This document shows positions 1-64,000 of a DNA stretch of 64,000 bases, one piece after another. Numbering within the stretch: position 1 is the first letter of the stretch; each line of letters opens with the position of its first letter. The translations under genes were made by a program, and so were the position numbers. This DNA is from Brachyspira suanatina (GTDB lineage Bacteria; Spirochaetota; Brachyspiria; Brachyspirales; Brachyspiraceae). A model generated the notes under the pieces. It had not been told where the DNA came from. It saw nothing but the letters and a program-made list of their open reading frames with translations, and did no database searches. The DNA lies in contig NZ_CVLB01000001.1 of NCBI RefSeq assembly GCF_001049755.1, forward strand, positions 2,002,995 through 2,066,994. The letters run 5' to 3'.

Positions 1-122
1 CATACCAAACTGAATATAGAAGTTACAGCCATAAGCTGAGATAATGAAATAAATATAATTATTGAAAAAACAATACTTCCTTTAATGAGTTTTGAAGCAT
101 ATCCTATAGTTGAATTATACAC
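1..122 (-). CDS. Partial membrane protein, N-terminal end only
   Basis: An open frame runs from a GTG at 122 off the left edge of the window. An AAAAGG sequence lies 8 bases upstream of the GTG, and an in-frame stop lies just before that. The visible 40 residues contain one hydrophobic stretch (SIVFSIIIFISL), so this looks like the start of a membrane protein. Too little is visible to name a family. The non-ATG start and short length keep confidence low. Confidence 0.4.
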   Translation of the reverse strand, partial: MYNSTIGYASKLIKGSIVFSIIIFISLSQLMAVTSIFSLV

Positions 123-245
123 AATAAAAACCTTTTATTTTTTTTAACCTATTAGTAGTATCTTTGTAAAATATAATACAGGTCTTTCTAAATTCAATAT
201 CGATATTATTCATAATTACTTAAGTAAATTCTTTTTTAATATCAA

Positions 246-770
246 TTATCTTAAAGGGCCAAATTTTATTGTGTTAAAATTATCTACTTCTTCTATCATA
301 GGTATAGGATATTCAGACATATCTTTGCCTTCTCTTAAAGTATTGTATATAGTTAAATTACTTTTTTTCCAATCATATAATCTTTGTTTGTATGCTTTAG
401 TATATCCTGAAGTCATTTCTAATTTACCATTATTCAAAATAAAACCTACAAGCATATTTACTTTATCATCAGGTATAGAACCTTTCACATCATAAGCGAC
501 ATAATTTAATGGCATTTTTTCATAATAATAAGCATTGGTAGCACTTTCAGCATATAGAAATATACCTGTTCCTCTTTTCATACCATTTACTTTATATTCA
601 ACATTTCCATTTTCTTTAAATGTATATAAATATCCATTAGGAGCTAATACACTTTTTCCTTTAACCGCTTTTATCCACACACTATTGTATTTACTTTGAG
701 CAACTTTAACATTAGATGCACAAGATGTTATAGTAAATAACAATATCACTATACTATAGAATTTCAACAT
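246..770 (-). CDS. Small lipoprotein of unknown function
   Basis: This encodes 174 residues. The N-terminus is a lipoprotein signal: a basic start, a hydrophobic run and then TSC with the lipidation cysteine near residue 17. The mature part is short, beta-rich in composition and lacks a domain that I recognise. The start is supported by AAGGATTC just upstream of the ATG. It stands alone, with mfd diverging to the right, so context gives no function. It should be anchored to a membrane and face the periplasm or the surface. Confidence 0.7.
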   Translation of the reverse strand: MLKFYSIVILLFTITSCASNVKVAQSKYNSVWIKAVKGKSVLAPNGYLYTFKENGNVEYKVNGMKRGTGIFLYAESATNAYYYEKMPLNYVAYDVKGSIPDDKVNMLVGFILNNGKLEMTSGYTKAYKQRLYDWKKSNLTIYNTLREGKDMSEYPIPMIEEVDNFNTIKFGPLR

Positions 771-944
771 AAGAATCCTTAATAAAATATTTTCTATATT
801 CTCGGCATCAAAATTAATTATTATATAAAATTATATTTATAGTGATTTTTAACAGTCTTTTCATTATATACTATTGCTATTTAATAAAATAATATTTATT
901 ATATATTAACATTTTTAATACCTTATATAAACGGTAAAAGTAAT

Positions 945-3900
945 ATGCATAATAGTGAATCAATATATACTGAATTAATAGAAAGATTTTCAAAAAGTGA
1001 AGAATTTTTAAATTTTGATATAAAAACTGCCAAAAGTTTAACAGGACTTAAAGGCGGAAGCGATTCTTTATTTTTTGCATCTCTTTTTAATAATAATGAA
1101 GAAAATATTTTAATAATAAAAGAAAATGAAAGCGATGCTATGCTTTTAAGCCAATCTTTAAATTTTTATAATATACCTAATTATTATTTTCCAGATTATG
1201 ATACTGTTCCTTTTACCAAAATGTCTCCAGTTACAGATATAGCACAGGATAGAATAAATATTTTATATAAATTAATAAATAAAGAAAAATGTATAATAAT
1301 AACAACTGTAAATGCTGTAACTAGAAAATTACCTAATAGAAATGATTTGAAAAAACTGCCTATATATTTAAATGTAGGCGATAAATTAGATTTGGATAAT
1401 TTAAGATTAACATTATATGATTTAGGATATGTCATAGAGAGAGAAGTTGCTGAAAAAGGCACTGCTTCTGTGAGGGGAAGTATAGTAGATGTATTTTCTG
1501 TAGAATATAATAATCCTATTAGAATAGAATTATTTGATGAGGAAATAGAAAGTATAAGACTATTCAATGTAGAAGATGGAAGATCTTTCAAAAGCGTAGA
1601 AAATATAATTATTTATCCTGTGAGAGAAGCTATTTACAGTGATTCGGCGGTAAGTGAATTTTTAAATAATAACAACATTGAAGATGAACTTAAAGACAAT
1701 ATAACAAAAAGAAAGTATTTCGCCGGAAGTGAAAATTTACTGCCTATTTTTTATAACGAACTAGAAACTATATTTGATTATTTTGATTATGGTTATATAT
1801 TCATTGATGATGCTTTAAAATTAAAAAATAAGCTCATAACTATTATAGATACTATAAAAGAAAATTTTAATGATATAGATAATATGTTTACTATAATAGG
1901 AGATATTTATAAACTATATATTGATAATAATTATTTTTCTGAAATAGTAAAAAAATCAATAAATATATCGCCTTTCATAACGGATATAGATATATATAAA
2001 TTTCATTTTGAAGAAGGTGTTTCTTTTAAATCGAGATTAACAGATTTTCTTGATTATGTTAAAGAATATAGAGAGAAAGATTATTTAATTATACTCTCTA
2101 CAGGGCATCATGATCAAGCATTCAGATTCTATAAGATAATGCAGGATTTATCGCCTACTATCATAACTGAAAATGAAATAGAAAATAATAATGAAGAAAA
2201 AGATCATCAAGATAAAGAAATCACTGACAATAAAGAAATAAACAATGATAATAATTTAGAAAATTCTGAAATTAATAATGAAGACAATAAAGAAATAATT
2301 CTTGAAGATACTAATAAAAAAGAAGAAATAAAAAAAGATTATTCAAAAAATGAAAATAATTTTTATATAATAACTACTCAGGCATCATCAGGATTCATAA
2401 AAGATGATATAAAAACAATATTCATAGCGGACTGGGAAGTATTCGGAAGAAAAAGAAAAAAGGTAAGAAAGATACCTAAAGTTAATAAAAACTTAATAGA
2501 AACATTTGTAGATTTGAATGTTGGAGATTATGCTGTTCATGTTAATTATGGTATAGGAAAGTATTTGGGACTTACAAGAAAAATGTCCAATGGTAAAGAA
2601 AAAGATTATATCACATTGGAATATGCCAAAGGAGATAAACTTTATATACCTGTAGAGCAAATGAACTTCGTACAAAAATATATATCCGGACATGGAGAAG
2701 CCCCAAAATTAACACAATTAGGCGGAAGTGCTTGGGATAAAATAAAGAGCAAGGCAAGAGAAGATGCATTAGCTACTGCAAGGGAATTAATAAAACTTTA
2801 TGCTATAAGATCCAATATCAGAGGAAATGTTTATGGACCTGATACTCAATGGCAGGACGATTTTGAAGCTTCATTTCGCTATGAGGAAACAGTTGATCAG
2901 TTGAGGGCTATAAATGATATAAAAGATGATATGGAAAGCGGCAAGATGATGGATAGGCTTGTATGCGGAGATGTTGGATTTGGAAAAACAGAAGTGGCAT
3001 TCAGAGCGGTATTTAAAGCTATAATGGCAGGAAAACAATGTGCTATACTCTGCCCTACTACAATATTATCACAGCAGCATTATAATAACGCTAAAAAAAG
3101 ATTTGAAGACTTCCCTATTAGAATAGAAGTTTTAAATAGATTCGTTACAAGCAAACAAGCTAAAAAGAATAAAGAATTATTAAAAGAAGGTTCATGCGAT
3201 TTGATAGTCGGTACTCATATGCTTTTATCAAAAGACGTGGAGTTTAAAAATCTAGGGCTTATAGTTATAGATGAAGAGCAGAGATTCGGAGTTAAGCATA
3301 AAGAAGCATTAAAAAAATTAAGATTAGAAACAGATGTTCTTACACTTTCAGCTACTCCTATACCTAGAACTTTAAATATGGCTTTAACAGGAATAAGAGA
3401 TATTAGCATAATAGAAACTCCTCCATTAAACAGAATACCTGTAAAAACTTTCGTTACAGAGTTCACAGAAGATGCTGTTGTAAATGCCATAGAAAGAGAA
3501 TTAAAAAGAGACGGACAAGTATTCTATCTTTATAACAGAATAGATACTATAGAATCATTCGCACTTATGATAAAAAAACTTTGTCCTAAAGCAAGAATAT
3601 GCGTTGCCCATGGAAGAATGACAGGACATCAGCTTGAAAAAATTATGGGCGATTTTATTAATCATAAATATGATATATTAGTATCAACTACAATAATAGA
3701 AAACGGAATAGATATACCTAATGCCAATACTATACTAATAGATAATGCAAATAAATTAGGATTATCCGAGCTTTATCAATTAAGAGGAAGAGTGGGAAGA
3801 AGCGACAGAGAGGCTTATGCTTATATGTTCTATCCTAGCGATTTAGCATTAACAGAAGTTGCATATAAAAGACTTGAAGCTATATCCGAGCATACTGATT

Positions 3901-4688
3901 TGGGTGCAGGTTTTAAAATAGCTATGCGTGATTTGGAAATTAGAGGTGCAGGAAATATTTTAGGTAAAGAGCAATCCGGTATGATATATCAGGTTGGTTA
4001 TGAATTATATACTCAAATGCTTGAAGAAGCTGCTAATGAATATAAAGGCGAAATAAAAGAAGTAACATTCGATACTGTTATAGATTTAAAGCATAATTTA
4101 TTTATTCCTGATTCTTATATAGCCGATTCAAAAGAAAAAATATCCGCTTATAAATTAATAATGCGTTCTCAAAGCGATGAAGATATTGAATATGCTAAAG
4201 AGTTTATGATAGATAAATATGGAAAACTTCCAAAAGAATTGGAAGATATTTTCGATATAGCAAAAGTAAAAATCATATTAAAAAGAATGAGAATATTATC
4301 CGTTATAGAAGGGCATTACAATATATATCTTAAACTTGATAAACTTTCAAAAATAGATACTGATAAACTTGTAAAATTAATCAATACAAAAAATTCAGGA
4401 GTTTATTTCGATAAAGATAATCTTAATCAATTAATAATACCGGTTATACATGAAAAAGAAAATGATATAGAATGGAAATTAGAAAAAATAAAAAATGTCA
4501 TCCTAGAAATAGAAGGCGAAAATTACACAGCAGATACTAATTCAAAAAATGATAAGAATATAAATGATAATCAAGAAGAGCATTCTAAAATGAGCATAGC
4601 AGAAGCTAATATAAAAAATAACAAAAACAATAGAAAAAGGACCGTATCAAGAAGATCTCCTAAATTAATAAAAGTAAATAAAAAATAA
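945..4688 (+). CDS. mfd: Transcription-repair coupling factor Mfd
   Basis: Mfd is the ATP-driven translocase that removes RNA polymerase stalled at DNA lesions and recruits UvrA. At 1247 residues the length fits. Visible parts in order are a UvrB-like N-terminal region, the polymerase-interacting domain starting near residue 525 (NVGDYAVHVNYGIGKYLGL), Walker A GDVGFGKT at 675-682, DEEQ at 776-779, the SATPIPRTL motif, the QLRGRVGRS helicase motif VI and the TRCF C-terminal domain. Two features are unusual: an Asn/Glu/Lys-rich insert at about residues 410-465, between the N-terminal part and the polymerase-interacting domain, and a basic C-terminal tail ending IKVNKK. The ribosome site is weak (AAACGGTAAAAG). 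The gene is monocistronic and followed by a strong hairpin. Confidence 0.97.
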   Translation: MHNSESIYTELIERFSKSEEFLNFDIKTAKSLTGLKGGSDSLFFASLFNNNEENILIIKENESDAMLLSQSLNFYNIPNYYFPDYDTVPFTKMSPVTDIAQDRINILYKLINKEKCIIITTVNAVTRKLPNRNDLKKLPIYLNVGDKLDLDNLRLTLYDLGYVIEREVAEKGTASVRGSIVDVFSVEYNNPIRIELFDEEIESIRLFNVEDGRSFKSVENIIIYPVREAIYSDSAVSEFLNNNNIEDELKDNITKRKYFAGSENLLPIFYNELETIFDYFDYGYIFIDDALKLKNKLITIIDTIKENFNDIDNMFTIIGDIYKLYIDNNYFSEIVKKSINISPFITDIDIYKFHFEEGVSFKSRLTDFLDYVKEYREKDYLIILSTGHHDQAFRFYKIMQDLSPTIITENEIENNNEEKDHQDKEITDNKEINNDNNLENSEINNEDNKEIILEDTNKKEEIKKDYSKNENNFYIITTQASSGFIKDDIKTIFIADWEVFGRKRKKVRKIPKVNKNLIETFVDLNVGDYAVHVNYGIGKYLGLTRKMSNGKEKDYITLEYAKGDKLYIPVEQMNFVQKYISGHGEAPKLTQLGGSAWDKIKSKAREDALATARELIKLYAIRSNIRGNVYGPDTQWQDDFEASFRYEETVDQLRAINDIKDDMESGKMMDRLVCGDVGFGKTEVAFRAVFKAIMAGKQCAILCPTTILSQQHYNNAKKRFEDFPIRIEVLNRFVTSKQAKKNKELLKEGSCDLIVGTHMLLSKDVEFKNLGLIVIDEEQRFGVKHKEALKKLRLETDVLTLSATPIPRTLNMALTGIRDISIIETPPLNRIPVKTFVTEFTEDAVVNAIERELKRDGQVFYLYNRIDTIESFALMIKKLCPKARICVAHGRMTGHQLEKIMGDFINHKYDILVSTTIIENGIDIPNANTILIDNANKLGLSELYQLRGRVGRSDREAYAYMFYPSDLALTEVAYKRLEAISEHTDLGAGFKIAMRDLEIRGAGNILGKEQSGMIYQVGYELYTQMLEEAANEYKGEIKEVTFDTVIDLKHNLFIPDSYIADSKEKISAYKLIMRSQSDEDIEYAKEFMIDKYGKLPKELEDIFDIAKVKIILKRMRILSVIEGHYNIYLKLDKLSKIDTDKLVKLINTKNSGVYFDKDNLNQLIIPVIHEKENDIEWKLEKIKNVILEIEGENYTADTNSKNDKNINDNQEEHSKMSIAEANIKNNKNNRKRTVSRRSPKLIKVNKK

Positions 4689-4707
4689 TTATAAATTTGA
4701 TTCATTT

Positions 4708-4762
4708 AAACTATATTAAGTATGATAATATGCTACAAATTATACTTAATATAGTTTTTTTA
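4708..4762 (+). terminator. Terminator of mfd
   Basis: A 16-bp perfect inverted repeat (AAACTATATTAAGTAT at 4708-4723, complement at 4742-4757) encloses an 18-base loop and ends in a run of T. It sits 20 bases after the mfd stop codon and separates mfd from the fructose operon. Confidence 0.85.
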
Positions 4763-4770
4763 TGTATTTT

Positions 4771-4832
4771 TTGATTGAAATTGATTATTTTTGATTGATT
4801 TTGATTGATTTTTATCGTTTTTTTGATATAAT
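4771..4832 (+). promoter_or_regulatory. Fructose operon control region with 10-bp-phased repeats
   Basis: Four consecutive decamers begin at 4771, 4781, 4791 and 4801, and each starts with TTGATT. Three continue as TTGATTGA. A TATAAT follows at 4827-4832. The repeats overlap any plausible -35 position, so a protein bound here would block or reposition polymerase. One helical turn between copies puts them all on the same DNA face. The most likely ligand is the DeoR-type regulator encoded immediately downstream; this is inference. Confidence 0.6.
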
Positions 4833-4858
4833 TATTAATATAAAGATTAGAAAAAGGA

Positions 4859-5608
4859 ATGATAAAGGTGCTGAAAGTAAGCAGATACGAATTGATTTTT
4901 GAAGTTATAAAAGAGAAAAAGAACATCAAAATTGAAGAATTGATTGAAAGGCTTAACGTTTCAGAGGCAACAATTAGAAGAGATTTAACTTTTCTTGAAA
5001 AAGCAGGAAAGATAAGAAGAGTTCATGGCGGTGCTATATTAGTTGATACTCAGGAAGAAAGTTTAATATACAAAAAAGAAATATACTCAGATGAAAAAGA
5101 AAAAATAGGAAAATTTGCTGCTTCATTAGTTGAAAGCGGTAATACAATATATTTAGATGCAGGCACTAGTGTTTTTGCTATGATTAAATATTTAGCCGGC
5201 ATAGAAAACATAAAAGTAGTAACTAATGGATTAAGTCATATAGAAGAGCTTTATAACAAAAAAATAGAAACATACTTGATAGGCGGAAAAATGAAAATGC
5301 TTACAGGAGCCTTAGTTGGAGCTAGTGCCGTTTTATCAATAAAGAATTTTAATTTTGATTTAGCATTTATGGGAGCAAATGGAATAGATATTGACGGCTA
5401 CTCTACTCCTGACAGCGAAGAAGCTTTAATCAAAAGTGAAGCTGCTTCAAAAGCAAATAAAACTTATTTTCTATGCGATGAATCAAAATTAAAAAAGAAA
5501 AGTTTAATTAATTTTTATAACTTGGAAGATTCTTATTTGATAACAAATGCAAAAAATATAGAAGATAATATAAAAAACAAATTAAAAGATTTATACATTG
5601 TCAATTAA
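4859..5608 (+). CDS. fruR: DeoR-family transcriptional regulator of fructose operon
   Basis: This 249-residue protein has the DeoR layout: an N-terminal winged HTH at about residues 10-60 (SEATIRRDLTFLEKAGKIRR, then VHGGA), followed by a sugar-phosphate-binding domain with GNTIYLDAGTSV, the NG and GA motifs and a late DESK. Family members repress sugar-phosphate operons and release on binding a phosphorylated sugar, typically fructose 1-phosphate in fru operons. The start is uncertain. The ATG at 4859 lies only two bases from AAAAAGGA, so the GTG at 4868, nine bases from the same site and giving VLKVSRYELI, may be the real start. It is first in an operon with fruK (20-base gap) and fruA. The symbol is assigned from context. 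Confidence 0.85.
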   Translation: MIKVLKVSRYELIFEVIKEKKNIKIEELIERLNVSEATIRRDLTFLEKAGKIRRVHGGAILVDTQEESLIYKKEIYSDEKEKIGKFAASLVESGNTIYLDAGTSVFAMIKYLAGIENIKVVTNGLSHIEELYNKKIETYLIGGKMKMLTGALVGASAVLSIKNFNFDLAFMGANGIDIDGYSTPDSEEALIKSEAASKANKTYFLCDESKLKKKSLINFYNLEDSYLITNAKNIEDNIKNKLKDLYIVN

Positions 5609-5628
5609 TAAAAAGTGAGGGATTATTT

Positions 5629-6546
5629 ATGATATATACTTTAACATTAAATCCGGCTGTAGACTATTATATAGACATGAATAACTTTGAAGAGGGAGAT
5701 CTAAACAAAGTTAATAATGCCTATACATTAGCCGGAGGAAAAGGAATTAATGTTTCCAAAGTTTTAAAAAATTTCAATATTGATTCTATTGCTTTAGGAT
5801 TCTGCGGAGGCTTTACAGGAGATTATATAAAAAAGCATCTTAAAGGATACGGCATAAAAGAAAATTTTATTTATTTAGAGGAAGATACAAGAATCAATAT
5901 AAAATTAAAAACAAATAAAACAGAAAGCGAAATAGCAGGAAAATCTCCTAACATTTCAAAAGAAAAAGTTAATGAACTATTAAACTATATAAAAAACAAT
6001 ATAAAAGAAAATGATATATTAGTTTTATCCGGAAGTGTTCCTAATTCTATTGACAGTTCTATATACAAAGACATCATATCAAATGCAAATAAAAATATAA
6101 AAGTAATATTAGATGCCAGAGATGAAGCATTCAAATTCGGATTGAAAGAAAAAGTATTTCTCACAAAACCTAATAAAAAAGAATTAAGCGAATACTTTAA
6201 TAAAAATATAGAATCAGCAGATGACATCATAAAATATGCTAGAGAACTAATAAAAGAAGGAAGCGAAAATGTAATAGTTTCTTTAGGAAAAGATGGTTCT
6301 GTACTTGTAACAAAAGATGAGGCATATATAGGAAATGCTCCTGATGGCAAATTAATAAGTTCTGTAGGTGCTGGAGATTCTATGGTTGCTGGAATAGTTT
6401 ACGGCATAAGTAATAATTTAAATATAGTTGATTCTTATAAATATGCTATAGCAAGCGGAAGTTCTACAGCATGTTCTGAAGGCTTAACTACATTTGAAAA
6501 TATGAATAAGTTTCTAGAAAAAGTAGAAATAAAAAAAATTAATTAA
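5629..6546 (+). CDS. fruK: 1-phosphofructokinase
   Basis: This PfkB-family kinase phosphorylates fructose 1-phosphate to fructose 1,6-bisphosphate with ATP. Its 305 residues match the family length. Visible signatures are the N-terminal LNPAVDYYI, the GGKGINVSKVL substrate and nucleotide motif near residue 37, and the C-terminal GAGDS with the catalytic base Asp250. It lies between the regulator and the fructose PTS permease, which supplies fructose 1-phosphate. That context favours FruK over tagatose 6-phosphate kinase. The ribosome site is GTGAGG upstream of the ATG. Confidence 0.93.
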   Translation: MIYTLTLNPAVDYYIDMNNFEEGDLNKVNNAYTLAGGKGINVSKVLKNFNIDSIALGFCGGFTGDYIKKHLKGYGIKENFIYLEEDTRINIKLKTNKTESEIAGKSPNISKEKVNELLNYIKNNIKENDILVLSGSVPNSIDSSIYKDIISNANKNIKVILDARDEAFKFGLKEKVFLTKPNKKELSEYFNKNIESADDIIKYARELIKEGSENVIVSLGKDGSVLVTKDEAYIGNAPDGKLISSVGAGDSMVAGIVYGISNNLNIVDSYKYAIASGSSTACSEGLTTFENMNKFLEKVEIKKIN

Positions 6547-6579
6547 AGTTTATAAAGTTAATATAAATGGAGGCTAAAA

Positions 6580-8460
6580 ATGCTAAAAGATGTTATAACT
6601 TTAGATTGTATTAACATAGATCTAAAGGGAACAACTAAATCAGAAATTATAGATGAAATGGTAGATATTCTCTATAATAACGGTAAATTAAATGACAGAG
6701 AAGAGTATAAACAAGAAATACTAAAAAGAGAAGCACAAAGCTCAACAGGTATGGAAGAGGGAATAGCAATACCTCATGGTAAAACTAAAGCCGTAAAAAT
6801 TCCTACTGTTGCAATAGGTATTTCAAAAAAAGGCGTTGATTATGAATCATTAGACGGAGAACCTTCTCATTTATTTTTTATGATAGCAGCTCCTGAAAAC
6901 TCAAATGATTCTCATATAGAATTATTATCAAAAATCACTACCCTTCTTCTTGAAGATGATATAAGAGAAGCACTTTTAAATGCAAAAAGCAAAGAAGAAG
7001 TTTTAGATATATTAATAAAAAATGCTGAAAAAGATAATGAAAACTCATCATTAAATCAGGAAAATAATAATAGCAGCGATTCATATCAAGTATTAGCCGT
7101 AACAGCCTGCCCTACTGGAATAGCACATACTTATATGGCTGCTGATGCTTTGCTTAAAAAAGGTAAAGAACTTGGTATTACTATCAAAGTAGAAACTAAT
7201 GGTTCAAGCGGTGTAAAAAATGAACTTACAAAAGATGAAATAAAAAATGCCAAAGGTATAATAGTAGCTGCTGATAAAAATGTTGCTATGGAAAGATTTG
7301 CAGGAAAGAATGTTGATATAGTTGGAGTAAAAGAGGCAATAAAAAATCCTGAACAATTAATAAAAAATGCTATGAATCAAACAGCTCCTATATATCATAG
7401 CAGCGAAGATAATACTCAAACTTCAAATAAATTTGCTAAGAAGCCAAAAACAGGCGTATATAAACATTTGATGTCAGGCGTATCAAATATGCTTCCATTC
7501 GTTGTAGGCGGAGGTATATTAATAGCATTTTCATTTATGTTCGGTATTAATGCCAGCAATCCGAATGATCCTTCATACAATTATTTTGCTAAACTTTTAA
7601 ATGATATAGGAGGAGGAAATGCATTCTTCCTAATGGTTCCTGTAATGGCAGCATTCATTGGTATGAGTATAGCTGACAGACCGGGATTTGCTCCTGCTAT
7701 GGTTGGAGGATTAATATCATTAAACAGCGGCGGAGGATTTTTAGGCGGTTTGATAGGAGGATTTTTAGGCGGATACATCACTCTTTTATTAAAAAAAGTA
7801 TTTAATAAATTGCCTGAAAGTTTGGACGGAATTAAACCTGTTTTATTATATCCTTTATTTGGTATATTTATTACAGGTGCTGTAATGTATTTATTCATTG
7901 TTAATCCAATAGCTGCAATCAATACAGGAATTTCAAATTTCTTGAAAAACTTAGGAACAGGAAACTTAATATTATTAGGTGCTTTACTCGGTGCTATGAT
8001 GTCCACTGATATGGGAGGCCCTATAAATAAAGCTGCTTTCACTTTCGGTATAGCTATGATAGCTTCAGGACAGTACGCTCCTCATGCCGCAGTTATGGCT
8101 GGCGGAATGGTACCTCCTTTGGGAATAGCTTTGGCTACTACAATATTCAGAAATAAATTCTCTGCTGATGAAAGAGATGCAGGAAAAACATGCTATGTTA
8201 TGGGACTTTCATTCATTACTGAAGGTGCTATACCATTTGCCGCATCAGATCCTATAAGAGTAATTCCTTCCTGTATGATAGGTGCTGCAATTTCAGGTGC
8301 TTTGACTATGGCTTTTCATATAGAACTTAGAGCCCCTCATGGCGGAATATTCGTTTTGCCTATAGTTAATAATCCTATAATGTATTTACTTGCCATAGTA
8401 GTTGGTTCTGTAATAACTGCTATTATACTTGGATTTATTAAGAAACCTGCGGAAAATTAA
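6580..8460 (+). CDS. fruA: PTS fructose transporter, fused EIIA-EIIB-EIIC
   Basis: This 626-residue inner-membrane permease takes up fructose and releases it as fructose 1-phosphate. Domains in order are EIIA (residues 1-150, phosphorylatable His66 in GIAIPHGK), a Ser/Asn-rich linker, EIIB (about 165-265, phosphocysteine Cys177 in TACPTGIAHTYMAA) and EIIC (about 295-620) with many membrane segments and Gly-rich loops. The ribosome site GGAGG precedes the ATG. It ends the fru operon and is followed by a clear terminator. The phosphoryl donor, HPr, is not in this window. Confidence 0.95.
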   Translation: MLKDVITLDCINIDLKGTTKSEIIDEMVDILYNNGKLNDREEYKQEILKREAQSSTGMEEGIAIPHGKTKAVKIPTVAIGISKKGVDYESLDGEPSHLFFMIAAPENSNDSHIELLSKITTLLLEDDIREALLNAKSKEEVLDILIKNAEKDNENSSLNQENNNSSDSYQVLAVTACPTGIAHTYMAADALLKKGKELGITIKVETNGSSGVKNELTKDEIKNAKGIIVAADKNVAMERFAGKNVDIVGVKEAIKNPEQLIKNAMNQTAPIYHSSEDNTQTSNKFAKKPKTGVYKHLMSGVSNMLPFVVGGGILIAFSFMFGINASNPNDPSYNYFAKLLNDIGGGNAFFLMVPVMAAFIGMSIADRPGFAPAMVGGLISLNSGGGFLGGLIGGFLGGYITLLLKKVFNKLPESLDGIKPVLLYPLFGIFITGAVMYLFIVNPIAAINTGISNFLKNLGTGNLILLGALLGAMMSTDMGGPINKAAFTFGIAMIASGQYAPHAAVMAGGMVPPLGIALATTIFRNKFSADERDAGKTCYVMGLSFITEGAIPFAASDPIRVIPSCMIGAAISGALTMAFHIELRAPHGGIFVLPIVNNPIMYLLAIVVGSVITAIILGFIKKPAEN

Positions 8461-8477
8461 CATATATCTTCTTAAAA

Positions 8478-8517
8478 AGGCTGTATCCTTAAATAAAGAT
8501 ACAGCCTAACTTTTTTA
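8478..8517 (+). terminator. Terminator of fru operon
   Basis: A 10-bp perfect stem (AGGCTGTATC at 8478-8487, complement at 8498-8507) is followed by a run of six T. It lies 18 bases after the fruA stop and faces the convergent oppA gene. Confidence 0.88.
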
Positions 8518-8538
8518 CTTTATAATAAAACTATAAAA

Positions 8539-10140
8539 CTATTCTAAATAACAATGATGGAATCTATGAAATCCTAGAGGATCATAATAAACGCCTTTTA
8601 ATTTAGGAGATACAAGCAAAGGTTCTGTATAATAATATATAGGTATTATAGCTTCTTCTCTCATTAGCATTTCCTCTGCCTTATGCATAGTCTGCATTCT
8701 GAATTTTTGATCTCCTGAAAGCATAACTTGATTTATTATATCATCATAAGCCTTATTACTATAAACACTATAATTATTAGGAGAATAACTTAAACATAAA
8801 GTCATAAAGTTTATAGGATCATCAAAATCTCCATTCCATGCCCCTCTTGCCATAGTGATATTTCTATCATATCTAGTCTGCAAAAATACGGCCCATTCTT
8901 CCTGAGTCAAAGTTACATCAATACCAAGATTTTCTTTCCACATCTGCTGAACTGCTTCAAATATTTTTACATGCAGTCCCGGATCTGTTTTAAACTCCAT
9001 AACAGGAAAGCCTTCTCCATTAGGATATCCTGCCTCAGCCATCAACTTTTTAGCTTCCTCAACATTTTTAGTATATCCGTCTTTAGTTATATCTATATAT
9101 TCCCCGCCGTTTTTTCTGAAATCTCCTTCATAGTCAGATATTCCAAAAGGAACTAAAGCACCTGCAGGTTTCTCGCCTCCTCTAGTAATTTGCTCTACTA
9201 TATAATTTCTATCAATGGCAAGAGATAATGCTCTTCTTACTCTTACATCTTTTAATATATCATTTGTTAAATTTAAACAATAATAATATGAAGATATTCT
9301 AGGTTCTATCACTATAAGTCCTTCATCTTGAAGTGTCTTTATATCTTGTCTTGGGAAAGATCTTGCAAAATGCAAAGAACCTGCTTTAACTCCTGCAACA
9401 GAAGCAGTTTCATTTTCCATAAGAACAAATGTAATCTTATCAGGAACTATATCTTCTACATTCCAATAATTAGTATTTTTTACCATTACAAGGCTTTCAT
9501 CTCTGTTTCTTTCTATAAGTTTAAAAGCTCCGTTTCCTATATAAGTATTAGCATTTAAAGTCCATTCATCTCCATACTGTTCTATAATATCTTTTCTAAG
9601 AGGATAAAATGTAGGAAAACTTAAAAGCTCTAAAAAATATGCTGTAGGAGCTTCAAGCTGAACTTCTAAAGTATAATCATCTATTGCTTTTATACCTAAA
9701 CTTTCTTTAGGCATAGTACCTGCTGTTATAGCTTTAGCATTTTTTACAGGTTCATGCTGATATCCATATTGACTTCCTGTAGCAGGATCAACAACCCTTT
9801 GCCAAGAATATACAAAATCACCGGCAACAACAGGGTTACCATCTGTCCATTTTGAATTTGTTCTAAGTTTGAATGTATAAGTAAGTCCGTCCTTGCTTAT
9901 CTCCCAGCTTTCAGCCACACCCGGAATCAATTTTCCTTCAGAATCTTTTTCTATCAATCCTTCAAATGTATGCATCAAATAAAATACTGCATCTGAAGTT
10001 ACATTTATACTGGGGTCTATAGTATTTGGTTCCGGTCCTGTATTAATAAATATAGATATACCATCGTCTGCTTTATTTTTATTAGAACATGATATAATAA
10101 ATGATATAAAAATTATAAATAAAATAAATATTTTTTTCAT
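8539..10140 (-). CDS. oppA: Oligopeptide ABC transporter substrate-binding lipoprotein (OppA type)
   Basis: This 533-residue solute-binding protein (SBP family 5) should capture oligopeptides outside the membrane for an Opp permease. It has a lipoprotein signal (SFIISCSNK, lipidated Cys near residue 18). Family motifs include an N-terminal GPEPNTIDPS, AESWEISKDGLTYTFKLR, WTDGNPVVAGDFVYSWQR and RRALSLAIDRNYI. The ribosome site TAGGAG supports the ATG. A broken paralogue lies directly upstream in the same direction. No permease or ATPase genes are adjacent, so this may be one of several alternative binding proteins sharing a permease encoded elsewhere. Confidence 0.92.
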   Translation of the reverse strand: MKKIFILFIIFISFIISCSNKNKADDGISIFINTGPEPNTIDPSINVTSDAVFYLMHTFEGLIEKDSEGKLIPGVAESWEISKDGLTYTFKLRTNSKWTDGNPVVAGDFVYSWQRVVDPATGSQYGYQHEPVKNAKAITAGTMPKESLGIKAIDDYTLEVQLEAPTAYFLELLSFPTFYPLRKDIIEQYGDEWTLNANTYIGNGAFKLIERNRDESLVMVKNTNYWNVEDIVPDKITFVLMENETASVAGVKAGSLHFARSFPRQDIKTLQDEGLIVIEPRISSYYYCLNLTNDILKDVRVRRALSLAIDRNYIVEQITRGGEKPAGALVPFGISDYEGDFRKNGGEYIDITKDGYTKNVEEAKKLMAEAGYPNGEGFPVMEFKTDPGLHVKIFEAVQQMWKENLGIDVTLTQEEWAVFLQTRYDRNITMARGAWNGDFDDPINFMTLCLSYSPNNYSVYSNKAYDDIINQVMLSGDQKFRMQTMHKAEEMLMREEAIIPIYYYTEPLLVSPKLKGVYYDPLGFHRFHHCYLE

Positions 10141-10172
10141 TGATACTTAACTCCTAACATTTATATATAAAA

Positions 10173-11800
10173 TTAATCTTCTAAATACGCTCTCATAAAA
10201 CTATGCTGTCCCATAGAATCATATAAAACGCCTTTCAATTTAGGGGATACTAATATAGGCTCGCTTGAGAAATATATAGGTATCATTGCCATATCAGCTA
10301 TTAATAATTCTTCAGCTTTATGCATGGTCATCATTCTATGAGATGAATCTGTAATTAATGTAGCTGTTTTTATCAAATCATCATATCTTTTATTAGTATA
10401 AAGACTATTATTATTTGGCGAAGTACTTAAAAATACTGAAAGGAAATTAATAGGATCATTAAAATCTCCATTCCATCCGCCGCTTGCCATTTCAAAATTT
10501 TTATCGAATCTTTGATTAAATAAATCTGATAATTCTAATTCTTCTATATTTACATCAATACCTAATTATCTTTCCACATTTTTTGTATAGCTTCAAATAT
10601 TTTTCTATGTGCTCCATATGTAGTTTTTAAAGTCATAACAGGAAAACCGCTTCCATTAGGATAGCCTGCAAGAATCATAAGTCTTCTTGCTTCTCTAATA
10701 TTATTTTCATAATTTTTTTTACTTATGTCTATATAATCTCCTCCATTTTCTCTGAAATCTCCAAAGAATCCTGGTATTCCATAAGGTACAAAAGCAGCTG
10801 CTGGTTTTTCTCCATTTTTGATAACATTTTCAACTATATAATTTCTATCAATTGCAAGAGATAAGGCTTTTCTTACATTTATATCAGATAATGTTTTATT
10901 TGTTGTATTTAAAAAATAAAAATATGTTGATATTCTAGGTACATTATGTATATATCCTGCCCTTTGTAATGATACTATATGTTCTATTGGAAAATTCCTT
11001 GAAAAATGAAGTACTCCGTTTTTAACTGAATTTAAAGAATATATAGGATCATTTTTCAATATAAATTCTAATCTGCTTGGTATAACTTCTCTATTATTCC
11101 AATAGAATTCATTTTTTTCCATAATAATAACTTCACCTATTTTTCTCTCTACAACTTTAAATGGTCCGTTTCCTATGAAAGTTTCTGCTTTTTCTGTCCA
11201 ATTATCCTCATACATATTTATTATATCCTCTCTCAAAGGATAAAATGTAGGATAAGATAAAATTTCAAGAAAATAAGTTAATGGCATATCCAGAACTATT
11301 TCTAATGTATAATCATCTATAGCTTCTACACCTAAATATTTTGTTTCTATTTCACCATTAAGAATATTTTTAGAATTGTTTATAACATTATATTGATATG
11401 CGAATTTACTTTTAGTCTTAGGATCAAATAACCTTCTAAAAGAGTAAACAAAATCTTTAGCTAAAACAGGATTACCATCAGACCAGTAAGCATCTTGTCT
11501 AAGATTAAATGTATATACAAGTCCGTCAGCACTTATACTCCAACTTTTAGCAGCAGCAGGTATTATTTTACCATCTTTATCTTTACTTACCAAACCTTCA
11601 AATATATGATTTAAATATATTAAACTATCTCCTGTTACATTTTTACTAGGATCCATAGTGTATGGTTCCTGACCTATATTTATAAGTAATGAAAAATACT
11701 TTCCTTGAGGCGGAGTGTGATTAATACTTTCTTCTATTTTTGTACAAGATATAATTACAGGTATCAAAATAATTATGAAAATATAATATTTTTTTAACAT
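10173..11800 (-). pseudogene. Second OppA-type lipoprotein gene, broken by a single-base frameshift
   Basis: The N-terminal frame (from ATG 11800, after TTTGGATAC) carries a lipoprotein signal (PVIISCTK) and the OppA motifs. It runs into a stop at 10562-10564 after MWKDN. The intact neighbour reads MWKENLGIDV at the same place. Restoring one T (AATTAGG to AATTTAGG on the coding strand) restores LGIDV and joins the rest of the protein. That remainder continues through NGDFNDPINFL to the C-terminus at 10173. One missing base therefore explains the break, and the joined product would be about 540 residues. The change could be a true mutation, phase variation or a sequencing error. Confidence 0.85.
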
Positions 11801-11867
11801 TTTAGTATCCAAATGATATTTTATTTCAACTAAGTATATATTTTATAACATTTAATGTCAAATAATA

Positions 11868-13193
11868 TTATTTTATTAGTTTAAAATATTCTATTATATT
11901 TTTTAATTCTTCAGATTCCTCAGAAATAGATTTAGAACTTTCAGAAGCCTCATCTACAATTTTATAATTACTATTTGATTTGTTACTATGTGAAATTACT
12001 GATTTTGAACAATTATTTACTTTATAATTTTTTCCTTTTATGGTATTAATAATATCATTTAAATATCTTATAGTATTATCATTATCATCTGTATTCATGT
12101 CTATAATTTTATCATCATTGAATTGAATATCAGGTTTATTTTTATTAAAAAAAGTTATTACAGGTATTACCTTTTTATTTATAATATTCGGTATTATAAT
12201 TATCATTAAAATAATCATCACAGAAATCATAATTCCAATCATTATTGATATTTTATAACTATTTTTTAATACCATAATTGATGGTATTGCCACTTCTAAT
12301 CCCCAATACACATTATCAAACACATTTATAGGCTTTACAATATAAAAATACCTATTTGATTTTTTAACATTATATTTTTCTATTATTAAGCTTTCATTAG
12401 AATTTACTATTTCTACTGCATTATAATTATGATAAGGATGATATAAATTAGTAAAATTCTCCCCTATGATTTCCATATCAGTATTACAGTATATAATATT
12501 TCCTTTTTCATCAAATAAAGTAGTTGAAATATCATCCCCTATACTGAAATTCATACTATCTGAACTTACATCCAAACCAATTACACCTATAATATCATCA
12601 TTTGAACATATAGGCATCAAACAAGTTTGAACTTGCTTATACTTATTTTGTATCTGAGCGGTATACATAGGAGTTATGCATATTGCTCTTTTTTCTATTG
12701 TATCATCAATAAATGATAATTTTAAATCTAAATTTTCAATTCCGAATCTTGATATATTACCGTCTTCATCTTTAGCCATATATATTCCAAATCTTCCATC
12801 TATATTTTTATATAAACTATTATTTTTATACGTATTGTCATTACCAATTACATTTGGAAGAAATAATAAAAAAATAGCCTCAGCATTTTTACTCATTTTT
12901 TTAGAAAATTTATACATAAAATTTTCATATATTTTTCTATTTTTTACATTACTATTGTATAATTCTTCAGTAACAAATTTTATATTTTTTATATAATTCA
13001 ATTCATTATTAATTAAATCTCTCATATTTAATAATTGAACTTCAGATATTTTATCTATTATTACTAAAGAATCGTTTTTAGAAATATTAAATGTATGTAT
13101 AATGGTTACAATGCCAAATATAACTATTATTATTATTGTAGGTATAATAATAAATAAACTTACTTTTATATTTAAACTATTTTTACTATTCAT
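11868..13193 (-). CDS. Chemoreceptor-like membrane sensor lacking HAMP and signalling domains
   Basis: This 441-residue protein has the architecture of the first half of its neighbours: membrane segment near residues 12-32, an extracytoplasmic Cache-type sensing region to about 305, and a second membrane segment near 310-335. The cytoplasmic part is only about 100 residues, rich in Asp, Asn and Ser. It shows neither a clear HAMP nor the methyl-accepting hairpin. It still ends in ELKNIIEYFKLIK, closely matching the tail of the full-length receptors. It is an internally deleted chemoreceptor, either decaying or working as a sensor-only partner. The frame is open throughout. No convincing ribosome site precedes the ATG. 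Confidence 0.75.
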   Translation of the reverse strand: MNSKNSLNIKVSLFIIIPTIIIIVIFGIVTIIHTFNISKNDSLVIIDKISEVQLLNMRDLINNELNYIKNIKFVTEELYNSNVKNRKIYENFMYKFSKKMSKNAEAIFLLFLPNVIGNDNTYKNNSLYKNIDGRFGIYMAKDEDGNISRFGIENLDLKLSFIDDTIEKRAICITPMYTAQIQNKYKQVQTCLMPICSNDDIIGVIGLDVSSDSMNFSIGDDISTTLFDEKGNIIYCNTDMEIIGENFTNLYHPYHNYNAVEIVNSNESLIIEKYNVKKSNRYFYIVKPINVFDNVYWGLEVAIPSIMVLKNSYKISIMIGIMISVMIILMIIIIPNIINKKVIPVITFFNKNKPDIQFNDDKIIDMNTDDNDNTIRYLNDIINTIKGKNYKVNNCSKSVISHSNKSNSNYKIVDEASESSKSISEESEELKNIIEYFKLIK

Positions 13194-13228
13194 AATACTA
13201 TAAAATTTAATATAATATGTTTATACAT

Positions 13229-14626
13229 TTATTCTTTTAGTTTAAAATATTTTATTATTTTTTGCAATTCTCTTGATTCTTCCAAAAGAGATTTCAAATT
13301 TTCATTTACATTATTTATAAGCTTAAAATTATGATTTTGTTCTATTTCATTGTTATTGCAGCAATCATTAATTTGATCTACAACTTCAGATATATTATTT
13401 GAATCTTCAGAAATTTTATTAGCACTACCTTTTACAGCAGTAATCAAATCATTTAAATATACAACCGTATTATTAATTTCTCTGCTCATATCTCCCATTT
13501 CATCATTCATTTTTAAATAGTTTTCAGAAACACTCCAAGATATATCACCTTCTTTTATTTTTGTAATATTATCATTTAAATTATTCATTACTAATAATAC
13601 TCTTTTATTAATAATAAACGGAACAATAATAAATATCAAAATAATTATTATTGCCACTATAATCCAGGTCATTATTATAATTTCATAATGATTAAAAAAA
13701 TGTGCCTTACTATCAACAGCTAATTCTATTCCCCAATATAGATCATCAAAAATGTGTAGAGATGTATAAAAATTAAAATATTTACTCGAATTTTTCTTAT
13801 TAAAAGATTCTTTCCAAATAGTATTATTAGAATATATAGTATTTTCTAAATCGCTGCTTTCATATACTTCTGATAAATTAGTAATATTTTCTCCTATACT
13901 ATATATGTCTGTAGTACAGTACATAATATCACCTTTTTCATTAAATAGAGATATTGTGAATCCGTTTGTATCTTCATAAAATATTATATTATCTAAAGAT
14001 ATTTTCAATGATGATACAGCAAACATATTACCATCTTTAGAAAATATTGGTATTGAATATGTATACATAGGCATATATTTTCCTTGTATAGGATAGTAGT
14101 TTAATGTTGTAATATAAGGCTTTTTAGTTTCTACAATTGTATCAAAATAACTATACTGCAAATCTGATTCTTCCATATTGATTCTGTTTATACTATTTCC
14201 ATCCTTAACAAAATATATTCCTAATCTACCTTCAATATCTTTATACAGAGGAGCATTAATATACATATTATCATTATCAATTGCATTAGTAAAAAAGATT
14301 AAAGATACAGAAACAGCATTAGTACTCATTTCATTTGCCATACTATTCATTAAATATTCATATGTATTTCTTTGTCTTACATTATAATTATATAAATTTT
14401 CTACAGAATATTTTAAATTATTAAGATAATTTAATTCCAAATTAATAATACTTTCTATTTCATATACTTCTTTTTCAGCCATCTGAGATATTATAAACAA
14501 TGTCATTTGTTCTGTCATTTTATATGTATATATTGTATTTATAATACCAAATACTAATATTATTGTTATAACAGGTATTAAAATAAATAAACTTATTTTG
14601 ATATTTAAACTTACTTTATTGTTCAT
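13229..14626 (-). CDS. Chemoreceptor-like membrane sensor with HAMP but no signalling hairpin
   Basis: Translated from ATG 14626 this gives about 465 residues. A first membrane segment, a Cache-type sensor region and a second membrane segment near residues 320-345 are followed by a HAMP-like stretch (ITKIKEGDISWSV and MNDEMGDM, parallel to [11 protein letters not shown] and MNDEWGDI in the next gene). The usual hairpin of about 215 residues, from QRTESQASS to the end of the second helix, is absent. A short Asn-rich linker leads directly into the conserved end ELQKIIKYFKLKE. The upstream TTG at 14635 was not used because ATG follows three codons later. The ribosome site is poor. Confidence 0.77.
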   Translation of the reverse strand: MNNKVSLNIKISLFILIPVITIILVFGIINTIYTYKMTEQMTLFIISQMAEKEVYEIESIINLELNYLNNLKYSVENLYNYNVRQRNTYEYLMNSMANEMSTNAVSVSLIFFTNAIDNDNMYINAPLYKDIEGRLGIYFVKDGNSINRINMEESDLQYSYFDTIVETKKPYITTLNYYPIQGKYMPMYTYSIPIFSKDGNMFAVSSLKISLDNIIFYEDTNGFTISLFNEKGDIMYCTTDIYSIGENITNLSEVYESSDLENTIYSNNTIWKESFNKKNSSKYFNFYTSLHIFDDLYWGIELAVDSKAHFFNHYEIIIMTWIIVAIIIILIFIIVPFIINKRVLLVMNNLNDNITKIKEGDISWSVSENYLKMNDEMGDMSREINNTVVYLNDLITAVKGSANKISEDSNNISEVVDQINDCCNNNEIEQNHNFKLINNVNENLKSLLEESRELQKIIKYFKLKE

Positions 14627-14648
14627 AATATACAATCTTTTTTCTTAA

Positions 14649-16598
14649 TTACTGCAATTTAAAATATTCAATGACATCTATAAGTTCATTAGCCTCATTA
14701 AGTAATGCTTGAGAAGCCGCTGTAGCCTCTTCTACCAAAGCAGCATTTTTCTGTACAGAAGAATCCATATTTGTAATAGCAGAATCAACTTGCTCTATTC
14801 CCTTTTGCTGTTCCTGAGAAGCTACATTTATTCTATCCATTATATTAGAAGCACTATCCATTTTTATAGATATATCTTCAAATATTTCTTTAGATTCTCT
14901 TACACTTTCAGAAGCCAAATTTGTTTTTTCATTACTATCAGCTATTAAAGCTGTAATACTTTTTACTGACTCTTGGGTATTCTGGGCTAAATTTCTTACT
15001 TCGCTGGCTACTACAGCAAATCCGCGTCCTTGTTCTCCAGCACGTGCCGCCTCTACTGACGCATTAAGAGCAAGTATATTAGTTTGAAAAGCTATTCCTT
15101 CTATAAGTTTAGTGATATCCATTATTTTAGCACTTGCTTCATATACATCATTCATTTTATTAACACTGTCCTCTACTATAGCCCCAGCTTTATTCAAAGA
15201 TTCTTTAGCATCTGATACCATAGAAGTGCTCTGGGCAACACTCTCAGCTGATTCTTTTATAGCACTAGCCATTTCATTCATAGATGCTGCTGTTTCCTCC
15301 AAACTTGAAGCCTGAGACTCTGTTCTTTGAGCTAAATCATTATTACCTTCCAAAACCTGATTTGCTTCAGTAGAAACTTTTTCAGCAGCACTTTTTACCG
15401 TTCTAACAACTTTATTTAAATTATTAACTATATTATCTAAACTTTTAGCTATATCTCCCCACTCATCATTCATAGCAAGGAATTCTTTAGATATTCTAAA
15501 TGATATATCTCCTTTAGAAATTTTCTGCATATCTTTAGATAAAGAAATTATTACATTCACAACTTTACTTCTAATTATAATTGGAATCATTATAGATGCT
15601 ATAATAATAATAATAAAAGATATAATTATCATAACATTTCTTATAATATCACTTTCTTTGAAAATATCTTTACTTGAAGCCATTATTTCAAGTATCCAAT
15701 ATTGTCCATCTGACACCTCTAAAGGAACAAAATAATACGTTGCATCTCCTTTATAATAAGATGTATAATTTTCAAATGATACTGTACCACCGCTTGATAC
15801 TTTCTCAAATACACTATAATCTTTGTAATGAGAATATAAATCATATATATTTTTACCTAAATTTTCTGTTTCTCCAGCATCATATAATACATTACCATAA
15901 TGATCATATAATAATCCCTCTGAATTTACAAAAGGTTGTATATTTTTCATAGTAGGATTTAATGTTTCTATTTTTATATCAGCAGTTATAACACCTATAG
16001 GCTTATTTTGATACATTATAGGTATTGCCCAAGTATACATTTTTACTATATCATTGTTTCCAAGATCAAAGTCATATATACCAGATAAATACTCCCTAGC
16101 CTTTGATATAGGCTCTTTATAATAATCAGCATTTATATCACTAGCAGATAAAGCTCTTTCCTCAATATTATTTGCAGATGTTCTTGATATATAATAAGTT
16201 TGCTGCCCTTTTGTTAAAGGATAAATATTGCTATATGCCGCATCATTACCAACTATATTAGGTTCAAAAGCCAACATAACTCCGACTACAGTTTCAGGCA
16301 GAATGCTAAAAAAATTCTTAACTACAGCCTCATAAGAATTTCTATCTGTAATGCCAGAATTGTACATATTTTCTATTGTATATTTCAAACCAGTTATTTG
16401 ATAAAGATCTTCTTTAACTACAGCAGTTAATTTATTTCCCTCTCCTTTAGCTACTTCCTCTAATATTTTATATGATAATTTACTGCTTGCATTTTGTACA
16501 TAAATAATATTTACTATATTTGATATTGCTATCATTATTAATAATGGTATTAATATAATTAAACTAATCTTCACTTGAAGACTTACTCTTTTAAACAT
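14649..16598 (-). CDS. Methyl-accepting chemotaxis protein
   Basis: This 649-residue transmembrane chemoreceptor should control CheA through CheW. Layout: membrane segment near 12-33, Cache-type periplasmic sensor to about 310, second membrane segment near 320-345, HAMP ([23 protein letters not shown]), then the MA signalling domain from about residue 400. The hairpin tip is intact ([20 protein letters not shown], then [19 protein letters not shown]). Ala-Ser-Glu-rich methylation helices flank it ([20 protein letters not shown]). It ends [17 protein letters not shown] upstream supports the start. The ligand cannot be told from sequence. It is the third of five tandem receptor genes, counting from the oppA side. 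Confidence 0.94.
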
Positions 16599-16784
16599 AA
16601 ATAAACCTCTATAAAAATTAATTTTTTTTATTCACAAAATATAAAAAATATAATTTATCAACAATAATATTGACATAGTTAAACCAACTTCTATTAGGAT
16701 TAAATAATCCCAATATTTTTATGCAAATATTATACATAATTTAGATATATATTTCAATTATAAATAATTTTTTTATAAGTTAAA

Positions 16785-18737
16785 TTAATTTTTTAATTTA
16801 AAATACTCTATAGCCTTGATTAAATCTTTAGCCTCACTAAGTAGAGATTCGGAAGCAGAAGTAGCCTCAGATACTAAAGCTGCATTTTTTTGTACAGATG
16901 AATCCATATTATCAATAGCAGTATTAACTTGATCAATACCTTTTTCCTGCTCTTGTGATGCTGTATTAATCTTATCCATTATATTAGAAACATTATCCAT
17001 CTTTTCTAATATTTCATTGAATATAGTTTGTGATTCTTGTACGCTGTTTGCTGCTAATTTTATCTTATCATTACTGTCTGTTATCAAAGAAGTAATGTTT
17101 TTTACTGATTCCTGAGTATTTTGAGCCAAATTTCTTACTTCGCTGGCTACCACAGCAAAACCTCTTCCCTGATCTCCAGCACGCGCTGCCTCTACTGAAG
17201 CATTAAGGGCAAGTATATTAGTTTGAAAAGCTATTCCTTCTATAAGTTTAGTAATATCCATTATTTTAGCACTTGATTCATAAACAGCATCCATTTTATT
17301 AACACTATCTTCTATTATTAGACCTGCTTTATTTACACATTCTTTAACATCCATTACCATAGATGTACTTTGTGATACGCCTTCTGCTGATTCTTTTATA
17401 GCACTAGCCATTTCATTCATAGACGCTGCTGTTTCTTCCAAACTAGAGGCTTGTGTTTCTGTCCTTTGAGATAAGTCATTATTTCCTATTAAAACCTCAT
17501 TTGCAGCATTTGAAACTTGTTCTGCAGAATTTTTTACAATGGAAACTACATTTCCTAAATTTTTTAAAGTATTTTCTAATCCTCTTGCAATATCCCCCCA
17601 TTCATCATTCAATTTTAAAAATCCATCTGAAATATGGAAAGATATATCTCCATTGGATATCCTAGTAATATCTCTTGCTGTATATCCTATTATTTTTGTT
17701 ACTTTTTTCTTTATTATTAAAGGAACTATTATAGAACTTATTACAACTATTAATGCTGATATTATAAACATTATATTTCTTATAATATTAGAATCTTTTA
17801 ATATAACATCATTAGGAGCAGTTATTTTCAATCCCCAATATTTTCCTTTAGATATTTCTACAGGAGTAAATGAGTATGTATAAAATTTTTTTAATGTTCC
17901 GCTAAAATTTTCAAATAATAAATTTTCGCCTCGTATTATTTTATTAAATACATCATGCTCTTTATAGTATGGATATATTTCATCAAGTGTTTTAGATATA
18001 TAAGCAGCTTTATCACTATCATAAGCTATAGTTCCAACATTATCAAACAGCGTAATTGTTGATCCATCAAATGGATTTATTTTAGACAATAAATCATTAA
18101 TGTAATTTACATTCACTTCCAAACATATTACTCCTATGACTCTATTTGATGTTTTTATTGGTACAGCCCAAGTATAGAATAAATCTTTATCATTGACAGG
18201 TGATTTATATACATCAGATATATATGTTTCTCCTGTGCTTAAAGTTTTTTTATATGTATCATTTTGAAAAATCTTTGTATCAAAATGTGAACTTCGAATT
18301 TTAGAGTTATCGTCTCTTGATAAATAATAATTAAAACGTCCATTTGCAGGACCATATTTTTCTGAATTTGTATAATCTGAATCATTGCCTATTGTATTAG
18401 GTTCAAATATTATAAGCAAACTATTAACTTTTTTAGGAAGTTCATCAAAAAAACTATATAAAAGTCTTTCATAAAATGCTCTGCTTAAAGTACCATCATT
18501 GTATAATCCTCTTATAACTCTTTCTAACCCAACAAGAGAATATAAATCTTCTTCCATATATGATAATAATTTAGCCGCTTCTCCTTTTGAACTTTCCTCT
18601 AATACCCTATAAGATAATTTTTTACTAGCTGATTTTACATAAGCGATATTTACCGCATTTGAAATAATAAGCATAATCAATAATGGTATCAATATAGCTA
18701 AACTAATTTTTATTTGAAGACTAAATTTCTTAACCAT
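16785..18737 (-). CDS. Methyl-accepting chemotaxis protein
   Basis: This 650-residue chemoreceptor has the same plan as its neighbours: two membrane segments around a Cache-type sensor, HAMP ([23 protein letters not shown]) and a complete MA domain with the tip [20 protein letters not shown] followed by GDQGRGF. The signalling half is nearly identical to the receptors on either side, while the sensor half diverges. That is the expected pattern when paralogues acquire different ligands but share CheA and CheW. The tail is [13 protein letters not shown]. The ribosome site AGGTG precedes the ATG. Confidence 0.94.
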
Positions 18738-18942
18738 AAATTACACCTATAAATTTTTTTTACAAAATATATTATACATTTTTTATTTGCAATTTCAATA
18801 ATAAAAAAAAATTATTTATCATTGTTCAAATTAAAAATATAGTTTACTGTATTTGAAGTTAAGATATTAAAATATTTTATACTATTAATTACAAAAAATT
18901 GATTTATAAACCAAATATAGAAATATGATTTTATCTTCATTT

Positions 18943-18977
18943 CAGTTCATTATTTATATAAAATTAATAATGAACTG
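18943..18977 (-). repeat. Inverted repeat downstream of a chemoreceptor gene
   Basis: A 12-bp perfect stem (CAGTTCATTATT at 18943-18954, complement at 18966-18977) has an 11-base loop. ATGATTT and AAATCAT flank it and could extend the structure. It lies 18 bases beyond the stop of the chemoreceptor at 18995, so it may end that transcript, but no run of T follows on that strand. Confidence 0.6.
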
Positions 18978-18994
18978 GAAATCATATATTTTAA

Positions 18995-20950
18995 TTAATC
19001 TTTTAAATTAAAATATGATATAGCTTTTAATAAATCATTAGCTTCACTTAATAAAGACTCTGATGCTGAAGTGGCTTCTGATACCAAAGCAGCATTTTTC
19101 TGTACAGAAGCATCCATATTACTGATTGCAATATTAACCTGATCTATTCCCTTCTCCTGTTCCTGAGCGGCAATATTGATTCTATCCATTATAGAAGAAG
19201 CTCTATCCATTTTTTCTAATATTTCATTGAATATACTTTGTGATTCTTGTACGCTGTTTGCTGCTAATTTTATTTTATCATTACTATCTGTAATTAACGA
19301 AGTAATGCTCTTTACAGACTCCTGAGTATTTTGAGCAAGATTTCTTACTTCACTGGCTACTACAGCAAACCCCCTTCCTTGATCTCCGGCACGTGCTGCC
19401 TCTACTGAAGCATTAAGTGCAAGTATATTAGTTTGAAAAGCTATTCCTTCTATAAGTTTAGTAATATCCATTATTTTAGAGCTAGATTCATAAACGTCAT
19501 TCATTTTATTTACACTATCTTCTATTATCGTTCCAGCTTTATTCAAAGATTCCTTAGCATCTGATACCATAGAAGTGCTCTGGGCAACACTCTCAGCAGA
19601 TTCCTTTATAGCACTAGCCATCTCATTCATAGATGCTGCTGTTTCTTCCAAACTAGAAGCTTGTGTTTCTGTTCTTTGGGATAAGTCATTATTTCCTATC
19701 AAAACTTCATTTGCTGCTGTAGAAACCTGCTCTGCCGAATGCTTTACTGTGTTTATTACATTATTAAAATTACTCATAGCTTTACCCCAGCCTCTTGCTA
19801 TATCTCCCCATTCATCAGTTCTTTTTTCAAATCCTTTAGGTATTTCTATAGTTAAATCTCCGGTAGACATGGCAACTATATCTTTGGCTAAAAGTATTAT
19901 TATATTTGACACTTTTTTCTTAATTATTATAGGTGTAATAATCAAAGAAACAATTAATATAAAAACTAATATTAATATCATTGTATTTCTAATATATCTT
20001 GTTTCTGCCTGTATAACTCTGCTTGGAGTAAGAATTTCTATACCCCAATTATATCCGTCAAGCATATTTATAGGAGATACAACATAAGTACCAACTTCAT
20101 TAAACACTGTTGTAAAATGCTCAAAATTTAAAGATTCTCCAGAATGCACTTTTTCTATTATTCCTAAAGTCTTATACCATTCATAAACTTCATACCCATT
20201 TTTTCCTATACCATCAGATCTACCAGCATTATATACCAAATTACCTGCAGTATCAAAAAGTATTACTTTACTTTCTGCATAAGGTTTTATTTTTTCTATA
20301 GATTTGCCAAGACTTTGAGGTGTTACATCAGCAACAACAACTCCTATATTTTTTCCACTATTATCAAAAATAGGTACAGACCAAGTATATATATCAATAT
20401 TATTTCCAGCTATATTATATGAATATAAAGGGGTTATATATGGTTTTAATGTAGTCTTAGCATTAACAAAATAATCAGCATTTAATTCAGAAGCAGCAAA
20501 TTTCTGCTGTATTACATTACCATTATTTTTAGAAAGATATACTCCAAATTGTCCTTTTATATCCCTATAAAATTCATTATTAGTATAATCCGCATCATTA
20601 TCTATCAAATCTTTATTAAATAGAAACCCCATAGCAATAATACTTGCTTCATCTTTTTTAACACAATTACTTACTACATTTAAGTAAGTATTTCTATCTC
20701 TTATACCTATATTATATAAATCTTCCAATGAAGATGCCAATTCATTTAAATAATTAAGTTCTATTTTTAATATATTTTGACCTCTGTAAGATTCTGCTTC
20801 CACTGATTTTTTAAGATAACTTAAAGATTTTGCTCTGTTAGCATTATTAACAAGAATTATATTTACAAGACTAGAGACTATAATCATAGCAAAAAAAATT
20901 GAAAGTATAAGCAAACTAATTCTAAATTGCAAACCAAATTTCTTAAACAT
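18995..20950 (-). CDS. Methyl-accepting chemotaxis protein
   Basis: This 651-residue chemoreceptor has a membrane segment near 12-34, a Cache-type sensor, a second membrane segment near 320-345, a HAMP region ([22 protein letters not shown]) and a full MA domain. The tip reads [20 protein letters not shown] followed by GDQGRGF. Its signalling helices share long identical stretches with the gene at 16785 ([15 protein letters not shown]) and others with the gene at 14649 ([18 protein letters not shown]). This suggests recent duplication or gene conversion. The tail is [13 protein letters not shown], the most divergent of the five. AGGAG upstream supports the start. It is the first gene of the array in the direction of transcription. 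Confidence 0.94.
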
Positions 20951-21267
20951 AAAAATCTCCTAACAATTATTTAATATGTTTATATCAACTGAAATAATGA
21001 TTACTGCACAATTATAATACTTTAATGATATTAAATATATTAACCCTAATTTATTAAAAGGCTACCATGAAAATAAAAAAAGTCAATATAATTAATTTAA
21101 TTTATCATGAATAATTGTTAAATAAAAAATATTATTAATTTTAATTATTAATTTTTTAAATCACAAATGGACAGCTAATAACTAACAAATAAAAATGAAA
21201 AAATTGAATATATAGCAACAATTATATGTTCTAAACAAGATTTTTTATATACAAATAAAGTTATAAG
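20951..21267. other. Gene-free stretch between chemoreceptor and MATE genes
   Basis: These 317 bases are very AT-rich and should hold the promoter of the chemoreceptor array and the 3' end of the MATE transcript. No convincing small gene, strong hairpin or repeat was seen. Confidence 0.5.
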
Positions 21268-22671
21268 CTATTTTGCATCGAGTTTGTCACTAGCAGTAGT
21301 AAGCAATTTTTTAAAAGAAATAGTAAATAATGTTACTGTTGTACAAACCGCCAAAAAATCAGCTATAGGCTCTGCTAAAAGCACTGCCATTACTTTATTC
21401 TCCATAAATATAGGCAATATAAATATAAGCGGTATCAATAATATTACCTTTCTTAATATGGCTAGGAATGCGGATATTTTAGCGTTCCCTAAAGCAACAA
21501 ATGTTTGCTGACATGCAGTTTGTGCCCCAAATATTAATGAAGCTGCCATGTATATTTTTAAAGCCCAAATAGCATAATCTATTAATTCTTCATTGCTTGT
21601 AAATATTCTAACAAAAACATAAGGAAAAAATTCTGATATAAACCACATTAAAAAAGAAAAAGAAAGACAGCTTATTAAAAGTATCTTAAAAGCAGATTTT
21701 ACCCTATTTAAATTATTTGCTCCATAATTATAACTTATAATAGGCTGAGCTCCTTGTGTGAGTCCCATTATAGGAAGAAAAGAAAACTGCATAATACTGC
21801 TTAATATTGTCATAGCACCAACAGCCAAATCACCGCCGTATTTCAAAAGTGAAGTGTTGAAAGATACAAATAAAATACTTTCTGTAAACTGCATTATAAA
21901 TGGAGAAAATCCTAAAGCTAAGCATGGAAGTATTATATTAGGAGATATTTTTAAATTTTTTAATTTTAATTTTAATACAGTTCTTTTTGACGTCATAAAA
22001 GAAAGTATCCATAAGCATGATATAGCCTGAGATATAATGGTGGCAAGTGCCGCACCTCTAACATCCATATTAAATACAAATATAAATATAGGGTCTAATA
22101 TTATATTAGTAATTGCTCCTATTAAAACAGTAAACATACTTGTTTTTGCCTTTCCCTGAGCAGTGATAAAAGCATTGAGTCCTAAAGCTAATTGAACAAA
22201 TATAGTACCCATAGAATATATTCTTAAATATCTTAATGCATATATGATAGTATTTTCACTCGCACCGAAAACCATAAGAAGAGGTTTTGAAAATAATAAT
22301 AATATTATAGTTAAAGTTACTGAAATAATTATTAATGTCATAGTACAGTTGCCTACTATCTCTTCTGCTTTATCATAATCCTGCTTTCCCATCATGATAG
22401 AAGCACGTGGAGAACCTCCCATACTGATAAGATATGCAAATGCAGACACAGCCATTATAACAGGCATTGTAACACCTACCCCTGTTAAAGCCTTTGCACC
22501 AATATCAGGAATATGTCCTATATACATTCTATCTACAACATTATATAGTACATTTATTATTTGTGCCGCTATTGCAGGAAGTGCCAACTGAAAAAGCAAT
22601 TTTACTACAGGCTTATTTCCAAGCTCATTTGATTTTAAATTATTATTATCTAATACTGCTTCATTACTCAT
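21268..22671 (-). CDS. MATE-family multidrug/sodium antiporter
   Basis: This 467-residue integral membrane protein has the twelve-helix MATE pattern in two related halves. The N-terminal segment NKPVVKLLFQLALPAIAAQI and the VDRMYIGHI motif in the first helical hairpin are typical of the MepA/DinF side of the family. Such proteins export cationic drugs or metabolites in exchange for sodium or protons. The substrate cannot be inferred. The closest likeness is MepA-type transporters. It is transcribed alone and diverges from the nucleotidase gene, with promoters between 22672 and 22809. Confidence 0.9.
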   Translation of the reverse strand: MSNEAVLDNNNLKSNELGNKPVVKLLFQLALPAIAAQIINVLYNVVDRMYIGHIPDIGAKALTGVGVTMPVIMAVSAFAYLISMGGSPRASIMMGKQDYDKAEEIVGNCTMTLIIISVTLTIILLLFSKPLLMVFGASENTIIYALRYLRIYSMGTIFVQLALGLNAFITAQGKAKTSMFTVLIGAITNIILDPIFIFVFNMDVRGAALATIISQAISCLWILSFMTSKRTVLKLKLKNLKISPNIILPCLALGFSPFIMQFTESILFVSFNTSLLKYGGDLAVGAMTILSSIMQFSFLPIMGLTQGAQPIISYNYGANNLNRVKSAFKILLISCLSFSFLMWFISEFFPYVFVRIFTSNEELIDYAIWALKIYMAASLIFGAQTACQQTFVALGNAKISAFLAILRKVILLIPLIFILPIFMENKVMAVLLAEPIADFLAVCTTVTLFTISFKKLLTTASDKLDAK

Positions 22672-22809
22672 AATTATCTCATCTATTATTTTTTAATATA
22701 CTTTACATTTTATATATCATAAACCTATTTATATTTTAGTCAAACTTTAAATTATTGACTTTAAAAGTTAATGTTATATCATTAAATTATTATATGTTAG
22801 GATGTTGAA

Positions 22810-24330
22810 ATGAAAAACTTATATATATTATTAATTGTTTCTATTTTAATTTTATCATGTTCTAATAAAGCTAATGATCAAAAAGTATTTACAATAGTTC
22901 ATATGAATGATACGCATTCAAAAGATAAAGAATTTATTACTGTTTCAAAAGAAGATGGAACTACAAACAGATACGGCGGTGCTGCCAGAAGAAAAACTTT
23001 TATTGATAATGTAAGAAAAGAAAATGAAAATGTTATAGTAATGCATGCAGGAGATACTATCACAGGAAGCGTATTTTCTATTGTTTATCAGGGTATGGAT
23101 GAAACCGAACTTATGAATGATATGGGTATTGATGTATCAACACTTGGTAATCATGAATTTGATTTCGGAATAGAACAATTAAATAATATTATGAGCAATA
23201 GAAATTTCCCTACAATAGCATGCAATGTCAAAGTAAAAGCCACAGGTGAAAACTATGTTCCACCATATATAATAACAAATATTAAAGGCGTACATGTTGC
23301 TATAATAGGAGTTTTGCAAAGTGAAAAAATGAATATAATTCAGGGACTTGATTATATAGATATAGAAGAAGAGATATCATCTTTAAAAAATCTTTTAAAA
23401 GAAATACCATTAAATACCACAAATGATATAACAATTTTACTAAGTCATGCCGGATTCGACACTGACAAAAGAATAGCACAGGAAATACCAAATACTTTTA
23501 ATATAATAGTAGGAGGACATACTCATACTCTATTAAAGAATCCTGTTATTATAGGAAAAACAACAATAGTTCAGGCAGGACAATACGGAGAGTATATAGG
23601 TACTATTGATGTAATATTCAAAAACGGTAAATATGCTTATCCTGAATATACACTCACTAGATTAGATGAAAATATAAAAGAAGATGAAACTATATTGGCA
23701 AAAATAGAAGAAATGCAGCTTGAAGTAGATAAAGAGTTTAATGTTGAAATAGCAAGACTTCCTTATGAATTAACTGATGAAAATGTTAGAAATAAATCCA
23801 CTGCTTTAGGAAATTTCGTTTCTGATATAGTAGCTTCATCTCAAGATGGTATTGATATAGCATTAATAAATTCAGGTTCTTTAAGAGGACAGCTTCCAAG
23901 CGGAAAAGTAACATTGGGAAATATGTATGAGTTTTTCCCATTCGATAATTTAATAATACTTACAACTTTAAAAGGAAAAGATTTAAAAAATATATTAGAA
24001 TTATCTGCTTCAAGAAAAGGAGAAGGTGCATTTTTACAAGTTTCAAAAGACTGCATTATTAATTTTGACAGCAATGGAAAACTTTTAGAATCATCTATCA
24101 AAGGAAGAACTATAAATGACAATGAAAAATATGTTGTTGCTGTTGCTGATTATATATTTAATGGAGGCGAAAAATATATTGATGAAAGTGGAAAGCCTTT
24201 ATTTCAGTACGGAGAAAATACTATACATACAGGGCTTGATATAAGAGATTTAATAATAAAAACTTTGAAAGAATATCAAAATGTTCCTGAAAATGCTATT
24301 GAGAATACAGAACGTATAATATTTAAATGA
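22810..24330 (+). CDS. 5'-nucleotidase/2',3'-cyclic phosphodiesterase-type lipoprotein
   Basis: This 506-residue surface or periplasmic hydrolase probably dephosphorylates nucleotides to salvage nucleosides and phosphate. A lipoprotein signal (ILILSCSNK) is followed by a calcineurin-like metallophosphatase domain. The metal ligands are visible in MNDTHS, AGDTITGS, GNHEFDFG, LLSHAGF and GGHTHTLL. The C-terminal 5'-nucleotidase domain from about residue 320 carries NSGSLRG and the substrate-stacking region FFPFDN. The length is normal for UshA-type enzymes. A weak GGATG precedes the ATG. It ends at a strong bidirectional terminator. Confidence 0.92.
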   Translation: MKNLYILLIVSILILSCSNKANDQKVFTIVHMNDTHSKDKEFITVSKEDGTTNRYGGAARRKTFIDNVRKENENVIVMHAGDTITGSVFSIVYQGMDETELMNDMGIDVSTLGNHEFDFGIEQLNNIMSNRNFPTIACNVKVKATGENYVPPYIITNIKGVHVAIIGVLQSEKMNIIQGLDYIDIEEEISSLKNLLKEIPLNTTNDITILLSHAGFDTDKRIAQEIPNTFNIIVGGHTHTLLKNPVIIGKTTIVQAGQYGEYIGTIDVIFKNGKYAYPEYTLTRLDENIKEDETILAKIEEMQLEVDKEFNVEIARLPYELTDENVRNKSTALGNFVSDIVASSQDGIDIALINSGSLRGQLPSGKVTLGNMYEFFPFDNLIILTTLKGKDLKNILELSASRKGEGAFLQVSKDCIINFDSNGKLLESSIKGRTINDNEKYVVAVADYIFNGGEKYIDESGKPLFQYGENTIHTGLDIRDLIIKTLKEYQNVPENAIENTERIIFK

Positions 24331-24347
24331 TTTTTTATATAAAAAAA

Positions 24348-24376
24348 GGGGCTGTAATAAACAGTCCCCATTTTTT
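24348..24376. terminator. Bidirectional terminator between nucleotidase and rhodanese genes
   Basis: GGGGCTGT pairs with ACAG-CCCC, with one bulged T, around a short AT loop. T runs flank it on both strands. It serves the convergent genes on either side. A near copy occurs at 24971-24990. Confidence 0.82.
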
Positions 24377-24391
24377 AGTTTTAATTAATAG

Positions 24392-24823
24392 TTACTTTTT
24401 TAAAGCAGCATTTAATTCAGTATATCCTGCATCTTTAAGATAATTTACATTTTTAAATCCGTTATCAAGTAAATACTGAACTGTTTTTCCTGAACGTCCG
24501 CCGCTCTTACAATAGAAGAAATATTTTTTAGTTTTATCTAATGATAATATTTTTTTGCTGTAGCCTTTAGCTCTATAATCAATATTCATAGCACCTTTTA
24601 TAGTTCCTGTTTCTTTAATTTCCTGAGGAGTTCTGACATCAACTAATATTATATTAGGATCAGCTTTCCATGATGATATAAAATCATTAAGAACTAGGCC
24701 GTTTTTATTAACAACTTTTACACTGTCAAGTTCGTACACAGCCTCATTAGTTTTTGCTGTTTGTGCATTACATACGATTGTTGTTAATAATAATGCGATA
24801 ACAATAAAAAGATTTCTTTTCAT
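24392..24823 (-). CDS. Exported rhodanese-like domain protein
   Basis: This 143-residue protein has a signal peptide (MKRNLFIVIALLLTTIVCNA) and a single rhodanese domain. It contains DVRTPQEI and the active-site loop YCKSGGRSGKT with the persulfide-forming cysteine. Single-domain exported rhodaneses handle sulfane sulfur outside the cytoplasm; the acceptor is unknown. The Cys near the end of the signal (TTIVCNA) could instead be a loose lipobox. GGGG upstream supports the start. It is monocistronic, with similar hairpins on both sides. Confidence 0.88.
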   Translation of the reverse strand: MKRNLFIVIALLLTTIVCNAQTAKTNEAVYELDSVKVVNKNGLVLNDFISSWKADPNIILVDVRTPQEIKETGTIKGAMNIDYRAKGYSKKILSLDKTKKYFFYCKSGGRSGKTVQYLLDNGFKNVNYLKDAGYTELNAALKK

Positions 24824-24970
24824 AAGTATTACCCCTGTATAGTATTTATAATATTAGACGAATACAACATATAAAAGTTCCTTAAAATATAATTTTTTAT
24901 TATTTTTTTAAGGAAAAATTTAATATTTTTGTATTTTTCATAGTTATTCAATGATTTAATAATAAAAAAA

Positions 24971-24990
24971 GGGCTGTAATGAACAGTCCC
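24971..24990 (-). terminator. Terminator of the OLD-type ATPase gene
   Basis: GGGCTGT at 24971 pairs with ACAGTCCC at 24983-24990, with one bulged base. On the minus strand it is followed by seven T. It lies 25 bases after the stop of the ATPase/TOPRIM gene. Confidence 0.8.
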
Positions 24991-25014
24991 TTTATATTAT
25001 AGCATCATTTTTTA

Positions 25015-27030
25015 TTAATCTATTTCTCTAATAACCTTAAAGAAATTATCAATAGTTGATTGAGATATAAGTTTTTTTTCGTAATAGTCTATTATATTAT
25101 TTTTGAACAAAGCAGAATCTAGAGCATCTTTATTATCTTTATCTATTTTATGAATTTGTTTATCATTATCATCGAATAAATCTTCTATTGTAATAAAATT
25201 AGAACTTATATCTTCAAGCTGAGTTATTCTTAAATTTGTTCCTTCTGCTAACTCTGTAAATTGATCTGCTGAGATATCGCTGTCAATTAATAGAATTGGT
25301 TTAGCAGAAAGCTTACATAATGAATCTATTATATCATTTTTCTTTCTTTCATCATTAGGTCTTCCAACGCCATTAATAGGCATGAATGCTGTATTTATTT
25401 CTCTATTTTCTATATGCTCCATTAATAATTTAAAAGCTGTAAGATAATTATAATCTGTAATACCCTCAACATATACTATTTTGGTATCCCTCATAATATC
25501 TATATGCTTAACTCCGAATGCATTGATAATTTTTTCTAATGTATCCACTTTACCGTAAGTAGCTGAGAAGTCATTTTCTATTTTTACGCCTATTCCATCT
25601 TGTTTTGGTTCTACTATTTTTAATTCATCTAAATAATGAATATCTGCAAAATAAGGAATTTGAGTAGATGTGATTATAGTAACACCATTATCTTTAGCAA
25701 ACTCTTTTAAAAATTTTCTTAGCTCCTTTATTAAAGGAACTGATAAATGCTGTTCAGGCTCATCAATTATTATTATATCTCCTTTCTTTAATTCATTAGG
25801 ATTTATTGTATTAAAAAATAAGCTGAAAAACCAATTGAATCCTTCTGATTCATTTTCTAAATTTGTAATACCATTTTTAGTTTCAAAGTATATTTTTATA
25901 AAGTATTCATCTAATGCTATTTTAAATTTATATTCATTATTTGATTTATATAATTCATTGAATTTTTTTGATACAGTGTTGTCGAAAAGTTTATTTATTT
26001 CATTTTCTGTCTGTTTTGCAAAAGCAACATCGGATAATATATTAGTATAGTTTTTTATTAAATTATTATACATCTCCATATTATCTGCGGCTTTGAATAA
26101 TGAACGTAAAAAATGCGACTGAGTTATAATATTTCTAGTTTTATCATGATAATGTCCATTACTAGCATAACATCCTACAGTAAGTTCGCTGTTTTTTATA
26201 TTTTCTCTATGAACATATATATTTATATTTACAGACTCGATTTCTGCTAAAATTTCTAATAAGTATTTTACATCATTTTTGTTAATCTGATTTTCATCAA
26301 TATTGAATTCACGATATCCAGTATTTTTATTTTGTTCATATGATTCATCATCAAGCAAACTTATTAATAATTTTAATTTATCTATATTTTCATTTTCTTT
26401 GTATTTAGAAATTATATCCATTATTTTTGATACAGTATAATTTAATATATCTTCATAAGCATATTCTGTCTTTGATTTATTATCATATTTATAATTATAT
26501 TCATAAACAAAGTATATACTACTGCCGTATTTTGAACTAACATTATTTGTAGAATTATATATATAATCCAGTATTTTTAATAAATAATTTTTACTTAAAA
26601 TAATATCTGCATTGATTTTATTTTCTTCTAATTCCCATACAAGCTTATCTTTATATTCATCTTTTTCGCTATATCCAGTTTTTTTTATCCTAATAGTTTT
26701 ACATTTACCTTTATATACAAGTCCACTGTCTGCTTCAATAAATATTTCTAACTCTGGCTTACAGCCTATAAAACCATCTATTTTAGGATTATCTTTTCTG
26801 CCGTTTATGCCGCCTTTAAATGATTTTTCTATTGCTGATAGTATATTACTTTTACCAGTGCCGTTTGCTCCTATTATGCTTATTAATGCCCCTTGCTCTA
26901 TATCACCATTAAGATATAATCTGCCGTATTTTACTTCATCTTCTTTCTTTTCTGAATTATATTCTGCCTCCTTACTTACAATTACAGGATTAATGTTTCT
27001 GAAGTTTTTAATTGTTAAATATCTTTTCAT
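25015..27030 (-). CDS. OLD-family ATPase with C-terminal TOPRIM nuclease domain
   Basis: This 671-residue protein combines an SMC/ABC-like ATPase with a TOPRIM domain. Walker A is GANGTGKS at 54-61. Walker B is IIIIDEPEQH near residue 420. The TOPRIM part begins near 520 with VEGITDYNYL (catalytic Glu) and has the paired acidic residues LIDSDISAD near 580. This is the plan of the OLD nucleases, which include phage P2 Old and Gabija GajA. Those proteins act in phage exclusion or DNA processing. It is 20 bases downstream of an HTH gene and shares its transcript. There is no UvrD-like helicase nearby, so it is not a standard Gabija pair. AGGGAAAAAC supports the start. A defence role is inference. 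Confidence 0.88.
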   Translation of the reverse strand: MKRYLTIKNFRNINPVIVSKEAEYNSEKKEDEVKYGRLYLNGDIEQGALISIIGANGTGKSNILSAIEKSFKGGINGRKDNPKIDGFIGCKPELEIFIEADSGLVYKGKCKTIRIKKTGYSEKDEYKDKLVWELEENKINADIILSKNYLLKILDYIYNSTNNVSSKYGSSIYFVYEYNYKYDNKSKTEYAYEDILNYTVSKIMDIISKYKENENIDKLKLLISLLDDESYEQNKNTGYREFNIDENQINKNDVKYLLEILAEIESVNINIYVHRENIKNSELTVGCYASNGHYHDKTRNIITQSHFLRSLFKAADNMEMYNNLIKNYTNILSDVAFAKQTENEINKLFDNTVSKKFNELYKSNNEYKFKIALDEYFIKIYFETKNGITNLENESEGFNWFFSLFFNTINPNELKKGDIIIIDEPEQHLSVPLIKELRKFLKEFAKDNGVTIITSTQIPYFADIHYLDELKIVEPKQDGIGVKIENDFSATYGKVDTLEKIINAFGVKHIDIMRDTKIVYVEGITDYNYLTAFKLLMEHIENREINTAFMPINGVGRPNDERKKNDIIDSLCKLSAKPILLIDSDISADQFTELAEGTNLRITQLEDISSNFITIEDLFDDNDKQIHKIDKDNKDALDSALFKNNIIDYYEKKLISQSTIDNFFKVIREID

Positions 27031-27050
27031 AAGTTTTTCCCTAAATTTTA

Positions 27051-27554
27051 TTACTTATCTTTATTTGATAATCTCATTCTAAAACCTTGAGATTTATATA
27101 AACTCATAAGAGGAGATATAAACTCATAATCTTCCTCAGATAATTTTTTATCCGGATCAGTAGAAAGTTTTTTGCATTTCATCAAATAATCTAATATAGG
27201 ATCAAAAAAATTATCCTCTGTAAGCATATATATAAAATCCTCTTTTGTTTTATTTTCCGTCTTTAATAATGATTTTATCTTCATCCTTTTACCCTCCTCA
27301 GTATTATTTGTATTGCTGTTCTCAACAATATTATTCATTATATAATAAATAACATTATTATTTCCTATATTTTTACTGTTTTGTATATAATCAAAGAGAT
27401 TTAATATTTTTGTGTCTATCGTACTTCTGTTGCCTTCTTCGTACATATCTATATATTTATATAAAGTAGGCCTTGATATTTTAAGATATTCTGCCAGATC
27501 AGATATTCTCAAATCTAAATCTCTTATTTTTTCTCTTAATAATTTGTTTTCCAT
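27051..27554 (-). CDS. HTH DNA-binding protein paired with the OLD ATPase
   Basis: This 167-residue protein has an N-terminal helix-turn-helix at about residues 15-38 (ISDLAEYLKISRPTLYKYID) of the kind seen in small phage-like or transposon-like regulators. An Asn/Lys-rich linker and a helical C-terminal part with no domain I recognise follow. It is the first gene of a two-gene operon with the ATPase/TOPRIM protein. About 120 bases upstream lie three regularly spaced palindromes, the first over the -35 box. It is therefore a good candidate for an autorepressor of the module. It could instead be a DNA-targeting subunit. Confidence 0.78.
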   Translation of the reverse strand: MENKLLREKIRDLDLRISDLAEYLKISRPTLYKYIDMYEEGNRSTIDTKILNLFDYIQNSKNIGNNNVIYYIMNNIVENSNTNNTEEGKRMKIKSLLKTENKTKEDFIYMLTEDNFFDPILDYLMKCKKLSTDPDKKLSEEDYEFISPLMSLYKSQGFRMRLSNKDK

Positions 27555-27659
27555 TTTTATTTTTCTCTTTTATTTAATTAAAAATTAATATTCCATAGAC
27601 ATAATACAATTTTTCTGATAACTAAAATATAGTGTTCTTATAAAATCAATAATATATCT

Positions 27660-27689
27660 ATAATATAAACTATTTACACAAAATGTCAA
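27660..27689 (-). promoter_or_regulatory. Promoter of the HTH-OLD operon
   Basis: On the minus strand a perfect -35 TTGACA (27689-27684) is followed after 18 bases by TATTAT (27665-27660). Transcription would start near 27653 and give a leader of about 100 bases. The -35 box is the right half of the first 24-bp-spaced palindrome. Confidence 0.7.
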
Positions 27690-27737
27690 TTATTAATTTA
27701 CAAATAATGTAAAATATAAATTTACAAAAAGTGTAAA
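27673..27737. promoter_or_regulatory. Three palindromic operators at exact 24-bp spacing
   Basis: Three 17-bp dyads of the form TTTACA-N5-TGTAAA start at 27673, 27697 and 27721. The second and third are perfect; the first ends TGTCAA. The 24-bp interval is constant, and the bases between the dyads are AT only in two of three units. The array lies between the convergent end of the activase transcript and the promoter of the HTH gene, and the first copy covers the -35. This is the arrangement expected of a cooperative repressor. Confidence 0.75.
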
Positions 27738-27741
27738 TAAC

Positions 27742-27783
27742 AAAAAGGTTCGCAAGAAGCATAAAACTAATTGCAAACCTTTT
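27742..27783 (-). terminator. Terminator of the panD-like/activase operon
   Basis: AAAGGTTCGCAA pairs with TTGCAAACCTTT (one mismatch) around a 15-base loop. On the minus strand a run of T follows the stem. It is 32 bases past the activase stop codon. Confidence 0.8.
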
Positions 27784-27814
27784 ATATTTATTATTTTTTA
27801 TTAATCACTAAAAA

Positions 27815-30800
27815 TTATTTAGCATATTCTCCGATAGACTCTTTAACATAATTGATATTTGCTGCAGTATTCATACTATCTTTAGCAGAACGAACGAAGA
27901 ACTCTAAACGATTTACAGTATTAACTTCGCTTGCTCCTGCATCCATATCTAAATAAAGAAGATTCAATTCAGGATATCTAGTTTTAAGTCTAGTTTCAAT
28001 ACCTCTAGCTATGATGTGATTAGCAATACAACCGAAAGGCTGAAGACAAAGTACATTGTTTACGCCCTCTTCAGCGAAAGTTGCTATTTCACCAGGTAAA
28101 AGCCAAGCCTCTCCAAACTGATTAGTCATAGCAGTAACTTTAGCAGCATTTTCAGCTATTTGTCTTATATGATGTGCAGGTCTAAATCCTTTGAATTTAG
28201 ACATCATCTGATTTATAGAATCTATTCTCATATCAATAACTTTTTCGGATATTTTAGAACCGTAATATCCTAAGAATGATACATCTCTAGCATTAGTTTC
28301 TTTATTAACCTGTTCGCTTATAACTTTCTGTACAAAGAAATCAAATACAGGAGGAACTATAACCTCAACGCCTTTAGCCATAAGCCAATCGCAAACATCG
28401 CCATTAGCAAAGTTATTATATTTTACATAAATCTCACCTACTAATCCAGCTTTAGGAAGCATTAAATTATCATTAGTTTCAATAGCATTAAATTCTGCTA
28501 TAGCCTGTTTTAATAATTTATCAGTAGGTTTAAGAGCGAAATCTTTAGGGTGTAATGCTATATATTTATTAGCAAGTGCCAAAGACTCACCTTTTTTAAC
28601 CTCTCTAGCAGCACAGTAATAATACATTGTAGATATAGCATCAGCATAAGGCATAGCTATAATACCCTCTTTCATCAAGTCCATTTTTGAAAGCTCGAAT
28701 CCAGGCTGATCATTTATAACTGTTAATCCAACTGTAACAACAGGAACATCAGGATAACCTGCATTTATTAATCCTCTTTTTATAAGAGAAGCATAATTAC
28801 TAGCTCTGCATTGTCCGCCTGTTTGAGTAATGCCTGCAGCTATATTTTTAGGATCATATTTTCCGCTTTGAACTGCTCTTATAATATCACCTATTACTAT
28901 TGTTGCAGGATAACATATATCTTGGTTTGCATATCTTAATCCTAATTCTACAGATTCAACATCAGGTTCAGGAAGTGGAATTGTATCATATCCGCTTCTT
29001 TGAAGTAAAGTTAAAATCATAGGATCATAGAAATGTCCGAATTTAGGTACAAGTATTGCACGTCTGTCATTTTTCTCATATCTTTTAATGATAGTTCTAT
29101 TAGACTCTTCACTTGGTGCAAAGTCGCCTTTCATCTTCATACTTTCTATCATAGAACGTATTCTAAGTCTTATACTTCCAGGACTTGATATCTCATCTAC
29201 TTTTACCAAAGTAGGACTCTTTCCATAAGCATTAAGTATAGATTTTATTTCATCTGAAGTAGTAGCATCAGGACCGCATCCGAAACTATTAATCTGAACT
29301 ACTTCAAGCTTCATATCTTTTTGTTTGCAAGCCCATAAAGCAGCTTTAAACATTTTATTAGGGTAAGACCACTGAGTTAATACTTGAACATCAGCAAGAG
29401 ATTCATCTATATCCAAACCATCTTCAGTAATAACATTAATACCAAATGAAGCAATAGTTTCAGGTATCTTATGATTGATTAATGGGTCAATATGATAAGG
29501 TCTGCTTACTATAAGTATAGTAGGAGTTTGAGTTTCTTTGGCATGTTCTATTATTTTTTTGCCTTCTGCTCTCAATTCCTCTTTAATTCTTACCTGCTCT
29601 TTTAAAGCCATTTTGAAAGCTCTGTCGAAATCTTTTTTATTTATTCCGAGAACTTTAACGAAATAAGCCTTACAGCCTTTATATAATAAATCTTCATTCA
29701 AGAAAGAAATTGTCGGAGCATCAAAAGGAATTCCATATTTAGTTAATGGACTTATAGAACTGTCTATTACATCAGGATATCCTGTAACTACCGGACAGTT
29801 ATAACTATTAACACTTCCGTCATCTTCAGCTTTTTCTAATACTACAGATGGATAGAATATTCTGTCAACTTTAGACTCTATCAAATCATATATATGTCCA
29901 TTAGCTATTTTAGCAGGGAAACATATATTGTCGCTCATAACAGTACCAGAACCTTTTTCAGCTATAGCCATGCTTGATGGTGAAGATAATTGTACTCTGT
30001 ATCCGCATTCAACAAGTATAGTAGCCCAGAATGGGAAGTTTTGATACATATTAAGCACGCGAGGTATACCAATAGTACCTTTTATTTCATCTGAAGCAGG
30101 TGCTAAAGGTCTGTCGAATAATAAAGAAAGTTTTTTCTGAGTGATATCCATTCCGTAATTTCTTTCTTTATTTCCTTTATTAGTGAATATTCTTTCGCAT
30201 TTATTGCCTGTGTAGAATGATTTATTATCTTTGAATTTTAATCTAGTAACAGTACAAAGGTTTTCGCAGCCTTTACAAGTAAGCTGTTTTCTTTCATAAT
30301 CATTAGCTTCCTGTAAATTATCCAAACCTATAAATGTAGTATCTTCTTCTTTAGTATTGTATGTATCTAAAGCGAGTAATGCACAACCATAAGCTCCCAT
30401 AAGTTCGGATATATCAGGACGAATAACTTTTTTATCTAAAAACTTTTCTACAGAACGAAGAACTGCAGCATTTTTGAAAGTACCGCCCTGAACAACTATA
30501 TGATCGCCCAAAATAGAAGTATCAGTAATTTTTAATACTTTAGTAAAACAGTTTAAAGTAACACTCTTAGCAAGTCCTGCAGAAATATCAGCAACTGAAG
30601 AACCTTCTCTCAAAGACTGTTTTACTTTACTATTCATAAACACTGTACAGCGGCTTCCCAAATCGCAAGGTCTTGCAGATTCGCATGCAATATTAGCAAA
30701 GTCAGCAACTTTATAACCCATACCGCGTGCAAATGTTTCTATAAACGAACCGCATCCTGAAGAACAAGCCTCATTAATTTCAATATTTTCTATAATACCG

Positions 30801-32119
30801 TCTTTAATGAATATAGCTTTCATATCTTGTCCGCCTATATCAAGTATAAAGCTAACATCTTTATCGAAAGCCTTAGCACCTCTGTAATGTGCCATAGTTT
30901 CAACGATACCCTCGTCCATATTGAAAGCAGCTTTTATTAAATCTTCTCCGTAACCTGTAACTGCTGTTCTTGCTATATTGATTTTTATATTTTTCTCATC
31001 TAATTCTTTTTTAATCTCTGTAAGTCCTTCAGTAACAGCACCAACAGGATTACCATTATTATTTCTATAATGTCTTAATACTACTTGTCCGTCCTCATCA
31101 ATAATAACGATTTTTGTAGTAGTAGAACCGGAGTCTATACCTAAGAATGTATTTTTACCATTAACAGTTGATACATCAGCAGATCTTACTTTATCTTTGC
31201 TATGCTCATCTGTCCATTCTTTGTATTCTTCCTGACTTGTAAATAAAGCTTCTCTTGTTTTTGAATTAGTGATTTTTACTTCTGCTGAAATATTTTCTAC
31301 TAATTTATACAATTCAGAAACTTTTATTGTAGTTTGTTCTTCTTTTTCACCGAAAGCTGCACCTATTGCTGCAGTTAATTCAGGGTGATCAACTGTATAC
31401 ATATCGTCTTCCGAAGCATTAAGAAGAGCCAAGAATGTTTTTCTTAATTCAGGAAGGAATGTTAAAGGTCCGCCTGTAAATAATATTTTAGGCTTAATCT
31501 CGAAACCTTTAGCCAAAGTATTAACTGTTTGAACAGCAACAGCTTGGAATATACTTTTAGCAATATCAGCTTTAGGTATATCACGGCTTATAAGAGTTTG
31601 AACATCTGTTTTAGCAAATACTCCGCATCTGCTTGCCATAGGATATATAGAAGTAGATTTTTCAGCTAATACAGAAAGTTCTGAAGGCTGAACATTAAGA
31701 AGCGTAGCCATTTGATCTATGAATGCTCCTGTACCGCCTGCACAGTTACCATTCATTCTTATATCTGCTTTAAAGTTATCATCAAATACTATGATTTTAG
31801 CATCTTCTCCTCCTATATCTATCAAAGTTCTTCCATAAGGATAAATCTTTCTGATAGCTGTTGAAGAAGCGATTACCTCTTGAATAAAACTAATGCCTGT
31901 TTTCTCACAGACACCCATTCCTGCTGTACCTGTCATAGCAAGAGAAAGTTTTAAATCTCCATGCATAGCTTGTAAATTATCAAGTATAGACAATAATGTA
32001 TCCTTTACATCAGCATTATGTCTGACATAAGTTTTGAATATCATATTGTCATTATCATATACAACCATCTTTGCGGTAGTTGAACCAATGTCAATACCTG
32101 CTTTGAAAATTTTTTCCAT
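27815..32119 (-). CDS. 2-hydroxyacyl-CoA dehydratase activase-like protein (BadF/HgdC type, fused)
   Basis: This 1434-residue cytoplasmic protein starts with two ASKHA ATPase domains (GIDIGSTTAKMVVYD near residue 8 and LGIDSGSTTTKIVIID near 328). Each carries the GGEDAK or GGQDMK motif. Cys-containing loops GNCAGGTGAFID and EACSSGCGSFIE fit the bridging 4Fe-4S cluster of HgdC-type activases. The rest, from about residue 640, has a cysteine motif (CKGCENLC), a DUF2229-like region and a dehydratase-subunit-like C-terminal part. Small activases use ATP to push one electron into 2-hydroxyacyl-CoA dehydratases. These large fused forms are widespread in anaerobes and their substrate is not established. 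It is translated 30 bases after the PanD-like gene. Confidence 0.9.
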   Translation of the reverse strand: MEKIFKAGIDIGSTTAKMVVYDNDNMIFKTYVRHNADVKDTLLSILDNLQAMHGDLKLSLAMTGTAGMGVCEKTGISFIQEVIASSTAIRKIYPYGRTLIDIGGEDAKIIVFDDNFKADIRMNGNCAGGTGAFIDQMATLLNVQPSELSVLAEKSTSIYPMASRCGVFAKTDVQTLISRDIPKADIAKSIFQAVAVQTVNTLAKGFEIKPKILFTGGPLTFLPELRKTFLALLNASEDDMYTVDHPELTAAIGAAFGEKEEQTTIKVSELYKLVENISAEVKITNSKTREALFTSQEEYKEWTDEHSKDKVRSADVSTVNGKNTFLGIDSGSTTTKIVIIDEDGQVVLRHYRNNNGNPVGAVTEGLTEIKKELDEKNIKINIARTAVTGYGEDLIKAAFNMDEGIVETMAHYRGAKAFDKDVSFILDIGGQDMKAIFIKDGIIENIEINEACSSGCGSFIETFARGMGYKVADFANIACESARPCDLGSRCTVFMNSKVKQSLREGSSVADISAGLAKSVTLNCFTKVLKITDTSILGDHIVVQGGTFKNAAVLRSVEKFLDKKVIRPDISELMGAYGCALLALDTYNTKEEDTTFIGLDNLQEANDYERKQLTCKGCENLCTVTRLKFKDNKSFYTGNKCERIFTNKGNKERNYGMDITQKKLSLLFDRPLAPASDEIKGTIGIPRVLNMYQNFPFWATILVECGYRVQLSSPSSMAIAEKGSGTVMSDNICFPAKIANGHIYDLIESKVDRIFYPSVVLEKAEDDGSVNSYNCPVVTGYPDVIDSSISPLTKYGIPFDAPTISFLNEDLLYKGCKAYFVKVLGINKKDFDRAFKMALKEQVRIKEELRAEGKKIIEHAKETQTPTILIVSRPYHIDPLINHKIPETIASFGINVITEDGLDIDESLADVQVLTQWSYPNKMFKAALWACKQKDMKLEVVQINSFGCGPDATTSDEIKSILNAYGKSPTLVKVDEISSPGSIRLRIRSMIESMKMKGDFAPSEESNRTIIKRYEKNDRRAILVPKFGHFYDPMILTLLQRSGYDTIPLPEPDVESVELGLRYANQDICYPATIVIGDIIRAVQSGKYDPKNIAAGITQTGGQCRASNYASLIKRGLINAGYPDVPVVTVGLTVINDQPGFELSKMDLMKEGIIAMPYADAISTMYYYCAAREVKKGESLALANKYIALHPKDFALKPTDKLLKQAIAEFNAIETNDNLMLPKAGLVGEIYVKYNNFANGDVCDWLMAKGVEVIVPPVFDFFVQKVISEQVNKETNARDVSFLGYYGSKISEKVIDMRIDSINQMMSKFKGFRPAHHIRQIAENAAKVTAMTNQFGEAWLLPGEIATFAEEGVNNVLCLQPFGCIANHIIARGIETRLKTRYPELNLLYLDMDAGASEVNTVNRLEFFVRSAKDSMNTAANINYVKESIGEYAK

Positions 32120-32149
32120 AATATCTCTCCTAAAAGTAAAACTATTTAT

Positions 32150-32500
32150 TTATTCCAGTATCATATTGTACATATTAACAAATATTATTTTAGTTTTATG
32201 ATTCTTTATATTTTCCTCCGGTATATGTCCGTAGGAAAGAACTATTATAGTATCATCTTTTTTAGCGTAGTGAACATTGTCGCCATTGATGCCTATAATA
32301 CCAGTACCCCTTATTCCTTTAACAACTTCAGTTTCAAAGCGAATATCATTACTCAAATTAATAACAGATACCCTCTCCCCGTCCATTATATCCGATTTAT
32401 CGAGCAAAGCTTCATCTATTGTTATTGAATCTCTAAAATTTAAATCTGTCCTTGTAACCGTAAGTCTATTTATCTTGGATTTTATGACACTTCTCATCAT
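32150..32500 (-). CDS. panD: Aspartate 1-decarboxylase-like protein with altered active site
   Basis: This 116-residue protein aligns without gaps to E. coli PanD through residue 73. PanD makes beta-alanine from aspartate after cleaving itself between Gly24 and Ser25 to form a pyruvoyl group. Lys9, Ser25, Arg54, Thr57 and Asn72 are present. However, Tyr22 is Phe, Gly24 is Asp, and the catalytic Tyr58 is Glu (RFETE instead of RFETY). Fold and self-cleavage might survive, but normal decarboxylation is doubtful. It is immediately upstream of the activase gene, which is not a usual pantothenate context. The symbol marks family, not proven activity. Confidence 0.75.
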   Translation of the reverse strand: MMRSVIKSKINRLTVTRTDLNFRDSITIDEALLDKSDIMDGERVSVINLSNDIRFETEVVKGIRGTGIIGINGDNVHYAKKDDTIIVLSYGHIPEENIKNHKTKIIFVNMYNMILE

Positions 32501-32647
32501 ATATTAAAATCCATATAGTCTATTTTTTTACAAATATTTTACTTATTATATTAGAAAATGTCAATATTACAAATTTAAATATTTATTAATAATAGTTATT
32601 ACATACGACAAGTATTTTTATAATAACAAAACATATTATACATATAA

Positions 32648-33472
32648 TCAAAAAGGACTTATAAAAGCATTAAATAAATTTCCGCTCAAGTTTCCCTCTA
32701 CAATTATATCCATTTTGAAAACATTTTTATTTCCTAATCTATAATTAACATAATCATCTTTTTCATGAACTATAATCTCTACAAAATCCATCTTGCTCAT
32801 AAACTGTTTAATAAAAATTTCTTCATCAATAGTATTTCCTCCATTCTTAGAAGAAATATTATTACCCTCTCTTATAATTTTTCTTGCAGAATAATCTTTT
32901 ACTTTTTTATCAAATTCTTCTTTGTTTAAAAATACATCTCTTAAAAATGAAACAGCCTTATTTTTATCGCTTTCATTAGAATCATCAAAGGCAGCAAGAA
33001 TTTTTTTATTATTAACCCATTCAATATCTTTATCAAAAGAACCTACCATTCTATTATATAAGAAGCTTCCAAGAACTTCATCATTATAATAAATAGGAGT
33101 TAAATATTCTTTAAGCATTTTATTTAAATCTTCATCTTTATAATTATTATCTATAATATCTGCAAGCAAAAACTCGGCAAGCTCTTCACCCTGCTCTTTT
33201 TCGTATCTGACTTTTAATTTGACAATCGATTCTCTTTTTATTATCTTCTTATAATAATCTAATTCCTTTTCATAGATTTTCATTCTTACAACTATTTTTT
33301 TATTCTTTTCTATGTATCCTGTTTCAATATCCTTATATGCAATACACATAATAAGAACATTAATTTTATCATCATCTTCAGTTTTTGCCCCAAAAAAATC
33401 AGGAGAACCTATTATAAAAGCAACATCTTTATATTCTTCTGAAAACTCACTTTCTTTTTGCAAATAAAACAT
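32648..33472 (-). CDS. DUF2262-like protein of unknown function
   Basis: Translation from ATG 33472 (MFYLQKE, after ATGGAT) gives about 274 residues. A longer frame to 33553 adds only a hydrophobic AT-rich stretch that looks like translated intergenic DNA, so it was not used. The C-terminal half (from about residue 130) has the pattern I associate with DUF2262: DEVLGSF, a Trp a few residues later, an alternating helical middle, and a final IIVEGNLSGNLFNAFI. The N-terminal half is mixed alpha/beta with many charged residues. It is cytoplasmic, with no signal peptide. Function is unknown; neighbours do not help. Confidence 0.65.
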   Translation of the reverse strand: MFYLQKESEFSEEYKDVAFIIGSPDFFGAKTEDDDKINVLIMCIAYKDIETGYIEKNKKIVVRMKIYEKELDYYKKIIKRESIVKLKVRYEKEQGEELAEFLLADIIDNNYKDEDLNKMLKEYLTPIYYNDEVLGSFLYNRMVGSFDKDIEWVNNKKILAAFDDSNESDKNKAVSFLRDVFLNKEEFDKKVKDYSARKIIREGNNISSKNGGNTIDEEIFIKQFMSKMDFVEIIVHEKDDYVNYRLGNKNVFKMDIIVEGNLSGNLFNAFISPF

Positions 33473-33612
33473 AATTAAAATCCATAATTGTATTATAAAA
33501 TAATGATTTATTTTAAAACAAATAACAATTATTGTCAAAAAAAAATATACCATATTGATAATAAATATTTTTTATTATAAAATTACGCAAAAATATATTA
33601 AAGGAGTTGAAA

Positions 33613-34698
33613 ATGAATAAAAACATTTTCACGAGCTCTATAGGAGTTATAATAGCTGGTGCTATTATAGGTGCTATAGCTGCTTGGCTCTCTGTAATGG
33701 GCAATCCTGCTAATATGGGTATATGTATTGCATGCTTTACCCGAGATTTAGCCGGAGCTGTCGGATTGCATAGAGCGGCTGCTGTACAATATATAAGGCC
33801 TGAATTAATAGGGCTTGTTATAGGTGCATCAGTTTCAGCAATACTCTCTAAAGAATTCGTTCCTAAGGGAGGAAGTTCGCCTATTATAAGATTCTGTTTG
33901 GGCTTCTTTGCTATGATCGGTGCTTTAGTTTTTCTAGGATGTCCTTGGAGAACTTTGCTTAGAGTAGCAGGCGGAGATATTAACGGAATATTTGGTTTAA
34001 TAGGCATAATTATAGGCGGAGGAATCGGAGTTTTCTTTTGGAAACAAAATTTCTCTTTAGGTCAGCCAAAAGCTTATAAAAATAAGTTAGTAGGTTTCTT
34101 GCCTTTAGTTATATCAATAATGCTTTTGATTTTATTATTGAAACAAACTAAATTCTCTGAAGGCGGACCAATATTTTTCTCTGAATCAGGACCTGGAAGC
34201 ATGAAAGCTCCTGTAATTGTGGGTTTAATAGCTTCAATAGTTATAGGCTTCATAGCTCAAAAATCAAGATTCTGTACTGTAGGCGGACTTAGAGACGGAA
34301 TATTTATGAAAGATTTCCATATGACTAAAGGTGTTATAGCTTTTATAGTTGCTGCTTTTATAGTAAACATAATAACTAACAGATTTAGTTTTTCTATGGA
34401 AAATCAGCCAATAGCCCATACAAATATTTTATGGAATACTGTATCAATGATTCTTACAGGTTTAGCATTTACTTTAGGTACAGGATGCCCTGGAAGACAA
34501 ATGATACAATCTGCGGAAGGTAATATGGACAGTTTTATATTCGTTATAGGTATGTTAGTTGGTGCTGGATTTGCTCATAACTTTAATTTAGCAAGTTCAA
34601 CTTCAGGCCCTACTACTTATGGAATGGGAGCTGTTATTTTAGGTTTGGTATTTTGTATAATAATTGGTTTTACAATGAAAGAAAATACCGCTAATTGA
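33613..34698 (+). CDS. yedE: YeeE/YedE-family sulfur or selenium transporter
   Basis: This 361-residue membrane protein has about ten hydrophobic segments and the family's conserved cysteines: GICIACFTRDLAGA, FLGCPWRTLLRVAGGD, KSRFCTVGGLRDG and GTGCPGRQM. YeeE proteins import thiosulfate. YedE proteins of this shape, next to a TusA-like protein, are predicted selenium transporters. The GCPWR-GGD motif favours the selenium-type subgroup, but direct proof is lacking. AAGGAG sits six bases before ATG 33613; an earlier TTG at 33607 overlaps that ribosome site and was rejected. A TusA-like gene follows after 275 bases that contain a long hairpin. Confidence 0.87.
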   Translation: MNKNIFTSSIGVIIAGAIIGAIAAWLSVMGNPANMGICIACFTRDLAGAVGLHRAAAVQYIRPELIGLVIGASVSAILSKEFVPKGGSSPIIRFCLGFFAMIGALVFLGCPWRTLLRVAGGDINGIFGLIGIIIGGGIGVFFWKQNFSLGQPKAYKNKLVGFLPLVISIMLLILLLKQTKFSEGGPIFFSESGPGSMKAPVIVGLIASIVIGFIAQKSRFCTVGGLRDGIFMKDFHMTKGVIAFIVAAFIVNIITNRFSFSMENQPIAHTNILWNTVSMILTGLAFTLGTGCPGRQMIQSAEGNMDSFIFVIGMLVGAGFAHNFNLASSTSGPTTYGMGAVILGLVFCIIIGFTMKENTAN

Positions 34699-34781
34699 TA
34701 TATTTCTTGTACAGCCGTGTGCTGCCGTAATATAAAGGGAAATATACCGCAACAAATTTTTGGAAGTAATATAATGAACTT

Positions 34782-34839
34782 TGCCTCTGCTTTGTATTCT
34801 TAAAACTTAATGAAGTTATGATAATACAAGGCAGAGGCA
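34782..34839. repeat. Long hairpin between the YedE and TusA-like genes
   Basis: TGCCTCTGCTTTGTATT at 34782-34798 pairs with 34823-34839 over 17 positions, with one G-T-type mismatch. The 24-base loop contains a further small stem (ACTT-AAGT). No T run follows, so it is not a standard terminator. It could protect the yedE mRNA end, attenuate, or be a remnant of an inserted palindrome. Confidence 0.7.
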
Positions 34840-34973
34840 GAGATTCATAAAAAATTTAGATAAAAAATATAATGCTTATTATAATAATAAGAATTTTTCT
34901 AAATAAAACTTCCACAATTTTCAAAAAAACACTACAAATTACTCATTTTTTAATTAATCAAAAGGAAATTGCT

Positions 34974-35207
34974 ATGCCGGATACTATAAAAGTAGATACT
35001 AGAGGAATGTCATGTTCTCAAGCCTCTTTTCAGGCTAAATGTGCCGCTATTAATAATACAGAATTAAATACTATTATAGAAGTTTTGGTAAGCGGACATT
35101 CAAGCTGTGAAAGCGTTATAAGAGGATGTAAAAAATACGGTTATGAAGGTACTTTCAAAAATATAGAAAATGAAGATATACTTGTAACCTTAACAAAAGT
35201 AAAGTAA
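34974..35207 (+). CDS. TusA/SirA-like sulfur-carrier family protein
   Basis: Starting at ATG 34974 (after AAAAGGAAA) this gives 77 residues with the TusA fold pattern: a first strand, then RGMSC at the start of helix 1, and an alpha/beta remainder. TusA proteins carry sulfur or selenium on the cysteine of a CPxP motif. Here the motif is CSQA, so the cysteine is kept but both prolines are lost. Three more cysteines (KCAA, SSCES, GCKK) are present, which is unusual. Pairing with a YedE transporter argues for a role in handling imported selenium or sulfur. An upstream in-frame ATG lacks a ribosome site. Confidence 0.8.
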   Translation: MPDTIKVDTRGMSCSQASFQAKCAAINNTELNTIIEVLVSGHSSCESVIRGCKKYGYEGTFKNIENEDILVTLTKVK

Positions 35208-35223
35208 TATTTTAATTATAAAT

Positions 35224-35533
35224 TATATATACCTAAACAAATATATTTTATAAATTTTATTGTTTGTGGGGCTTTGCCCACCATGAAGCGTACCCCAACT
35301 TCTTTTGTTGCCACAAAGAAGCAAAAAGGCTACATTTGGGTTTTAATTTAACAAATTATCTTACATGTAATACGATTTTAATATTATTTAGTACTAATTT
35401 TTTACACTTGCACTTTCACAAAGCGTATCAGAGTTTATCAAGGATATAGGTTCTTTGACGAAGTCCGCCTGTAGTGTGCGGCGGGAAAAAGTTGAATAAA
35501 AAAATTGACAAAGTGAAAAATTTTAGTATATAC
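35224..35533 (+). repeat. Intergenic modular repeat, copy 1
   Basis: This copy begins TATATACCTAAACAA, contains GGGGCTTTGCCCACCA and TTGCCACAAAGAAGC, and ends with the promoter-like segment TTGACA...TTTTAGTATATACC. It is immediately followed by copy 2, which begins with the same TATATACCTAAACAA. An internal module (35418-35458, GGATATAGGTTCTTTG) is inverted relative to copies 2 and 3. GC content is above that of the neighbouring genes. No protein-coding gene is evident; short open frames inside are not conserved between copies. Confidence 0.8.
35505..35532 (+). promoter_or_regulatory. Promoter-like end of repeat copy 1
   Basis: TTGACA (35505-35510) is separated by 16 bases from TATATA (35527-35532), with TTTTAG just before the -10. 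It points into repeat copy 2. Confidence 0.45.
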
Positions 35534-35866
35534 CTAAACAACTATATTTTATCAAAATAATTTTTTAAATTTAAAATATTTGCAGGGCTTTGCCCACCAC
35601 TCTGTGTGCTTCGCAAGCACCCCACTTCTTTTGCGACGAAGGAAGTGCCTGTGGTATTGCCACAAAGAAGCTTATATCCTTGACAGGCTCGGATACGCTT
35701 TGCGAAAGGCTATATTTTATCTTAAATTTAATAAATTATCTTACATGTAAGACAATCTTAGTATGATTTTGTACTAATTTTATACTTGCACTTTTTGGTT
35801 CTTTTTGCGGCGGGAAAAAGAACAACATAAAAATTGACAAACTTAAGAATTTTTAGTATATACAAA
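35524..35866 (+). repeat. Intergenic modular repeat, copy 2 (tandem with copy 1)
   Basis: This copy shares with copy 1 the left end, the GGGCTTTGCCCACCA box, CACTTCTTTTG, the TTATCTTACATGTAA segment, TACTTGCAC, GCGGCGGGAAAAAG and the promoter-like right end. It also has the module CTTATATCCTTGACAGGCTC (35671-35710) in the opposite orientation to copy 1. A perfect hairpin at 35798-35823 pairs GTTCTTTTT with AAAAAGAAC around GCGGCGGG. It lies between the TusA-like gene and gatA and points at the gatA 3' end. Confidence 0.8.
35834..35862 (+). promoter_or_regulatory. Promoter-like end of repeat copy 2
   Basis: TTGACA (35834-35839), a 17-base spacer and TATATA (35857-35862) form a near-consensus promoter. 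A transcript from it would meet the gatA terminator hairpin within about 60 bases, so at most a very short RNA is expected. Confidence 0.5.
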
Positions 35867-35894
35867 AAATAGAACTTAAAAAATAATCGTATTA

Positions 35895-35925
35895 AATAAA
35901 AAAGGAGGCATTAAAGCCCCCTTTG
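35895..35925. terminator. Terminator of gatA
   Basis: AAAGGAGGC pairs with GCCCCCTTT (one mismatch) around ATTAAA. A run of six T follows on the minus strand. It is 21 bases beyond the gatA stop. Confidence 0.82.
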
Positions 35926-35945
35926 TATTAAAAATGAAATTTCAA

Positions 35946-37394
35946 TTATTTATTAGCTAATTCATGAGCATAAGCCATTCTAAACATATCAACTTCATTA
36001 AACTGTTTAGTAATGAATTGAATACCTATAGGCATATTATTTTTATCTGCTCCGCAAGGTATGCTCATAGCAGGAAGTCCTACCAAGTTAATATTAGAAA
36101 CATAACTATCAGCCAAGAAACTTAAAGCACTGTCAGTTTGATCTCTTGTACCTAAAAGACCTGCAGTTACAGGAGAAGTAGGAGAAACAATAACATCAAC
36201 ATTTTTGAATGCATTATCGAAGTCCATTTGCATTAACTTTCTTACTTTTAATGCATGCTGATAATGGCTGTAGAAGAATCTTTTACCAGTCATTAAAGTA
36301 CCGAATAATATTCTAGCTCTAGTTTCAAAAGCAAGTCCTACACTTCTTGAAGTATAGTAATATTCATCTAAATTGAAATCGCCTTTAGGGTGATATCCGT
36401 ATCTTATACCGTCATATCTTCCCATATTAGAAGCTACTTCAACATCCATAACTGCTGTATAAACTCTTGAGCCATATTTTGCATTAGGTAAGCTAATCTC
36501 AACGATTTCAGCACCTTGATCTTTTAATTTGCCTATAGCATCCATAACATTTTCTTTAACATCATGAGATATTAAATCTGTGTCATAATACTCTTTAGCA
36601 AGTCCTATTTTCATTCCTTTAATATTACCGTCTAAAGCAGCAACATAATCAGGAACAGGTATATTTAAAGTAGTGGATTCTTTAGGATCGAAACCAGCTA
36701 TAATTTTAGTCATTAAAGCAGCATCTTTAACATCTTTAGTTAATGGGCCAACTTGGTCTAAACTACTTGCCATAGCAATACATCCTAATCTAGGAACTCT
36801 TCCATAAGTAGGCTTAACACCAACTATGCCACAGAAAGAAGCTGGCTGTCTTATAGAACCGCCTGTATCACTTCCCAAAGCACCGAAAGCAAAATTAGCA
36901 GCAACCGCAGCAGCAGAACCGCCTGAAGAACCTCCAGGAACATGAGCTCTGTTTTTAGGGTTTCTAGTAACTCCATAGTTAGAAGTTTCTGTAGTACCTC
37001 CCATAGCAAACTCGTCCATATTAGTTCTGCCTATAATAATAGCACCATTATCTATTAATCTCTGAACTGTTGGAGCTGTATAAGGAGCTTTATAGCCTTC
37101 AAGCATTTTTGAAGAGGCTGTCATCAAATGATCTTTATAACATAAATTATCTTTGATAGCCAAAGGAACTCCAAGTAAAGGCAAATCTTCACCATTATTG
37201 ATTCTTTCCTGTGCTTTTTTAGCCTGTTCTAATGCTTCTTCTTTGAAAATTTCAAGATATGCATATATTTTATCATCTCTTTTATTGTCTTCTTCTATTT
37301 TTTTAATAATAGAATCAACTAATGTAGGAGCATCTATTTCTTTATTTTTTAATTTTTCTCTTATTTGAATTATAGTCAATTCATTTAACTCCAT
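35946..37394 (-). CDS. gatA: Glutamyl/aspartyl-tRNA amidotransferase subunit A
   Basis: GatA is the amidase subunit of GatCAB, which converts misacylated Glu-tRNA(Gln) or Asp-tRNA(Asn) to the correct amide form. The 482 residues match the family. The Ser-cisSer-Lys triad is present: Lys in PLAIKDNLCY near residue 80, and the serines in GGSSGGSAAAVAA and GSDTGGSIRQPA near 150-180. Glutamine-binding FCGIVGVKPTYGRV follows. GAGAGG precedes the ATG. gatB and gatC are not adjacent, so the complex is encoded at separate loci. Confidence 0.96.
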   Translation of the reverse strand: MELNELTIIQIREKLKNKEIDAPTLVDSIIKKIEEDNKRDDKIYAYLEIFKEEALEQAKKAQERINNGEDLPLLGVPLAIKDNLCYKDHLMTASSKMLEGYKAPYTAPTVQRLIDNGAIIIGRTNMDEFAMGGTTETSNYGVTRNPKNRAHVPGGSSGGSAAAVAANFAFGALGSDTGGSIRQPASFCGIVGVKPTYGRVPRLGCIAMASSLDQVGPLTKDVKDAALMTKIIAGFDPKESTTLNIPVPDYVAALDGNIKGMKIGLAKEYYDTDLISHDVKENVMDAIGKLKDQGAEIVEISLPNAKYGSRVYTAVMDVEVASNMGRYDGIRYGYHPKGDFNLDEYYYTSRSVGLAFETRARILFGTLMTGKRFFYSHYQHALKVRKLMQMDFDNAFKNVDVIVSPTSPVTAGLLGTRDQTDSALSFLADSYVSNINLVGLPAMSIPCGADKNNMPIGIQFITKQFNEVDMFRMAYAHELANK

Positions 37395-37511
37395 AGTAAA
37401 AAACCTCTCATATTAAATAGAAATATAATAAAAGTTATTAATTTGAAAGATTATATCATAAATATATGTTTTTTGCAAAAAATAAATATATTTTTTAGAC
37501 TATAATATAAA

Positions 37512-37543
37512 AAAATAGAGAGCCTGCAAGATACAGACTCTCT
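37512..37543 (-). terminator. Terminator of the secreted protein at 37565
   Basis: AGAGAG-CTG pairs with CAG-CTCTCT with small bulges, and a T run follows on the minus strand. It is 22 bases past the stop codon. Confidence 0.75.
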
Positions 37544-37564
37544 ATTTATTAAAATCAATTATAA

Positions 37565-38461
37565 TTACTGAGCATTATCAGTAGCTTGAGTATTATTCTC
37601 ATCTGCATTTTCATCTTTAGGAGGATTAATTTCAGGTGGTATTCCTACAGGAACATCCGCAAAATCAAAATAATTTTCATAATATGATTTTTGGAATCTG
37701 TTAGCTATAGGCTGCATTCTAAAATTATCTACATAAGAAGCTACAAAGTTGATATTTTTACCGCCATAAGTAGCATAATAAACAGCTAAAGAAGTATTAG
37801 CAGCTTTATTGAAATAGTTACCATATCTCATAGAAGTAAAATCATCAAAAGTAGAATATCTGCTATTATGGAATCCGCCGTATTTCATATGGAATCCGCC
37901 TAAAGTTCTGCTAAATAAACCTCTAGACATTACATAACCAGGATGAGCATATTCATTACCCTCATTTCTTGATTTATATTGTTCTAAAGTATAATCACCT
38001 TCATAAACAGCACTTACAGCAAATAATTTATCCTCATGAAAGAAGAATTTATAAGCCCATTTAGTTTGTTTTCCAGCTAAAGTAGCATCATCATTAATAT
38101 TATCAGCTCTAACTGTCATACATTTAAATTCATTAGTAACTATGAAGTTAAAGTATAAAATACCAGAATCTCTTGTGAAAAGCTCTGAAACATCATTAGT
38201 AGTGAATTTAACATTTATCCACTCCATAGTAGTAGGATTATACCATACTAAATCAGGATCTGGATATTTACTAACATAAAATGTACCGCTTATAGGTTCA
38301 GCAGCAGCTGAAGAGAAATTAGAAGCCATTAATATCTCATTAACTTCATCTGGAGTAATTCCATAAGGAACCATATCATGGAACATATATGGAATTGTTT
38401 CATAAGCAAAAGCAGAGATACTTACAGCTACAAACAAAAACATAACTAGTAATTTTTTCAT
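37565..38461 (-). CDS. Exported protein of unknown function
   Basis: Translation from ATG 38461 gives about 298 residues, beginning with a typical cleavable signal peptide (MKKLLVMFLFVAVSISAFAY). GGAG six bases upstream of this ATG supports it over an upstream TTG that overlaps the ribosome site. The mature protein is rich in aromatic residues, with Tyr/Phe/Asn-rich stretches (MRYGNYFNKAAN, YYENYFDF). It ends in an acidic Pro/Asn/Asp tail after PPEINPPKD. No family was recognised. The aromatic pattern fits a periplasmic or outer-membrane-associated protein. It is transcribed alone. Confidence 0.75.
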   Translation of the reverse strand: MKKLLVMFLFVAVSISAFAYETIPYMFHDMVPYGITPDEVNEILMASNFSSAAAEPISGTFYVSKYPDPDLVWYNPTTMEWINVKFTTNDVSELFTRDSGILYFNFIVTNEFKCMTVRADNINDDATLAGKQTKWAYKFFFHEDKLFAVSAVYEGDYTLEQYKSRNEGNEYAHPGYVMSRGLFSRTLGGFHMKYGGFHNSRYSTFDDFTSMRYGNYFNKAANTSLAVYYATYGGKNINFVASYVDNFRMQPIANRFQKSYYENYFDFADVPVGIPPEINPPKDENADENNTQATDNAQ

Positions 38462-38590
38462 TTTGTTCTCCAAGATTTTTATTATTCATTATTATACTAT
38501 TATTGAATAATAAAATCAAATGCATTATGTTTACTTATAGATATTTTTTATGCTTTTAATAAACATAACTTAATAATAGAGTTATATATA

Positions 38591-38619
38591 TTGACTTTTT
38601 GTAAAAAATAATTTATTAT
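38591..38619 (+). promoter_or_regulatory. Promoter of the rpsF-ssb-rpsR operon
   Basis: TTGACT (38591-38596), a 17-base spacer and TATTAT (38614-38619) lie about 80 bases before the rpsF start. No other good promoter is visible in this gap. Confidence 0.65.
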
Positions 38620-38643
38620 ACTTTGATTAAAAATACATACTTC

Positions 38644-38675
38644 GCTTCTATGATAAGATAAAAATTCAGAGAAGC
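38644..38675 (+). promoter_or_regulatory. Leader hairpin upstream of rpsF
   Basis: GCTTCT (38644-38649) can pair with AGAAGC (38670-38675) just ahead of the ribosome site AAGGAG. Many bacteria autoregulate rpsF-rpsR operons through a leader RNA bound by S6:S18. The known CCG-containing motif is not obvious here, so this is only a candidate. Confidence 0.35.
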
Positions 38676-38697
38676 TTTGTCCAAGGAGTTAAAAACA

Positions 38698-39048
38698 ATG
38701 AGAGAATATGAAATATTATTCGTAACAGAAATCAATGACGCTGTGCATCAAACTGCAAAAGATCATGTAAAAACTATTCTTCAAAACTATCATGCTGAAA
38801 TATTTAATGAAGCTGATTACGGCATTCATAATTTAAGCTACCCTATTCGTAAAGTAAATCAGGGTAAATTTTACTATTATCATTTTAGATGCGATGGAAA
38901 CAGCTTAGCAAGCATTGAAAAAGAATTACGTTATGAACTTAGCATATTAAGATTTATAATAGTTCGTTTAGATGAAATAATTCAGAAAAATAAAAAAGAA
39001 AACAATAAAGAAAATGTTAATAATGAAGAAGCTTCTAAAGAGGCTTAA
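38698..39048 (+). CDS. rpsF: 30S ribosomal protein S6
   Basis: S6 binds S18 on the platform of the small ribosomal subunit. From ATG 38698, placed nine bases after AAGGAG, the protein is 116 residues. It opens with MREYEILFV and carries the family pattern of strands and helices (RYELSILRFIIVRLDE). A short Lys/Asn/Glu-rich C-terminal tail is typical. The longer frame from 38677 overlaps the ribosome site. It is the first gene of rpsF-ssb-rpsR, the common bacterial order; rplI does not follow. Confidence 0.95.
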   Translation: MREYEILFVTEINDAVHQTAKDHVKTILQNYHAEIFNEADYGIHNLSYPIRKVNQGKFYYYHFRCDGNSLASIEKELRYELSILRFIIVRLDEIIQKNKKENNKENVNNEEASKEA

Positions 39049-39059
39049 GCAGGTTTATT

Positions 39060-39491
39060 ATGGCAACAGATTTTAACAGTGTAACTTTAATAGGAAGACT
39101 TACAGCAGATCCTGTATCTAAATATTTACCTAGCGGAAGTGCTGTTGTAGAGTTTTCTATAGCAAATAACTACTATGTAAGCAGCAAAAATACTACTGAA
39201 GTTAATTATTTTGATGTAGTAGCTTTTGGAAAAATGGCTGAAACTGTAAGCAAATACCTTACAAAAGGTAAACAAGTTGCTATAATGGGTACTTTAAGAC
39301 AAGAAAGATGGCAGGATAAAGATACTAATGCTGCAAGATCCAAAGTAAGAATCATTATGCAGTCTATGCAGATGCTTGGTGCTTCTTCTGTAAACGCTGC
39401 TGCTAGTATGGATACAGCATATTCACCTTCTGCTTCTGCTGGAAGTGTTGATTTAGGCAGTTTTGAAGATGATGATGAAGTGCCATTTTAA
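39060..39491 (+). CDS. ssb: Single-stranded DNA-binding protein
   Basis: This 143-residue SSB has an N-terminal OB fold (NSVTLIGRLTADP, VEFSIANN, FDVVAFGKMAETVSKYL). A flexible Ser/Ala linker leads to the acidic tip DDDEVPF that recruits replication and repair partners. It coats single-stranded DNA during replication and repair. It is 11 bases after rpsF and 36 before rpsR. AGGTTTATT precedes the ATG. Confidence 0.95.
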   Translation: MATDFNSVTLIGRLTADPVSKYLPSGSAVVEFSIANNYYVSSKNTTEVNYFDVVAFGKMAETVSKYLTKGKQVAIMGTLRQERWQDKDTNAARSKVRIIMQSMQMLGASSVNAAASMDTAYSPSASAGSVDLGSFEDDDEVPF

Positions 39492-39527
39492 TGATTGATA
39501 ACAAGTATAATTTTTTAGGAGAAAACA

Positions 39528-39866
39528 ATGGAATTAGAAAATACAGAAAATATAGAAAATAATAATAATAATAATGAAGAAGAAGTAAAAGCTAAAGGTG
39601 AAAAAAAGCCTCATTTCAATAAAGAAATTAATGAAAAAGACGGAAGAAAAAAATTCTTCAAGAAAAAAGTATGCTACTTCTGCAAAAACAATATTGATGT
39701 TTTAGATTATAAAGATATTAAATTATTAAAAAGATACGTTAAAGACAGCGGTAAAATCATACCTAAACGTTTAAACGGTACTTGCTCTAAACATCAAAGA
39801 TTAGTTACTAAAGCTATTAAAAGAGCTAGAAATATAGCACTTTTACCTTATGAAACTAGATATTAA
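39528..39866 (+). CDS. rpsR: 30S ribosomal protein S18
   Basis: This 112-residue S18 has a conserved core from about residue 45 (CYFCKNNIDVLDYKD, LLKRYVKDSGKIIPKR, CSKHQRLVTKAIKRAR, ALLPY). The core keeps a CxxC and a C-x2-H that could bind zinc. The first 40 or so residues are an Asn/Glu-rich then Lys-rich extension that standard S18 lacks, explaining the extra length over the usual 75-80. AGGAG supports the start. It is the last gene of the operon and is followed by a strong terminator. Confidence 0.95.
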   Translation: MELENTENIENNNNNNEEEVKAKGEKKPHFNKEINEKDGRKKFFKKKVCYFCKNNIDVLDYKDIKLLKRYVKDSGKIIPKRLNGTCSKHQRLVTKAIKRARNIALLPYETRY

Positions 39867-39889
39867 TTTATAAACAATTAAGAATATTA

Positions 39890-39928
39890 ACAGCCGTTAT
39901 AATATAAATTATAGCGGCTGTTTTTTTA
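39890..39928 (+). terminator. Terminator of rpsF-ssb-rpsR
   Basis: A 14-bp stem (ACAGCCGTTATAAT with its complement at 39908-39921, one wobble pair) has a very short loop. A run of seven T follows. Confidence 0.92.
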
Positions 39929-40028
39929 TTTTAAATTTCATAAAATACATATATACTGTATTTACTAAAATAAAATATATTTGTTATATTTAACGAAGAA
40001 AACTAAATATGATAAAAAAGGATAATTG

Positions 40029-41765
40029 ATGAATATAAGATTATTAAGGTATATAATAATTACAATTTTTATTGCAGCATATATTTCGCTTGCTCAAAAT
40101 AATAATTTACTCAATTTAAACCAATTTGATTCATTAAATAAAAATCCTGAAATTAATTTTACTTTAGAAACTAATAATAACAAATTAACAGTAAAAGCAA
40201 TAATACCAAATAATTATTATGCATATTTAGAATCAAGCATAGCAAATAAAATTTTATTCTTTGCAGACAATAAAGAAATAAATACAACTTATCCTAAAGG
40301 TGAAAAATATCATGATGATACTATAATAAAAGGCGAACAAGAGTTTATATTAAATAACATTGATATAAATAAAATCAACTTTATAAAAACAACTTATCAA
40401 TTATGCTCAGCAAAAGACAATGTATGTTTGCAGCCTCAAAGTAAAGTAATATATGGAGAAGAAATTGATATACTAAATACTAATATAACAGATGAAAAAC
40501 CAGAGAATGCTACTTCTATAGAAAACTATATAAAAGGAAGCGATAATATATTTATAACTTTAATTTTAATATTTGCAGCGGGACTTGCTTCTGTGCTTTT
40601 GCCTTGTACCTATCCCCTACTATCAATTACAGTGTCTATTTTAGGAACCACAACAGACGAAAAAAACAATAAAAAATCAAGCGTATTAGCTTCGCTTTTA
40701 TTTGCATTGGGTGTAATAACAACATACACTCTTTTGGGTGCTGTAGTTTCTGTGGCTGGATTTGCTTTTCATAAAACAATTCTATTTGGAAGTATTGGAT
40801 ATAATCCTATTGTTTTAACTATATTAGTATTATTATTTTTATACTTTACATTTTCAATGGCAGGATTTTATGAGATTAAAGCTCCTTCATTTTTACAGTC
40901 TGCCAAAACAAATGCATACAGTAAAAAAAATCAATCAATATTCCATAAATATATAATGGGACTTCTTGCTGGAATAGTTGCTACTCCTTGTGCTGCTCCT
41001 ATAATAGCGGTTATATTAGAAATAGGTTTTCTTAATCCTGTGTTCGCCACTCTATACATGGCTGTTTATGCTTTGGGTTTCGCTTCTGTATTATTCATTC
41101 TTGGTACATTTGCTTCAATACTTACAAAAATGCCTAAGGCTGGAACTTGGATGGTATATGTTAAATATATTTTCACTTTCCTAATGATGATAATAAGTTT
41201 CTATTATGCTAATATACTTTACGGCGTAATTGGATTTAATAAAATAAGTTATATACTTGCTTCAGCTACAATATTAGTATTTGCAGTATTAGTTTACATA
41301 ATAAAAAACAAATCTGCTATGTTAAGTGCATTAGAGATAAAAATATTTGTTTCTGTAGTAATTATATCAATAGCTTTAGGATCAACTTACGGATTCATAA
41401 AACAAAAGAATGAAGTTTCAAATCATATAACATACAGTGAAGCATTAGAGCTTTCAAAACAAAACAACAAACCGATACTAATAGATTTCTCTGCTGTTTG
41501 GTGTGCGAATTGTTATGAGCTTAAAGAGAAAGTATTCGTAAATGAAGAACTAAAAAAAATCATAGATGATAATTTAATTTTTACTGAAGTTGATGTTGAT
41601 AAATACAAAAATATTTCTGATGAGTATAATGTTAAATGGCTTCCTTGGATAATAGTAATTGACAGCGACAAGAACATATTATACACAAAGAATTCATTTT
41701 CAAGTTTCGATGACAAAATGGCTTTGAGTATAAAAGAAGAGTTAGAGAAAGTAATTAATAAATAA
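40029..41765 (+). CDS. dsbD: Thiol:disulfide interchange protein DsbD
   Basis: DsbD passes electrons from cytoplasmic thioredoxin across the inner membrane to periplasmic thiol proteins. The 578 residues show a signal segment, a periplasmic alpha domain with a Cys pair (LCSAKDNVCLQ), a membrane domain (about 175-455) with the two redox cysteines in LLPCTYPL and ATPCAAPI, and a C-terminal thioredoxin domain with WCANC. All three redox centres are therefore present. The start at ATG 40029 follows AAAAGGAT. It is monocistronic and is followed by repeat copy 3. Confidence 0.94.
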   Translation: MNIRLLRYIIITIFIAAYISLAQNNNLLNLNQFDSLNKNPEINFTLETNNNKLTVKAIIPNNYYAYLESSIANKILFFADNKEINTTYPKGEKYHDDTIIKGEQEFILNNIDINKINFIKTTYQLCSAKDNVCLQPQSKVIYGEEIDILNTNITDEKPENATSIENYIKGSDNIFITLILIFAAGLASVLLPCTYPLLSITVSILGTTTDEKNNKKSSVLASLLFALGVITTYTLLGAVVSVAGFAFHKTILFGSIGYNPIVLTILVLLFLYFTFSMAGFYEIKAPSFLQSAKTNAYSKKNQSIFHKYIMGLLAGIVATPCAAPIIAVILEIGFLNPVFATLYMAVYALGFASVLFILGTFASILTKMPKAGTWMVYVKYIFTFLMMIISFYYANILYGVIGFNKISYILASATILVFAVLVYIIKNKSAMLSALEIKIFVSVVIISIALGSTYGFIKQKNEVSNHITYSEALELSKQNNKPILIDFSAVWCANCYELKEKVFVNEELKKIIDDNLIFTEVDVDKYKNISDEYNVKWLPWIIVIDSDKNILYTKNSFSSFDDKMALSIKEELEKVINK

Positions 41766-41770
41766 ATTTT

Positions 41771-42010
41771 ATATATATATCTTAAAAACTATATATTGTC
41801 AAAAATAAATTTATTAAATTTAAAATATTTGCAAGGCTTTGCCCTTACGAAGTACACAGCGTGCAGCACCCCAGTTCTTTTATTGGTATAAAAGAACCTA
41901 TATCCTTGACAAGCTCGGATACGCTTCGCGAACAACTGCATTTAATGAAGTATACATCTCGAAGCGGCCTATCGAGAAAAACCAAAAGCCTTTACATCAA
42001 GTAGGATAAC
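41771..42010 (+). repeat. Intergenic modular repeat, copy 3
   Basis: The left end matches copy 2 (TTTAAATTTAAAATATTTGC then AGGCTTTGCCC). The module ACCTATATCCTTGACAAGCTC (less one base each way in other copies) lies at 41891-41933 in the same orientation as copy 2. The right half is different and has no promoter-like end. It separates dsbD from the broken KAP NTPase gene. The remaining bases to 42104 hold nothing recognisable. Confidence 0.7.
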
Positions 42011-42104
42011 CCAAACATTCTGGTAATATACAAAAATACTAACCCGAATTTATATTGAATATAGAACGCAGTCTAAAGCCTTTTAATCTGAAATAATAAC
42101 ATAG

Positions 42105-44136
42105 TTAAATATCTGAATTAATATAATTAATATTATTATAAAATCTTATTCTTTCTCTTAATTCCTTTACTCTATTCAATAAATATTTATCATATGTTAC
42201 TATACTATCTAAAAATGGTATTAAATTATTTACCATATCTTTTAATTCTTTAGCATTATAATCATATATTTTATATTCTTGAAAAGCATTATAAATAATA
42301 GTTTCTGAATTCAAAAAAAACAAAAATATTCTTATTGAAAAAACATCTTTTGGAATAAGTTTTAAATTTTGAGATAAGAATAACAAATGTACTATTGCAT
42401 AATTATATTGTCCAAAGTCAGAAAAAAAATAATATTTGTTATGATTATTAAAATTTTCTAAAACATTATAGAATTCTCCTGGAACTTCTTTTATTTTCTT
42501 TTCATACAAATTATTTAATAATTTTCTTTCATAATTTATTAAAACATCATTATTATTACGGGATATAATATCATTACGAGATAGAAAATGGAAAAAATTA
42601 TTATGCTCATATTCATTTTTTATAAGAAAAATACCATTAACATCTACCTTGTTCCAATAATTATATAATGCATTTTTTAAAATTTCTAAATATCTATATT
42701 TATTATCATCAATTATATCATAATAATAAAAATAAACTTTAGAATATATATCGAAACAATCTGAATCCATAAAATTATCAATTTCTTTTTCTATAATATT
42801 AAAAACAATATCTATATTTTCTTTGATAATTTCAGAATTTTCATAGCCTTCACTAATTATTTTATAAGATTTTAAATATTTTTTATTTAAATAAATATGA
42901 TTTTTATATTCTAAAAACAATTCTTTATAATTTAATATTCCGCATTCTATATATTTATAAAAATAATATAAAATATATTTTTTTGTTTCATTTCTTATAA
43001 CATACTGTTTTTCTATATTTGAAATTAATTCTTTAAATTTAGAGAAATATTCTTGGTTAATATTATTATTTATATTTTGGTTTTTCTCTGTTTTCATCTT
43101 CATAGAACCTTTTTCTATAGCATTTTTTATTATTATTTCAGTAATAATTTCTGAATGATATTTATCATATTCTTCTTTACTTATAAAAACATTATTATTT
43201 ATTATATTTTTATCATATACTATTAGAACAATTGCAAATATTTTTAATATTTCTAAAAATAATTCTTCATTATTCCTTAATTTATATTCTTCTTCCTCTA
43301 TAAATCTATTTATTTCATTAAAAAAATATTTTGACATATCAAAGAATTTTTTAAAAGTCCTTATATTATAACATTCCATTTCCATAAATATATTAATAAT
43401 ATTAGGTATGCATTGCTTATAAAAAAATTATTACTAATATAATAATTTTCTATGTCTTTATCATCTATTAAATTTTTTATTATATATATTTCTAAAAATA
43501 ATTTAAAATTATTTTTATCTATGCTGTGTAATTTTATAGTATGTCTTATAATCTTTTCTTTTATTTTATTATATTCTTCATTATTAATTAATACTTCTTC
43601 ATTACAAATCAATAAGACTTTTACATTATTTGATACAAAACTATCATAAATAGAATATAGTAAATCTTCTATATTTATTTTTTTAGATATCTTTCTAAAT
43701 CATCGATAACAATTAATGTATTTTGAAAATTATCAATTTCCTTATATATATCTTTACCTATATTAAAAATAGAAGATAAAACACTATTTATTAAATTAAC
43801 TTTAAAAGCTTTTAATGTTTCAAGTAATGCTTTACCTCCATTATTAGCTATAGTTTTTATAATATTTAACTTATTATTTGATGAATTACCTAATATTTTT
43901 AATAAAAACAAGTCATTAATTATTTCTTCTACATTAGATTTCCCAGCAACAGAAATATATAATGGTTCATTAAATTTTAATTCCTCTTTTATGTATCCCA
44001 AATAATTTTTTACATAATATGTTTTACCAGTTCCCCACTCACCTGTGAGCATTATCCCATAGTCTGTATTTTCTTCAGCTAAATAATTTTTTATTGTGTT
44101 TTCTATATCTTTAAAATAGTTATTTTCATTAGACAT
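42105..44136 (-). pseudogene. KAP-family P-loop NTPase gene with two frameshifts
   Basis: Three frames join into one protein of about 675 residues. Part 1 (from ATG 44136, after GAGGGTG) has Walker A GEWGTGKT and Walker B LIVIDDLERY, as in KAP NTPases, and stops at 43675. One missing base near 43690 (AGATATC for a likely AGATTATC) moves the frame to KKINIEDLLYSIYDSF and on to VLLICNEEV. A second missing T, in the T7 run near 43425, moves it to QCIPNIINIFMEMECYN, which continues to 42105. KAP proteins include PifA, which blocks phage growth. The gene is either decayed or mis-sequenced. Its neighbours on both sides are repeat copies. Confidence 0.8.
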
Positions 44137-44218
44137 TTGATTCACCCTCATAAACTTATAACCAACTATATACACCCTAAAATATAAACAAGGGCTAAAA
44201 GTCCGCATCATAAACTTA

Positions 44219-44660
44219 ATAAAAATTTTTTGGTTCTTTTTCTTATTACAAATAAAAATTGTTCGCTTTAAGGCCTGTCAAGTAAACCTGCCAGACGCTC
44301 ACAATTTTCATTAAAAAGAAATGGTTTTTCGCGTAGCGTGTCCGAGCAAAGCGAGGACATAAGGTACTTTTTTTACTAAACAAAAAAGTACACAAAAACG
44401 GTTTGCCTTCTTTCCAAAGAACTAACCTTCAATAATATTTTTATTTTATTAATTGTTTAAATTATAAATAAAACCCTTAAATTATCAACCCACTATATAT
44501 CCCCTAATTAGGTAAACAAATACTAATAGACAGCATTATAAATTTAATATGAGTTAGTCAAACTAGATGTGCATCGACAAAGTTCCGCTATGATGTCGTA
44601 ATATATGATAGCAAAAAGAACAACATAAAAATTGACAATTTAAAAATATATTAGTATAAT
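44219..44660 (+). repeat. Intergenic modular repeat, copy 4 (rearranged)
   Basis: This copy is a mosaic. It has TTTGGTTCTTTTT, then the module TTCGCGTAGCGTGTCCGAGC (44326-44370), which is the reverse complement of the module in copies 2 and 3. It ends with AAAAAGAACAACATAAAAATT and a consensus promoter, as in copy 2. It covers most of the 496 bases between the KAP pseudogene and the lipoprotein at 44708. No gene was seen in the stretch. Confidence 0.7.
44632..44660 (+). promoter_or_regulatory. Consensus promoter at the end of repeat copy 4
   Basis: A perfect TTGACA (44632-44637), a 17-base spacer and a perfect TATAAT (44655-44660) are present. The predicted start lies about 40 bases before the ATG of the lipoprotein at 44708, with no other candidate between. 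The sequence matches the right end of repeat copies 1 and 2. Confidence 0.8.
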
Positions 44661-44707
44661 GCCTAAAATATTTTAAATACAGTCTGTAAAAAGTTAAAGG
44701 AAAGTTT

Positions 44708-46288
44708 ATGAAAAAAATTATATTAATGTCAGCTTTAAGCATTCTAATAAGCTGCAATAATAACAAATCTAATAATACACAAAACAATACAACAGCAAAC
44801 ATAACAATCACTAACAATATCACCCAAAATACAAATCAAATTATAAGTCAGCAAATAACTCCAGCAAGAAAGAAAAAAATAGAATTAAAAAATATATATC
44901 CTATCAAACCATATACAGAAGCAGAAATTGATGAGATATTATACAAAACTATTGACTCAGAATTAGCAGATTATGGAATATCCGATAATTCAAAAAAAGA
45001 AAGAAGAGAAGAAGAAAAACAAAGAATGCAGAATATTAAAGATTTACTTTTGGAAGGTATAAATAGCGAAGATGAAGATGGAAACAGTATATTGACTTTA
45101 ATGCAGAAACTTGATTATAGAAATTATGCTTATAATAATTTAGTTATATGGCTTGTTGAACATGGCATTAGTTTAGATGATACTGAAATACTAAATTATA
45201 ATTATACTGATGAGATTATAGATTATTTATTAGATAGCGGAGTTAATTTTGATTATAAAACAGTACAGGATAAAATTAACTCAGAAAATAATAATTATAA
45301 TTTAATATCAAAATTAATTAGAAAATTAGAATCTGCAGGTTATTATTTTTCTGATATAGATTATAAATTACAAAGCGACTTATTATTTCAGTCTATTTCA
45401 GCTGATAATTTGGATTTAGTAATATTATTTTTAAAACTTGGTGCTGATATCAATTCCATAAACAGAATGAGTGATGGTTATGTTGGAACTCCTTTAATGT
45501 ATAGTGCCTATTATGAAAAGTATGATATTATGGATTATTTAAAAGAGAACAATGCTGATATTACTATTCACTGCTTTCAAGATACAGAAGAATTAGAAAG
45601 TATTCATACTGATGATCCTCATATATCTTTTGTATTGATGGAAAATTTTCCTGTTTTAAGTCCTACAAATTTAATTAATACTGTTATCACTGGAAATAAT
45701 AATGAAGATTTGATGATAAGAATATTAAATAAAATATCTCAAACTTTTAAATTTGCAGATACCAGCTATATTTATTCGCCTGCCTCACAAACTGAATTTA
45801 CAAATAATAATGAAAAATATATTTTAATACAAAGTCATATATTAAATGAAGAATATGTAGAAAATCTTATATCAATGGAAAAATATGTATATGATTTTGA
45901 AGTAAATGATAAATATTTTAATTATGTAACTATATGGAAAAGAGATAAAAACGATGAAAATAAAGCACAATTTATAACAGGTTTTTATCCAATGCCAAAT
46001 GGTGACTACTCACAAACTTATGATATTGCTTCATCAGGAAATTACGTTACAATAGAAGCAATAGATGATGGAGTATATTATTATACATTCATAATAGAAA
46101 ATAATGATTTTTATTTAGATAAATTTTCTTTTTCTAAGTATAATATATCAGATATGAAACAACAAAAAGAAGAACATTATTATAATTACAAAACAGATGC
46201 CTCTAAATTTAATAACACAAGCAGAATAAAAGCTATTGATTTAGAAAGAAGTTTCTTTACTAAGTTAATAGAAGAATATAATAAATAA
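44708..46288 (+). CDS. Lipoprotein with ankyrin-like repeats
   Basis: This 526-residue protein has a lipoprotein signal (LSILISCNN) followed by an Asn/Thr-rich linker. Ankyrin-like units appear between about residues 110 and 300 (LLLEGINSEDEDGNSILTL, VEHGISLDDTEILN, LLDSGVNFDYKT, FLKLGADINSIN, GTPLMYSAYYEKYDIM). The C-terminal half from about 330 is a mixed beta region without a name I know. Ankyrin repeats bind proteins, so a surface or periplasmic binding role is likely; the partner is unknown. AAAGGAAAG supports the start. Its promoter appears to come from the adjacent repeat. Confidence 0.78.
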   Translation: MKKIILMSALSILISCNNNKSNNTQNNTTANITITNNITQNTNQIISQQITPARKKKIELKNIYPIKPYTEAEIDEILYKTIDSELADYGISDNSKKERREEEKQRMQNIKDLLLEGINSEDEDGNSILTLMQKLDYRNYAYNNLVIWLVEHGISLDDTEILNYNYTDEIIDYLLDSGVNFDYKTVQDKINSENNNYNLISKLIRKLESAGYYFSDIDYKLQSDLLFQSISADNLDLVILFLKLGADINSINRMSDGYVGTPLMYSAYYEKYDIMDYLKENNADITIHCFQDTEELESIHTDDPHISFVLMENFPVLSPTNLINTVITGNNNEDLMIRILNKISQTFKFADTSYIYSPASQTEFTNNNEKYILIQSHILNEEYVENLISMEKYVYDFEVNDKYFNYVTIWKRDKNDENKAQFITGFYPMPNGDYSQTYDIASSGNYVTIEAIDDGVYYYTFIIENNDFYLDKFSFSKYNISDMKQQKEEHYYNYKTDASKFNNTSRIKAIDLERSFFTKLIEEYNK

Positions 46289-46296
46289 AAAATAAT

Positions 46297-46334
46297 AAAG
46301 GGCTTTAAGTCAATAAAAAACTCAAAGCCCTTTA
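46297..46334. terminator. Bidirectional terminator between the ankyrin lipoprotein and rpiB
   Basis: AAAGGGCTTT (46297-46306) pairs perfectly with AAAGCCCTTT (46324-46333). The stem has AT-rich flanks on both sides and serves two convergent genes. Confidence 0.8.
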
Positions 46335-46358
46335 TATTAAAATAAATTATAGTTTAAA

Positions 46359-46808
46359 TTAAATTTCCTCGCCGTTCTCTATTTTCATAATAAGACCAAC
46401 TCTTTTAGCATGTCTTCCGCCTTCAAACTCAGCATCAAGCCATTCTTTAACTATCATCTTAGCCAAATCAACGCCAACTACCCTAGCACCAAAAGCTATT
46501 ATGTTAGAATTATTATGCAGTTTAGAAAGCTTAGCAGAATAAGGCTCACTGCAAACAGCAGCTCTTATACCTTTTACTTTATTAGCAGCAAGTGAAATAC
46601 CTATACCTGTGCCGCATATTAAAACGCCGCCTTCATATCTTCCGCTTGCAACTTCTTCAGCAACTTTCTTCCCATATATAGGATAATCAACACTTTCTGT
46701 ACTATGAGTGCCAAAATCAGTAACATTATGTCCTAATTCCTCTAAATATTTTATTATCTCTTTTTTTAATTCGATAGCTGAATGATCACAGCCTATAGCA
46801 ATTTTCAT
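46359..46808 (-). CDS. rpiB: Ribose-5-phosphate isomerase B
   Basis: RpiB interconverts ribose 5-phosphate and ribulose 5-phosphate in the pentose phosphate pathway. The 149 residues match the family. Signatures are GCDHSAIELK at the N-terminus, DFGTHS, and the active-site region GVLICGTGIGISLAANK with the catalytic cysteine. KAGE-type RpiB/LacA proteins overlap in sequence, but this one stands alone rather than as a LacA/LacB pair, favouring RpiB. AAAAGGAAA precedes the ATG. It is 68 bases downstream of the thioesterase gene and may share its transcript. Confidence 0.94.
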   Translation of the reverse strand: MKIAIGCDHSAIELKKEIIKYLEELGHNVTDFGTHSTESVDYPIYGKKVAEEVASGRYEGGVLICGTGIGISLAANKVKGIRAAVCSEPYSAKLSKLHNNSNIIAFGARVVGVDLAKMIVKEWLDAEFEGGRHAKRVGLIMKIENGEEI

Positions 46809-46876
46809 AGTTTTTATTTCCTTTTTTTATTATTTTTATTATTAAAATCAATTTATATAAAACTGACTAAAATTAA

Positions 46877-47584
46877 TTATAAACTATAAGAGAACTCTAG
46901 TATAGCATAAGTCTTATTGTCTTCGCTGTCAAACTTTAATAAAACTTTATCATCAATTACAGCTTTCTTTACAATTATAGTATCTCCCAATGCAGCAGGT
47001 ACTCTATATTCAATCCTTATTCTTTTATAATAATCATCAACATAATCTATTGCCATATCAATATATCTTGCATTATTCACATGATTATTATCATCTATAA
47101 AATATTTTTTTACTTTAAATCTGTCAACTTCTTTTAATAAATTATTGTCAACTTTTATTTTTCTAGGTAAATAATTCATTTCCTGCTTCTCATCAAATTT
47201 GAAATTTTCTATAAATGATGAAGGTACTCTAATTAAATTACCATTAGATAAATCTACAAATCCTCCTATAGCATAGCAAATAGCAAGTTCATTATAATTT
47301 TCATCATATATTACTGTATTTCTATAACCATAAGCCTCATTACATTCATATACATAAGTTCTTACTATAACTTTATCGCTATACTTTGGAAGTTTATATA
47401 TATCAACTTGCCTAGATACCAAAAACATACTTACATTATTTTCATTAAAATATTTTGTAAGATCTTCTTCCGAATCTAATTGAAAAAAAGAACAGTCTTG
47501 CATAAGATCAAATATTGATGATGTTTTTAAAAGCCCGTCTTTATCAATCTGACTCGTCCCCACAATTGTTTTCATTTCATACAT
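46877..47584 (-). CDS. Acyl-ACP thioesterase
   Basis: This 235-residue protein has two hotdog halves. The N-terminal half starts with SQIDKDGLLKTSSIFDLMQD. The C-terminal half carries DDNNHVNNARYIDMAIDYV, the DxNxHVNNxxY pattern of FatA-type acyl-ACP thioesterases and related acyl-CoA hydrolases. It should release free fatty acids from acyl-carrier protein in the cytoplasm. Chain length cannot be read. AAAGG eight bases upstream supports the start at 47584. Confidence 0.87.
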   Translation of the reverse strand: MYEMKTIVGTSQIDKDGLLKTSSIFDLMQDCSFFQLDSEEDLTKYFNENNVSMFLVSRQVDIYKLPKYSDKVIVRTYVYECNEAYGYRNTVIYDENYNELAICYAIGGFVDLSNGNLIRVPSSFIENFKFDEKQEMNYLPRKIKVDNNLLKEVDRFKVKKYFIDDNNHVNNARYIDMAIDYVDDYYKRIRIEYRVPAALGDTIIVKKAVIDDKVLLKFDSEDNKTYAILEFSYSL

Positions 47585-47684
47585 AAATAATACCTTTCTT
47601 AAATTTAATTAATATAATTTAAATATTATAATACTAAAATTATAATTGTCAAAGCTATTAAATCATGACAATTTCATATATATA

Positions 47685-47763
47685 GCACGGTTAGCTGATT
47701 TCTTATATAATGAAAATTCTATTATTTAATACATTATTTTATATATAAAAATTTAATCGTGCG
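47685..47763. repeat. 79-bp element with GCACG/CGTGC ends, copy 1
   Basis: It begins GCACGGTTAG and ends TTAATCGTGCG, so the ends are inverted repeats. The interior is AT-rich and includes TATATAATGAAAATTCTA. A second element of the same length and similar sequence is at 48028. There is no coding capacity. Confidence 0.65.
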
Positions 47764-47869
47764 TTGATAGTGCTTTAAATTTAAAAAACTCTAGGGTGGG
47801 CATCTATAATTCATATTTAAGTTATAAAAATAAATAAAATTATGAACTAAAAATAAATCATTAAATATT

Positions 47870-47925
47870 AAGGGTGGGGAGTGAAAGTAAAATTTAAAAT
47901 CTACTTACATACCCCGCCCTTTAGA
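47870..47925. repeat. G-rich/C-rich imperfect hairpin
   Basis: AAGGGTGGGG followed by AGTGAAAGTA can pair with TACTTACATACCCCGCCCTT, leaving a loop of about 12 bases and a few mismatches. No T run follows either way, so it is not a normal terminator. Confidence 0.55.
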
Positions 47926-48027
47926 TTCATAGATTTATTTTATATTTGAAATATATTTATCTTTATTAATTTACAAAGAAAAAAGAAAACCCGCCCAAGA
48001 TTTAGTTAGGCTAAATATTAAATTTAC

Positions 48028-48106
48028 CGCACGATTAGTATTGTTTTATAATAATGAAATTCTAAAAATAAAAAGATTTTTAATTATTATATTTATTCAA
48101 CGTGCG
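48028..48106. repeat. 79-bp element with GCACG/CGTGC ends, copy 2
   Basis: It begins CGCACGATTAG and ends CAACGTGCG. The interior shares TATAATAATGAAATTCTA with copy 1, in the same orientation. It ends 21 bases before the stop codon of the YfiH-type gene. Confidence 0.65.
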
Positions 48107-48127
48107 ATTTAGAAATTAAAAAAGAAT

Positions 48128-48841
48128 TTATAAGATTACACCAAGAGTAAGCATTCTCCCAACCTGAACTCCATCACGTCTGTAAGAATAACAAATTTCA
48201 TCATAAGTATTTATATTAGAAATTTCAATATTATTTTCTAATATACCGCATTGAATCATTTGGTCTTTGATCTCTAAACCATTATCAATATGCCATTTAT
48301 TGTTAATCATAGCTTTATTTTTGAAATGCACAGCAACCTCATCGCCTACTTCATAATCTTTTTCGGCTATATAAGGCCCTATATAAGCATACATTTTTGA
48401 AGGATTAGCATTATACTCTTTTTTCATTAATTCTATAGTCTTTGCTGTAATATTTTGAACAGTTCCTCTCCAGCCTGAATGAATCGCTGCCATAGATTTA
48501 CTTTCATCGCAATAAAGTATTATAGGAACACAATCAGCTGTTTGAACAATTAAAGGAGTGTTTTGAAGATTAGTTATCAAAGCATCAGTATCTTCAACTA
48601 ATTTATTTCTGCTTCCAAATAAATGAATATTAGATTCATCTATTTTAACTATATTATCTTTATGAATTTGATGCATAAAGATAGCTTTATTTATATCAAA
48701 ATTAATATGTTTAAAAAAATCTTTTTCAGTGTTTTCTCTATATTCTAAAGTAATATCATGAGCATTGATATTTCCCTTAGATAGTATAGCTATATATATT
48801 TTTTTATTATCATTTTCAAACGGATAAAAAATATTATTCAT
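48128..48841 (-). CDS. YfiH/YlmD-family purine nucleoside phosphorylase-like protein
   Basis: This 237-residue cytoplasmic protein belongs to the family once called multicopper polyphenol oxidases. Members have since been shown to act as zinc-dependent purine nucleoside phosphorylases/adenosine deaminases. Visible residues are QIHKDNI (first His), TADCVPIILYC (Cys) and AAIHSGWRGTVQNI (second His), forming the metal site, and a C-terminal SYRRDGVQVGR. The start codon overlaps the last eight bases of the upstream coiled-coil gene, so the two are translationally coupled. Confidence 0.88.
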   Translation of the reverse strand: MNNIFYPFENDNKKIYIAILSKGNINAHDITLEYRENTEKDFFKHINFDINKAIFMHQIHKDNIVKIDESNIHLFGSRNKLVEDTDALITNLQNTPLIVQTADCVPIILYCDESKSMAAIHSGWRGTVQNITAKTIELMKKEYNANPSKMYAYIGPYIAEKDYEVGDEVAVHFKNKAMINNKWHIDNGLEIKDQMIQCGILENNIEISNINTYDEICYSYRRDGVQVGRMLTLGVIL

Positions 48842-49070
48842 TCTTCAATCTTCTAATCTCTTCTTCTAACTCTTTTACTTTTATAGTCAATTCTTTAGTT
48901 TCGTTTCTAGACTGCTCCATTATATTTTCATATAAAGTAAAAAATTTCTTAGCGTATTCTAATTTCTGCTTCAATTCATTTATCTCTTCTTTATAGATAT
49001 CTATTTTAGAAGAAAGCAGTTTATTATCTTCCTGCAATTCCAAAATGATCTCTTTGTCAGTATATTCCAC
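48834..49070 (-). CDS. Small coiled-coil protein
   Basis: This 78-residue protein starts at a GTG (49070) about 10 bases after GAGGG. It is almost entirely heptad-patterned charged helix (LQEDNKLLSSKIDIYKEEI, ELTIKVKELEEEIRRLKNE), resembling ZapB-like or generic septum and scaffold coiled coils in composition only. It overlaps the YfiH-type gene. The same order of a short coiled-coil gene next to YfiH may mean a functional link, but none is known to me. Confidence 0.75.
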   Translation of the reverse strand: MEYTDKEIILELQEDNKLLSSKIDIYKEEINELKQKLEYAKKFFTLYENIMEQSRNETKELTIKVKELEEEIRRLKNE

Positions 49071-49167
49071 TTCTACAAACCCTCTTCTATTTATTTAATA
49101 TATAATATCTATTATGTACATTATAAATGAATTGTCAAGTAAAATTGAACAATATTATGAAGTAATT

Positions 49168-49201
49168 AACAAGAGGTTTAAAATGTTTTATACCTCTTGT
49201 T
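49168..49201 (-). terminator. Hairpin downstream of leuB
   Basis: AACAAGAGGT (49168-49177) pairs perfectly with ACCTCTTGTT (49192-49201) 17 bases past the leuB stop. The following T run is weak (TTAATTACTT), so it is a probable rather than certain terminator. Confidence 0.6.
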
Positions 49202-49217
49202 AATAAAAATTATATAA

Positions 49218-50306
49218 TTATATATTAGATACTATTATATCACCCATCTCAGAACATCTCACCTGTTTATATAAGTAAGTCATCATATTGTGCTTAGGCA
49301 TTATATCTGCAGTTCTGTAACCATCATCTATAGCCTTATAAACAGCTTTTTCTACATCTTCAGCCTCTTTTTCCATTTTAAAAGAATATCTAAGCATCAT
49401 AGCAAGAGAAAGTATTGTTCCTATAGGATTAACTAAATCTTTACCTGCTATATCTGGAGCTGAACCATGTATAGGCTCATATAATCCCACAGATCCGTCA
49501 GAAAGACTAGCAGAAGGAGCCATACCAATAGAACCGCTTATAACACTGGCCTCATCAGAAAGTATATCTCCAAACATATTTTCTGTTACTATAACTCCAA
49601 ATTGTGAAGGATTTGAAGCTATTTGCATAGCGGCATTATCAACATACATATCATTATATTTAACATCACTATATTCTTTAGCTAAATTGTTCATAACTTC
49701 ACGCCATAATTTAGAAGTATGAAGTACATTAGCCTTATCAACAGAAGTTAAAGGTCTTTTTGAATTTCTAGCTAATTCAAAAGCAACTTTTCCTATTCTA
49801 TGAATTTCTGTTTCTGTATAAAGCATAAGATCAGTAGCCTGTCTAACTCCATCAACTACTTCAAATTTATGCTCTCCAAAATATACTCCTCCAGTAAGCT
49901 CTCTCACCATAATAAAATCAACCATATCTTTACATATAGTTTCTTTAAGAGGAGAAGCATATTCTAAAGACTTTAATATTTTAGTAGGTCTTATATTAGC
50001 ATATAATCCCATTCCCTTACGAAGTTTTAATAATCCTCTTTCAGGTCTGTTTTCAGGAGCAACATTATCCCATTTAGGTCCTCCTACAGAACCAAGAAGT
50101 ACTGAATCGGACTTAATACATTTCTCTAAATTTTCATCTGTTAGAGGAACTCCATATTTATCAATAGAACATCCGCCCATATCAACATATTCTAAATTAA
50201 ATTTGTGAGAATATTTTTCAGCTACTCTATTAAGTACATCAATAGCTTTTTCTACTACTTCAGGACCTACTCCATCACCCTTAATAACAACAATATTCTT
50301 TTCCAT
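49218..50306 (-). CDS. leuB: 3-isopropylmalate dehydrogenase
   Basis: LeuB oxidises and decarboxylates 3-isopropylmalate to 2-oxoisocaproate with NAD, the last committed step of leucine synthesis. The 362 residues match the family. GDGVGPEV is at the N-terminus, VRELTGGVYFGE binds substrate, NMFGDILSDEAS holds metal-binding aspartates, and EPIHGSAPDIAGK contacts the cofactor. It starts five bases after leuD and ends the leuC-leuD-leuB operon. AAGGGG precedes the ATG. Confidence 0.97.
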   Translation of the reverse strand: MEKNIVVIKGDGVGPEVVEKAIDVLNRVAEKYSHKFNLEYVDMGGCSIDKYGVPLTDENLEKCIKSDSVLLGSVGGPKWDNVAPENRPERGLLKLRKGMGLYANIRPTKILKSLEYASPLKETICKDMVDFIMVRELTGGVYFGEHKFEVVDGVRQATDLMLYTETEIHRIGKVAFELARNSKRPLTSVDKANVLHTSKLWREVMNNLAKEYSDVKYNDMYVDNAAMQIASNPSQFGVIVTENMFGDILSDEASVISGSIGMAPSASLSDGSVGLYEPIHGSAPDIAGKDLVNPIGTILSLAMMLRYSFKMEKEAEDVEKAVYKAIDDGYRTADIMPKHNMMTYLYKQVRCSEMGDIIVSNI

Positions 50307-50311
50307 GATAA

Positions 50312-50803
50312 TTACCCCTTAGAATTTTTTATAGAATTTAAAAGCCCATTAGAATTAATAATATTTTTTATAAACTCAGGAAAAGGCTCTGCTTTATAAC
50401 TTTCATTTTTAGTAATGTTTTTTATTATACCATTGTCAAAATCTACTTCAACCTCATCGCCGGCATTTATTTTCTTGCTTGCCTCATCGCATTCCAATAT
50501 AGCAAGTCCTATATTAATTGAATTTCTATAAAATATTCTAGCAAAAGATGATGCTATAACACATGATATTCCAGATTCTTTAATGGCAATAGGAGCATGC
50601 TCTCTTGAAGAACCGCATCCGAAATTATCTCCTCCAACCATTATATCACCTGTTTTCACCTTGCTTACAAAATCTTTATCAATATCTTCCATACAATGTG
50701 CTGCTAACTCTTTATGATTTGCAGTATTTAAATATCTTGCTGGAATAATAACATCTGTATCAACATTATCACCATATTTATGAACGAAACCTTTAGCTTT
50801 CAT
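50312..50803 (-). CDS. leuD: 3-isopropylmalate dehydratase small subunit
   Basis: LeuD pairs with LeuC to isomerise 2-isopropylmalate to 3-isopropylmalate. From ATG 50803 the protein is 163 residues. It has [11 protein letters not shown], the swivel-domain signature [15 protein letters not shown] and AIKESG. GGGAG five bases before this ATG decides the start; an earlier ATG at 50815 overlaps that ribosome site. It is the archaeal/bacterial short type of LeuD. It lies 68 bases after leuC. Confidence 0.95.
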
Positions 50804-50871
50804 ACTATCTCCCATTAAAATATAATATTAACTTTGTTTTATTTATATAAAAATCTTAATTTACCATTTTA

Positions 50872-52119
50872 TCATTTAGGCTCTGTTATATATCCTGTTA
50901 TAGCACTATATGCAGCAGTAGCAGGACTAGCCAAATATACTTTTGAAGTTTTATCTCCCATTCTTCCAACAAAGTTTCTATTAGTTGTAGTAACAGCAAC
51001 TTCATCATGAGCAAGTATTCCCATATATCCGCCCAAACAAGGTCCGCATGTAGGTGTAGATACCGCACAACCTGCATCAATAAATATATCCATATAACCT
51101 AATTTGATACATTCTTTATAAACTTTCTGAGTGGCTGGAATAACTATACATCTCACACCCTTAGCTACTTTTTTGCCTTTCAAAATATTAGCAGCTGTTG
51201 CCATATCAGATAATCTTCCATTAGTACAAGAACCTATAACCACCTGATCAACTTTTATATTCTTTAATTCTTTAGCTTCTTTTGTATTCTCCGGTAAATG
51301 AGGACATGCCACTGTAGGCTCTACCAAAGATAAATCAATATCATACTCTTTTTCATAAACTGCATCATCATCAGCTTTGAAAACAGTGTAATCTCTTTTT
51401 ACTATATCTTTTAAGTATTCTATTGTTTGATCATCAACTTCAAATATTCCGTTTTTAGCTCCTGCCTCAATAGCCATGTTAGCAATACAAGCTCTATCAT
51501 CCATAGTAAGAGATGAAACTCCTTCACCTCTAAACTCCATTGACTTATATAATGCTCCGTCAACTCCTATCATACCTATAATATGAAGTATAACATCTTT
51601 ACCTGATACATTAGGTTTTAATTTTCCTTTAAGATTGAATTTAATGGCAGAAGGAACTTTAAACCAAACCTGTCCTGTAGCCATAGCAGCAGCCATATCA
51701 GTACTTCCTACTCCTGTAGAAAAAGCTCCGAAAGCTCCGTAAGTACAAGTATGAGAGTCTGCCCCTATTATAACTTCACCAGGAGCCACTAATCCTTTTT
51801 CAGGTAAAAGTGCATGCTCAACTCCCATATCTCCAACATCATAATAATTAGAAATATCATATTTATTAGCAAAATCTCTGCATTGTTTGCATTGCTCTGC
51901 AGCTTTGATATCTTTGTTAGGAGCAAAGTGATCCATAACCAAAGCTATTTTTTCTTTATCAAAAACTTTATCAAAACCATACTTTTCAAATTCATTTATA
52001 GCAACAGGACTTGTAATATCATTTCCTAAAACTAAATCAGTTTTAACCATGATAAGTTCGCCTGCCTCTACTTTTTCAACGCCCGCATGAGCAGCTAAAA
52101 TTTTCTGAGTAATAGTCAT
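50872..52119 (-). CDS. leuC: 3-isopropylmalate dehydratase large subunit
   Basis: LeuC holds the 4Fe-4S cluster of isopropylmalate isomerase. The 415 residues fit the short LeuC type paired with short LeuD. Cluster ligands are visible: Cys in [12 protein letters not shown] and the pair in [11 protein letters not shown], and [19 protein letters not shown] lies in the substrate region. AAGGATACG precedes the ATG. leuC has its own leader region behind the leuA terminator, so leuCDB can be expressed separately from leuA. Confidence 0.96.
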
Positions 52120-52220
52120 ATTCGTATCCTTAAATTAATTTGCAGATAAAAAACATCAATATTTATACTTATTTTTTAAGTTTTATCATTTTAATAAAAA
52201 ATGGCTCATAATTATATCAT

Positions 52221-52258
52221 AAAAAAGGGCTTTTACAACTTATTATATGCAAAGCCCT
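52221..52258 (-). terminator. Terminator of leuA
   Basis: AGGGCTTT (52226-52233) pairs with AAAGCCCT (52251-52258), and six T follow on the minus strand. It lies just past the leuA stop. The minus-strand sequence TTGTAA, 16 bases, TATAAT overlaps it and may start leuC transcription. Confidence 0.85.
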
Positions 52259-52267
52259 AAAAATATA

Positions 52268-53764
52268 TTATAACTTATTCAATCCATTAACATAAGCTTT
52301 CAAACTAGCTTCAATAATATCTGTGCTTACTGCTCTTCCTATAACAGTTTTATCATTAGAAGCTAATCTTACAATAACCTCTCCCAAAGCATCTTCACCT
52401 TCAGTAATAGCATTAATACTATAATTAACCAATTTAGCTTTATTAGAAGTAATAGAATCTATAGCACCGAATGCAGCATCAATAGGACCGTTTCCTTTTC
52501 CTATTCCCTCAACAATATTCTCCTGATTATCCATAATAGATACAGTAGCCAAAGAAGATATTGAATTACCGTCATTGACAACGAATCCATTTAATGTATA
52601 AGTAGGATTTTCCGAATCATTATTACCTATCAATAATGCTTCTATATCTGAATCAGTAACTATTTTTTTCTTATCAGCCAAAGCCTTAAACTCTATAAAC
52701 TTATCCTCTAAAGACTTATCATCAATATCATAACCTAAAGATTCGATTCTATCTTTAAAAGCATGCTTTCCTGAATGCTTACCTAATACCATTTTATTTT
52801 GAGGTATTCCTATATCTTCAACATTCATAATCTCATAAGTAGAACGTTCTTTCAAAACCCCATGTTGGTGAATACCTGCCTCATGAGCGAAAGCATTAGC
52901 ACCTACTATAGCTTTATTAGGAGCAACTACCATACCTGAAATTGTAGATAATAATTTTGAAATCTTATAAATTCTTTTAGTATTAATATCAGTATAAGCA
53001 TTATAAAAATCTTTTCTAGTTTTAATGCCCATTACAATTTCTTCCAAACTAGCATTACCAGCACGCTCACCTATACCATTAATAGTACATTCTACCTGAG
53101 TAGCTCCAGCCAAAACAGCAGATAAAGAATTAGCAGTGCCAAGTCCTAAGTCATCATGACAATGCACAGATATATCAACATTTTCTATACCTTTCACATT
53201 ATCTTTTAAATACTTTATCAAATCAGCCATTTCTAATGGAGTAGTATAACCAACAGTATCAGGAATATTTATTGTAGTAGCACCGTTTTCTATTGCAGTA
53301 GAATAAGCCTGAGCCAAAAATTCCCTATCACTTCTTGATGCATCTTCAGCAGAAAATTCTATAAACTCAAATTTAGTTTTAGCATAAGAAACAGATTCTT
53401 TTATAGTTTCCAATACCTGCTCTCTGGTCATCTCTAGTTTATACTTTAAATGTATATCGCTAGTAGCTATAAATGTATGAAGCATAGGATGTTTTGCCTC
53501 AGCAAGTGATTCATAAGCTCTGTCTATATCTTTCTTATTACATCTTGCCAAACTAGCCAATTTAGCATTCTCTACAACTTTACTAACTTCTCTTATAGCA
53601 TTGAAGTCATCATCTGAACATATAGCAAATCCAGCTTCTATAACATCAACACCTAATTTATCCAATTCAGCTGCCATTTCTAATTTTTCAGCCAAATTCA
53701 TAGTACAACCAGGAGATTGTTCTCCATCTCTTAAAGTAGTATCAAAAATCTTAATCTTTCTCAT
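52268..53764 (-). CDS. leuA: 2-isopropylmalate synthase
   Basis: LeuA condenses 2-oxoisovalerate with acetyl-CoA, the first step of leucine synthesis. The 498 residues include the catalytic TIM barrel (FDTTLRDGEQSPGCTM; SVHCHDDLGLGTANS with metal-binding His residues; GIGERAGNASLEE). A C-terminal regulatory LeuA dimer domain (about residues 360-498) usually binds leucine for feedback control. AAGGG precedes the ATG. It is separated from leuC by a terminator. Homocitrate or citramalate synthase is less likely given the leuCDB neighbours. Confidence 0.96.
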   Translation of the reverse strand: MRKIKIFDTTLRDGEQSPGCTMNLAEKLEMAAELDKLGVDVIEAGFAICSDDDFNAIREVSKVVENAKLASLARCNKKDIDRAYESLAEAKHPMLHTFIATSDIHLKYKLEMTREQVLETIKESVSYAKTKFEFIEFSAEDASRSDREFLAQAYSTAIENGATTINIPDTVGYTTPLEMADLIKYLKDNVKGIENVDISVHCHDDLGLGTANSLSAVLAGATQVECTINGIGERAGNASLEEIVMGIKTRKDFYNAYTDINTKRIYKISKLLSTISGMVVAPNKAIVGANAFAHEAGIHQHGVLKERSTYEIMNVEDIGIPQNKMVLGKHSGKHAFKDRIESLGYDIDDKSLEDKFIEFKALADKKKIVTDSDIEALLIGNNDSENPTYTLNGFVVNDGNSISSLATVSIMDNQENIVEGIGKGNGPIDAAFGAIDSITSNKAKLVNYSINAITEGEDALGEVIVRLASNDKTVIGRAVSTDIIEASLKAYVNGLNKL

Positions 53765-53839
53765 TGTTAAAACCCTTATAAAATAAACACCTGTATAATT
53801 AAATACTTTTATTGATTTTTGTAATAGAATAAAGTTATA

Positions 53840-54130
53840 TTTTTATTTTGATATATGGGGCTTTGTCCACCGCTCTGCGTGCTATAGGCAAGACCCCCAC
53901 TTCTTTTGCCGACGCTCTCAAGGCACCTACTCGGTGTTGCCACAGACGAAGCCCGCCTCGCTGTGCGTGCCTTCGGCAGGCGAGAAGCAAAAAGGCAATA
54001 TTTATATCAAAAAAGCATAGTTAATATTTTTTACTTGCACTTTCGCCACAGGCGTACTTCGTATGGTTCTTTTTGCGGCGGGAAAAAGAACAATAAAAAA
54101 ATTACAAACTTAAAAATTTTAAATATAGAT
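53840..54130 (+). repeat. Intergenic modular repeat, copy 5
   Basis: This copy has GGGGCTTTGTCCACC, CCCCCACTTCTTTTGCC, GTTGCCACA, GAAGCAAAAAGGC, TTACTTGCACTTTCG, and the hairpin GTTCTTTTTGCGGCGGG with AAAAAGAAC. The right end reads ATTACAAACTT then TTTTAAATATAGA, so its promoter has decayed. A GC-rich insert (53950-53985) with GCCTCG/CGAG pairing is specific to this copy. It fills the gap between leuA and ilvC; no gene is seen. Confidence 0.78.
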
Positions 54131-54177
54131 CTCCAATATTAAAGTATTTAATTATAACAATAGAGTGTGAATAAAAA

Positions 54178-55185
<1,008 letters not shown>

Positions 55186-55203
55186 TTAACTTATTATTAT
55201 TTA

Positions 55204-55731
55204 TTAAAATTCAAAATTATTGATTATATTCATATCAGGTACTTCATCGCCTAATTGTATTGAAGTTACTCCTGTTCTTGAAAGCTCTAAAATATTGAAA
55301 TCTTTCAATGCTTCTAAATAGCCGTCTATTACTGTAACAGAAGCAGTAATTTCAACTATCATGCTTTTTTTCCCTATATCAAGTATAACTCCGCTATGTG
55401 CATTAGTTATATCGCAGGCTTTTCTTCTATTGCTGTCATCAATTTCTATTTTTACTAATAATAAATCTCTTATTATACTATTAGTATGATCTATTAAATG
55501 AACAGAGTGAACTTCTATAAGTTTATAAGTCTGCTTTATAATATGTGATATTTGTGTATCATCGCCTTCAGTAACTATAGTCATTCTTGATATGCTAGGA
55601 ACACAAGTTACAGAACAAGTAATGGTTTCTATATTAAAACCTTTTTGGCTGAATAATAAAGTTATTCTATTTAATACACCTGAACTGTTATCTACAAATA
55701 AAACTAAAACCCTTCTTTGTTTCTTATCCAT
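55204..55731 (-). CDS. ilvN: Acetolactate synthase small (regulatory) subunit
   Basis: This 175-residue protein opens with an ACT domain (VLVLFVDNSSGVLNRITLLF, GFNIETITC), which binds branched-chain amino acids for feedback inhibition of IlvB. The C-terminal half (DLLLVKIEI and after) is the second ACT-like part typical of the longer IlvH/IlvN type. It starts 18 bases after ilvB. TAGGAG precedes the ATG. IlvH is an equally valid name. Confidence 0.94.
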   Translation of the reverse strand: MDKKQRRVLVLFVDNSSGVLNRITLLFSQKGFNIETITCSVTCVPSISRMTIVTEGDDTQISHIIKQTYKLIEVHSVHLIDHTNSIIRDLLLVKIEIDDSNRRKACDITNAHSGVILDIGKKSMIVEITASVTVIDGYLEALKDFNILELSRTGVTSIQLGDEVPDMNIINNFEF

Positions 55732-55749
55732 TTTTTACTCCTACTATTT

Positions 55750-57423
55750 TTAATCTACTATTATATCATCTATAGTACCGCCGGCTGGAATCATAGGTAA
55801 AACTTTCAAATCTTTATCTATAACACATTCTATCCATACAGGACAATTACATTTCAAAGCCTCTTCAAAAGCTGTTTCAAATTCTTTTATAGTTTCGCAT
55901 CTGAAACCTTTAGCACCGAAACCTTCAGCAACTTTAACATAATCCATTTTTTTATTTATATCTGTGCTGGAATATCTTTTATCATAAAATATAGTCTGCC
56001 ATTGCCTAACCATACCTAATGTACTATTATTTAATATTATTGTTATAACAGGAAGATTATATTCAACAGCAGTAGATACTTCATTCAAATTCATATAGAA
56101 AGAGCCGTCTCCTGTTATATGTATTACTCTTCTATCCGGCTTGGCAACCTGAACGCCTAAAGCAGCACCATATCCGAATCCCATAGTACCCAAACCGCCG
56201 CTTGTTATAAAACTTCTTGGCTTGGTATGTCTTATATATTGAACTGCCCACATTTGATGCTGTCCTACATCTGTAACATAAATAGCTTCATCTTTAGTTT
56301 TATCCCCTATTATATCCATAACTTTACTTGGATAAATACCGTCTTTCTTGGTGTTTCTGTCTGAATCTTCTTTAATCTCTTTAGCTCTTAAATCTGCCAA
56401 ATACTTTACCCATTCATCATCTTCCACTCTTTTTACAAGTTTATTAAATCTATCCAATACATCATTCAAGTCGCCTATTATACTATAATCAACATGAACA
56501 TTCTTGTTTATTTCGCTCTTATCAATATCTATATGAACCTTTTTAGCAACTCCTCCGAATTTAGAAGTATTCAAAGCAACTCTATCACTGAATCTAGTTC
56601 CAACGGCAAGTATCAAGTCTGCTTCATTCATCACCTTATTAGCTGTAGCAGAACCATGCATTCCCAAAAGACCTATATTTAATTTTTCATTATAACCTAA
56701 TACTCCAGCTCCCATTAATGTATGAACTGAAGGTATATTGGAGTTAATCATAAACTCTCTTAATTTATTGCTTGAATTCTTAGCACCACCTCCGAAATAT
56801 ATAATAGGTCTTTTTGATTCATTTATTAATTTTGCTACTTCTTCTATAGTTTTTTCATCTTCAGCACTTATTTTAACATGCTTAGGAACAAATTTTTCTT
56901 TTCTTTCGTATTCTGTTTCTGTAAATGTGAAATTTTTTGGTATATCTATTAAAACAGGCCCTTTTCTTCCTGTATTAGCTATAACAAATGCCTTTCTTAT
57001 TATATTTGCTAAATCATTAATATCTCTTACAACAAAATTATGTTTAGTAATAGGCATTGTAATACCAGCAATATAAACCTCCTGAAATGAATCTTTACCT
57101 ATTAAACTTTCAGGTACATTTGCAGTTATAGCAATTAAAGGAACGCTGTCCATATATGCTGTTGCCAATGGTGTTACCAAATTAGTAGCACCTGGTCCGC
57201 TTGTAGCAATTACAACTCCAGTTTTTCCGCTTGCTCTTGCATAGCCATCTGCTGCATGACAAGCTCCTGTTTCATCTGTAGGCATTATATGTTTAATTTT
57301 ATCTCTATATTTATAGATAGCATCATATATAAATAAAGCTGCTCCTCCTGGATAGCCAAATACAGTATCAACATTTTCCTCTATTAGAACTTCCATTATT
57401 ATATCAGAACCGTTTAACTTCAT
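55750..57423 (-). CDS. ilvB: Acetolactate synthase large subunit
   Basis: IlvB is the thiamine-diphosphate enzyme that makes acetolactate or acetohydroxybutyrate from pyruvate and an oxo acid. The 557 residues match the biosynthetic type. It has GYPGGAALFIYD, the catalytic Glu in TDETGACHAADGYARASG, and the cofactor motif HITGDGSFYMNLNE ending in ILNNSTLG. It is the first enzyme gene of ilvBNC. The start at AAGGAGTTATTTA-ATG follows a 123-base gap after a small Leu/Ile-rich ORF that is likely its leader peptide. Confidence 0.97.
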   Translation of the reverse strand: MKLNGSDIIMEVLIEENVDTVFGYPGGAALFIYDAIYKYRDKIKHIMPTDETGACHAADGYARASGKTGVVIATSGPGATNLVTPLATAYMDSVPLIAITANVPESLIGKDSFQEVYIAGITMPITKHNFVVRDINDLANIIRKAFVIANTGRKGPVLIDIPKNFTFTETEYERKEKFVPKHVKISAEDEKTIEEVAKLINESKRPIIYFGGGAKNSSNKLREFMINSNIPSVHTLMGAGVLGYNEKLNIGLLGMHGSATANKVMNEADLILAVGTRFSDRVALNTSKFGGVAKKVHIDIDKSEINKNVHVDYSIIGDLNDVLDRFNKLVKRVEDDEWVKYLADLRAKEIKEDSDRNTKKDGIYPSKVMDIIGDKTKDEAIYVTDVGQHQMWAVQYIRHTKPRSFITSGGLGTMGFGYGAALGVQVAKPDRRVIHITGDGSFYMNLNEVSTAVEYNLPVITIILNNSTLGMVRQWQTIFYDKRYSSTDINKKMDYVKVAEGFGAKGFRCETIKEFETAFEEALKCNCPVWIECVIDKDLKVLPMIPAGGTIDDIIVD

Positions 57424-57546
57424 TAAATAACTCCTTATATTTTATAGCCTTTTTTAATTTTCTTACTAGTATTTCTACTTATAGAAATTTTATTTTTAAA
57501 TGTATTCAATCAAATAATGTATTTTATAAAAATATAGATTATAATA

Positions 57547-57687
57547 TTACAGGATAATAAGAAGAATTGAGAGGAGAATATTTAAGAAGACAATAGTTTT
57601 TGAAGATTTATTTTGTTTGTAAAAATTAGAAGCGGATGCTGTATCATCAAAAACAGCATTCATACCATTAACAGATGATGTATTCAT
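57547..57687 (-). CDS. Putative ilv operon leader peptide (46 residues)
   Basis: An ATG at 57687 follows an excellent ribosome site (AAAGGAGAATAAAG). The 46-residue product starts MNTSSVNGMNAVF and ends TIVFLNILLSILLIIL, followed by TAA. In those last 16 residues 12 are Leu, Ile or Val. Leu codons there include CTC, CTC, CTT, CTT and CTG, and Ile includes ATC; CTC, CTG and ATC are uncommon in neighbouring genes. It lies 123 bases before ilvB, behind its own promoter. This is the layout of ilv/leu attenuation leaders. The alternative is a small tail-anchored membrane protein. No clear intrinsic attenuator was found after it. Confidence 0.72.
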   Translation of the reverse strand: MNTSSVNGMNAVFDDTASASNFYKQNKSSKTIVFLNILLSILLIIL

Positions 57688-57716
57688 CTTTATTCTCCTT
57701 TTAATATTTGCTAGAT

Positions 57717-57744
57717 ATTATAATATTTTTGAGTAATATTGCAA
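57717..57744 (-). promoter_or_regulatory. Promoter of the ilv leader peptide and ilvBNC
   Basis: On the minus strand TTGCAA (57744-57739), a 16-base spacer and a perfect TATAAT (57722-57717) would start transcription near 57710. That is about 22 bases before the leader ATG, which is the short untranslated start typical of attenuation leaders. Confidence 0.65.
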
Positions 57745-57787
57745 TACTTAAAATCAATTTTTTCTCAACTTTTATTATTAATAGTAA

Positions 57788-57815
57788 TTGACAATATAAA
57801 TTATTTTAGTATACT
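57788..57815 (+). promoter_or_regulatory. Promoter of sanA
   Basis: TTGACA (57788-57793), a 16-base spacer ending TTTTAG, and TATACT (57810-57815) lie about 27 bases before the sanA ATG. The TTTTAG-TATA junction matches the promoter-like ends of the intergenic repeats. Confidence 0.65.
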
Positions 57816-57841
57816 ATCAAAACAACTATGTTGCAGGTTTT

Positions 57842-58663
57842 ATGAAGATATTAAAAAATAGATACAAAAATAAAATATTACATATACAAAACAATAAAAG
57901 AATAATTGAAAATAGAATAGAAAATAAAAGCGGTATATATAAATTTATAAATTATATACTGCTAATTTTTATTTCTCTTTTTTATTTTCTTCCTGAAATT
58001 ATTATTCTATCTCTCATATCTGCAGTAATACTATATTCATCTGTTTCACTTTATTCAAAAAAATATATATATTCTTCAATAGAAGAAATACCATATAATG
58101 ATGTTGCATTGGTATTAGGAACCAGCAAATATATGAATAACGGTCAAATAAATATGTATTTCAAATTCAGAATGGATGCCGCTTATGAATTGTATAAAAG
58201 CGGAAAAGTGAAATATATACTTGTAAGCGGAGACAACAGATATAAATCATACAATGAACCTAGACAAATGCGTCTTGATTTAATAAAGTTAGGAGTAAAT
58301 AAAAAGCATATCTTTTTAGACTTTGCAGGATTTAGAACAAGAGATTCTATCATAAGAGCTAATAAAGTTTTTGAACTTACAAATTTCACTATAGTTTCTC
58401 AGCCTTTTCACAATGAAAGAGCAATACTAATAGCAAGACAAAAAAATATTAATGCAATAGCGTATAATGCCAATAATGTTAGAAAACTTTACAGAATAAG
58501 ACAGTTTCCAAGAGAATTAGGTGCAAGAGCTTTGATGTTTCTTGATATACTATTTAATAAACCGCCAAAATTTTATGGAGATATCATAAAAATAGAAGAA
58601 AGAGAAGATGCTATAATAGATAAAAGTAATAAACTCGATAAATCAAAAATCAAAAAATTATAA
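57842..58663 (+). CDS. sanA: SanA-like DUF218 membrane protein
   Basis: This 273-residue protein has one or two membrane segments near residues 38-75 followed by a DUF218 domain: ALVLGTSKYMNNGQIN, RMDAAYELYKSGKVKYILVSGDN, MRLDLIKLGVNKKHIFLD and TRDSIIRANKVFEL. The ending RELGARALMFLDILFNKPPKFYG is characteristic of SanA rather than ElyC. SanA mutants in enterobacteria are vancomycin-sensitive at high temperature, pointing to envelope barrier function; the chemistry is unknown. The start follows GCAGG. gltS follows 40 bases later and may be co-transcribed. Confidence 0.87.
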   Translation: MKILKNRYKNKILHIQNNKRIIENRIENKSGIYKFINYILLIFISLFYFLPEIIILSLISAVILYSSVSLYSKKYIYSSIEEIPYNDVALVLGTSKYMNNGQINMYFKFRMDAAYELYKSGKVKYILVSGDNRYKSYNEPRQMRLDLIKLGVNKKHIFLDFAGFRTRDSIIRANKVFELTNFTIVSQPFHNERAILIARQKNINAIAYNANNVRKLYRIRQFPRELGARALMFLDILFNKPPKFYGDIIKIEEREDAIIDKSNKLDKSKIKKL

Positions 58664-58703
58664 ATATCACAAAAATAAAAACATTTATTTTTAAGGAAAC
58701 AAT

Positions 58704-60137
58704 ATGACATCTAAACTATTAACTGAATTATTGCAGTCATTATCTTTATTATCGGTACTGCTACTTATAGGGGTTTTTTTAAGGGCTAAAATAAAGCTCT
58801 TTCAAAAATTATATTTGCCAGCTTCTGTGATAGGAGGATTTATTGGGCTTTTAATATCTCCTGAAATATTAGGTAAATTCTCAAACTATTCAATATCTTT
58901 AGAATGGGTAAAAACTTATTCGCTTCTTCCCGGTATATTATCAATACCTATATTTGCTGCTATTCCTTTGGGTATGTTCTTAAACGAAACAAAAAGTATA
59001 AAATCACTTTACCCTACAAAAGTTTTAATAGCATTCGGTATATTTCAATGTGCAAGTATGTTTCAGTCTGCTATAGGATATACCACTAATATACTATTTA
59101 CAAAAATAAATCCTGATATAAATATGTATAGAACTTTCGGTTATGAACTTTCAGCCGGATTTGCCGGAGGCCATGGACTTGCTGCTGCTACAGGAAAATT
59201 ACTTGAAGGTTTTGGTATACCTCAATGGGAAATAGCTCAGGGAGTTGCTCTCACTACTGCCACAATAGGACTTGTAGGCGGAATGATATTTGGAATCATA
59301 TTTATTAATATTGCTGTAAGAAAAAATAAAACAAATGTCATAAAAAGAATAGTTAATGAAAATTATGATAATCAGAATATAAACAAAATAGATAGAAACA
59401 TGGAAGTTGGATACAACAATGATATAAGCAAGCAGGCTAGTTTGGGAAGAGAAACTTTTTTGAGCAGCTCTATAGAAACTATAACTTTTCATTTGGCTGT
59501 AATATTTGCCGTATGCGGAATTGCTTTTATAGTTTTGAACTTCATTAAAAAGTTAAAAGTACCTGGATTAGATGTTCTTCCTGTTTGGACTTATTCTATG
59601 ATTATAATGTTTGCTTTAAATATGATAATAAAAAAATTAAAATTATCTTGGATGGTAGATGCTAAGGTAAAAGCAAAAATAATAGGTACATTAAGCGACT
59701 TTGCTATAGTATCAGCAATAACAAGTCTTCCAATAAAAGCAATAATACATTATATAGCACCTATAATAGTTATGTGCATTGCTGGTTTTGTATTTACTTA
59801 TTTGATAGTATTTATATTTAATAATATGCTATTTAAAGATGATTATGCTTTTGAAAGAGCTATAATTTCATGGGGTACTTTGACAGGAGTTTTAATAACA
59901 GGAATGACTCTTTTAAAAATATGCGATCCTGAATATAAAAGCCCAGCACTTACAGAGTTTTCTCTAGGATTTTCTTTGATGTCCGTTACAGGTTTATTAG
60001 TAGTGCCTATACTTAATACAGTTTTGGCTGTAGGTTCAACTTGGGATAATCTTATAACAGCATTAATAACTTCAGCTATTTATTTGATTATAGCATTTGC
60101 TGTTTACTTTATTCATAAAAAGTCGGTTAAGCAATAA
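58704..60137 (+). CDS. gltS: Sodium/glutamate symporter
   Basis: This 477-residue inner-membrane carrier imports glutamate with sodium. It has about ten hydrophobic segments in two inverted halves. The family motifs are GFAGGHGLAAATGKLLEGFG in the first half and a matching SWGTLTGVLITGMTLLKICDP in the second, which form the re-entrant loops. A polar loop (about residues 210-260) separates the halves. AAGGAAAC supports the start. It lies just downstream of sanA and ends at a strong terminator. Confidence 0.92.
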   Translation: MTSKLLTELLQSLSLLSVLLLIGVFLRAKIKLFQKLYLPASVIGGFIGLLISPEILGKFSNYSISLEWVKTYSLLPGILSIPIFAAIPLGMFLNETKSIKSLYPTKVLIAFGIFQCASMFQSAIGYTTNILFTKINPDINMYRTFGYELSAGFAGGHGLAAATGKLLEGFGIPQWEIAQGVALTTATIGLVGGMIFGIIFINIAVRKNKTNVIKRIVNENYDNQNINKIDRNMEVGYNNDISKQASLGRETFLSSSIETITFHLAVIFAVCGIAFIVLNFIKKLKVPGLDVLPVWTYSMIIMFALNMIIKKLKLSWMVDAKVKAKIIGTLSDFAIVSAITSLPIKAIIHYIAPIIVMCIAGFVFTYLIVFIFNNMLFKDDYAFERAIISWGTLTGVLITGMTLLKICDPEYKSPALTEFSLGFSLMSVTGLLVVPILNTVLAVGSTWDNLITALITSAIYLIIAFAVYFIHKKSVKQ

Positions 60138-60163
60138 TAAAATAATTAAAAAATTATAAAATA

Positions 60164-60199
60164 AAAAAAGACGAAACTCAATATTGGGCTTCGTCTTTA
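60164..60199. terminator. Bidirectional terminator between gltS and the cyclophilin genes
   Basis: AAAGACGAA (60167-60175) pairs perfectly with TTCGTCTTT (60190-60198), with extra pairing inside the loop. A/T runs flank it on both sides, serving two convergent units. Confidence 0.88.
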
Positions 60200-60220
60200 T
60201 TGTTTTTAAGTTATTAAATA

Positions 60221-60712
60221 TTATTCTACTTCTTTAACATAAACTTTGTTCATAGTAGAATTTTCCATAGGGTTGTCATTATGATCTCTTTTTAATGACA
60301 CTATTTTATCAGCAACATCCATACCGCTAACAACATTTCCCCAAACTGTATACTGTCCATCCAAATGAGGAGCATCAGCTACACAGATAAAGAACTGAGA
60401 ACCGGCACTGTCTGGATGCTGACTTCTAGCCATAGAACATATACCTCTTTTATGAGGCTTATCGCTAAATTCAGCAGGGATATTGAATCCCGGACCACCT
60501 GTACCATGCAAATGTCTTTTTGTTGCATCTTTACTTACAGGGTCTCCGCCTTGTATCATAAATCTAGGTATTACTCTATGAAATCTTATTCCATCATAAA
60601 AACCTTCATTAGCAAGCTTTTTTATAGCTTCAACATGTTTAGGTGCTATTTCAGGATAGAATTCTATTTCTATAGTACCATAATCTGTTTCAATAAATAA
60701 ATGTTCTCTCAT
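60221..60712 (-). CDS. Peptidyl-prolyl cis-trans isomerase, cyclophilin type, cytoplasmic
   Basis: This 163-residue cyclophilin has no signal peptide and so acts in the cytoplasm, helping proline isomerisation during folding. Active-site signatures are GIRFHRVIPRFMIQGGDP (catalytic Arg) and GSQFFICVADAPHLDGQYTV. Its sequence is very close to the upstream exported copy, so the pair arose by tandem duplication. AGGAAATTAAA precedes the ATG. The gap to its partner is 34 bases, consistent with one transcript. Confidence 0.94.
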   Translation of the reverse strand: MREHLFIETDYGTIEIEFYPEIAPKHVEAIKKLANEGFYDGIRFHRVIPRFMIQGGDPVSKDATKRHLHGTGGPGFNIPAEFSDKPHKRGICSMARSQHPDSAGSQFFICVADAPHLDGQYTVWGNVVSGMDVADKIVSLKRDHNDNPMENSTMNKVYVKEVE

Positions 60713-60746
60713 TTTAATTTCCTATTTTTCCTTTATAAAAAATAAA

Positions 60747-61322
60747 TTAATTAACTGTTTTTACATAAACTCTATTCATTTTAGCAGGCTCTAAAGGATT
60801 ATCATTAGCATCTCTTTTTAATGACACTATTTTATCAGCAACATCCATACCGCTAACAACTTCTCCCCATACTGTATATTGTCCGTCTAAGAAAGGACTA
60901 TCAGCTACACAGATAAAGAACTGAGAACCAGCACTATTTATGCTTGCACCTCTAGCCATAGAACATATACCTCTTTTATGAGAAACATCATTGAACTCTG
61001 CCGGTATAACGAAATTAGGTCCGCCTGTACCATGTAAAGATCTGTTAGGCTGTTTGCTTAAAGGATCTCCGCCTTGAATCATAAAACCAGGTATAACTCT
61101 GTGAAATAATGTTCCATTATAAAAACCTTCATTAGCAAGTTTTTTTATAGCTTCAACATGTTTTGGTGCTTTTTCAGGAAAGAAAGCTATTTCTATAGTA
61201 CCAAAATTTGTTTCTATAAACAAATGCTCTTTTGAAGCCTTCGGCTTTTGTGCTATAAGTACAGTTCCGAATATAATCACACCCAACAATGAAATAATAA
61301 TTATTTTTAATTTTTTACCCAA
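60747..61322 (-). CDS. Peptidyl-prolyl cis-trans isomerase, cyclophilin type, exported
   Basis: This 191-residue cyclophilin carries an N-terminal hydrophobic segment (IIIISLLGVIIFGTVLIAQ) that is either a signal peptide or a membrane anchor. The catalytic part should therefore lie outside the cytoplasm. The active site is intact (LFHRVIPGFMIQGGDP and GSQFFICVADSPFLDGQYTV). GAGG precedes the ATG. It is upstream of, and in tandem with, the cytoplasmic copy at 60221. Together the pair covers two compartments from one locus. Confidence 0.93.
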   Translation of the reverse strand: MGKKLKIIIISLLGVIIFGTVLIAQKPKASKEHLFIETNFGTIEIAFFPEKAPKHVEAIKKLANEGFYNGTLFHRVIPGFMIQGGDPLSKQPNRSLHGTGGPNFVIPAEFNDVSHKRGICSMARGASINSAGSQFFICVADSPFLDGQYTVWGEVVSGMDVADKIVSLKRDANDNPLEPAKMNRVYVKTVN

Positions 61323-61401
61323 AATATCTACCTCTTAATTATAATTAACTTCAATAATATTCGTAATTATTTTTTATAAATTAAATTTATATAAATTTTT
61401 A

Positions 61402-62877
61402 TTATTGATTTCCTTCTTCTGCTGCTGTATCATCAGTAACTGTTGTATCATCAACCATTTCTGCATTTTCGTCAGTAACTGTTGTATCATCTTCAGTCAT
61501 TTCTGCATTTTCATCAGTAGCTGCTGTATCTTCAGTCATTTCTGCATTTTCATCAGTAGCTGCTGTATCTTCAGTCATTTCTGTATTTTCATCAGCAGTG
61601 TCAGTTTGTTCATCTATAACAGTTTCTTCTGTCTGCTCTGCTTGTGCTTCCATAGCTTCTTCATCTTCTATAATTATATTACCTTCTATTTGATTAGTAG
61701 AGAAAGTAGTTATATTTCCATAGGTTTGATTAGTATCATAAGTTCCTTGTCTTGTTTCACCTTTAAGACTAGGTATAACTAATCTTTGACCAGATCTTAT
61801 AACATTAGGATCTTTTATAGTATCTTTATTAGCTTCATATATTTTTCTCCATAAATTACCATTGCCATAAATAAAATCATAAGAAGCTATACGCCATAAA
61901 GAATCTGTATTAGCTCTTCTAGACTGAACTATATAATACTGAGGGAATACTGTTCCATCTGATACAACTACTACTTGTTCTTCTTCAGGAGAAACTATAT
62001 CTCCAGATGTACTTTCCATTGAATTAACTAAGCTGATAACATTTTTAGAATGCATTAAAGAATCTGTATAATTATTAGCTATCAAAGTTTCACCTGCTGA
62101 AGATAATGATTTTAAAGCTTCAGTATACAAGTTAGGTTTGCTATTATTATAGCCGTCTTGTTTAGCTTTATCCATAGAATCCTGAGCTTTAGCATAAGCT
62201 AATGGAGCTTCTAACATATCAAGCATATTCATAGCTTCTCTTGATTTTGTCAAAGAGTTAGTATAATCTCCGCTGCTTAATGCATTTTTAGATTCATCTC
62301 TTAAATTTGTTATTTGTGTATCATTATTATCACCATTAGTTAATACTGATTCACTTATTAAATATTCTCTTCTTAAATCTATAGCAAGAACATTGTAGCC
62401 TAATTCAGATTTTTCAGCTGATTTATTATATTCAAGCATAGTATTAGTATAATCAGTGCTGTTAGTTGATGCTTCAAGCATACTATGTGCAGAATTAAGA
62501 TCAGTAACAGATTCTTCATATAAAGAAGTTGTCAATTCATTAGTATCACCGCCAACTCCTTTAAAAAGACTCAATTTTCTTTCTGCATCTCTTTGACTAT
62601 TCAAAACATATTCATAAACACCATATCTTAATATGATCTTATCAGAATATTCTTTACTTTGTTTTGAATACTCTATACTTTGATTATAATCTCCTACACT
62701 ATGAGCATCTATAGCCATTTCTCTATATCTTTGTGCTAATTTATAATCATCGCTTTCCTTTATACTAGCGGGCAAATCTGCTGGTAATTCAGGAGGTAAA
62801 ACTAACTCATTTGTTTCCTGTGCATACAAAAAACAAGAAAATATTAATAAGATAAATAAAAATAATCCCTTTTTCAT
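61402..62877 (-). CDS. Exported LysM-domain protein with acidic C-terminal repeats
   Basis: This 491-residue protein has a signal sequence (FLFILLIFSCFLYAQ; IFSC could be a loose lipobox). A long helical region (about 30-300) made of repeated SxxxxxYxxSLxxSKxA-like helical pairs resembles TPR-type packing. A LysM domain (about 318-375; SLWRIASYDFIYGNGNLWRKI, IRSGQRLVIP) binds peptidoglycan. The last 70 residues are acidic 13-residue repeats. It likely sits at the cell wall. GGAG precedes the ATG. The lipoprotein gene at 62922 lies 44 bases upstream in the same direction and has a related helical pattern, so the two probably form an operon. Confidence 0.85.
   Translation of the reverse strand: MKKGLFLFILLIFSCFLYAQETNELVLPPELPADLPASIKESDDYKLAQRYREMAIDAHSVGDYNQSIEYSKQSKEYSDKIILRYGVYEYVLNSQRDAERKLSLFKGVGGDTNELTTSLYEESVTDLNSAHSMLEASTNSTDYTNTMLEYNKSAEKSELGYNVLAIDLRREYLISESVLTNGDNNDTQITNLRDESKNALSSGDYTNSLTKSREAMNMLDMLEAPLAYAKAQDSMDKAKQDGYNNSKPNLYTEALKSLSSAGETLIANNYTDSLMHSKNVISLVNSMESTSGDIVSPEEEQVVVVSDGTVFPQYYIVQSRRANTDSLWRIASYDFIYGNGNLWRKIYEANKDTIKDPNVIRSGQRLVIPSLKGETRQGTYDTNQTYGNITTFSTNQIEGNIIIEDEEAMEAQAEQTEETVIDEQTDTADENTEMTEDTAATDENAEMTEDTAATDENAEMTEDDTTVTDENAEMVDDTTVTDDTAAEEGNQ
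61430..61605 (-). repeat. 39-bp tandem repeats encoding the acidic tail of the LysM protein
   Basis: About four units encode the 13-residue motif TDENAEMTEDTAA; the two central ones are nearly identical in DNA. Later units drift to DDTTV. Such in-frame repeats easily change number, so the tail length probably varies between strains. Confidence 0.75.
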
Positions 62878-62921
62878 ATTTTTTCTCCATTAATCTTTTT
62901 TATAAATTAAAGTAAAATTAT

Positions 62922-63512
62922 TTACTTAGAATATGATCTTTCTAATTCTTCAACCTGCCTAATTTTATCTTCAGCTTCTTTTATTCCTCTTGTACTTTCA
63001 TCATATCTTATTTTAGTTGTGAAATAGGCTTTATGATGATATTTCTTAGCATTTAAAAAACAACTTACGGCTTCTTCATAATTGTTAGTACTTAAAGCTG
63101 ACAATGCATTTATATAATTAAGTTCTGCAAATTCATAATTTTCTTTATCTACTCTATATGCTTTTACCTCTTTAGAATACACTCTTTCTAAAGATATTTC
63201 ATTTTTTAAAACTTCAGCATACTGAGGTAATCCGTCATTTAATACTGTTTGATATGAATTTGATGCAGTTGTAAGAAGCTCTTTTACTTTTGCTGAATCT
63301 TTATTTTCATCTATAAGGATCATAGCTTCTGAATAATTTGCTTCTGCTATATCAAATTGTTCTTGAGAATAGTTTTTCAAATCATATTTTATAGCTTTAT
63401 CTCTCAAAGTAGTTGCATCTTTATATTCTTTTAAAGGCATACTTTCTGAACATGATACAACAATAATCAAACAAAATACTAGTGGCATAAAAATATATTT
63501 CTTTAATTTCAT
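62922..63512 (-). CDS. Helical lipoprotein of unknown function
   Basis: Translation from ATG 63512, after TTGGAG, gives 196 residues; a GTG two codons earlier is less likely. The lipoprotein signal is VCLIIVVSCSES. The mature protein is almost wholly helical, with repeated AxxxYxxA patterns (YSQEQFDIAEANYSEAM, YEFAELNYINALSAL, NNYEEAVSCFLNAKKY), similar in style to DUF4398 or TPR-like envelope proteins. The first gene of a likely operon with the LysM protein, whose helical region it resembles. Role unknown; envelope scaffold is a guess. Confidence 0.78.
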   Translation of the reverse strand: MKLKKYIFMPLVFCLIIVVSCSESMPLKEYKDATTLRDKAIKYDLKNYSQEQFDIAEANYSEAMILIDENKDSAKVKELLTTASNSYQTVLNDGLPQYAEVLKNEISLERVYSKEVKAYRVDKENYEFAELNYINALSALSTNNYEEAVSCFLNAKKYHHKAYFTTKIRYDESTRGIKEAEDKIRQVEELERSYSK

Positions 63513-63600
63513 AATCACTCCAAATATTTTATCTAAAAAACAGAAATATACATTTATATTATACTACTAAACATAAAAGTCAATAGTATATTAAAAATTT

Positions 63601-63639
63601 AAAATAAAAAAGCAAGATAATATGAAATATTATCTTGCT
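63601..63639 (-). terminator. Terminator of the META-domain protein gene
   Basis: A 12-bp perfect stem (AGCAAGATAATA at 63611-63622, complement at 63628-63639) has a five-base loop. A T-rich run follows on the minus strand. It is 22 bases after the stop at 63662. Confidence 0.88.
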
Positions 63640-63661
63640 CTAATAATATAGATAGTGTTAA

Positions 63662-64000
63662 TTAATTAGCATTTTCACTTGCTACTTCTACATTACCTTT
63701 GAAAGTATAAATCAAATTAGTACCTGAAGTTGTAGTAATAGTTAATACATCGCCATCTAAAGAGATAGTATCAGCACCATTTAATATTTGTAAATATTCT
63801 GTTTCTACAGCCATATCTTCTTCTGGTCCCATCATTTTAGTAGAAGCTAAAGCATTTAATTTTAATTTGTTACCGTCTAATGAGAACTCAGTAAAATAGT
63901 TATTAACAGCTGATTTTCCGCCTAACATATTAGTATCAGAAAAAGCTATAGTAACTTCTTTACCTTCATACATATTAGTAAGAGAATACTCTTTTCCTAA
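63662..64000 (-). CDS. META-domain (HslJ-like) protein, 5' end outside the window
   Basis: The frame is open to the right edge and continues beyond it, so the N-terminus, probably with a signal sequence, is missing. The visible 113 residues begin LGKEYSLTNMYEG and contain the META/HslJ pattern: a beta-rich start, SAVNNYFTEFSLDGNKLKL, and ASTKMMGPEEDMAVETEYLQIL. That STKM-x8-E-x4-L stretch is the most typical part of the domain. HslJ-like proteins are small exported proteins linked to heat or antibiotic stress; their mechanism is not settled. Confidence 0.8.
   Translation of the reverse strand, partial: LGKEYSLTNMYEGKEVTIAFSDTNMLGGKSAVNNYFTEFSLDGNKLKLNALASTKMMGPEEDMAVETEYLQILNGADTISLDGDVLTITTTSGTNLIYTFKGNVEVASENAN

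Follow-up and report, generated by a model that had tools for sequence, protein, structure and literature searches.

The ilvL and leuL attenuators of enterobacteria possess a transcription terminator, whereas none was found with the leader described here, which precedes the ilvBNC operon of Brachyspira. As in Brachyspira, the enterobacterial ilv and leu attenuators encode a branched-chain amino acid (BCAA) leader peptide with selected codons, and they are the subject of the selective-charging theory (PMC1183508). This theory of codon choice in attenuators expects selection of particular isoacceptors, as seen in the Brachyspira tail, though being rare is not in itself the criterion (PMC1183508). 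Upstream ORFs (uORFs) have been suggested to be common 5' of ilvB (PMC10272879; PMC8632094). In Corynebacterium, the ilvBNC leader peptide (ilvB-II motif) is, like that of Brachyspira, encoded by a BCAA-rich uORF located directly before ilvBNC, with the regulatory codons in the peptide (PMC10272879; PMC11857589). For Corynebacterium, alternative hairpins that attenuate transcription have been described, in contrast to the terminator-less locus of Brachyspira. No paper on leader peptides of Brachyspira was found in the open-licence literature.

The window, that is, the whole stretch of 64,000 nucleotides of Brachyspira suanatina DNA that was analysed, carries on its minus strand ilvB (acetolactate synthase large subunit; 55750..57423; Pfam TPP_enzyme_N, E=2e-36), the first gene of ilvB-ilvN-ilvC. 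On the same strand are an ilvN-like gene for a putative acetolactate synthase small subunit (55204..55731), named from position and sequence, and an ilvC-like gene for a putative ketol-acid reductoisomerase (54178..55173), named from sequence. Ahead of ilvB, the earlier note had placed an ORF of 46 codons with its own ribosome binding site and promoter. This ORF, followed by TAA, lies at 57547..57687 (minus strand) and encodes the 46-aa MNTSSVNGMNAVFDDTASASNFYKQNKSSKTIVFLNILLSILLIIL; a Shine-Dalgarno (SD) sequence, AAGGAG (57695..57700, minus strand), is found a few bases 5' of its ATG, and the promoter is a sigma-70-like TTGCAA-16-TATAAT (57717..57744, minus strand) about 29 nt 5' of the ATG. 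The ORF ends in the putative regulatory tail TIVFLNILLSILLIIL (57550..57597, minus strand), which is rich in CTC, CTG, GTC and ATC. In agreement with the same note, 12 of these 16 residues are Leu, Ile or Val, and the stop codon is 123 nt ahead of ilvB; its count of two CTC, one CTG and one ATC is also correct, although one GTC was overlooked. The gap contains a predicted stem-loop, ATTTCTA-TAAG-TAGAAAT (57471..57488, minus strand), conserved at the 17 loci that belong neither to the pilosicoli nor to the deepest clades, with one arm mismatch in L006, and the SD of ilvB, AAGGAG (57431..57436, minus strand), a candidate target of sequestration. Immediately 5' of this SD, GGCTATAAAATA (57438-57449) is conserved in the larger clades at homologous loci; it resembles a -10 element but is too near the start codon for a normal promoter. 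At the other end of the operon, between ilvC and leuA (53820-54130), lies a dispersed mosaic repeat with 62 matches in the genome including itself, the pieces of which occur in varying combinations; this block is rich in GC, reaching 59% as against 28% for the genome.

The sequence 5' of ilvB was compared at 24 loci, namely the window and 23 other Brachyspira genomes; no ilvB was found in G009, and the contig of G020 starts inside ilvB. A short SD-led ORF of 24-52 codons with a BCAA-rich C-terminus is found directly 5' of the operon at 24/24 loci, ending 92-134 nt before ilvB. Every locus has a sigma-70-like promoter, with exact TTGCAA/TATAAT in 22 and one -35 change each in L023 and L026. Persistence is confined to the C-terminal residues, which are Leu/Ile/Val-rich and of the type NILLSILxNIL(L), while the N-terminus varies freely and shortens until it is almost lost in the pilosicoli clade (24-aa MKSFFKHFNQTNISIILLSLIIIL). 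Reading frame, rare Leu, Ile and Val codons, and promoter are thus all conserved, as expected of the leader proposed earlier, and this comparison of sequences confirms that the ORF is real, conserved and above chance. A search over the genus with the leader DNA yields ilvB-linked copies only, except for one weak 40-nt match in G025; as BLASTN misses divergent leader loci, absence of the leader from G009, which is without ilvB, says little. The missing ilvB of G009 suggests that its reduced genome of 2.0 Mb has lost the capacity to make branched-chain amino acids. No leader of this sort is seen ahead of ilvD or the homoserine dehydrogenase gene, and no trpE is available for comparison because the chorismate-binding family gives no match.

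Codon usage in the tail is unlike that of the surrounding genes, for which the 32 long ORFs of the window served as a reference. In these genes, TTA accounts for 54% of Leu codons, CTC for 1.4% and CTG for 0.8%; GTC accounts for 1.9% of Val codons; ATA and ATC account for 65% and 4.9% of Ile codons, so that the rarity ascribed to the tail codons from the beginning is borne out. CTC and CTG make up three of the six Leu codons of the tail in the window (binomial p about 2e-4, for this species alone). Over the 24 tails, Leu is encoded by CTC in 51/125 and by CTG in 24/125 cases, Val by GTC in 14/14, and Ile by ATC in 28/112 and by ATA in only 5/112; these counts are not independent since the sequences are related, but 14 representatives show the same picture. 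CTG occurs once per genome, always as the last or next-to-last sense codon of the leader; in the window it is the last Leu codon (57550..57552, minus strand), which is kept in 24/24 loci. Among the representatives, Leu is encoded by 27 CTC versus 9 CTT and Val by 8 C-ending codons versus none of the others, whereas Ser (TCC 0/14) and Asn (AAC 3/23) have no C-ending bias; counts of Phe and Ser-AGY are small and uninformative. Confinement of the bias to BCAA codons indicates codon choice and not general C-richness, and pure C-richness (rut-only) as a sufficient cause was rejected from the same Ser and Asn codons. The BCAA-specific rare codons point to selection on regulatory codons, as in a run of codons for the end products of the operon, and leader-peptide control of ilvBNC is thereby well supported. 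The tRNA set of the genome includes Val UAC only and Leu GAG, UAG, UAA and CAA with no CAG; GTC and CTG consequently have no tRNA that matches them perfectly, and the Leu codons of the tail lean towards the GAG and UAG readers and away from the major reader of UUA. As the codon bias tracks the tRNA set, which has neither GAC nor CAG, the codon-choice theory for leader peptides becomes testable in a low-GC genome.

The ORF very probably encodes a leader peptide that senses amino acids for ilvBNC, and its codons suggest that these are Leu, Ile and Val. The leader would be transcribed from its own promoter and presumably translated. Poor charging of the tRNAs for Leu, Ile or Val would make the ribosome slow down within the rare BCAA codons at the C-terminus, and expression of ilvBNC would rise. 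How this might occur is suggested by the CUCCU within adjacent Leu codons (57572..57576, minus strand), a candidate anti-SD. After an unhindered ribosome has left, the C/U-rich tail (CUCCU, or the UCCU of AUCCUG) would pair with the SD of ilvB, whereas a stalled ribosome would cover the tail and leave this SD free. Consistent with the earlier remark that the 123-nt gap holds no clear intrinsic terminator, none was found between leader and ilvB at 24/24 loci, although the same scan was positive in five control loci. In RNAalifold consensus folding of ten loci, the CUCCU of the regulatory Leu codons pairs with AGGAG of ilvB in 10/10. CUCCU is present in 21/24 tails (absent from L023, L025 and L026), as compared with 4.2% of gene windows and 0/239 of LIV-rich gene windows, and masking of the last 12 codons to mimic a stalled ribosome makes opening of the ilvB SD cheaper in 16/17 species.

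Other results of folding limit this reading. The CUCCU:AGGAG helix of the ten loci shows no compensatory change or covariation; tails whose synonymous codons are permuted pair about as strongly (a fraction of 0.1-0.8 does equally well), so that SD pairing may simply follow from the choice of codons; and folding of the whole leader against shuffles reveals no extra stability (z 0.12). The tail CUCCU is also predicted to be able to pair with AGGAGAAU of the leader's own SD. Mutually exclusive antiterminator and terminator hairpins were not found, as the consensus has, besides the CUCCU:AGGAG helix, only a short stem between the genes and a hairpin of 3 bp, none of them covarying, and Rfam gives no match in the window at the strict threshold and nothing relevant (T-box or other leader families) at a relaxed one. 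Of the attenuation leader proposed in the earlier note, the leader peptide with its conserved frame, codons and promoter stands, so that the proposal is supported in part; a strictly attenuating mode of action finds no backing in a terminator or a covarying alternative structure, neither of which was found. Granted leader-peptide sensing, it is a toss-up whether the output is translational; a Rho-dependent output is clearly less probable, and any other still less so. Translational output is nonetheless the most likely one, with moderate support, and the explanation as a whole, including this output, falls a little short of an even chance. It is tentatively proposed that the codons are put to dual use, the rare CTC-CTC/CTA sensing Leu shortage and also serving as an anti-SD that shuts off ilvB translation, and that a terminator-less translational attenuator may have replaced the transcriptional one of the relatives.

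As an output of the TnaC type, Rho-dependent attenuation, although rather unlikely, competes best with translational sequestration, which is somewhat favoured over it. The C-rich, G-poor tail would then serve Rho as a loading site, hidden beneath the stalled ribosome, and after normal release Rho would stop transcription within the 92-134-nt gap. Such termination is possible given that Rho is encoded in the genome and that the tail has the appropriate composition: for 11/14 representatives just 0.05-0.15% or so of gene windows have a C-minus-G excess as large as that of the tail, and for L023, L025 and L026 1.6-4.8% do, and an untranslated gap and the absence of an intrinsic terminator would both suit Rho. 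However, the C-enrichment resides only in BCAA codons and is absent from those of Ser and Asn, the gap itself is C-poor (3-10%), and prediction of Rho sites from sequence is unreliable.

It is improbable that the locus is a classical transcription attenuator with an AT-rich or unconventional terminator that the scans overlooked. Such attenuation has the precedent of relatives: a locus in the sister genus of the family (L028) has an ilvB leader, MQSLLVIIIIAILVAFYSVTQREA, with a strong terminator (-17.3 kcal/mol), and in four genomes further away within the phylum (L154, L155, L161 and L164) ilvB leaders are followed by strong intrinsic terminators of -14 to -26 kcal/mol. In the 24 Brachyspira loci, however, the best hairpin followed by a U-rich sequence reaches at most -5.0 kcal/mol and is not conserved, as against -14 to -26 kcal/mol in the controls. 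The leader of Brachyspira thus appears to keep the sensor without the classical output. The five leaders with terminators have no Rfam match at the gathering score and are candidates for undocumented classical attenuators. It is very improbable that the ORF encodes an independently functioning small membrane protein that shares the ilvB promoter region by chance, since rare synonymous codons not needed for protein function are conserved, the length drops from 52 to 24 aa, the ORF is always directly ahead of ilvB and no Pfam or NCBIfam family scores above its cut-off, even though the hydrophobicity of the C-terminal 16-18 residues would suffice for a membrane segment and there is a weak NCBIfam match to YncL (E=0.037, far below the cut-off).

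Brachyspira are gut spirochaetes, some of them pathogenic, in which gene control has been little studied, and the leader provides a testable candidate amino acid sensor for their main branched-chain operon. SD-led, BCAA-rich short ORFs are also seen before ilvB at Firmicutes loci (L069, L074, L098 and L103), and two loci from Oscillibacter MAGs share a C-terminal motif after the hydrophobic run, KKNNVFGH/KKNNAFGH (L074 and L103). The closest structural analogue is the LEU element of actinobacterial leuA, in which a run of Leu codons in the leader is predicted to pair with the SD of the biosynthetic gene; it differs in gene, phylum and its conserved pseudoknot, and mutation of its Leu codons was reportedly without influence on regulation (PMC1262725). 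Among spirochaetes, a BCAA-rich uORF ahead of ilvB has already been proposed in Leptospira (PMC10272879), where the ilvB motif (WRC-14-1) was reinterpreted as such a uORF with BCAA codons including Val runs (PMC8632094; PMC10272879). The Leptospira case is set apart from that of Brachyspira by its family, its peptide and the position of its uORF about 70 nt upstream. The earlier view that a leader of this kind would stand out in a spirochaete is weakened by the Leptospira proposal and by the leader-plus-terminator attenuators of the sister genus and the four other genomes of the phylum. The terminator in the sister genus and its absence from Brachyspira offer a natural case in which the output of an attenuator has changed while the sensor is kept. 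Spirochaetal ilvB leaders are thus not unprecedented, and that of Brachyspira adds a terminator-less arrangement to them.
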